Assembly (NCBI GenBank): GCA_015066905.1
Contig: SVNN01000003.1
Coordinates: 1-42,065 of the forward strand
Origin: Ruminococcus sp.
GTDB lineage: Bacteria; Bacillota; Clostridia; Oscillospirales; Ruminococcaceae
Reading direction: 5' to 3'
Length of the DNA: 42,065 bases
The translations under genes and the position numbers were made by a program. Below the pieces are notes generated by a model, which made no database searches, had not been told where the DNA came from, and saw only the letters and a list, made by a program, of their open reading frames with translations. Positions 1-42,065 of this stretch are shown here, in pieces (the stretch's first letter is position 1; every line of letters starts with the position of its first letter).

Positions 1-1296
1 GAGAGCGAGATCCTGCAGCAGAACACGGGAAATATTCAGCAGCAGCGCCCCCCTTCCGCTATGCTCGAGCAGATGTCGAATCCGCAGGCGACGGTCGGCT
101 ACATCCGCAGTATTATGATGCTGCAGGAGATCGTCGGGATTCTGCCTCTGCACAATCAGTCCTTCACGGAGGAAATCGAACAGCTGTTTTCTCAGCTCAT
201 GCTTTCGCCTGATCAGCTGACCGAAGAGATGCTCAACCAGGAGCACGCTTCGACCGCGTTCAAGGGCGAAATGTTCGATTTTTTGCGTAATACACTGAAT
301 GAAAATCCGACCTCAGACATGAGAGCTGCGGTGCTGAATTTTCTGAAAGCGATCAACAGCGAAACAAACCGTTCGGATATCCTCTCAGCGTTGTCGGGCA
401 GTTTTTCTTATCTGTCCGGTCACCTTGCGCCGAATCAGGGGCTTTCCTCCCAGCTTGCCCGCTTGTCGGAGCTGTTTGCACAGCTTGCAGCAGGGAAAGA
501 GGGAACTTCGTTTTCAGATTTGCAGCATGAAGCGAATCTTGTTTTGCAGGATGTCGAGCAGAGCATCCTCTATTCCGCCAAGACAGAACGCCTGGTGTCG
601 CTGGCGCGGTATAATCTTTCGCGCTACAACGGCAACCATGACTTTCTGCGCGATGCCACAAACGAGCTGGTGGATCTTTTGCCCAACAGCGGAAAAACAA
701 GACTGCTGCAGTCGCTCTACGACTTTCTTGCCAAACAGGGGGCAGAGCGGCAGACGCACAGTGAGAATAATCAGGTTTCTGATTCTCAGGTGCTGGATGC
801 ACTGTCGAAGATCCTGGAAAAGCAGTCGCAGAACGCATTCGTCAGAGAGCTGCGCGGCGACGCGATGGAAGGGATCATCCACAGCCTGCTTTCCTCGCCG
901 AGCAACTATACACCGCTGCTGCACTTTTTGCTTCCTGTGCAGGATGAGGATACTGCCGCGATGGCGGAGCTGTGGATCAATCCGGATGAACAGCGCGAGG
1001 GCAAGGACGGACCGGAATCGTCCGTGCATATGCTGGTCGTGTTTGATGTGGACGGGCTGGGACGATTTGAAACGGAGCTTTATGCAAAAGAAAAAGAGCT
1101 GCAGCTGTCGCTCTTTTGTCCGCCGGAATGTACCGATCTGATTCAGAAAATGTCGGCAGACTTCAAGAACGCCGCCTCTGTTTCGGGTTATCATATGAAA
1201 GAACTGCAGATTGCAAAGCTGGAGCGTCCGCGCTCGCTGGTGGATGTATTCCCCGCTTTGCCTGAAAAAAGGACGGGTCTGAATGCCAGAATCTAA
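1..1296 (+). CDS. FliK-like (B. subtilis YlqG-like) protein, 5' truncated by window edge
   Basis: Frame is open from base 1 (ESEILQQNTGNIQQQRPPSA-MLEQM...). C-terminal region (VVFDVDGLGRFETELYAKEKELQLSLFCPPECTDLIQKMSADFKNAAS) resembles the FliK C-terminal domain. Followed directly by an FlhB-C-like gene. Confidence 0.55.
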   Translation, partial: ESEILQQNTGNIQQQRPPSAMLEQMSNPQATVGYIRSIMMLQEIVGILPLHNQSFTEEIEQLFSQLMLSPDQLTEEMLNQEHASTAFKGEMFDFLRNTLNENPTSDMRAAVLNFLKAINSETNRSDILSALSGSFSYLSGHLAPNQGLSSQLARLSELFAQLAAGKEGTSFSDLQHEANLVLQDVEQSILYSAKTERLVSLARYNLSRYNGNHDFLRDATNELVDLLPNSGKTRLLQSLYDFLAKQGAERQTHSENNQVSDSQVLDALSKILEKQSQNAFVRELRGDAMEGIIHSLLSSPSNYTPLLHFLLPVQDEDTAAMAELWINPDEQREGKDGPESSVHMLVVFDVDGLGRFETELYAKEKELQLSLFCPPECTDLIQKMSADFKNAASVSGYHMKELQIAKLERPRSLVDVFPALPEKRTGLNARI

Positions 1297-1591
1297 GAAA
1301 AAGAAGGGCGCAGATAAAAACAAGGCCGTCGCGCTGAAATACAGCGTCGAAAAGGATCTTGCCCCCGTTGTGATTGCCTCGGGATACGGCGAGGTTGCGA
1401 ACCGTATCATTGAAATTGCCGAGCATAACGGGATCCCTGTGTTCCGTGATGACGGCGCCGCCTCTCTGCTTTGCATGCTGGAGGTCGGAACCTCCATTCC
1501 GCCTGAGCTTTATGAGGTCGTTGCCTCGATTTATGTCCAGCTGCTCCGCGCCTCCAAGGAATTGCGCGAGCAGATGACGGAACAGAAATGA
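1283..1591 (+). CDS. FlhB C-terminal-domain-like protein (EscU/YscU/HrcU export switch family, YlqH-like), lacks NPTH and membrane domain
   Basis: KAVALKYSVEKDLAPVVIASGYGEVANRIIEIAEHNGIPVFRDD...LEVGTSIPPELYEVVASIYVQLLR matches the FlhB cytoplasmic domain pattern; overlaps the upstream gene. Confidence 0.85.
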   Translation: MPESKKKKGADKNKAVALKYSVEKDLAPVVIASGYGEVANRIIEIAEHNGIPVFRDDGAASLLCMLEVGTSIPPELYEVVASIYVQLLRASKELREQMTEQK

Positions 1592-1647
1592 CGAATTTGT
1601 TGAAAGGAGAGATGTTTCCCGGGTGACCGGGAAGATCGGGAAGGCTT

Positions 1648-2295
1648 ATGAGTGATACTGCTGCAATTACCAAGGAATATGAGGGTTCTGTCTGTGAGAT
1701 CAAGAGCATGGAAAATGCGCTGATCGCAACCGGACGAATCAAGGAGATTGCCCCGAAGTATATCAAGATCGGGAACAAGAACAAGGACCTCCAGATTGTG
1801 GATTACGGCACGCTGATCAAGGTAAACGTCTTTAATACCAAGCTTGGATTCCGCGTTCTGGTGGGAAACGTCTATACCTCCAAAAAGGGTGAGATGAGCA
1901 TCGTCAGCGTGGTCAGTCTGGTGGATCACGAGCGCCGGAACTTCTTCCGCGTGGATATGGATATGGATGCAAAGGCGATTTACAACAAGACACCCGAGGA
2001 TCGCGTTCCCACAGAATCTTCGGTCAAGGTCAAGGATATGAGTCTGAGCGGTATCCGCTTTGAATCAAACGCACACTTTGAGCCGGATATGCTGGTGCTG
2101 GTCGAGGTTTCGCTGACCAAACAGCGTACCACCAGCCTGCAGTGCCGCGTCGTTCGTCAGATTGAGGTCGGCCTGAATGAAAAGCCGCAGTATGGCTGCG
2201 AACTGATTTATGATGAATCCAACCGTGACGATACAGATACACTTTGTTCGTTCCTCTTCCAGAAACAGCGCGAGTTTTTAAATAGCAAGGATTGA
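1648..2295 (+). CDS. PilZ-domain c-di-GMP-binding protein (YcgR-like flagellar brake)
   Basis: RRNFFR (RxxxR) followed by DMSLSGIRF (DxSxxG), the PilZ signature, with an N-terminal YcgR-like domain. Confidence 0.85.
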   Translation: MSDTAAITKEYEGSVCEIKSMENALIATGRIKEIAPKYIKIGNKNKDLQIVDYGTLIKVNVFNTKLGFRVLVGNVYTSKKGEMSIVSVVSLVDHERRNFFRVDMDMDAKAIYNKTPEDRVPTESSVKVKDMSLSGIRFESNAHFEPDMLVLVEVSLTKQRTTSLQCRVVRQIEVGLNEKPQYGCELIYDESNRDDTDTLCSFLFQKQREFLNSKD

Positions 2296-2317
2296 CCGGC
2301 AGCGAGGAGGTGCATCT

Positions 2318-4225
2318 ATGGCGTTATTCAAACCAGAATACAAGGACGGATTTGCACACGACTTTTCGGATCAGGATATCGACCGCTTTGTTGCCTATCT
2401 GAAAGAAAAACAGATGGTTTTGGACGAAGCGGAGGTGCTTGCCGCACTGCATGCACAGTCCCATGATGACCCGCGTAAGATCCGTGAACGAAAGCTCCCC
2501 AAGGAGCTGATCATCAGTGAAGACTCCGATCTGTTCCGTCTGTTTCAGCGTTGGGAGGAGCGTCCTGACGACTATTTCAATCCGTTGGAGTTTATGACGG
2601 AGCATATTGAATTTGCACACGAGGTCTTTTTGCGCAACCGTGCCGCACTCCGTTCGGGAAATGTGGGCGATTCTCGTGACCGTGAACGGAGCGGACTTGC
2701 TGCGCGTCGTTCTGCGGCAGAGGAAAAAGGAAAAATGCTGGAGCTGGATCCTGTACAGAAGGATCTGAAGAAGTTTGAGACAGAGCTGGAATCAGCGTCT
2801 GGCAAACGACTCCGCTTCAAGAAGGATATACCGGAGAACGCCAGTGTTCGGATCCGCCTTTCAGAAGACAAAATCCGTGCCTGGCTTTTTGTTTTTCCGC
2901 CTTGCTACGGCGGAATGCCGGTGAGTGAAGAACAGATTCGTGAAGCGCTGACAGAAAAAGAGGTGGTGCATGGCATCGACACCTATCTGCTCAAGCGCAT
3001 TGCCAAGGAACAGATCTATTTCCGCATCTTCCCGATTGCAACAGGACTGGATGTTGCGCACGGACGAAACGGATCGGTCGAAGAACTGGTGCGCCGTGAA
3101 CGCAAGCTGGATCTCCGTGAGGATACGCACGGCAACGTCAATTACAAGGAACTGAATTATATCAACAACGTCCGCGAGGGCGATCCGATCTGCAGCATCA
3201 CCCTGCCGACCAAGGCGCGGGATGGAAAATCCGTGCGTGGAGAGATTGTTCCGGGTAAGGACGGCAAACCGGCCAGAGTGCCTGCCGGAAAGCATACCAC
3301 ACTCAGTGAGGACGGAAAAACACTGTATGCCGCAATTGACGGCGAGGTGGTCTATTCCGACGGCAGATTTACGATCCAGCGCGTGCTGACGATAGCCCGT
3401 AATATCGACCTTGCGACGGGAAATATTGACTTTCCGGGCGATGTCATCATCAAGGGCGACGTCCGTGACGGGTTTTCCGTGCGTGCAGGCGGCACCCTGC
3501 AGATCCTGGGTACCGCAGAGGGCGCACATCTGTCTTCGGGCGGCGATATGACGATTCAATCAGGTATGATCGGCGGTCAGCGTGGGGATATTACATGCGG
3601 CGGCACCTTGACGTGCAAATATCTGGAGCATTGCACCGTTTATGCGAAGGGTAGTATTTATGTAGACACGATCATTCTCTCCAATGTTTCGAGCGAGGAG
3701 GAGATTGTGATCACGAACAAGCGCGGCGGAATCTCCGGCGGAAAAATCACAGCGGTCAAGCAGGTCAAAACTACGACGGCAGGCGCGAAGAACAATCCCG
3801 CACTGACAACGGCGATCCATCTTGGTGCAACACCAAAGCTGCTGGAGGATCTGAAATCGCTGCACGAACGTAAAAAAGCGGCGGAGCGCAACGCAAAGCG
3901 CATTGAGCTGAATATTCACTATATCGAATCAAGCAGAGAGCGGCAGTCTGAGGAACGTATCCAGCTGCTCGGCAAACTGAAAGTGCAGTATCAGATGGCA
4001 CTGCTTCAGCTTTCACAGCTGGATCGTCTGATCAATGCGCTCAACGAAAAGCTGAACGCTCCCGAGGCGCGGTGTTCGTTCACCTGTACGTACATCTACC
4101 CGACCGTGACTGTGTCGATTGGCGAGCATTCTATCAGCTTTGAGCAGGAGCATGAAGGCTGTACAGTGTGTGATTCTGGCGCGGAATTGCAAGTTATTGT
4201 GCAAGATGCACAAGAAAAAGCCTGA
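2318..4225 (+). CDS. FapA family / DUF342 protein
   Basis: Central beta-helix-like GDVIIKGDVRDGFSVRAGGTLQILGTAEGAHLSSGGDMTIQSGMIGG and C-terminal coiled coil, typical of DUF342/FapA. Confidence 0.85.
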   Translation: MALFKPEYKDGFAHDFSDQDIDRFVAYLKEKQMVLDEAEVLAALHAQSHDDPRKIRERKLPKELIISEDSDLFRLFQRWEERPDDYFNPLEFMTEHIEFAHEVFLRNRAALRSGNVGDSRDRERSGLAARRSAAEEKGKMLELDPVQKDLKKFETELESASGKRLRFKKDIPENASVRIRLSEDKIRAWLFVFPPCYGGMPVSEEQIREALTEKEVVHGIDTYLLKRIAKEQIYFRIFPIATGLDVAHGRNGSVEELVRRERKLDLREDTHGNVNYKELNYINNVREGDPICSITLPTKARDGKSVRGEIVPGKDGKPARVPAGKHTTLSEDGKTLYAAIDGEVVYSDGRFTIQRVLTIARNIDLATGNIDFPGDVIIKGDVRDGFSVRAGGTLQILGTAEGAHLSSGGDMTIQSGMIGGQRGDITCGGTLTCKYLEHCTVYAKGSIYVDTIILSNVSSEEEIVITNKRGGISGGKITAVKQVKTTTAGAKNNPALTTAIHLGATPKLLEDLKSLHERKKAAERNAKRIELNIHYIESSRERQSEERIQLLGKLKVQYQMALLQLSQLDRLINALNEKLNAPEARCSFTCTYIYPTVTVSIGEHSISFEQEHEGCTVCDSGAELQVIVQDAQEKA

Positions 4226-4245
4226 TACTTTTAATATTCTGTATA

Positions 4246-4275
4246 TTGATAGCCTGGGTTTACGGACGATATATA
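4246..4275 (+). promoter_or_regulatory. Candidate flagellin promoter(s): sigma-A-like TTGATA-18-TATATA, overlapping a sigma-28-like -10 (ACGATAT)
   Basis: TTGATA at 4246-4251, TATATA at 4270-4275. ACGATAT at 4266-4272 resembles the CCGATAT sigma-D -10, but its -35 is poor. Confidence 0.4.
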
Positions 4276-4350
4276 AAATGTAAGCGCAAAGGGCAAACGG
4301 TAGGGCCCACCCAGTACCCCTTACGCGAACGAAAATCCCATTTGATTTTC

Positions 4351-4397
4351 TGAGCAAGGACGCTCAATGAAAATATTTCAAAATTATACAAGGAGGT
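4351..4397 (+). promoter_or_regulatory. Candidate CsrA-binding leader of flagellin mRNA (two sites)
   Basis: TGAGC-AAGGAC-GCTCA hairpin (4351-4366) shows GGA in its loop. ATACAAGGAGGT (4386-4397) matches RUACARGGAUGU at 11 of 12 positions and is the Shine-Dalgarno. Confidence 0.55.
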
Positions 4398-4403
4398 ATC
4401 ATT

Positions 4404-5447
4404 ATGGGAATGGTAATTAGAACAAACGTTATGGCGCTGAACTCTAACAACGCGCTGAACAAGGCAAACGGCACAATCGCTGGTTCGATGGAGAAACTCT
4501 CTTCTGGCTTCAGAATCAACAAGGCTGCTGACGACGCTTCCGGTCTCTCGATCTCCGAGAAGATGAAGGCGCAGATCAAGGCTCTGGACACCGCTGTTGA
4601 CAACTGTGAAGACGGCGCGAACATGATTCAGACTGCTGAAGGCTACATGGCTGAAACGCAGGATATGCTGAACCGTATGGTTGAGCTCGCTGAAAAGTCT
4701 GCGAACGGCGTTCTCGACGACACCGACCGCGACGCTCTGCAGGACGAGATGGATCAGCTCTGTGCTGAAATCGACCGTATTGCTACTACCGCAAACTTCA
4801 ACGGTCAGAAGCTGATGGATGGTACTCTTGGTTCTGTTACAGGTACTAAGATCACAACAACTAGCGATGCAGTTGGTACTGGCGGCGTAACTACAGCTGG
4901 TAAGATTGAGTATGAGTATGAGGGTGCTGACACAACCCAAAATGGCATTGAGCTTCAGATTGGTGAGTCTTCTACCAACGCTGATCGTCTGACTGTTTCT
5001 ATCAACAGCTTCCACACGGATGCTCTGCTGAAGGCTGTAAATGGCTTCAAGAATCAGAGCGCAGACGCTTCCAACGGTACGGTCGAAACAACTGCAGCAG
5101 CTACTACGGCGAACACTTCTGTTTCCACCTATGTTAATGCTGTTAGTGTTGATATCACCGACAAGGACAAGGCTTCCTCTGCTGCTGACGCTCTCCGTCA
5201 GATTTCCAACTTCGTTTCTGACGAGCGTGGCAAGATGGGTGCTCTCCAGAACCGTCTCGAGCACACCGTTAACAACCTGACCACTGCTTCTGAGAACACT
5301 TCCGCTGCTAACAGCCGTATCCGTGACACTGACATGGCTAAGGAAATGATCAAGTATACTTCCACCAATGTCATCACGCAGGCTGCTCAGGCAATGCTCG
5401 CTCAGGCGAACACCCAGCCGCAGAACGTTCTCCAGCTCCTCCAGTAA
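4404..5447 (+). CDS. Flagellin
   Basis: MGMVIRTNVMALNSNNALNKANGTIAGSMEKLSSGFRINKAADDASGLSISEKM and C-terminal SRIRDTDMAKEMIKYTSTNVITQAAQAMLAQANTQPQNVLQLLQ are flagellin N/C domains. Confidence 0.98.
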   Translation: MGMVIRTNVMALNSNNALNKANGTIAGSMEKLSSGFRINKAADDASGLSISEKMKAQIKALDTAVDNCEDGANMIQTAEGYMAETQDMLNRMVELAEKSANGVLDDTDRDALQDEMDQLCAEIDRIATTANFNGQKLMDGTLGSVTGTKITTTSDAVGTGGVTTAGKIEYEYEGADTTQNGIELQIGESSTNADRLTVSINSFHTDALLKAVNGFKNQSADASNGTVETTAAATTANTSVSTYVNAVSVDITDKDKASSAADALRQISNFVSDERGKMGALQNRLEHTVNNLTTASENTSAANSRIRDTDMAKEMIKYTSTNVITQAAQAMLAQANTQPQNVLQLLQ

Positions 5448-5500
5448 GATCTATCATCTTACTCGCTCTATTCAAACGTTCTATTCTCCATTAACTTAAA

Positions 5501-5536
5501 TCCGATAAGCCGTCCTTTCGGGGACGGCTTATCGGA
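5501..5536 (+). terminator. Hairpin terminator downstream of flagellin
   Basis: 15-bp stem TCCGATAAGCCGTCC / GGACGGCTTATCGGA; weak T-tract. Confidence 0.65.
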
Positions 5537-5568
5537 CTATTCTTGTATTTCGAGGTGATAGCACAATT

Positions 5569-6141
5569 ATGAAAAAAGCGGCAGTTTTTTTCGCCTTTCT
5601 GATCGTTGTGATCGGTGCAATTTATTTCCGCAATTCTGCTTCCGGGGAAGAAAAGGCTCCGGGAGATAAATATATCGGCGCGGTTTCCGTCACGCTCTAT
5701 GAGGAACAGACCGCGATCCCCGGAAAGATTGTGAGCCGCTGTTATCTCGAAAAACAAGAGATGTACGAGCAGAACCAGATGGTGACATTCACCGACACGA
5801 TGCCGCGTTTTACGCAGCTTGCGGAGGATTTCACCACAGCGACGACTACGACTACGACCACAACGAAGACCGAAACAAAGCCGCAGTCGGGGGATCAGGA
5901 ATCGGCAACACCGGAAGAAGGTGCAGTTTCTGATCTTGAGGTGAAATATGTCGGCGAATTGTTCGGTGCTCCGACTTATACGATTTACGACAGCAAATTC
6001 AAGGTGCAGGTCGAGCCGCAGGAGCGTCTGGAGCTTCCGACCGAGCCGGGACTTTATTATGTCGAGTCTGATGTCAAGTGGGGCAAGAAGAAGAATTATA
6101 CTCAGATGAAGTATTATTTCATCATTGAAGTGATACAATAA
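5569..6141 (+). CDS. Exported or membrane-anchored hypothetical protein with Thr-rich linker
   Basis: N-terminal hydrophobic signal (MKKAAVFFAFLIVVIGAIYF), TTATTTTTTTTKTETK linker, RBS upstream. Confidence 0.75.
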   Translation: MKKAAVFFAFLIVVIGAIYFRNSASGEEKAPGDKYIGAVSVTLYEEQTAIPGKIVSRCYLEKQEMYEQNQMVTFTDTMPRFTQLAEDFTTATTTTTTTTKTETKPQSGDQESATPEEGAVSDLEVKYVGELFGAPTYTIYDSKFKVQVEPQERLELPTEPGLYYVESDVKWGKKKNYTQMKYYFIIEVIQ

Positions 6142-6144
6142 GAA

Positions 6145-6169
6145 AAGGCGGTTCTTTGAGCCGCCTTTC
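6145..6169 (+). terminator. Rho-independent terminator
   Basis: AAAGGCGGTT-CTTTG-AGCCGCCTTT hairpin immediately after the stop codon. Confidence 0.6.
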
Positions 6170-6208
6170 GTGATTTTGAATAAAATTCCGGGAACTTTTG
6201 GCGTCCGC

Positions 6209-6238
6209 TTGACAAAAGTGCTGGGTTTCGCGTATAAT
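6209..6238 (+). promoter_or_regulatory. Sigma-A promoter for malQ-glgP
   Basis: TTGACA (6209-6214), 18-nt spacer, TATAAT (6233-6238). Confidence 0.75.
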
Positions 6239-6295
6239 AATAGATGAAATAGCAAACGATGTTTGTAACAGCAATCTGAGAAAGGACGAGAAAAT

Positions 6296-7774
6296 ATGAA
6301 CCGGAAAAGCGGTATTCTATTACACATATCCAGCCTGCCTTCCCGATATGGAATCGGAAAACTCGGACGGGCGGCATTTTCTTTTGTGGATTTTCTGAAA
6401 GAAGCGGGAATCTCCTGCTGGCAGATTCTGCCCCTCACCCCTACAAGCTATGGCGATTCGCCCTATCAGTCGTTTTCGGTTCATGCGGGGAATCCCTATT
6501 TTATTGACTTTGACGCGCTGATTGCCGAAGGTCTGATCGACCGCGCGGAGGTGGATGCGATCGAGTGGGAAACCGATCCGCGCTCCGTGAATTATGAGCT
6601 GCAGTACGAAAACTGCTACGCGATCCTGCGGCAGGCACACAGCCGTCTGAACGGGAAATATCCGTCCGCGTACAAGCAATTTCTGAAGGAACAGGACTAC
6701 TGGCTGCCCGATTACGCGTTGTTTATGGCGCTGAAGGAAAAGCATCAGGGGAAGCCGTGGATGGAGTGGCCCGAGGCAGAGGCAAAGTGCGAATCTGCGG
6801 CGATGACGCGCGCCAAAAAGGAACTGCGCGGAGAGATTTCGTTCCATGCGTGGCTGCAGTATCTGTTTTTCACACAGTGGCGGCAGCTCAAGCAGTATGC
6901 AAACGAAAATGGTGTGGAGATCATCGGAGATATTCCGATTTATGCTGCCCTCGACAGCGCGGATGTATGGACAAATCCGACGCTGTTCCAGCTGGATGAA
7001 TCCAAAAAGCCGATCGCGGTTGCAGGATGTCCGCCCGATTGTTTTGCCAAGCTCGGACAGCTCTGGGGCAATCCGCTTTATCGCTGGGAGGCGCACGCGG
7101 CAGAGGAGTACACATGGTGGATCACGCGTCTGCGGCATGCCACAACGATGTATGACATTGTGCGGATCGATCATTTCCGTGGGTTTGAGAGCTATTATTC
7201 CATTCCCTACGGTAATCCGACTGCGGAGCATGGTAAGTGGGAAAAGGGTCCGGATGCTGCTCTGTTCACAGCGGCAAAGAAGTCTTTGGGCAAGATGAAT
7301 ATCATCGCGGAGGATCTGGGCAACATCACGCCCGCGGTGCGTCGTTTGCTGAAAAAGACGGGATATCCGGGTATGAAGGTGTTGCAGTTTGCATTCGACA
7401 GCGACGGCTCGAATACCTATCTGCCGCACAATTTCCAGACGCCGAACTGCGTGGTATATACCGGTACGCATGATAATGAGACTTTGCGCGGCTGGGTGGC
7501 GGCAAGCAGTAAGGAAACGCTCCGCTTTGCCAAGGCATATCTGCACGTGGAGCGCAAATCTGAACTGCCAGACGCAATTCTGCGCGCCGCATGGAGCAGT
7601 ACCGCAGATCTCGCGATTGCACAGATGCAGGACATTCTGCGCGACGGACGTGAGGCACGGATGAATACTCCGTCCACACTGGGGAACAACTGGAAATACC
7701 GCACAACAGAATCTGACTTCACCCCGAAGCTGGTGCGCAGATTAAAGCGGATGAATATACTTTACAACCGATAA
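6296..7774 (+). CDS. malQ: 4-alpha-glucanotransferase (amylomaltase)
   Basis: RKSGILLHISSLPSRYGIGKLG, WQILPLTPTSYGDSPYQSFS, IIGDIPIYAALDSADVW, VRIDHFRGFESYYSIP, IIAEDLG; classic GH77 motifs. Confidence 0.97.
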   Translation: MNRKSGILLHISSLPSRYGIGKLGRAAFSFVDFLKEAGISCWQILPLTPTSYGDSPYQSFSVHAGNPYFIDFDALIAEGLIDRAEVDAIEWETDPRSVNYELQYENCYAILRQAHSRLNGKYPSAYKQFLKEQDYWLPDYALFMALKEKHQGKPWMEWPEAEAKCESAAMTRAKKELRGEISFHAWLQYLFFTQWRQLKQYANENGVEIIGDIPIYAALDSADVWTNPTLFQLDESKKPIAVAGCPPDCFAKLGQLWGNPLYRWEAHAAEEYTWWITRLRHATTMYDIVRIDHFRGFESYYSIPYGNPTAEHGKWEKGPDAALFTAAKKSLGKMNIIAEDLGNITPAVRRLLKKTGYPGMKVLQFAFDSDGSNTYLPHNFQTPNCVVYTGTHDNETLRGWVAASSKETLRFAKAYLHVERKSELPDAILRAAWSSTADLAIAQMQDILRDGREARMNTPSTLGNNWKYRTTESDFTPKLVRRLKRMNILYNR

Positions 7775-7791
7775 TAAAGGAGAAGAAACAC

Positions 7792-10143
7792 ATGGATCAA
7801 ACAGCGTTCAGAGCCGCTCTGGAAAAGAAACTGGGCGGAGAGATCAAATCGGCATCCGCCGAAGCGCTTCATAATGCAATCGGATCGGTCGTGATGGAAG
7901 AGATCGCACCGCAGTGGCAGGAGAGCCGCGAGGCGCATCTGTCGAACCGCCGCGCCTGCTATTTCTCGATGGAATTTCTGGTCGGCCGTGCGGTATTCAA
8001 CAATCTTTACTGCCTCGGTCTGTATGACACCGCGGAGGCGGCATTACATGCAGCCGGCACCTCGCTGTCTGCGATGGAGGAGATTGAGGATGCTGCTCTC
8101 GGAAACGGCGGTCTGGGACGGCTTGCGGCTTGTTTTCTTGACTCTGCGGCAACGCTGAATCTGCCGCTGGACGGCTACGGCATCCGTTATCGCTACGGTC
8201 TGTTCAAGCAGTTTTTTGAGGACGGTTTCCAGCGCGAAACCGCCGACGACTGGACCAGATTTGGCGATCCGTGGTCGGTGCGCTGTGACAAGGACGCGGT
8301 TGAGGTAAAGTTTGCAAATCAGACCGTCCGTGCTGTGCCGTATGATATGCCCATTATCGGCTGTAAAACGCGCCACATCAGCACCCTGCGCCTGTGGGAA
8401 GCAGAGCCGCTGTGCGGATTTGACTTCAACCTGTTCAACGATCAGAAATATCTGGACGCGTCTGCGGAGCGCATCTCCGCGGAGGATATCTCAAGAGTGC
8501 TTTATCCGAACGACGATACCCGCGCGGGCAAGCTGCTTCGACTCAAACAGCAGTATTTCTTCTGCTGTGCGTCGCTGACTGACATCTTAAGAAAGCACCG
8601 TGCAAGACACGGCACGCTGGAAAACATCGGGGACGAGCTGGCGATTCAGCTGAATGATACGCACCCTGTTATCTCCATTCCCGAACTGCTCCGTCAGCTG
8701 CTCAACGACGGTATGAGCTTTGAAAAGGCACTGGAGATTGTGAAGCGCGTGTTCCATTATACGAATCATACCATTATGGCGGAGGCGCTGGAAAAGTGGG
8801 ATTGCGACCTGATGGAGGAGCTCCTGCCTGAGATCTATGCGCTGGTTCTGCGGCTGAATGAGGCGCTCCTGACTGAGTTGTACGGTGTGGAAACCCTGAA
8901 GGCGGCTGATCGGAAAAAGCTTGCGATCGTGCAGGACGGACGGGTGCATATGGCGCATCTGGCGATTTATGCTTCCTCGCACACAAACGGCGTTGCGGAG
9001 ATTCACACAGAAATCCTCAAAAATACCGCGCTTAAGGAATGGTACACGCTGTATCCCGAAAAGTTCCAGAATAAAACGAACGGCATCACCCAGCGCCGCT
9101 GGCTCGGACTCTGTAACCGCGAGCTTTCTGAGATGCTGACCGAGCTGCTGGGCGACGACGGCTGGCTGACTGATCTGACACGTCTGAAGGCGCTTGAAAA
9201 ATACGCAGACGATGACGAGCAGATGCAGCGGTTTATTGCGATCAAGCAGACCAAAAAGCAGCAGCTGTCAGATTATATCGCTGCGCATGAGGGCGTAACG
9301 CTTGACAAGAACAGCCTGTTTGATATTCAGATCAAGCGCCTGCATGAGTACAAGCGCCAGCTGCTGAATGCGTTCTCGATTCTGTGGATTTATTTCGGAC
9401 TCAAGGACGGAACAATTACCGACTTTACACCCACCACCTTTATCTTCGGCGCAAAATCTGCGCCCGGATATCGCCGTGCAAAGGCAATCATCAAGTATAT
9501 CAACGAGATTGCCAAGCTGGTAGAATCAGACGAGGCGGTCGCCGACAAGCTGAAGGTCGTGTTTGTACAGAATTATAACGTATCATATGCTGAAAAGCTG
9601 GTTGCGGCGGCGGATGTATCCGAGCAGATCTCGACAGCTGGTACAGAGGCATCCGGTACAGGAAATATGAAGCTGATGCTCAACGGCGCGGTTACGCTCG
9701 GCACCTATGACGGTGCGAATGTAGAGATCGTTGCCGAGGCAGGCGAGGCGAACAACTATATCTTCGGCGCGCGCGTGGAGGATCTGGAGAAGATCGTGCC
9801 TGATTACGACAGCCGCAAGATTTTCTCAGAGAACGAGCAGGTGGCACGCGTCATCCGTACACTGATTGACGGTACGGTGTCCGACGGCGGTACAGGCGTG
9901 TTCAGAGAGCTGTATTATGCGCTCCTGGACGGCGCAAGCTGGCACGCACCCGATCACTACTATCTCCTCGGCGACCTCGAAAGCTATGTGGAGGCAAAGC
10001 TTCGCACGAACTGCGATTACCGCGACAGAATGGAATTTGCGCGCAAGCAGTGGAGAAATCTCTGCAATGCCGGCAAATTCAGCTCTGACCGCACGATTTC
10101 CGACTACGCGAAGGAGATCTGGGAAATTGTAGCAGTAATGTAA
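7792..10143 (+). CDS. glgP: Glycogen/maltodextrin phosphorylase
   Basis: ACYFSMEFLVGRA, LGNGGLGRLAACFLDS, QLNDTHP, EASGTGNMKLMLNGAVTLGTYDGANVEI (PLP region); adjacent to malQ. Confidence 0.97.
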   Translation: MDQTAFRAALEKKLGGEIKSASAEALHNAIGSVVMEEIAPQWQESREAHLSNRRACYFSMEFLVGRAVFNNLYCLGLYDTAEAALHAAGTSLSAMEEIEDAALGNGGLGRLAACFLDSAATLNLPLDGYGIRYRYGLFKQFFEDGFQRETADDWTRFGDPWSVRCDKDAVEVKFANQTVRAVPYDMPIIGCKTRHISTLRLWEAEPLCGFDFNLFNDQKYLDASAERISAEDISRVLYPNDDTRAGKLLRLKQQYFFCCASLTDILRKHRARHGTLENIGDELAIQLNDTHPVISIPELLRQLLNDGMSFEKALEIVKRVFHYTNHTIMAEALEKWDCDLMEELLPEIYALVLRLNEALLTELYGVETLKAADRKKLAIVQDGRVHMAHLAIYASSHTNGVAEIHTEILKNTALKEWYTLYPEKFQNKTNGITQRRWLGLCNRELSEMLTELLGDDGWLTDLTRLKALEKYADDDEQMQRFIAIKQTKKQQLSDYIAAHEGVTLDKNSLFDIQIKRLHEYKRQLLNAFSILWIYFGLKDGTITDFTPTTFIFGAKSAPGYRRAKAIIKYINEIAKLVESDEAVADKLKVVFVQNYNVSYAEKLVAAADVSEQISTAGTEASGTGNMKLMLNGAVTLGTYDGANVEIVAEAGEANNYIFGARVEDLEKIVPDYDSRKIFSENEQVARVIRTLIDGTVSDGGTGVFRELYYALLDGASWHAPDHYYLLGDLESYVEAKLRTNCDYRDRMEFARKQWRNLCNAGKFSSDRTISDYAKEIWEIVAVM

Positions 10144-10213
10144 CACGATCATCTGCGCGCAGCGCAGGTGATACATATATTCAGACATGGTTTGACGAAA
10201 GGGAATACAATTC

Positions 10214-12193
10214 ATGAAAGCAAATGTGAAAAAGCATACGGGAGACGGCATCGTTCTGTCTATCGGTATGATCGTAAAGAATGAGGAAAAGCACCTGGAC
10301 AACTGTTTGTCTGCGCTCAAAAAATTTATGGATCAGATCTCGTGTGAACTGATTATCGTAGATACAGGATCGACAGACCGCACCAAGGAAATTGCGTACA
10401 AGTACACCGACCAGGTGTATGATTTCGAGTGGATCGATGACTTTTCTGCGGCTCGTAATTTCGGACTGGAAAAGGCAAAGGGCAAGTGGTTCATGTTCCT
10501 TGACGCGGATGAATATCTCGACGAGGACTGCAGCCAGCTTGTGACCTTCTTCCAGCATCCTGAGGTGTATGAAAAGTATAATTCAGGGACTTATATTGTG
10601 AGGAGTTATCTGAATTCAGAAACAGGCGAGACTTGCGATTTTCAAGCTGTAAGAATTGTGCGGCTTACGGATGCAATTTCTTTTGAAGGAAAAATTCACG
10701 AATGTGTTCCATGCTATATTCCGGTAATAAATTTTGATACAGTATTCCATCATCATGGGTACTCTGCCAATGATCCGTATTATTTGCAAAAGCGTAACGA
10801 AAGAAATCTCCCATTGTTGTTAGAAGAATTTGAACAGGATCCAGAGAATGGCGACATTGTGGCGATGATTATTGACAGTTGCGTGGATCGGGAGAAAAAA
10901 CAAACCTTTATTGAGCTTGGATTGAAGTTGTGTGAATTGCCCAGAAACGGGAGAATCCGAAATGCATTGTTGGTTCGGGCATTTAGATTCTATCTGGAGG
11001 AAGGATTGTTTGAACAAGCAGAAGAAGTTGCAGATATATATTTTGCAATTGAAGCGAATAAGGATAGTGTAACCCTATTACATATGCATCAAGGAAAAGC
11101 AACGTTGTATATGCAGCGACACGAGTTTGAGCAAGCAGCAGATGAGTTTAATAACTATTTTGCGGTTTATAATGATTACAAGAGCGGTAAATTGGATACA
11201 TGGGATATGCGTGCAGTTCCTGTTTACGGCTGCAGCGACTACGAGCATGAGCAGATCCGCTGGCGGTATATCAGTGTACTCTCCCAACTCAAACGCTTTG
11301 ACAAGGTTGCACACCAGCTGGAGCAGTTTGATATTGCGGCATTGTCTTTCGATTCTTTCCGTTCCTACCTCGCCAGCTGGCGCGAGGTGCTGCATGACAC
11401 CAAAGATTACAAAAAGGCCGCGCAGCTGTACGAAAGAGTGCTGTGCCTTGCGGATGAGTCCAAAACCGAGCTGGTGCTGTATATGCTCGAACAGTATTAT
11501 CAGAATCATATTCTGGAACGCGAGGACTTTGTTCGCGCACTCGCAGACTCGGGTGTGGATGGTCTGTACATCGAGCTGATGCAGATTGTTAAGGCTGAGA
11601 TGGCGGGCGAGGATGTTACTGCGCGCCTGTATCAGTTCCTTTCCAAGCCGACCTCATGGAAAGAGGGGTATACAGAGGCCATTTATCTTTGTCTGAAATA
11701 TGGTTTGGATCTGTCTTCTCTGGTTGCTACGCAGAACTATCAGGTACTGCGTTCGCACTTCCCGAAGATGGCGATGATGCACACAGATTATTCCAAACAG
11801 GTGCTGTGGTACTGCAGGAGAAATGTCCTGCCGATGACTTTACGCGCACTATCCTGGACGGTATCCGCTCTGGAAACAGCGGTATTGTCTTCTCGAACTC
11901 TGTATGCGGATGGGCGGAATCAGCTTTATGATCTGTTTGTCTGCACGTTGTCGGACTATATCAATAACATTTATAATCCCGAATTGCTGAATGAAGATGA
12001 CATCGCAGTTCTTCCTGAGCTGCATCAGTTCGGCTATTATATGACGCTTGCATTCCAGGCGCGGAATCAGGGCGACGGACTTGCCTATATCCGCAATCTG
12101 CGTAAAGCAGTTGCGTGCTGTGAGCCGATGAAGGATCTGGTTTCGTTCTATCAGACACAGTTTGCGGATGCACTGAAACAAAAACAATCCTGA
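10214..12193 (+). CDS. Family 2 glycosyltransferase with TPR-like C-terminal region
   Basis: LSIGMIVKNEEKHLDNCLSALKKFMDQISCELIIVDTGSTDRTKEIA...WFMFLDADEYLDED: GT2 fold with DxD-type motif; helical repeats after it. Confidence 0.9.
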   Translation: MKANVKKHTGDGIVLSIGMIVKNEEKHLDNCLSALKKFMDQISCELIIVDTGSTDRTKEIAYKYTDQVYDFEWIDDFSAARNFGLEKAKGKWFMFLDADEYLDEDCSQLVTFFQHPEVYEKYNSGTYIVRSYLNSETGETCDFQAVRIVRLTDAISFEGKIHECVPCYIPVINFDTVFHHHGYSANDPYYLQKRNERNLPLLLEEFEQDPENGDIVAMIIDSCVDREKKQTFIELGLKLCELPRNGRIRNALLVRAFRFYLEEGLFEQAEEVADIYFAIEANKDSVTLLHMHQGKATLYMQRHEFEQAADEFNNYFAVYNDYKSGKLDTWDMRAVPVYGCSDYEHEQIRWRYISVLSQLKRFDKVAHQLEQFDIAALSFDSFRSYLASWREVLHDTKDYKKAAQLYERVLCLADESKTELVLYMLEQYYQNHILEREDFVRALADSGVDGLYIELMQIVKAEMAGEDVTARLYQFLSKPTSWKEGYTEAIYLCLKYGLDLSSLVATQNYQVLRSHFPKMAMMHTDYSKQVLWYCRRNVLPMTLRALSWTVSALETAVLSSRTLYADGRNQLYDLFVCTLSDYINNIYNPELLNEDDIAVLPELHQFGYYMTLAFQARNQGDGLAYIRNLRKAVACCEPMKDLVSFYQTQFADALKQKQS

Positions 12194-12200
12194 CAAATCA

Positions 12201-12232
12201 AAAAGCCACAGTATTTTCATACTGTGGCTTTT
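12201..12232. terminator. Bidirectional terminator between convergent genes
   Basis: AAAAGCCACAGTA-TTTTCA-TACTGTGGCTTTT perfect 13-bp stem. Confidence 0.8.
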
Positions 12233-12239
12233 AATTATC

Positions 12240-12869
12240 TCACCTCATCTCCCGCTTTTCAAAGAAGCGGATCGACAGGTACCAGGAAAGGGCATAGATG
12301 CCGATTGCGATGGCGCAGACGATGAACAGGAGGCTGTTGAGCTGAATGACGGGATTCAGCTGATCTTCGAACAGGTTGGAAATGAAAAGCGCACCGCCGC
12401 AGATAAAGCCGATCATGAAATAATATGCGATTCTTCCCTTTTCCACGCCCCATTTGAACATGAAGGGAAGCGTGATCGAAGAGGAGAAGCAGGACATTGC
12501 CACGAGAGTCACCAGAAGAATGAGAAGGGATTTCATATCAATTCTGTTGTTCACATGCATACTGATGGCCTGAGCGATCATGGTAAGAATCAGCACACTG
12601 ACCTGAGCAATCAGACCAACCAGATATTTCGACGAAACAATCTGCGCTTTGGTGTAGGGGAGTGTACCACTGTATTCCAGCCACTTGTTTCGTTCATCAT
12701 AACCGAGCAGTGTGACAGGGATGATGCCTGCAAGCATACACGGATAGACCAGAAAGAAGAACATATCACTGTTTGCGACGGATACGCCAAGAAACAGGAA
12801 CACCATCGCGATAAACACCTTGCAATATTTGGTTGCCATATAAAAATCCTTGAGAAGAAGCCCTTTCAT
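12240..12869 (-). CDS. ABC-2 type transporter permease
   Basis: Start re-placed at MKGLLLKDFYMATKYCKVFIAMVFLFLG (12869); multiple TM segments; follows an ATPase gene. Confidence 0.85.
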   Translation of the reverse strand: MKGLLLKDFYMATKYCKVFIAMVFLFLGVSVANSDMFFFLVYPCMLAGIIPVTLLGYDERNKWLEYSGTLPYTKAQIVSSKYLVGLIAQVSVLILTMIAQAISMHVNNRIDMKSLLILLVTLVAMSCFSSSITLPFMFKWGVEKGRIAYYFMIGFICGGALFISNLFEDQLNPVIQLNSLLFIVCAIAIGIYALSWYLSIRFFEKREMR

Positions 12870-12871
12870 CT

Positions 12872-13714
12872 TCAGTTTGCCTCCTTTGCCATAATCACAA
12901 ATAATTCCTCGATGCTGACCGGACTCAGCTGCATGCCGACCGGTACGGCGCTTCGTGTGACGATCGCTTCTACGCCGTAGGGCGATTCTTTTTTGTGCCT
13001 GATTGCGGAAGGATCCAGCTCCGCGAGCTGTTCCTGGGTGCAGTGCAGGATGCCGTATTCCGCAAGCAGCTGATCCTTCTCCTCGCACAGCAGCAGCCTG
13101 CCGTTTTTCAGAAATGCCACATAATCGCACAGCTTTTCGAGATCGCTGACGATGTGAGAAGAGATCAGAATGGCGTGGGATTCGTCGCGTGTGAATTCAC
13201 TGAACAACTCCACGACCTCGTCACGCACAACGGGATCCAGACCGCTGGTTGCTTCGTCCAGAATCAGAAGCTTGCAGTCGTGCGACAGCGCAATTGCGAT
13301 GCCGAGCTTCATTTTCATACCGCGGGAGAAGTCTTTGAACGGTTTTTGATCCGGAAGAGAGAGCTTTTTGAGATAGTGCTGATAGGTCTGCATATTCCAG
13401 TTGCGGAAGGTGTGCCGCATCACCGCGCCGACCTGCTTTGCGTTCAGGCATTCAGGGAGGCCGACTTCGTCCAGAACGACGCCGACATCCTCCTTGATGA
13501 GTCTGAGGTCTTTCTGATTGTCCTTGCCGAGAATCTTGATTGTGCCGCTGTCTTTATGAAGCATATCGAGAATCAGCTTGATTGTCGTGCTTTTTCCGGC
13601 GCCGTTTTCACCGATGAGTCCCATGATGCAGCCGCTCGGCAAGGTAAGGGACAGATGATCCAGCGAAAAGCCGGGAAATTTTTTTGTCAGGTCTCTGATT
13701 TCTAAAGCGTTCAT
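12872..13714 (-). CDS. ABC transporter ATP-binding protein
   Basis: Walker A GENGAGKST, FSRGMKMKLGIAIAL signature, LLILDEATSGLDP Walker B. Confidence 0.95.
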   Translation of the reverse strand: MNALEIRDLTKKFPGFSLDHLSLTLPSGCIMGLIGENGAGKSTTIKLILDMLHKDSGTIKILGKDNQKDLRLIKEDVGVVLDEVGLPECLNAKQVGAVMRHTFRNWNMQTYQHYLKKLSLPDQKPFKDFSRGMKMKLGIAIALSHDCKLLILDEATSGLDPVVRDEVVELFSEFTRDESHAILISSHIVSDLEKLCDYVAFLKNGRLLLCEEKDQLLAEYGILHCTQEQLAELDPSAIRHKKESPYGVEAIVTRSAVPVGMQLSPVSIEELFVIMAKEAN

Positions 13715-14088
13715 TGTTTTTCCTCCAGACTGAATTGTAACATAGACAGGATGTCCTCACTGCTTAAATTGCAGGACGCCGCCAGCTGTACGATCTCGTC
13801 GATCAGCAGTTCAATGCGTTTGAGATTTTCTTCGCGGAGCAGCTCAACATTTTTCGGTGCAACGTAGCACCCCTTTGCTTGAATTGTATAGATAAAGCCT
13901 TCCTTTTCCAGCTCATCATACGCGCGTTTTGTTGTGATAAAGCTGATGCGAAGATCCTTGGCGAGACCGCGGATTGAGGGCAGCATTTCATTTTCTTTCA
14001 GTGCGCCGCTGATGATCTGCTGTTTGATCTGTGTGTAGATCTGGTCGTAGATCGGCGCACCACTTTTGTTGTCAATCAGAATGTTCAG
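13711..14088 (-). CDS. GntR family (YtrA-like) transcriptional regulator, probable CTG start
   Basis: NILIDNKSGAPIYDQIYTQIKQQIISGALKENEMLPSIRGLAKDLRISFITTKRAYDELEKEGFI = GntR wHTH. GGAGG (14096-14100) lies 7 nt before CTG at 14086-14088. Confidence 0.85.
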   Translation of the reverse strand: MNILIDNKSGAPIYDQIYTQIKQQIISGALKENEMLPSIRGLAKDLRISFITTKRAYDELEKEGFIYTIQAKGCYVAPKNVELLREENLKRIELLIDEIVQLAASCNLSSEDILSMLQFSLEEKQ

Positions 14089-14104
14089 ATGATCACCTCC
14101 CAAA

Positions 14105-14145
14105 CTGTATATGCTTATTATATACAGATATATCAGTTTTGTCAA
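14105..14145 (-). promoter_or_regulatory. Perfect sigma-A promoter with overlapping palindromic operator upstream of GntR gene
   Basis: On minus strand TTGACA (14145-14140), 17 nt, TATAAT (14122-14117). Palindrome CTGTATAT-N7-ATATACAG at 14105-14127 covers the -10. Confidence 0.85.
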
Positions 14146-14217
14146 GAGGTAAAATAAATTTAAATTGTTTAATATCAAAAAGCGATGCTGCTCCCTACAT
14201 CCGCGTCGGATCCATTC

Positions 14218-14246
14218 TTGACACAAAGCGATTATTAGGATATACT
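14218..14246 (+). promoter_or_regulatory. Sigma-A promoter for the rightward ABC operon
   Basis: TTGACA (14218-14223), 17 nt, TATACT (14241-14246). Confidence 0.8.
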
Positions 14247-14324
14247 AAAACTATCGTTTTGTACCCGGTCAGAAGACGAAATTAACATTCCTCCATCCAC
14301 TCACACGAAAGTGAGGTAATCATC

Positions 14325-15326
14325 GTGTCAAACATTATCGAAATCAAAAACATCACAAAAGAATTCAAAGTACTCAACCGCCGTGAGGGGCTGAAAGGCA
14401 GCATCCAGGATCTGTTTTCAAGAGATTACAAAATCGTCCGTGCTGTGGATGATATCAGCATGAGCATCCGACAGGGTGAGATTGTCGGCTACCTCGGACC
14501 GAACGGAGCAGGAAAATCCACCACGATCAAAATGATGACGGGTATCCTTGAGCCGACTTCGGGAGAAATCCTTGTTGGCGGCAATGTGCCTTATCAGAAC
14601 CGTACCAAGAACGCACAGGAGATCGGTGTCGTTTTCGGACAGCGATCACAATTATGGTGGGCGCTGCCGCTGGTAGAATCGTTCAAGATCTTAAAGGACA
14701 TTTACGGCGTCAGCGACGCGGATTATGAAAATATGCTCGCGCTTTACAGATCGCTCGTAGACATCGATCCGCTGCTTCATAAGCCTGTTCGTCAGATGTC
14801 GCTCGGACAGCGCACGCTCAGCGATATTCTTGCGGCATTTCTGCATAATCCGAAAATCGTTTTCCTGGACGAGCCTACAATCGGACTGGATGTTTCTATG
14901 AAAGCGAAGATCCGCACACTGATTCACGCGCTGAACAAAGAGAAGAATACCACTGTAATTCTCACTACTCACGATATGGGCGATGTGGACGCGCTCTGTC
15001 AGCGTATTGTCATCATCGACAAGGGCAAAATGCTCTATGATAATGATATGGAACATCTCAGAGGCTTCTTTGGTTCCTATCGGACACTGAAGGTCCGCAT
15101 GGATGGCGACTTAAAACAGCTTGCAGAGCAGATTGGCGAATCGCTGCCTGATTTCAAGGTTTCTGCGGATGATGCGTGGATCTCGATTCTGGTGGACGAA
15201 GAAAAAGCCAAGGTGATGGAGGTGCTGGCGCAGCTGCAGAAATCCTATGAAATCCGTGATATGCAGCTGGAGGAGATCTCCACAGAGGAGGTTATCAAGA
15301 AAATCTACGAGGAGGGTGTGCAGTGA
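14325..15326 (+). CDS. ABC transporter ATP-binding protein (GTG start)
   Basis: GYLGPNGAGKSTTIKMMTGIL, MSLGQRTLSDILAAFLHNPKIVFLDEPTIGLD. Confidence 0.95.
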   Translation: MSNIIEIKNITKEFKVLNRREGLKGSIQDLFSRDYKIVRAVDDISMSIRQGEIVGYLGPNGAGKSTTIKMMTGILEPTSGEILVGGNVPYQNRTKNAQEIGVVFGQRSQLWWALPLVESFKILKDIYGVSDADYENMLALYRSLVDIDPLLHKPVRQMSLGQRTLSDILAAFLHNPKIVFLDEPTIGLDVSMKAKIRTLIHALNKEKNTTVILTTHDMGDVDALCQRIVIIDKGKMLYDNDMEHLRGFFGSYRTLKVRMDGDLKQLAEQIGESLPDFKVSADDAWISILVDEEKAKVMEVLAQLQKSYEIRDMQLEEISTEEVIKKIYEEGVQ

Positions 15327-16126
15327 AGCTGAAGAGATTTCTCACCCTTACCCGTGCAGGGATTATTGAGTCTTTGCAGTTCCGCCTCGGAACGCTCGTG
15401 ATTGTTGCGGGAAATCTGCTGTATCTGATCGTGGTGTATTTTCTGTGGAAGGCGATTTATGCATCAGCCGGCGCAGAGATCGTGAATGGTATGACGTTTT
15501 CAGATACACTCATTTACCTTGTGCTTGCAACGGCGTTGTTCAACTTTATGGAAATGTATATCGTCTGGGAAATGGGACGCGGCATTCAGTCGGGCAAAAT
15601 CGCACTCGATCTGCTGAAACCGATCGAATACCGCAAATATATGTTCTGGTCATATTCCGGATCATTTGTCACGCAGTTTTTCTTCACATTTCTGCCGACC
15701 TTTCTTGTTGTAGCGGCCGTGACGCACGGAGCGATACAGTTCGGCTTCAATCTGTTGTTTTTCGTGATATCTGTCGTGATGGCGGTATCCATCAATTACA
15801 GCATTGATTTTTTGGTGGGGACGATCTGTCTGTATACCGAATCGATCTGGGGTATCAACATCATGAAGCAGGTCATTGTCATGCTGTTATCGGGCGCAAC
15901 TATCCCGATTGCATTCTTTCCCGAACCGCTGAAAACAATTGCATATTATCTGCCGTTTCAGTCGATTTACAACGCACCGCTGTCCATTCTGCTGGATGGC
16001 AATCCGCAGCCGCAGAGGCTTCTGACCACGCTTGGCATACAACTTTTCTGGTGTATTGTCATGACGGTGATCAGCAAGCTGTTCTGGAAAGTATCGCTGC
16101 GGCAGATTACTGTGAATGGAGGCTGA
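15323..16126 (+). CDS. ABC-2 family transporter permease
   Basis: Six-TM-like hydrophobic profile; overlaps the ATPase stop (translational coupling); ABC-2 arrangement. Confidence 0.85.
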   Translation: MKLKRFLTLTRAGIIESLQFRLGTLVIVAGNLLYLIVVYFLWKAIYASAGAEIVNGMTFSDTLIYLVLATALFNFMEMYIVWEMGRGIQSGKIALDLLKPIEYRKYMFWSYSGSFVTQFFFTFLPTFLVVAAVTHGAIQFGFNLLFFVISVVMAVSINYSIDFLVGTICLYTESIWGINIMKQVIVMLLSGATIPIAFFPEPLKTIAYYLPFQSIYNAPLSILLDGNPQPQRLLTTLGIQLFWCIVMTVISKLFWKVSLRQITVNGG

Positions 16127-16132
16127 TGTCGG

Positions 16133-16936
16133 ATGAAAAGAAAAGGTCTGGGCTTCTATCTGCGGATCTACGGCAAAATTCTTGCACAGGACCTGAAAAG
16201 CAAAATGAGCTATCGCGCAGATTTTATCATCTCTACAATCGGTATGATCTTTACCAATATTGCAGGCTTTGTCGGCTTCTGGATCATGTTCCGCAACTTT
16301 CCGTCCATCAACGGCTGGAACTATTACGAAATGCTGTTCCTGTACGGTTTTTCGCTGGTTTCCCTGACTCCGGTACAGTGTCTCTTTGATAATAACTGGA
16401 GCCTGAGAATCTATGTGTATTCGGGGGATTTCATCAAATACTGCTTCCGTCCGATCAATCTGTTTTTCTATTATCAGTCTGAGGTATTTGACATCAAGGG
16501 ACTCGGACAGCTGGCATTTGGCATCGGTACGATCGCTTATTCGTGGAGCAAGCTGGGGCTCGGTTTCTCGCCGCTGATGCTGCTGAAGCTGATCGTGTTC
16601 CTGCTTACCGCGTCGCTGATCATGATTGCACTGCAGAATGCGGCGGCGGCAACCTGTTTCTGGATTCAGAACTCCTTTTATGTGCTGGATCTCGTAACAC
16701 GATTCAAAGACTATGCAAAATATCCGATTACGATTTTCAGTCCGCTATTCCGTTTTATTTTCACATTCATTATGCCGATTGCGTTCATCGCCTACTATCC
16801 GAGTATTGTCATACTCCGGCCGGAGGAGGTTCCGCTTCTGTCGTGGCTGTCGCCGCTGCTTGGCGTCATATTCTTCTGGGCAAGCTACAAATTCTGGATG
16901 TATGGTGCTTTGAAATACAGCGGAACAGGATCGTAG
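16133..16936 (+). CDS. ABC-2 family transporter permease
   Basis: MKRKGLGFYLRIYGKILAQDLKSKMSYRADFIISTIGMIFTNIAGFVGFWIMF; second permease of the operon. Confidence 0.85.
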   Translation: MKRKGLGFYLRIYGKILAQDLKSKMSYRADFIISTIGMIFTNIAGFVGFWIMFRNFPSINGWNYYEMLFLYGFSLVSLTPVQCLFDNNWSLRIYVYSGDFIKYCFRPINLFFYYQSEVFDIKGLGQLAFGIGTIAYSWSKLGLGFSPLMLLKLIVFLLTASLIMIALQNAAAATCFWIQNSFYVLDLVTRFKDYAKYPITIFSPLFRFIFTFIMPIAFIAYYPSIVILRPEEVPLLSWLSPLLGVIFFWASYKFWMYGALKYSGTGS

Positions 16937-17027
16937 AACTGGTGCGTGTATTGCGCTGCTTTGATGCGAAGACTGGTGTGGTTACAATGAGCTTGTCAAT
17001 CATTAAGAAGTTGGAAAGGGGAAGGAT

Positions 17028-17321
17028 ATGAAAAAAATAAGTGTTAAGCTGATTCTTTCATTCTTGACTTTTTTAACTATCAATCTGTGGCTTATAGCTA
17101 AGGGAGTTACTAAAGGCAATGCTGACTTTTTTATTTCTTCAACAGTAGAAGAAACTATTTTATTTATCCTTTTACAGCTATTTGTCATCGTTATTTATAA
17201 TGTTCAGCCACTTACAATAAAAAAGTCCAAACTAATATATTGGTGTGTTTCCGAAGCATTTGTTTTTGCTACTGTTTTCTTTTGGGGGATATTTATTGTT
17301 GGATCTATATGGTTTATATAA
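17028..17321 (+). CDS. Small AT-rich hypothetical membrane protein
   Basis: 97 aa, three likely TM segments, RBS GGAAAGGGGAAGG; lower GC than neighbours. Confidence 0.6.
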   Translation: MKKISVKLILSFLTFLTINLWLIAKGVTKGNADFFISSTVEETILFILLQLFVIVIYNVQPLTIKKSKLIYWCVSEAFVFATVFFWGIFIVGSIWFI

Positions 17322-17339
17322 CTACAGAGAAAAGCCGAC

Positions 17340-17368
17340 TTGCGTTATTTGCCATTTTATGATATACT
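17340..17368 (+). promoter_or_regulatory. Candidate promoter for GIY-YIG gene
   Basis: TTGCGT (17340-17345), 17 nt, TATACT (17363-17368); start codon at 17389. Confidence 0.55.
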
Positions 17369-17388
17369 TACAAAAAGGGGGATGTTTA

Positions 17389-18234
17389 ATGTTTAATAAA
17401 ACGATACAGATGTTTATTTTTGAAGGGAATCCGAATGGAAAAATAATGTGTGAACTATCCAATTGGAATGGTCGAGTATATAAAATTGCTAGAAGTGAAT
17501 TGAATACATTTTCTAATAGAAACGATGCAAACAATACAGGGATATACTTCTTATTTGGTAAGAATGAATCCAATAAAGAAACTATTTATATCGGAGAAGC
17601 CGAAAGAGTGTCTGAACGTTTGAAACAACATTTAAATGACACTGATTACTGGAATGATTGCATTGCTGTTATAAGTAAAGACAATCTTTTGAATAAAGCA
17701 CATGTAAAGTTTCTTGAACATAAGTTTTATAAACAAGCTGTTGAATCAGGTAGATTTGAGATAATCAATTCCACAATTCCTACATTATCTTCTGTATCAG
17801 AATACGATGAAGCAATGCTTGAAAAATTTATAAGTAATGCAAAATTGCTTGTAAACACCTTGGGATATAAAGCCTTTGAATCAATCTCCTTAAATAGCAA
17901 CAATACAAATAGTGATACTTCGCTGTTTCATATTAACGCTGCAAGAGGTGCGAACGCTACTGGGTATACAGTATCAGATGGGTTTGTAGTAAAAAAAGAT
18001 TCAGTTATTGCAGAGTCAACAACGCCGAGTATGTCAGATAATTTGAAACGATTGAGACAAAATCTTATTGATGACGGAATCATTGATTCTTTGAATAAAT
18101 TTACAAAAGACTACATTTTCACGAGTCCATCCCTTGCGGCAGCAGTTGTTATGGGACGAAATGCCAATGGCAGAACAGAATGGAAAACTAGTGATGGTGT
18201 AACGATTAAACAAATTGAAGAAAGTCAAAATTAA
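17389..18234 (+). CDS. GIY-YIG nuclease-domain protein with DUF4357-like C-terminus
   Basis: GIYFLFGKNESNKETIYIGEAERVSERLKQH GIY-YIG core; C-terminal ARGANATGYTVSDGFVVKKDS...FTSPSLAAAVVMGRNANGRTEWK typical of DUF4357. Start re-placed at 17389 after AAAAAGGGGG. Confidence 0.85.
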   Translation: MFNKTIQMFIFEGNPNGKIMCELSNWNGRVYKIARSELNTFSNRNDANNTGIYFLFGKNESNKETIYIGEAERVSERLKQHLNDTDYWNDCIAVISKDNLLNKAHVKFLEHKFYKQAVESGRFEIINSTIPTLSSVSEYDEAMLEKFISNAKLLVNTLGYKAFESISLNSNNTNSDTSLFHINAARGANATGYTVSDGFVVKKDSVIAESTTPSMSDNLKRLRQNLIDDGIIDSLNKFTKDYIFTSPSLAAAVVMGRNANGRTEWKTSDGVTIKQIEESQN

Positions 18235-18305
18235 TAATGAGATGACTGCTCCGCACCTGCGCCAACAGGTGCAACGGGAGTGGTCATTTCTTCTTTTATG
18301 GTCAT
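18231..18305 (-). CDS. Putative 24-aa small ORF MTIKEEMTTPVAPVGAGAEQSSHY
   Basis: Strong SD AAAGGAG with 7-nt spacing; ATGA overlap with the stop of an upstream partial reading frame; 3' end overlaps the GIY-YIG stop. Not in the supplied ORF track. Confidence 0.4.
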   Translation of the reverse strand: MTIKEEMTTPVAPVGAGAEQSSHY

Positions 18306-18391
18306 TCGCATTCTCCTTTCAAGCCATAGTGTGTGGTGTTGATGAGTTGTATCGTTTCAAGCAGTTCAGCGTTAATTTTTGCACCGTTATC
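18302..18391 (-). pseudogene. Possible C-terminal gene remnant ...DNGAKINAELLETIQLINTTHYGLKGECE
   Basis: Coding-like reading frame lacking an ATG and truncated at the guaA terminator; ends in ATGA with the 24-aa ORF. Confidence 0.35.
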
Positions 18392-18405
18392 AAAAGACAA
18401 AAGAA

Positions 18406-18443
18406 AATCCCGAAACCCCCTTCGTTGCGAGGTTTTCGGGATT
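18406..18443 (-). terminator. Terminator downstream of GMP synthase gene
   Basis: AATCCCGAAAACCTC/GGGGGTTTCGGGATT hairpin with T-rich tail on the minus strand. Confidence 0.8.
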
Positions 18444-18451
18444 GATTATTA

Positions 18452-19429
18452 TTATTCCCACTCAATCGTGCCGATCGGCTTCGGTGTGAGGTCATACAGC
18501 ACACGGTTGATGCCTTCGACTTCAGCGGTAATGCGCGCGGTGATCTTGTGCAGGAGTGCGTAGGGGATCTCTTCGATCGTTGCGCTCATCGCGTCAGTGG
18601 TGTTCACAGCGCGGATGATTGCCGGCCAGCCCTCATAACGCTTGCTGTCCTTTACGCCGACGCTCTTCATATCCGGAACAGCGATGAAGTACTGCCATAC
18701 GGTCTGGTTCAGACCTGCGTTTTCAAACTCCTCGCGGAGGATCGCATCAGCTTCGCGGAGTGCATGCAGTCTGTCGCGGGTGATCGCGCCGAGGCAGCGT
18801 ACGCCCAGACCGGGGCCCGGGAACGGCTGACGGTCAACCATAGATACAGGCAGACCAAGCGCCTTGCCGACTACGCGGACTTCATCCTTGTACAGCAGAC
18901 GAACCGGCTCAACCAGCTCAAACTGCATATCCTCCGGCAGACCGCCGACGTTGTGGTGTGCCTTGACGCCGTCGCTCTCGAGGATGTCGGGATAGATTGT
19001 GCCCTGTGCAAGGAAGGAGATGCCCTCCAGCTTGCTTGCTTCTTCATCAAATACCTTGATAAATTCGCCGCCGATGATCTTGCGCTTGGATTCGGGATCG
19101 TCCACACCAGCAAGCAGATCCAGAAAACGGTCTGTTGCGTCAATATAGATGAGGTTTGCGTCCAGCTGATTGCGGAATACTTCGATAACCTGCTCGCTCT
19201 CGCCCTTACGCATCAGTCCGTGATTGACGTGAACGCAGACCAGCTGCTTGCCGATTGCCTTGATCAGAAGTGCAGCTACGACGGAGCTGTCAACGCCGCC
19301 GGAGAGTGCAAGAAGAACCTTCTTGTCGCCGACCTGGGCGCGGATTTCAGCAATCTGTTCGTCGATGAACTGGTTTGCCAGTTCGGTGGTGGTGATTCTT
19401 GCCATGGATTCCGGTCTTACATTATTCAT
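18452..19429 (-). CDS. guaA: GMP synthase ATP-pyrophosphatase and dimerization domains only (no GATase domain)
   Basis: LLALSGGVDSSVVAALL PP-loop, FLAQGTIYPDILES, HHNVGGLPEDM, PFPGPGLGVRCLG, C-terminal PIGTIEWE; begins about where the PPase domain starts in fused GuaA. Confidence 0.93.
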   Translation of the reverse strand: MNNVRPESMARITTTELANQFIDEQIAEIRAQVGDKKVLLALSGGVDSSVVAALLIKAIGKQLVCVHVNHGLMRKGESEQVIEVFRNQLDANLIYIDATDRFLDLLAGVDDPESKRKIIGGEFIKVFDEEASKLEGISFLAQGTIYPDILESDGVKAHHNVGGLPEDMQFELVEPVRLLYKDEVRVVGKALGLPVSMVDRQPFPGPGLGVRCLGAITRDRLHALREADAILREEFENAGLNQTVWQYFIAVPDMKSVGVKDSKRYEGWPAIIRAVNTTDAMSATIEEIPYALLHKITARITAEVEGINRVLYDLTPKPIGTIEWE

Positions 19430-19621
19430 ACCTCAAGCGCTCCTCACTGAATACCGCGCGGCGATTTCATCATAAATCCGCCTAGTATCCGAAAAATAAG
19501 ATGAAAATAGTATAGCATATTTTTGCGCGTTTTTCAATAGTTGTCCTGCAAAAAAGTCTTTGGAATTTGCGGTTGCGATATAGTATAATTCACAAAAAAT
19601 ATACAGAAAATTAAAACCGAC

Positions 19622-20323
19622 TCATCCAACTGCGGCGATCTTTCTGACGATCTCTCCTGCGATAATCAGACCCGCGACGGACGGCACGAACGACACGCTG
19701 CCGATTGTTTTCCGCGTGCCGTCTTCATCCGATTCTGCACGATGTGCAACAGGCGGTTCGGTGGAATACAGCACAGGAAGGTGCGTGATACCGCGCTTGC
19801 GGAGCGAGATCCGCATGATCTTTGCAAGGGGACACTGCACGGTCTTGGAAAGATCCGTCAGAACAAGCCTGGAAGGATCCAGCTTGTTTCCGGTTCCCAT
19901 ACAAGACAGGATCGGGATATTCTGCGCGGTTGCATTTGTGATCAGTGTCAGCTTGGATTCCACGCTGTCGATCGCATCCGCGATATAATCAAAGACGTCG
20001 AGCGGGACTTCATCCCCCGTGTAAAAACAGGGATATATCGTCACCTTGCAGTCGGGGTTAATATCAAGGATCCGCGCTTTTGCGACCTCCACCTTCGGTT
20101 GTCCGATCGTGGAATGGAGCGCAATCAGCTGGCGGTTGAGGTTTGTCACAGAAACCGTGTCGTGATCGACCAGCGTGAGCGAGCCGATGCCGGCGCGCGC
20201 CAGACCTTCTGCGATGAACGAGCCGACCCCGCCCACGCCGAAGATGCAGACCGAGGCATGTTTCAGCCGCTCTATGCCATCTTTGCCGAGGAGCAGTTCT
20301 GTGCGGGAAAATGGATTTGCCAT
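19622..20323 (-). CDS. tcdA: tRNA threonylcarbamoyladenosine dehydratase (ThiF/MoeB superfamily)
   Basis: FGVGGVGSFIAEGLARAGIGSLTLVDHDTVSVTNLNRQLIA; DAIDSVESKLTLI; SVSFVPSVAGLIIAGEIVR. Confidence 0.88.
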   Translation of the reverse strand: MANPFSRTELLLGKDGIERLKHASVCIFGVGGVGSFIAEGLARAGIGSLTLVDHDTVSVTNLNRQLIALHSTIGQPKVEVAKARILDINPDCKVTIYPCFYTGDEVPLDVFDYIADAIDSVESKLTLITNATAQNIPILSCMGTGNKLDPSRLVLTDLSKTVQCPLAKIMRISLRKRGITHLPVLYSTEPPVAHRAESDEDGTRKTIGSVSFVPSVAGLIIAGEIVRKIAAVG

Positions 20324-20335
20324 CTTCGCTTCTCC

Positions 20336-21478
20336 TTACTCCGCGTCGTAGAACACGCGGTATTTCTTTTCGCTGTGGGAGTGGGTGCTCATTGCAAGCC
20401 CGATTCCGAGGAACATACTCAGCGTTGCGGTACCGCCTGCGCTGACAAACGGGAGCGGAACGCCGATAACGGGCATCACCTTCAGCACCATGCCGATATT
20501 CATAAAGCAGTGCGAGAACAGCACGGCGAACATGCCCAGACAGATGAGTTTTCCGAGGGAATCCTTTGCGGTGCGGCAGTTTGCAATCAGCCGCAGACAG
20601 GTCAGTGCCAGCACAACAAACAGTCCGATTGCGCCGACAAAGCCGATCGTCTGTCCGACATAGGCAAAGATGAAGTCGTTGTGCATCTCAGGCACGGTGA
20701 TATAGCTGTCAGCAAACAGCCCCTTGCCGAAGACGCCGCCCGCTCCGAGCGAGGCAAGTCCGAGGTTCTGCTGATATTCCAGTCCGAGCGGATCGGTGCC
20801 GGGATTGAACAGCACGAGGATACGGTTCTTGTGCACAGATTTCAGTACGAACTGCCATGCGAACACGCAGGCGAGTGCGCCTATGATTCCGCCTGCTGCG
20901 ATATAGCGGAGCCAAAGTCCTGCCGAAAACAGCATGACCAGAAACGTGAAGATGAACACACATGCGGTGCCGTAGTCGCCCTGCAGCCCGACCAGCGCGA
21001 TCGGAATCGCGCCGTGCAGGCAGAGAAGGGCAAGGTGACCGATCTTATTGATGTTTTCCTTGTCTTTAAACAGATGATAGGAAAAGGAAAGAATGAAAGA
21101 GATCTTCAGAAACTCCGACGGCTGAAGCGTGATAAACCCGAGGTCGATCCATGCGAGGTCATCTGCGCCCGTGCGCCCGACACCGAGGGAGGTGAAGGTC
21201 AGCAGTGTGATGCCGATCGTGAGCGGCAGGTGGATGAACCACAGCTTCGCCAGCTTGTGATAGTCGATTGCGGAAAGCACGCAGCAGCCCAGAACCCCAA
21301 GCGTGATCGCGAGGATCTGTGTGTAGACCTGCCGCATTGTCACAACCCTGTCCAGTTCGTTGGCGGCAATGGAGTAGAGCATTACCACGCCGGTTGCGGC
21401 GCAGACGATGACGAGGAGCAGGAGGATCTTGTCCATCTTGCTGTAATAGGCGGAGAGCCATTTGAAAAACTTTTTCAT
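20336..21478 (-). CDS. FtsW/RodA/SpoVE family SEDS protein
   Basis: LQPSEFLKISFILSFSYHL, LQGDYGTACVF, EMHNDFIFAYVGQTIGFVGA, GVPLPFVSAGGTATLSMFLGIGLAMS. Confidence 0.92.
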   Translation of the reverse strand: MKKFFKWLSAYYSKMDKILLLLVIVCAATGVVMLYSIAANELDRVVTMRQVYTQILAITLGVLGCCVLSAIDYHKLAKLWFIHLPLTIGITLLTFTSLGVGRTGADDLAWIDLGFITLQPSEFLKISFILSFSYHLFKDKENINKIGHLALLCLHGAIPIALVGLQGDYGTACVFIFTFLVMLFSAGLWLRYIAAGGIIGALACVFAWQFVLKSVHKNRILVLFNPGTDPLGLEYQQNLGLASLGAGGVFGKGLFADSYITVPEMHNDFIFAYVGQTIGFVGAIGLFVVLALTCLRLIANCRTAKDSLGKLICLGMFAVLFSHCFMNIGMVLKVMPVIGVPLPFVSAGGTATLSMFLGIGLAMSTHSHSEKKYRVFYDAE

Positions 21479-21501
21479 GTATCCGGAAAATCCTTTCGGT
21501 T

Positions 21502-23034
21502 TTACTGATGTCCTGTTCGGAATTTTCTGTCCAGACTTCTGAACTGCACAGCAGAGGTGATATGTCTGAGGTCAATGACATCCGCGCCGTCGAGATCGGC
21601 GATTGTCCGTGCGACCTTGAGGATGCGGTCATATCCGCGTGCGGAAAGTCCCAGACGGTCGAACACATCGCGCAGACGCTGTGCGGCGCTGTCGGTCATT
21701 GGGCAGAATTCACGCAGACGATCGGGCGTGATCCGTGCGTTGCAGGCAATCTGTGTGCCGGCAAAGCGTGCGTGCTGGATCTTTCTTGCGGCCTGTACGC
21801 GGCGGCGGATCGCAGCGGAGGATTCTTCCTTCGCTTTGCTGGTCAGATCGTCAAAGGCAACAGGTGCGACCTCTACATGCAGATCAAAACGGTCGAGCAT
21901 CGGGCCGGACACCTTTGAGAGATAGCTGTGGATCTGCCGCTCCGTGCAGGTGCATTTCCGGTTCGGCTGTCCGAAATAGCCGCAGGGACAGGGGTTCATC
22001 GCCGCAACGAGCATGATATCGCACGGGTAGGAAACGGTTCCTGCCGCACGGGAGATTGTAACGCGGCGTTCCTCCAGCGGCTGGCGCAGGATCTCCAGCG
22101 TGCGGCGGTCAAATTCAGCCAGCTCGTCCAGAAACAGCAGTCCGTTGTGGGCAAGCGAGATCTCTCCCGGACGCGGTACGCTTCCGCCGCCTGCCAGTCC
22201 CGCCGCGGAAATGGTGTGATGCGGTGCGCGGAATGGCCGGATCGTGACGAGCGGTTGTTCGGAGTTGAGCAGTCCGCTGACGGAATGCACCTGCGTGGTC
22301 TGGATGGATTCTTCAAAGGTCATCTCGGGAAGAATGCCGGGCATTCTCTGTGCGAGCATACTTTTTCCGCTGCCCGGTGCGCCGATCAGCAGTGTATTAT
22401 GCCCGCCGGCTGCCGCGATCTCCAGTGCGCGCTTGGCAACAGCCTGTCCGCGGACATCGGAAAAGTCGGGGACAGACAGGAGCGGCTGGGGATCGGGGAC
22501 ATAGCGCGGCTGGGGCAAAAGCGGACGAACGCCGTCAAAATGCGCCAGCAGATCAGCGACAGATGCCACGCCATATACGGCAATATCGTCCACCACGGAC
22601 GCTTCAAAGGCATTGTCGGCAGGGACAAATACAGCGCGTAGTCCGTTTTTTCGTGCCAGAAGAACCATCGGCAGAACACCCTGCACAGGACGGACAGTGC
22701 CGTTTAAGGATACCTCACCGATGAACGCGCAGTCATCCGCGGGAAGCGGGATACGCTGTGTGGCGGCGAGGATCGCTGCAAGGATTGCGAGATCGTGGAC
22801 AGAGCCGCTTTTTCTTGTGTTTGCAGGCGCAAGATTGACCATGATCCGTGCAGGCGGCAAGGCGATCTCACAGGCGCGCAGGGCAGAACGGATCCGCTCG
22901 CGGCTTTCCTTTACGACAAGGTCAGGCAGTCCGACGATTTCAAACAGAGGCTGTCCGCGGCTGATGTCGATCTCCGCCTCGACGGAGAACGCATTCAGAC
23001 CGAACAGCCCCAGACTGTTGATTTTAGCAAACAT
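21502..23034 (-). CDS. YifB/ComM family Mg chelatase-like AAA ATPase
   Basis: MFAKINSLGLFGLNAFSVEAEIDISRGQPLFEIVGLPD; LLIGAPGSGKSMLAQRMPGILP; NPCPCGYFG; RFDLHVEV. Confidence 0.97.
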   Translation of the reverse strand: MFAKINSLGLFGLNAFSVEAEIDISRGQPLFEIVGLPDLVVKESRERIRSALRACEIALPPARIMVNLAPANTRKSGSVHDLAILAAILAATQRIPLPADDCAFIGEVSLNGTVRPVQGVLPMVLLARKNGLRAVFVPADNAFEASVVDDIAVYGVASVADLLAHFDGVRPLLPQPRYVPDPQPLLSVPDFSDVRGQAVAKRALEIAAAGGHNTLLIGAPGSGKSMLAQRMPGILPEMTFEESIQTTQVHSVSGLLNSEQPLVTIRPFRAPHHTISAAGLAGGGSVPRPGEISLAHNGLLFLDELAEFDRRTLEILRQPLEERRVTISRAAGTVSYPCDIMLVAAMNPCPCGYFGQPNRKCTCTERQIHSYLSKVSGPMLDRFDLHVEVAPVAFDDLTSKAKEESSAAIRRRVQAARKIQHARFAGTQIACNARITPDRLREFCPMTDSAAQRLRDVFDRLGLSARGYDRILKVARTIADLDGADVIDLRHITSAVQFRSLDRKFRTGHQ

Positions 23035-23050
23035 AAAAATCAGTCCTTAT

Positions 23051-23962
23051 TTATGATTGTCCGTAGCGCTGGCGGATCTCTTCGATGGTCGGGAGCGCTT
23101 CTTTTTCCTCCTCGGGAATGCCGTCGTACATGGAGGGGGACATCACATCCACCGCAGGCGGTTTGACCGAAAGCGGAATCTCGTTGTGATTGAGGTTGTC
23201 GAACGGATTCGCTTCCCTTGGCAGGGGAATATGCTTGGAGAGATTGACGTGCGGTGTTTTTTCGAGATTCACACGTTCGCGGATCTCAGGTTTTCTGACG
23301 TTTTCGGGCTGCACCATCAGATGGTCGAGCGAGCGGTCAAGCACCAGCGGTTCCATATCCTTCGGCGCATTGATTTCATCCATCGGTGCAGGGCGGCTTA
23401 CCACAGAGAGATCGACTTCCTCTCTGGGCTTTTCACTTTCGGATACGCGTCTGCTGAAGTGCGGATAGCCCGGCAGTGCGCTGAGCTCTTTCAGCTGGCT
23501 GTGCGAGCGGAGCAGCAGTACAGCGTTGCCGATTCCCACAGCGAACAGCAGCAGATAGATCCAGAAATAGGGCAGGCGGCCGGTGACGAACAGGAGTGCT
23601 GTCACCGCGTAGAGAACAATCATCGCGATCGTTGCACCCTTCATTTTTGCGGCAGATACTACCGCCAGTGCAGAGAGTGTCAGACCGAACAGGATGATCA
23701 GGATAGAAAACCCTGCACCGCTGAGGAGGGTGACAGAGTATTGAATTGTAAAAATATCCCCCTCACTATAGTGGTACGTAATGAGGTCGTCGGGTGAAAA
23801 CATTGTGCTGCTCAGGATCGCAGCGACGAACATGCCGCACGCACACGAAAGGAGTGCAATCACGATGTGGATCCATATACTGAAGGAAAAACGCTTATTG
23901 ATAATGCGGAGCTGTTCCGCGGCGCGTTCATAGTGTGCGTAAGGGTCATTTCCGTTTGCCAT
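23051..23962 (-). CDS. Hypothetical membrane protein (YPxF trio member 3)
   Basis: Start re-placed at MANGNDPYAHYERAAEQLR (23962). TM segments followed by LKELSALPGYPHFSRRVSE. Confidence 0.75.
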   Translation of the reverse strand: MANGNDPYAHYERAAEQLRIINKRFSFSIWIHIVIALLSCACGMFVAAILSSTMFSPDDLITYHYSEGDIFTIQYSVTLLSGAGFSILIILFGLTLSALAVVSAAKMKGATIAMIVLYAVTALLFVTGRLPYFWIYLLLFAVGIGNAVLLLRSHSQLKELSALPGYPHFSRRVSESEKPREEVDLSVVSRPAPMDEINAPKDMEPLVLDRSLDHLMVQPENVRKPEIRERVNLEKTPHVNLSKHIPLPREANPFDNLNHNEIPLSVKPPAVDVMSPSMYDGIPEEEKEALPTIEEIRQRYGQS

Positions 23963-24809
23963 GTTTCTTTCCTTTCTTTCCGTTTTTCTGTACAGGCTTG
24001 TTTTCTGTCGGTGCTGTCTTTGCTTCGGCGGAGACGGCGGTTTCTTCACCGATGATCTCGCTGAGGATCTGCTCGTTCTTTTCCGCGATCTGTTCGGGGG
24101 TGGGCACAGGAGCAGATGCGGGTGATTCCACCTTTACAGAAGACGTTTGGGCGGCCTTTGCTTTCTTTGCAAGCATATCGGTATATGCCTTATCGCGGTC
24201 GGGCGCGTCGGGATGCCACGGCGCATGGTCGAAGTCCTCTTTCGAAAGCCTCAGTTCGCGGTTGAAGTTCGGATATCCCTCCAGCTCGCGCATACGTTCC
24301 TCCTCCGCCATCGACAGAACGGCGCGGAGATAGAAGACTGTGCCTGCAGCGCCAAGCGCGGCAGAGAACCAGTCGCTGTTCACAACGCCGAGAATCGCCA
24401 TCAAAGCGTAGAATGCCAGCAGGAGAATGTGACAGCGGTGGAGATAAGACCACGCAAGGAATGCCACAAGCAGAACAGCAGCAGCAGTGAACACCTGTGC
24501 AAAGCCGCCGCAGAAGATCGCCACAAAATTATCCGGCTCGCCCATATTGTAGGCGACAAGCGAAAAGATCTGGAAGTGTTTTTTGAACACCGCGGACACT
24601 GCAACAATCAGGCAGATTGCCGCGCAGCAGAAGAATGCAAGGCGATAGTCGCGGTGGATCTGCGCCATCATGGACTTGCAGTGGTCAAAGTAGGAGGTGT
24701 CTTTTTGAATCTGCGTCTGTTTCACGCGTTCCGCCTGTCTGCGGATCTCCTGTTCCATATCAAAGCTGTCGTCAACCGGGGGCGCGACGCGTTTTTTCTG
24801 TTCAGTCAT
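23946..24809 (-). CDS. Hypothetical membrane protein (YPxF trio member 2)
   Basis: TM segments followed by EEERMRELEGYPNFNRELRLSKEDF; overlaps both neighbours. Confidence 0.75.
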   Translation of the reverse strand: MTEQKKRVAPPVDDSFDMEQEIRRQAERVKQTQIQKDTSYFDHCKSMMAQIHRDYRLAFFCCAAICLIVAVSAVFKKHFQIFSLVAYNMGEPDNFVAIFCGGFAQVFTAAAVLLVAFLAWSYLHRCHILLLAFYALMAILGVVNSDWFSAALGAAGTVFYLRAVLSMAEEERMRELEGYPNFNRELRLSKEDFDHAPWHPDAPDRDKAYTDMLAKKAKAAQTSSVKVESPASAPVPTPEQIAEKNEQILSEIIGEETAVSAEAKTAPTENKPVQKNGKKGKKHGKRK

Positions 24810-25488
24810 GTATATCCTCCTTCTTTAATTGTACGGGCGGCGGAACGATCAGGTCTTCCATTACGTTTGGTGCTGCTGCAGCATGGTTTGTCAGATCATC
24901 CCCCGCTGCGCGGATGACCAGGTCATCCATAAAGCCCTGCTGTGCGGCAGTGCTGTATTCGGTTTCGGCTTCGTCGCGCTCCTGCCGCGCCTGATGGATC
25001 CGTTCCTTTTGTTCACCGATTTCGTCTGTATTCATACGGAGGGAAAAGTCGGGATATTCGTCACATTCTCTGAGCTTTTCGTCCGCCCTGAGCAAGGGGT
25101 ACGCGCAGACACAGAGGACGCCGACGACGACATTCAGAGCGCGGACAAGACCGGAAAACCCAAACGCCGGAACATCAACATAATCCATCCTGTCGACAAG
25201 GGTGGCAAATACGGGAACGGCGAAACAGAACCGTTTGTCGCGTTTATAGCAGACGCCAAGCACAAGCAGCAGCATCGGGATCTCAAACCAGATCTCCTTG
25301 GCGTAGGTGCTGCCCATGAAAGCGAAGGAGAGCAAAAACAGATAAAGACAGATGAAAAACCACGGTACGTTGACGATTGCGGCAAAGATAAAGATGGCGG
25401 AAAGACACTTGTCGATCTTCTTCTTTTTTGTCAGACAAGCGTCCAGATATTTGGAATATTCGCGTCTGATCCGTTCGTTGTCATGCAT
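24802..25488 (-). CDS. Hypothetical membrane protein (YPxF trio member 1)
   Basis: TM segments followed by ADEKLRECDEYPDFSLRMNTDEIG; RBS GAAAGAGGTGA upstream. Confidence 0.75.
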   Translation of the reverse strand: MHDNERIRREYSKYLDACLTKKKKIDKCLSAIFIFAAIVNVPWFFICLYLFLLSFAFMGSTYAKEIWFEIPMLLLVLGVCYKRDKRFCFAVPVFATLVDRMDYVDVPAFGFSGLVRALNVVVGVLCVCAYPLLRADEKLRECDEYPDFSLRMNTDEIGEQKERIHQARQERDEAETEYSTAAQQGFMDDLVIRAAGDDLTNHAAAAPNVMEDLIVPPPVQLKKEDIHD

Positions 25489-25527
25489 ATTGCGTCACCT
25501 CTTTCATTCATAAAACTGTACCTTATT

Positions 25528-25556
25528 ATTATAGCACAGTTTTGCACAGTTGAAAA
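25528..25556 (-). promoter_or_regulatory. Promoter of the membrane-protein trio (TTTTCA-17-TGCTATAAT, extended -10)
   Basis: Minus strand -35 25556-25551, -10 25533-25528; a direct repeat ACTGTGC-AAA-ACTGTGC fills the spacer. Confidence 0.65.
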
Positions 25557-25627
25557 GCCCCGAATAAAATTTTTTACGCAGAAAACGACGGATTGCGTGC
25601 GCGGCAGGTGCGTTGTTGTGAAAACGC

Positions 25628-25663
25628 AAAAAAACCGCATTCCAACACGGGTGGAATACGGTT
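25628..25663 (-). terminator. Minus-strand intrinsic terminator
   Basis: AACCGTATTCCA-CCCGTGT-TGGAATGCGGTT then T5GCGTTTT. The single variable pair is G-U on the minus strand but A-C on the plus strand, supporting minus orientation. Confidence 0.75.
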
Positions 25664-25689
25664 AAAGTTACAGAATTGAGCGGAAAGCC

Positions 25690-25718
25690 TTGACAGCGGG
25701 GGAGAGTTGTACTATAAT
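25690..25718 (+). promoter_or_regulatory. Perfect consensus sigma-A promoter for rpoBC
   Basis: TTGACA (25690-25695), 17 nt, TATAAT (25713-25718). Confidence 0.85.
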
Positions 25719-25761
25719 TGTAGAATACATCATTATGGGTATTTGTGCTGATTTGCAAAAT

Positions 25762-25790
25762 AGTATACCACATTGCTCATGAGATGTCAA
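25762..25790 (-). promoter_or_regulatory. Minus-strand sigma-A promoter (candidate sRNA promoter)
   Basis: TTGACA (25790-25785), 17 nt, TATACT (25767-25762) preceded by TGG (extended -10). Confidence 0.75.
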
Positions 25791-25913
25791 GAGGTTTTTC
25801 AAAAAAGTGAGCAGATCGCAAAAGTCTGCGGAATTTCCGTTCCGCTGCGGTCTGATTCCGCTGCAATATGCGGCAGGGCTTTGCCGCGACTACAAAAGAG
25901 GAGGTCTTCGCCA

Positions 25914-29780
<3,867 letters not shown>

Positions 29781-29840
29781 TCCGTGCTGCTGCACGATAC
29801 TGCATACGTCTGATGCCGCAGAATTTTAGGAGGTACTGAT

Positions 29841-32800
29841 TTGGAATTTACAACATTTGGATCCATTAAAATCGGTCTGGCGTCTCCCGAACAGATCAGA
29901 AGCTGGAGCTACGGCTCCGTGGAGCGTCCCGAAACGATCAACTATAGAACCCAGAAGCCCGAGCGCGACGGTTTGTTCTGTGAACGAATCTTCGGACCGA
30001 GCAAGGACTGGGAGTGTCACTGCGGAAAGTTCAAGAAGATCCGCTTCAAGGGTAAGGTCTGTGACCGATGCGGCGTTGAGGTGACCCGTGCAAAGGTACG
30101 TCGTGAGCGTATGGGTCACATCGAGCTGGCTGCTCCCGTTTCCCACATCTGGTACTTCAAGGGCACCCCGTCCAGAATCGGACAGGTGCTGGAAGTATCC
30201 CAGAAGCGTCTGGAAGAAGTTCTGTACTTTACCAAGTATATCGTCGTAGATCCGGGCAGCACCGATCTGCTCAAGAAGCAGCTGCTGTCTGAGAAGGAAT
30301 ATCTCGCATACCGTGAGAAGTACGGCGACGAATTTGAGGCAGCAATGGGCGCTGAGGCGATTCACAAGCTGCTGCAGGAATATGATCCCGCGCGCTATGA
30401 CACGATGAAAAACCGTCTCATCATGAGCGGCAAGCTGACGCTTGACAAGGCACAGCGCGAGGCGTGCAAGACCTGTGAGATGAACCACAACTGTAAGGAG
30501 TGCTCCTTCTGCGAATCCGCAGAGTGCGAGTGGAGCAACAACCTGGAGATCGTTTCCAACGAGCTGAAGGAAGAACTCCAGGGTCTGCCTTCCGGTCAGA
30601 AGAAGATCAAGCTTCTGAAGCGTCTTGAGATCATCGAAGCGTTCCGTCTTTCCGGCAACAAGCCTGAATGGATGGTCATGACCGTTGTTCCGGTCATCCC
30701 GCCGGAGCTTCGTCCGATGGTTATGCTCGACGGCGGCCGCTATGCGACCTCCGACCTGAATGATCTCTACCGCCGTGTCATCAACCGTAACAACCGACTG
30801 AAGAGAATGCTCGAGCTGGAAGCGCCCGACATCATCATCCGCAACGAGAAGCGTATGCTGCAGGAAGCAGTTGACGCGCTGATCGACAACGGTCGTCACG
30901 GTCGTCCTGTTACCGGTCCGAATAACCGTGCGCTGAAGTCTATGTCCGATATGCTTAAGGGTAAGCAGGGACGTTTCCGTCAGAACCTGCTTGGTAAGCG
31001 TGTTGACTACTCCGGCCGTTCGGTTATCGTCGTAGGCCCTGAGCTGAAGATGTACCAGTGCGGTCTCCCGAAGGAAATGGCGCTGGAGCTGTTCAAGCCC
31101 TTCGTTCTCAAGCGCCTGGTTGATACCAAGGTGATTGCAAATATCAAGAGCGCAAGAAAGATGGTCGAAAAGGCATCTCCCTGTGTATGGGACGCGCTGG
31201 AAAACGTCATCAAGGATCACCCCGTTCTCCTGAACCGTGCGCCTACACTTCACCGTCTGGGTATTCAGGCGTTCGAGCCTGTCCTCGTTGAGGGCAGAGC
31301 GCTCAAGCTCCATCCGCTGGTATGTACCGCATACAACGCCGACTTCGACGGCGACCAGATGGCGGTGCATCTCCCGCTTTCTGCCGAGGCACAGGCTGAG
31401 GCACGTTTCCTGATGCTCGCTGCAAACAACCTGCTCAAGCCGTCTGACGGACGTCCGGTTGCTGTTCCGACACAGGATATGGTCCTTGGTTCCTACTACC
31501 TCACCATGCAGAAGGACGGCGAGAAGGGCGAAGGCAAGGTCTTCCGCGACACAGATGAAGCCCTGATGGCTTATAATGAGCACGATGTATCCCTCCACGC
31601 AGCAATCAAGGTGCGTGTGACCAAGGATGTCGGCGACCATAAGGTTTCCAAGATTATTGACTGTACAGTCGGCAGACTGATCTTCAACGAGAATATCCCG
31701 CAGGATCTCGGTTATGTTGACCGTACCGTTTCGGATAAGCAGTTCGACCTTGAGGTATCCTTCCTCGTCGGCAGAAAGCAGCTGTCCGATATCATCGAGC
31801 GTTGTATCCGTATCCACGGTACGACCCGTACTTCTGAGGTGCTTGACCAGATCAAGTCGCTCGGATTCAAATTCTCCACCAAGGCAGCGATCACCGTTGC
31901 TGTTTGCGACGCGGTAATCCCGCCGCAGAAGAAGGAGATTCTTGCGGCTGCAGACGAGCAGATCAGTGAGATCACAGAACAGTACGACTACGGCTACATC
32001 TCCACGGAGGAGAAGTCCAAGCGTGTCATCGAGACCTGGAACAAGGCGACCGACGATGTTACTGCCGCTCTGAAGGCGAACCTCGACCGCTACAATCCGA
32101 TCTTCATGATGGCGGACTCCGGTGCGCGTGGTAGTATTAACCAGATTCGTCAGCTCGCAGGTATGCGTGGACTGATTGCCAACACTTCCGGTACCACAAT
32201 CGAAATTCCGATTCGTGCAAACTACCGTGAAGGTCTGAACATTCTTGACTACTTCATCTCCTCCCGTGGTGCGCGTAAGGGCTTGGCGGATACCGCGCTC
32301 CGTACCGCTGACTCGGGATATCTGACCCGTCGTCTGGTTGACGTTTCGCAGGATGTCATCATCCGTGAAGAAGACTGCGGCGCAACCGACGGTATTGAGA
32401 TCTACGAGATCAGAAACGGCAACGAGATTATCGAGCCGCTCACAGAGCGTCTGATCGGCCGTTATCTGGTTGAGGATCTCCGCGACGAAAAGGGTGAACT
32501 GGTCATCTCCAAAAACCGCCTGCTGACCGAGGCGGACGCTAAGCGCATCGTTGAGATGGGCGTTGAGCGTGTGAAGATCCGTTCTGTACTCCACTGCAAG
32601 GCAAAGCAGGGTGTTTGCTCGAAGTGCTACGGCGCGAACCTTGCAAACGGCAATCTCGTTTCTGTCGGTGAATCTGTCGGTATCATCGCTGCACAGTCCA
32701 TCGGTGAGCCGGGTACCCAGCTGACGATGCGTACCTTCCATACAGGTGGTATCGCGTCTGCGGAGGATATCACACAGGGTCTTCCCCGTGTCGAGGAACT

Positions 32801-33563
32801 CTTTGAGGGACGTCGTCCGAAGAATGCTGCGATCATCGCACGCATGGATGGCCGTGTACAGCTCGAGGAGGTCAACAAGACCACCAATGTCATCCTCGTC
32901 AACGAGGAAACAGGTATGTCTGAGACCTATATGATCCCCTACAACTATAAGCTCCGTGTCCGTCACGGTGATAAGATTGAAAAGGGTGAAAAGCTCACAG
33001 AGGGTAACGTTTACCCGACCGATATTCTGAACGTACTCGGATCGCAGGCTGTCCAGAACTACATCATCCACGAGGTCCAGAAGGTTTACCGCCTCCAGGG
33101 TGTAGATATCAACGACAAGCACATTGAGGTCATCGTCCGCCAGATGCTCCGCAAGCTCAAGGTTGAGGATTCCGGCAGCAGCTATCTGCTCCCCGGCGCA
33201 CTGGTTGACGTGAAGGAGATTGATGCAATCAATGCATCCATCGAGGCGCGTATCGCTGCAGGCGAGGAGAATCTCTTCCCTGTCACCACACAGCCTGTTC
33301 TCCAGGGTATCACCAAGGCGTCCTCCAACTCCGACAGCTTCCTGTCTGCCGCTTCCTTCCAGGAAACGACCAAGGCGCTCACCGACGCTGCAATCCGCGG
33401 CAAGAGCGATCCGCTGCTCGGTCTGAAGGAGAACGTAATCATCGGTAAGCTGATTCCTGCCGGCACCGGTATGGAAGTATATAACCGCGTAGAAGTCAGC
33501 AGCGCGGAAGCATATGCTGAGCATAATACAGCAGCCGCATCGACTGTTGCTCCGCTGGCATAA
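29841..33563 (+). CDS. rpoC: DNA-directed RNA polymerase subunit beta' (TTG start)
   Basis: [18 protein letters not shown] catalytic motif, [45 protein letters not shown] initiation region. Confidence 0.99.
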
Positions 33564-33576
33564 AACGAAACAATTG

Positions 33577-33614
33577 CGGAGGACGGTTCAGATTTGACCG
33601 TCCTCCGTTTTTTT
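33577..33614 (+). terminator. rpoC terminator
   Basis: CGGAGGACGGT-TCAGATTTG-ACCGTCCTCCG followed by T7. Confidence 0.92.
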
Positions 33615-33639
33615 GGATGAATGAAAGGCAGGTGCCGGA

Positions 33640-35055
33640 ATGAAACATAGCATCTCACTGTTGCTTTCTCTTGCCGTGATTCTGATGCTTCTTCCCAAAA
33701 TGGCTGTGTCAGCGGATGAGGTGAGTGAGGACGGGCGGTTTTCCTATCTGATCGAAGACGGCGCGGCGACGATCACTTCATATCACTACATCGGTGAGGC
33801 AGACAATGAAACTGTCACAATTCCGGATACGCTGGGCGGCTGCGCTGTGACAAAGCTCGCAGACAACGCATTTATGATGAACTGTGTTGCAGAGGAGGTC
33901 ATCTTTCCCGACACGCTGAAGGAGATCGGGGAGGAGTGCTTTGCAGACTGCCCCTATCTGAAGCGGATTGTTCTGCCTGAAGGGCTGGAAACAATCGGGT
34001 TTAAGGCGTTTGATAACTGCTACGCACTCGCGGAGGTTACGGTGCCTGATTCCGTCACCGCGGTCGGTGCGTTTGCTTTTGAATCGACCCGCTGGCAGGT
34101 GGAGTCGGAAGAGGAATTTCTCATCTTCGGAGACCTGCTTTACCGCTATATCGGTGACGGCGGCGCGGTTGAGATCCCCGACGGCGTCCGGACGATCTGT
34201 GGATACAGCTTTTTCGACTGCAATACGGTCACATCCGTGAAGATGCCCGACTCGGTCGCGGTGATTGGTGAATGTGCTTTTGAATATTGTGAGAAACTGA
34301 GCGAAATCGGCTTTCCTGACACGCTGGAATCTCTTTCAGGTGACGCGCTGGTTCTGACTGCATGGTTTGAGCAGTATCCCGACGCGTGCGTGATGGTGGG
34401 GGATATCCTCTACAAATATAAAGGCGACGGCGGCGCGGTGACGATTCCTGCCGGCACCCGTGTGATCGGCGCGTCTGCATTTGAACGCTGCACGCCGCTG
34501 ACCGAGATCACAATTCCTGCGGGCGTGGAGGAACTTGGATTTGCTGCATTCTACCAGTGTACCGCGCTTCGGACGATTGTTCTGCCGGATTCGCTGAAAA
34601 AGATCGGAGAGCTTTGTTTTTACAACTGCACCGCGCTGGAACGGGCGGATCTGCCGCCGTCGCTGACCACAGTGGAAGCGCGCGCATTTTCAACCTGCAC
34701 AGCCCTGCGGCAGATGACGATTCCGCAAAGCGTGACGGAAATCGGCGAGATGGCAGTCGGCTACTACTATGACTACACTGCGAATGCATACAAGCACGCG
34801 GAGCAGTTTACGCTTTACAGCGACAGCGCGGCCGTACAAACATATGCAGCCGAGAATGATATCGCACTGCTGGCTGAATCGGAAGCCCCCGAATTGCCGC
34901 CGCTGGAAACGACTACGCAGCCTCCCTCGGACACAGATCCGTCCGAGAAACAGGGATTCCCGTGGGCAGTTCCGTTTTCAATCGGCAGTCTGGTGCTTGC
35001 CGTGGGCGCGCTGCTGATTGGTGCACGGAGTATCCGCAGAAAAAAAGGCAAATAA
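33640..35055 (+). CDS. BspA-like leucine-rich-repeat surface protein with C-terminal TM anchor
   Basis: Signal peptide; repeated LRR_5 units (TIPDTLGGCAVTKLADNAFMMNC..., FPDTLKEIGEECFADC...); C-terminal FSIGSLVLAVGALLIGARSIRRKKGK. Confidence 0.9.
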   Translation: MKHSISLLLSLAVILMLLPKMAVSADEVSEDGRFSYLIEDGAATITSYHYIGEADNETVTIPDTLGGCAVTKLADNAFMMNCVAEEVIFPDTLKEIGEECFADCPYLKRIVLPEGLETIGFKAFDNCYALAEVTVPDSVTAVGAFAFESTRWQVESEEEFLIFGDLLYRYIGDGGAVEIPDGVRTICGYSFFDCNTVTSVKMPDSVAVIGECAFEYCEKLSEIGFPDTLESLSGDALVLTAWFEQYPDACVMVGDILYKYKGDGGAVTIPAGTRVIGASAFERCTPLTEITIPAGVEELGFAAFYQCTALRTIVLPDSLKKIGELCFYNCTALERADLPPSLTTVEARAFSTCTALRQMTIPQSVTEIGEMAVGYYYDYTANAYKHAEQFTLYSDSAAVQTYAAENDIALLAESEAPELPPLETTTQPPSDTDPSEKQGFPWAVPFSIGSLVLAVGALLIGARSIRRKKGK

Positions 35056-35056
35056 C

Positions 35057-35089
35057 AAAAGCTGCTATGGATGTTCCATAGCAGCTTTT
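35057..35089. terminator. Bidirectional terminator
   Basis: AAAAGCTGCTATGG-ATGTT-CCATAGCAGCTTTT, 14-bp perfect stem between convergent genes. Confidence 0.85.
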
Positions 35090-35093
35090 CGTT

Positions 35094-36023
35094 TTATACT
35101 TCGTAATACTTGTCGTAGTTGACCAGCTCATCGAGCATCTTCGGGAGCTTTTCATCAACCTCTGCATCAGAGAACTGACAGGTGCCGACCTTTTTGTGGC
35201 CGCCGCCGCCATATTTCAGCATCAGCTGACCGACATTGACCTTACTGGTCTTGTTGAGGATTGAATATCCGACCGCCGCAGAACAGCCCTGACCGCCCTT
35301 GCCGGAAACGATCCAAGCGGAAATATTCTGCTCGGGATAGAGGCTGTAGATCATGAAACGGTTGCCGGTGTAGATGGTTTCCACGCCGCGCAGATCGGTG
35401 ATGATTACATCACGCTCCACACGGGTATGTTCGTGCACCATCTGTTTGAACAGCTCGCTCTGCTCGTTATATACTTCAATACGCTCCTGAATATCGGGGA
35501 GTGCAAGGATCTCTTCGGTGGTCATAGTGCGGCAGCAGACGAGGAGCTTTTCCATCAGCTGATAGTTGCTGATTGTAAAGTTGCGGAAACGGCCGAGACC
35601 GGTACGGGGATCCATCAGAAAACCGACCAGAATCCAGCCCTGCGGATTGAGAATCTCGTCAATGGTGAGATTTCCGCTGTCTACTTTATCCACAGCTTCC
35701 ATCAGGTCATCAAACTGAGGAAACCGTTCTTTTCCGCCATAGTATTCATAGATAATGCGCGCGCAGCTGGGTGTGATTCTGCTTTCGCCCTTATATTTCC
35801 CCTCGAGCTGAACACGTTCATACTCACTGGAGTGATGGTCAAACCAGAGACCGCAGCCCTCAACAAACGGGACGTTTGCAAGAACGTCGTTCTCAGTGAC
35901 AGGGACCAGACCATCCTGAATATCCTTCGGGTGTTTGAATGTATAGGAGTCGATAATTCCGGCTTCGAGCAGCAGAGCGCCGCAGGCAAGTCCGTCAAAA
36001 TCAGAACGTGTAATTAAATTCAT
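35094..36023 (-). CDS. DHH/DHHA1 family phosphoesterase
   Basis: ITRSDFDGLACGALL, WFDHHSSE (DHH), C-terminal YGGGGHKKVGTCQF (DHHA1 GGGH). Confidence 0.88.
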   Translation of the reverse strand: MNLITRSDFDGLACGALLLEAGIIDSYTFKHPKDIQDGLVPVTENDVLANVPFVEGCGLWFDHHSSEYERVQLEGKYKGESRITPSCARIIYEYYGGKERFPQFDDLMEAVDKVDSGNLTIDEILNPQGWILVGFLMDPRTGLGRFRNFTISNYQLMEKLLVCCRTMTTEEILALPDIQERIEVYNEQSELFKQMVHEHTRVERDVIITDLRGVETIYTGNRFMIYSLYPEQNISAWIVSGKGGQGCSAAVGYSILNKTSKVNVGQLMLKYGGGGHKKVGTCQFSDAEVDEKLPKMLDELVNYDKYYEV

Positions 36024-36177
36024 CTCTATATCCCCCTAAAGAAGTAATTTCAACATAGAAACATTATACCAAATTCCGCGGAATTTTGCAACAGTTTTCA
36101 GTAAATAAATTGTAAATTTGGAGAAAAAGGGAGAAATCTGCACCGAAACCGACAACAAGTCGGTATACGATCTTACC

Positions 36178-36753
36178 TCACGCGTCCTTGATGATAACGA
36201 TCGGGATCGGCGGACAGTTGTCGCGGTTGACAAACGGCATCTCGATGACGGTATACTGCTTATTGTCAAGCGTCGGGAGAAATTCGAGCAGGGCGTCCCG
36301 TTCTTCAAATCCCGTTTCTCTGCCATAGTAGAGGATCAGTGACATGATTCCGCCCTTACGGAGGAGTCGTAGACCCTGTTCGATCGCCTGGATGCTGGTC
36401 TCTTTTTTTGTAAAGATGTTGTGGTCCCCCTTGGGCAGCCAGCCGAAATTGAAGGTAATGAACGCGATGCTCTCCGCATCAAACAGGTCTGCCATCTCGC
36501 TGTGGCTTTTCAGCAGGACCTCTGCGCGATGCGCCACGCCGTTCGCTTCAAGCAGCGCGCGTGTGCTGTCCACCGCGTCCTGCTGGATGTCAAATGCGGT
36601 AACGTGTCCGCTGTCGCCTACCAGAGAGCAGAGATGGAGGGTGTCGTGTCCGCGTCCGGCAGTTGCGTCGATACAGTGGTCGCCCTCCTGTACATTTTCG
36701 TCGATGACGCGCCGGATGATATCCAGTGCGCTGAATGAACTCATTTTCTTCAT
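36178..36753 (-). CDS. Class I SAM methyltransferase, YtqB/MnmM-like (rRNA methylase annotation family)
   Basis: DHCIDATAGRGHDTLHLCSLVGDSGHVTAFDIQQDAV, FNFGWLPKGDHNIFTKKETSIQAIEQGLRLLRKGGIMSLILYYG. Confidence 0.85.
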   Translation of the reverse strand: MKKMSSFSALDIIRRVIDENVQEGDHCIDATAGRGHDTLHLCSLVGDSGHVTAFDIQQDAVDSTRALLEANGVAHRAEVLLKSHSEMADLFDAESIAFITFNFGWLPKGDHNIFTKKETSIQAIEQGLRLLRKGGIMSLILYYGRETGFEERDALLEFLPTLDNKQYTVIEMPFVNRDNCPPIPIVIIKDA

Positions 36754-36817
36754 ATTGCGATTCCTTTCCGTTGGATTCTCGTTTCATTATATCAGAATCT
36801 GCGTCTGATTACAAGCA

Positions 36818-36855
36818 AAAGATCCGCTGTACATCCATTGGTACAGCGGATCTTT
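36818..36855. terminator. Terminator hairpin
   Basis: AAAGATCCGCTGTAC/GTACAGCGGATCTTT 15-bp stem with T/A runs on both sides. Confidence 0.8.
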
Positions 36856-36864
36856 CATTTTTGA

Positions 36865-38106
36865 TCAGATATTCTGCTCTGCCATCAGATGCTCGCCGAA
36901 TGCAAGCTCAGACTTTTCTTCTTCCTTCGGATCAGAAGGGGCGTCGTTTTTGAACAGAAGCTTCAGAAGGATCGGTGCGACGATAGACGAACAGATGATC
37001 AGCAAAATGACGGCGGTGAAGCGTTCAGCCTCAAATAAGCCGCATGCCATGCCCTTTTGCGCGACGATCAGTGCAACCTCGCCTCGCGTCATCATACCGA
37101 TGCCGATTTTCAGTGCGTCGCGGTTGCTGTAACGGAAGATCTTTGCGATCAGTCCACAGCCGATGATCTTGGTGATCAGTGCAACGATGACAAAGCCGAT
37201 TGCGAACCAGAGCAGACCAATCGAGAAACCGTCGAGCGTGGTCTTCAGACCGATACTTGCAAAGAATACGGGGCCGAAGAGCATATAGGAGCTGATATCC
37301 ATTTTACCGGAGATATATTCCGCGTCGCGGAGGTTGCACAGGATGATGCCGGCAACATAAGCACCGGTGATATCGGCGATGCCGAACAGCGCGTCTGCAC
37401 AGTAAGAAAGTATAAAGCAGAGTGCCAGACCGAAGATCGGAATTCTGCGCTGGTGGAAATACTTCTTGTCGAGATATTTGAACAGGAAGTAGATCAGTCC
37501 GCCGATGCACAGGCTGAATACAATAAAGAGGACGGTTTTGATGATGACATCCACAGGCTTTGCGTCTGCACTCTTGAATCCGATGACGAAGGTGAGGACG
37601 ATGATGCCGATGACGTCGTCGATGATCGCGGAGCTGGTGATGAGTGTTCCGAGCTTGCCTTTGAGGTGTCCCAGTTCGCGGAGCGTCTGCACGGTGATGC
37701 TGACCGAGGTTGCGGTCATAATCGTGCCGACAAAAATTGCTTTGAAGAACTCGTCAGAGCCGACGGGGTGGAAGCCGTAGAAGCAGGAGTAGAGCAAAAA
37801 TCCGCCGCACAAGGGGACGAATACGCCCATGCAGGCGACGCACACCGCAACAGGGCCGGTTTTGATCAGTTCCTTGAGATTGGTTTCGAGTCCTGCGGAG
37901 AACATCAGCAGAACGACGCCGATCTCAGCCATTGTGGTGATGAAGTCGGAGGATTCTACAAATCCGAGCACGCTCGGGCCGATCAGCAGTCCCGCAACGA
38001 TCTGTCCTGCGACCTGCGGCGCTTTCAGCTTTTTTGCGCCCAGTCCCATCAGCTTTGCAGCGATGATGATGATTGCAAGATCCCTGAAACAAGTAATGGT
38101 ATCCAT
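36865..38106 (-). CDS. Cation:proton antiporter (Kef/NhaP CPA2-type)
   Basis: Start re-placed at MDTITCFRDLAIIIIAAKLMGLGAKKLKAPQVAGQIVAGLLIGPSVLGF; MFSAGLETNL; TSSAIIDDVIGIIVL; GMMTRGEVALIVA. Confidence 0.92.
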   Translation of the reverse strand: MDTITCFRDLAIIIIAAKLMGLGAKKLKAPQVAGQIVAGLLIGPSVLGFVESSDFITTMAEIGVVLLMFSAGLETNLKELIKTGPVAVCVACMGVFVPLCGGFLLYSCFYGFHPVGSDEFFKAIFVGTIMTATSVSITVQTLRELGHLKGKLGTLITSSAIIDDVIGIIVLTFVIGFKSADAKPVDVIIKTVLFIVFSLCIGGLIYFLFKYLDKKYFHQRRIPIFGLALCFILSYCADALFGIADITGAYVAGIILCNLRDAEYISGKMDISSYMLFGPVFFASIGLKTTLDGFSIGLLWFAIGFVIVALITKIIGCGLIAKIFRYSNRDALKIGIGMMTRGEVALIVAQKGMACGLFEAERFTAVILLIICSSIVAPILLKLLFKNDAPSDPKEEEKSELAFGEHLMAEQNI

Positions 38107-38258
38107 GAGAGTTGCCTTCCTTTTCTGTGATAGACAAAAATATGGTGCGGTAAAAATCCGCACCTTGACAATTATACTCCTGATCCATTTTTTTCGCAAG
38201 ACTCAATATTCACAATCTTTCTGCGGTTTTCGGGCAGAATTTGTATATTCTTTGCGCG

Positions 38259-38879
38259 TCAATCCGTCTTGTTCCGTTTCTGAACCTTGATGACTTTCAG
38301 GCGGAAGAAGTCCTCGCGCTCTTTCTCATCCAGACTGTCGGTGATGAACTTTACGATATGCTCATAGCGCGGAATCAGGATGTTTTTCAGCGCATTCGCA
38401 CGGCGCTGGGTTTTTTTGATCGCTTCCGCCAGGCGGTAGATGCTGTTTTCGACCTCTGCCAGAACGGCGGTGATCTGTTTTGCCCTGCCAAAGGATACAT
38501 AAGCGTCATCCAACGGCGCGTTGGACATCAGGAAGCCATAGGGGACGGCGCGCTCCTGCGAACGGATTGTGACCTGCGGCAGCTCCACGCCCATGACGCT
38601 GCGGAAGGTCACCTGTACGCCCGTTTCAACCGGCACGGAGTTTGCGATCTTCGTGATGACGCCGAGGGTGATGTTCGCCTCCTGCAAAGCCTGATAGGCG
38701 GTGATATAGGTCGATTCAATCTCTCCGCGGAGCTGCTTGGCATGATCGGTCAGCAGCATCATCTCGCGGATGAGGACATTGCGCTTGCGGTCGAGCAGTT
38801 CATAGCCGAGGCGGCAAAGCGCCAGCGTCTTTTTCGCCTGCATCAGATTGCCCTTGGTCGGAAAAATCTGTTCTGCCAT
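38259..38879 (-). CDS. atpD: V-type ATP synthase subunit D
   Basis: FPTKGNLMQAKKTLALCRLGYELLDRKRNVLIREMM...RRANALKNILIPRYEHIVKFITDSLDEKEREDFFRLKVIK. Confidence 0.95.
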   Translation of the reverse strand: MAEQIFPTKGNLMQAKKTLALCRLGYELLDRKRNVLIREMMLLTDHAKQLRGEIESTYITAYQALQEANITLGVITKIANSVPVETGVQVTFRSVMGVELPQVTIRSQERAVPYGFLMSNAPLDDAYVSFGRAKQITAVLAEVENSIYRLAEAIKKTQRRANALKNILIPRYEHIVKFITDSLDEKEREDFFRLKVIKVQKRNKTD

Positions 38880-38906
38880 TCTCTGCCTGCCTCCTTGTTT
38901 GGGTGA

Positions 38907-40313
38907 TTATAATTGTGCGTTTTGGAAACGCACGGTGTGCTCAGGGTGATATTTTTCTTTCAGAAGCGCTTCATCCACGCGGTCAAGCTCCGTCAGAGGC
39001 AATACCGAGAGGAGATCCCAGCCGAGATCGAGCGTCTGTTCGATCGAACGATTTTCATCAGCGTCCTGTGAAACAAAGAACCGCTCAAAGAGAATGCCGA
39101 ATTCGAGATATTTCTTATCCGTAGCGGAGAGCTCCTCCTCGCCGATGACCGAGGCAAGCGAGCGTGCCTCCTGCACCTTTGCATAAGACGCGAACAGCTG
39201 ATTGGCACACGCGGCGTGATCCGCACGGGTATATCCCTCACCGATTCCGTCCTTCATCAGACGGGAGAGCGAGGGGAGCACAGAGATCGGCGGATAGATG
39301 CCCGTCTGATCCAGACTGCGGTCGAGAACGATCTGTCCCTCGGTGATATAGCCCGTCAGATCCGGCACAGGGTGCGTGATGTCGTCATTCGGCATCGTCA
39401 GGATCGGGATCTGCGTCACACTGCCCTTTGCGTCCTTGATCACGCCTGCGCGTTCATACAGCGACGCGAGGTCGGAGTACAGATAGCCGGGATATCCCTT
39501 TCTGCTCGGAATTTCGCCCTTGGAGGAGGAAAACTCACGCACCGCCTCCGCGTAGGAGGTCATATCCGTCATGATGACAAGGATGTGCATATTTTTCTCA
39601 TATGCAAGATATTCCGCGGCGGTCAGCGCACAGCGCGGCGTCAGAATACGCTCGATGATCGGGTCGTTCGAGAGATTCAAAAACATCACGACATTCTGCA
39701 AAGCGCCGCTGTCGGAAAAGCTTTTTCTGAAATAATCCGCGACGTCATTTTTCACGCCCATCGCAGCAAAGACTACGGCAAATTTTTCGTTACTGTCATC
39801 TGCGAGCTGCGCCTGGCGGACGATCTGAACCGCAAGCTTGTTGTGGGAAAGCCCTGATCCCGAAAAGATCGGAAGCTTCTGTCCGCGGATGAGCGTCATC
39901 AGACTGTCGATCGAGGAGATGCCTGTGCGGATGTAGTTGCGCGGATAGTTTCTGGAAACGGGATTCAGCGGCTTTCCGTTGATGTCGCCGAGCTGTTCGG
40001 GGAAGATGTCGCCAAGCCCGTCGATCGGCTTTCCGGCGCCGCTGAACACGCGGCCGAGCAATTCTTCCGAGAGCGGCATCTCCATCGGTTTCCCTGTGAA
40101 TTGTGTTTTTGTATTGGTGAGCGAGAGTCCCTTGGTTCCTTCAAAGACCTGCAAAACTGCGCGTTCGCCGTCGATCTCTACAATGCGGCCTGTACGTTCT
40201 GTGCCGTCGTCCAGACGGATACGCGCGACCTCATCATAGCCGACGCCCTGCACCTTGTCGAGGACGATCAGCGGTCCGTTGATCTCGCGCATACCGAGAT
40301 ATTGTAAGCTCAT
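38907..40313 (-). CDS. atpB: V-type ATP synthase subunit B
   Basis: Start re-placed at [28 protein letters not shown] (40313). [65 protein letters not shown]. Confidence 0.96.
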
Positions 40314-42065
40314 CGTTCCCCCTCCTTCCGCTCTGCCGGAAGTGCCGCAAAGCATTTGCTGATTTCGTTTTTATACTGCTCAAACATCGCGCACTTGTCG
40401 TTGGGGATGTCATATTTGACCTTGATGACCTGTTCAAACATTCCCGACGCAAGAATATCTGAGAGCAGTGCGCCCTTGGACAGTGCGTGGAGTGCCTGAT
40501 CGTGCAGGTGGAGGATCAGATCCATCATCCGGAACTGCTTTTCAAGCGGGACATACGTGTCGTCCTTGTGGTATGCGTTCTGCTGCAGAAATCCGACGCG
40601 GATGACGCGCGCGGTCTCCATCAGCAGCTTCTGGTCATCGGGCAGAACGTCTGAGCCGATGAGTCTGACGATATCCAGCAGCTTGTTTTCTTCGATGAGA
40701 ATGTTTGAGATCTCCTGTCGGTACTGCATAAACCGCGGATCTGCGTGTTTTTCATAGAAGGCAGAGAGATCGTCGGTATATTCGCTGTAACTGGTCGTCC
40801 AGTTGATGGCGGGATAGTGTCTTGCGTAGGCGAGGGATTTATCCAGCGCCCAGAAGCAGCGGACAAAGCGCTTTGTATTCTGTGTGACAGGCTCGGAGAA
40901 ATCCGCGCCCTGCGGAGAAACTGCGCCGATGATTGTGACGCTGCCTTCTTTTCCGCTGAGCGTTTCGACATAGCCTGCACGTTCATAGAATTCAGACAGA
41001 CGGGAGGGGAGATAGGCAGGAAAGCCTTCTTCCGCAGGCATCTCCTCCAGACGGCCGGAGATCTCGCGGAGCGCCTCCGCCCAGCGTGAGGTCGAATCTG
41101 CCATGATGGCGATATGATAGCCCATGTCGCGGTAATATTCCGCGAGGGTGATTCCGGTATAGATTGACGCCTCTCTTGCCGCAACGGGCATATTGGATGT
41201 GTTGGCGATCAGCACCGTGCGGTCGGTCAGCGGTTTGTTGGTTTTCGGGTCGATCAGCTCGGAGAATTCCTCCAGCACCTGCGTCATCTCGTTGCCGCGC
41301 TCGCCGCAGCCGATATAGACGATGATATCCGCGTCGCACCACTTGGCAAGCTGGTGCTGCGTCATGGTCTTTCCTGTGCCGAAGCCGCCGGGGATTGCCG
41401 CTGTGCCGCCCTTTGCGACAGGGAGAATCGTGTCGATCACGCGTTGTCCCGTAATCAGCGGACGGGAGATCAGCTTCCGTTCCCGGATCGGGCGGGGCTG
41501 ACGGATCGGCCATTTCTGGCAGAGCGTGAGGTCGATTTCTGTTCCCTTGTCGGTGCGGAGGGTAACGATTGTATCGTTCAGACGATATTTCCCGTTTTCC
41601 GCAACCGCGATGACCTCGCCGCATACATCGGGCGGAACCATGCACCGATGCTCAATCACAGGCGTTTCAGGGCAGGTCGCATAGATCATGCCGCCGCAAA
41701 GACGGTCGTGGAGCCGTGCGGTGATCCTGACATCATACTGCCGCTCCTCGTCAAGCGCAGAAACTGCCGCGCCCTCGTCGATGAACGCGCCCGAAAGCGC
41801 TTCCAGCTGTTTGAGGGGACGTTCGATTCCGTCGAAGATATTGGAGAGGATGCCGGGACCGAGCGCAGCGCACATCGGTGCACCCGTGCCCGTCACAGGC
41901 TCTCCCACACGGAGTCCGGTTGTGACTTCATATACCTGGATCGTTGTAAATTCGGCAGTGATGCCGATGACCTCGCCGATCAGGCGTTTCTTGCCGACAT
42001 ATACCATCTCCAGCATCGAAAAGTCGCTGGTATCCTTGACCTTGACGACAGGGCCGTTGATGGAA
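40310..42065 (-). CDS. atpA: V-type ATP synthase subunit A, N-terminus truncated by window edge
   Basis: Frame continues upstream of the listed start to base 42065 ([26 protein letters not shown]). Walker [64 protein letters not shown]. Confidence 0.97.

What the first reader, a model, noticed from the sequence alone, without database searches (positions are those of the whole stretch)
25628..25790. Candidate orphan small RNA face-to-face with the rpoB promoter
On the minus strand there is TTGACA-17-TGG-TATACT (25790-25762). About 130 nt downstream is an intrinsic terminator (25663-25628) whose one variable base pair works only on the minus strand (G-U versus A-C on plus). No plausible ORF lies between. 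The next minus-strand gene (start 25488) has its own promoter beyond the terminator, so this looks like an independent transcription unit of about 128 nt. It runs through the perfect rpoB promoter (25690-25718, plus strand) in the opposite direction, and its 5' end overlaps the first roughly 30 nt of the rpoB leader. That geometry could give transcriptional interference, antisense control of RNA polymerase synthesis, or a trans-acting sRNA. Promoters and terminator are seen directly; transcription and function are inferred.
Basis: partly seen in the sequence, partly recalled or inferred. Interest (0 to 1): 0.72.

Follow-up and report, generated by a model that had tools for sequence, protein, structure and literature searches.

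The report
Conserved antisense promoter facing rpoB promoter
In Ruminococcus-like gut bacteria, a second strong promoter points straight back at the promoter of the RNA polymerase gene rpoB and is predicted to make a short antisense RNA of about 130 bases that stops just past it; this layout is conserved across dozens of genera and suggests a simple way for the cell to limit how much RNA polymerase it makes.

Summary
The minus-strand promoter, the minus-strand-only terminator, the ~128-nt spacing, the lack of an ORF and the separate promoter of the next gene are all in the sequence. Comparative evidence goes well beyond one window. Of 88 non-redundant relatives, 80 keep a TG-extended minus-strand promoter facing rpoB (0.4% of shuffled copies do). 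The gap between the two -10 boxes is 43-61 nt (median 44, never below 43). A minus-strand terminator lies just beyond the rpoB -35 in 55/88 (12/88 on the plus strand, 4% in shuffles); its stem changes in a compensatory way, and predicted RNA lengths cluster at 121-141 nt. The neighbouring gene varies in identity and strand, so this is an independent unit. Weaker versions occur in other families of the order and class; none clear outside Clostridia. The RNA body is not conserved, only the promoters, the rpoB start region and the terminator, which favours cis-acting interference (possibly RNA polymerase sensing its own abundance) over a trans-acting sRNA. No Rfam family matches and I found no paper describing it. 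Transcription and function are untested. 'Orphan' is wrong: it is widely conserved and tied to rpoB.

The parts
25690..25718 (+). rpoB promoter, TTGACA-17-TATAAT (12/12)
   Evidence: invariant or nearly so in relatives
25719..25738 (+). conserved start region of the rpoB transcript (after the -10, through the predicted start ~25725); lies between the two facing -10 boxes but belongs to rpoB, not to the antisense unit
25762..25790 (-). facing antisense promoter, TTGACA-17-TATACT with extended -10 (TGG)
25628..25755 (-). predicted antisense RNA, about 128 nt, running through the rpoB promoter
   Evidence: predicted from promoter and terminator positions; length conserved in relatives
25628..25663 (-). 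intrinsic terminator (12-bp stem, U-tract) of the antisense RNA
25528..25556 (-). separate promoter of the next minus-strand gene (start 25488), beyond the terminator; boundary of the unit
   Evidence: also in same-genus L010
25914..29780 (+). rpoB coding sequence, the gene whose promoter is crossed

Best explanation
The stretch holds a conserved pair of face-to-face sigma-A-type promoters: the rpoB promoter and, 43 nt away between the -10 boxes, an extended -10 promoter firing back through it and stopping at its own terminator just beyond the rpoB -35. Most likely it works in cis. The predicted start sites are only ~30 bp apart, so polymerases should not be able to sit at both at once, and each antisense transcription event clears or blocks the rpoB promoter. 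Because RNA polymerase itself drives both promoters, the arrangement could lower rpoB transcription when free holoenzyme is plentiful, a feedback needing no other factor. The terminator confines the interfering transcript to the rpoB promoter and spares the neighbouring gene. Shown by comparison: both promoters, geometry, terminator, independence from neighbours. Inferred: transcription, interference, and the sensing role.
For: Facing TG-extended promoter in 80/88 relatives against 0.4% of shuffles; at other strong promoters in the same loci 1/34, at rpoB 75/79. Minimum -10 to -10 gap of 43 nt in 81 sequences, median 44. Across 149 family genomes an exact head-to-head pattern hits 76 places, 44 of them bearing the rpoB start-region block (my count from the printed matches), the other 32 scattered. 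Minus-strand terminators 55/88 against 12/88 plus-strand and 4% in shuffles, with compensatory change. Upstream gene on either strand and of varied kind. RNA body not conserved outside the promoters, the rpoB start region and the U-tract. In several distant families the terminator hairpin is built on the rpoB -35 itself.
Against: No transcript has been seen. About a third of relatives lack a convincing terminator at the expected place. The gap grows in distant families (outer -35 to -35 span up to ~148 nt), so strict steric exclusion is not kept everywhere. Many lineages of the order and class (f17, f19-f21, genus g16) lack the facing promoter, so it is not essential to rpoB control. A published start-site map of C. 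phytofermentans (PMC5171806) reports antisense starts as rare, though its libraries excluded RNAs under 200 bp.
Confidence: 0.55

Rival explanations
1. Antisense RNA pairing: the RNA pairs through its 5' ~30 nt with the 5' end of the rpoB leader and alters its stability or early elongation.
For: The two predicted RNAs are complementary over their first ~30 nt, and the rpoB start region is the best conserved sequence between the promoters.
Against: The overlap beyond the rpoB start block varies freely. That block is kept where the facing promoter is absent (f19, g16) and in modified form outside the class, so it is not kept for pairing.
Confidence: 0.15
2. Trans-acting small RNA: an independent sRNA that regulates other mRNAs and merely happens to be encoded opposite the rpoB promoter.
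For: Own promoter, own terminator, about 130 nt, no ORF.
Against: The RNA body has no conserved segment other than the complement of rpoB promoter elements, no Rfam match, and the unit stays at rpoB even when the neighbours change.
Confidence: 0.07
3. The facing promoter sequence is conserved for another reason: a holoenzyme- or regulator-binding site acting as a roadblock, or an element of the rpoB leader RNA, with little or no productive antisense transcription.
For: A bound holoenzyme alone would block rpoB elongation; about a third of relatives lack a clear terminator.
Against: The conservation pattern is that of a promoter (hexamers and TG conserved, spacer free, 17 or 18 nt), and a strand-specific terminator with compensatory change implies that a transcript is made and ended.
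Confidence: 0.13
4. Leader attenuator of the divergent upstream gene: promoter 25790 drives the gene at 25488, with the terminator as a regulated attenuator.
For: In the window the next gene is co-oriented with the antisense RNA.
Against: In 33 of 86 relatives the neighbour is on the other strand, and the window gene has its own promoter downstream of the terminator, shared with a same-genus genome.
Confidence: 0.03

Closest known systems
Transcriptional interference by convergent promoters in bacteria and phages (e.g. PMC6593788 on promoter occlusion; PMC10349824 on collision; listed, abstracts only)
   Same: Two promoters face each other at short distance; one transcript crosses the other promoter, allowing occlusion and collision.
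   Different: Here the target is the RNA polymerase gene itself and the pair is conserved over many genera, with a dedicated terminator just past the target promoter. Interference has not been measured.
cis-encoded antisense RNAs of bacteria (e.g. the antisense transcript in the 5' UTR of spo0A in C. phytofermentans, PMC5171806)
   Same: A promoter in the 5' UTR region of a gene fires in the antisense direction.
   Different: Here a short terminated unit crosses the promoter of rpoB and is conserved in position and length across genera; the paper does not mention rpoB in its main text.
Autogenous control of rpoBC in E. coli (own knowledge, not tested here)
   Same: Would serve the same purpose: RNA polymerase limiting its own synthesis.
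   Different: The E. coli case acts through rplL-rpoB attenuation and translation, not through a facing promoter.

Membership tests
Independent antisense transcription unit | own promoter and own terminator on the antisense strand | tested here: met
   (sequence evidence only)
Independent antisense transcription unit | a transcript is made in cells | not testable with these tools
   no RNA data held
Convergent-promoter transcriptional interference | face-to-face promoters close enough for occlusion, conserved | tested here: met
Convergent-promoter transcriptional interference | antisense firing lowers sense output | not testable with these tools
   needs reporters or in vitro transcription
Trans-acting sRNA | conserved seed or structure in the RNA body | tested here: not met
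   (per-position conservation); one search found no consensus structure, though the terminators were poorly aligned there
Known Rfam family | match to a covariance model | tested here: not met
5' leader attenuator of the divergent gene | a co-oriented gene downstream of the terminator, conserved | tested here: not met
   33 of 86 neighbours lie on the opposite strand

The most novel reading that the evidence does not exclude
RNA polymerase regulates its own synthesis without any dedicated regulator: free holoenzyme binds a conserved facing promoter in the rpoB leader and, by firing or sitting there, shuts the rpoB promoter. This would be an old homeostatic device in part of the Clostridia.
Probability: 0.35. 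Interest if true: 0.8.

Novelty: new variant of a known kind. Interest (0 to 1): 0.62.

Why it matters
How bacteria set the amount of their RNA polymerase is, to my knowledge, poorly understood outside E. coli. A fixed, conserved antisense promoter at rpoB in a large group of gut bacteria points to a concrete, minimal feedback circuit that can be tested by a few point mutations in a reporter. It would also be a rare case of convergent-promoter interference kept by selection over a wide phylogenetic range rather than a by-product of pervasive transcription.

Tried and rejected
Rfam scans of the window region and of five relatives: nothing relevant. Second copies in the genome: none. Coding potential of the antisense RNA: rejected. 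Consensus fold of the whole antisense RNA: no pairs, because the very divergent terminator stems do not align; a register-matched subset shows compensatory change. Attenuator of the divergent gene: rejected. The idea that the conserved block between the promoters belongs to the antisense unit: rejected, since lineages lacking the facing promoter keep it. A link between leader length and presence of the facing promoter: none (p = 0.41). Literature searches found no description of this arrangement; only open-licence papers were searched and supplements were not readable.

Full report
WHAT IS IN THE SEQUENCE. The window is one contig of a 1.9-Mb draft genome related to Ruminococcus. rpoB starts at 25914 on the plus strand behind a perfect promoter at 25690-25718. 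On the minus strand a second promoter, TTGACA-17-TATACT with an extended -10 (TGG), lies at 25790-25762. The two face each other with 43 nt between the -10 boxes, so the predicted start sites (~25725 plus, ~25755 minus) are about 30 bp apart. The minus transcript would meet a 12-bp hairpin running into U7 at 25663-25628 and be about 128 nt long.

CONSERVATION OF THE FACING PROMOTER. I collected rpoB upstream regions from whole-genome and named-contig searches. In 80 of 88 non-redundant relatives a TG-extended minus-strand promoter lies 98-120 nt from the rpoB -35, against 0.4% of dinucleotide-shuffled copies. Other strong promoters in the same loci show such a partner in 1 of 34 cases, rpoB promoters in 75 of 79. 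The gap between the -10 boxes is never below 43 nt and has a median of 44. In an exact-pattern scan of 149 family genomes, 44 of 76 head-to-head matches carry the rpoB start-region block (counted by me from the printed matches); the remaining 32 are scattered. Named carriers of the facing promoter include R. callidus ATCC 27760 (no convincing terminator found there) and R. flavefaciens.

CONSERVATION OF THE TERMINATOR. Within 85 nt upstream of the rpoB -35, 55 of 88 relatives have a minus-strand terminator of -10 kcal/mol or better, against 12 on the plus strand and 4% in shuffles. Predicted RNA lengths cluster at 121-141 nt although the stems differ completely. In 43 such RNAs every stem position shows several Watson-Crick pair types (these hairpins were chosen because they fold, so the pair table alone is not a test). 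In a register-matched subset of eight, 7 of 12 pairs changed on both sides while 95% of cells stay paired, above all 500 shuffles. In distant families some terminators are built on the rpoB -35 itself, suggesting repeated turnover of a terminator that has to sit just past the rpoB promoter.

INDEPENDENCE. The gene next to the unit varies, lying on the minus strand in 53 and on the plus strand in 33 of 86 loci (simple ORF calls, so individual assignments may be wrong). In the window it has its own promoter, also present in the same-genus genome. The RNA has no conserved ORF.

DISTRIBUTION. In other families of the order, 9 of 56 sampled loci have the facing promoter at a threshold where 0.6 is expected; in the rest of the class 13 of 52 against 1.0. 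It is missing in all sampled members of families f17, f19, f20 and f21. Of 28 loci from elsewhere in the phylum only one has a strong facing promoter-like sequence, without the TG at the right place. Unlike it, the sequence just after the rpoB -10 is conserved across the class whether or not the facing promoter is there, and a similar A-rich, ATG-containing start recurs across the phylum. These are therefore two separate conserved features.

HOW IT LIKELY WORKS. Per-position conservation is high only at the two promoters, the rpoB start region and, weakly, the U-tract; the RNA body is free to change. That argues for an effect of transcription in cis rather than of the RNA product. Given the ~30-bp spacing of the starts, occupancy of one promoter should exclude the other, and antisense transcription passes over the rpoB promoter before stopping. 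Since RNA polymerase drives both, this could act as feedback on its own synthesis. This last step is inference. I put ~0.9 on a real, conserved antisense unit (my judgement), 0.55 on cis interference as its main role, and 0.35 on the stronger claim of polymerase self-sensing.

KNOWN OR NEW. Convergent-promoter interference and antisense RNAs are known in kind. I found no Rfam family and no paper describing a conserved antisense unit at rpoB in these bacteria, within an open-licence library. A start-site map of C. phytofermentans reports few antisense starts but could not see RNAs below 200 bp (PMC5171806). I rate it a new variant of a known kind.

Noticed in passing
window 25719-25738; relatives: The first ~15-20 nt after the rpoB -10 are conserved across the class (family consensus TANAATNNTANAMTGTATCATAATGG; elsewhere ACTGCATTATAAT or AAATGC/T). 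A family pattern scan finds it about once per genome, apparently at rpoB. It contains a second -10-like stretch (ATAAT) and could be a promoter-proximal pause or start-site control element.
   Followed up: partly
window 23051-25488 (minus strand): Three consecutive predicted membrane-protein genes without a Pfam or NCBIfam match above cut-off; the second and third are related (BLASTP E 3e-8) and all three share a YPxF motif, suggesting a small paralogous family upstream of a YifB-like gene (21502-23034).
   Followed up: partly
relatives such as L115, L116, L123 (5' region of the predicted antisense RNA): In a Ruminococcus subclade the word GATAC occurs twice, ~18 nt apart, between the two -10 boxes (CGATAC...TGATAC), possibly a protein-binding repeat.
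   Followed up: no
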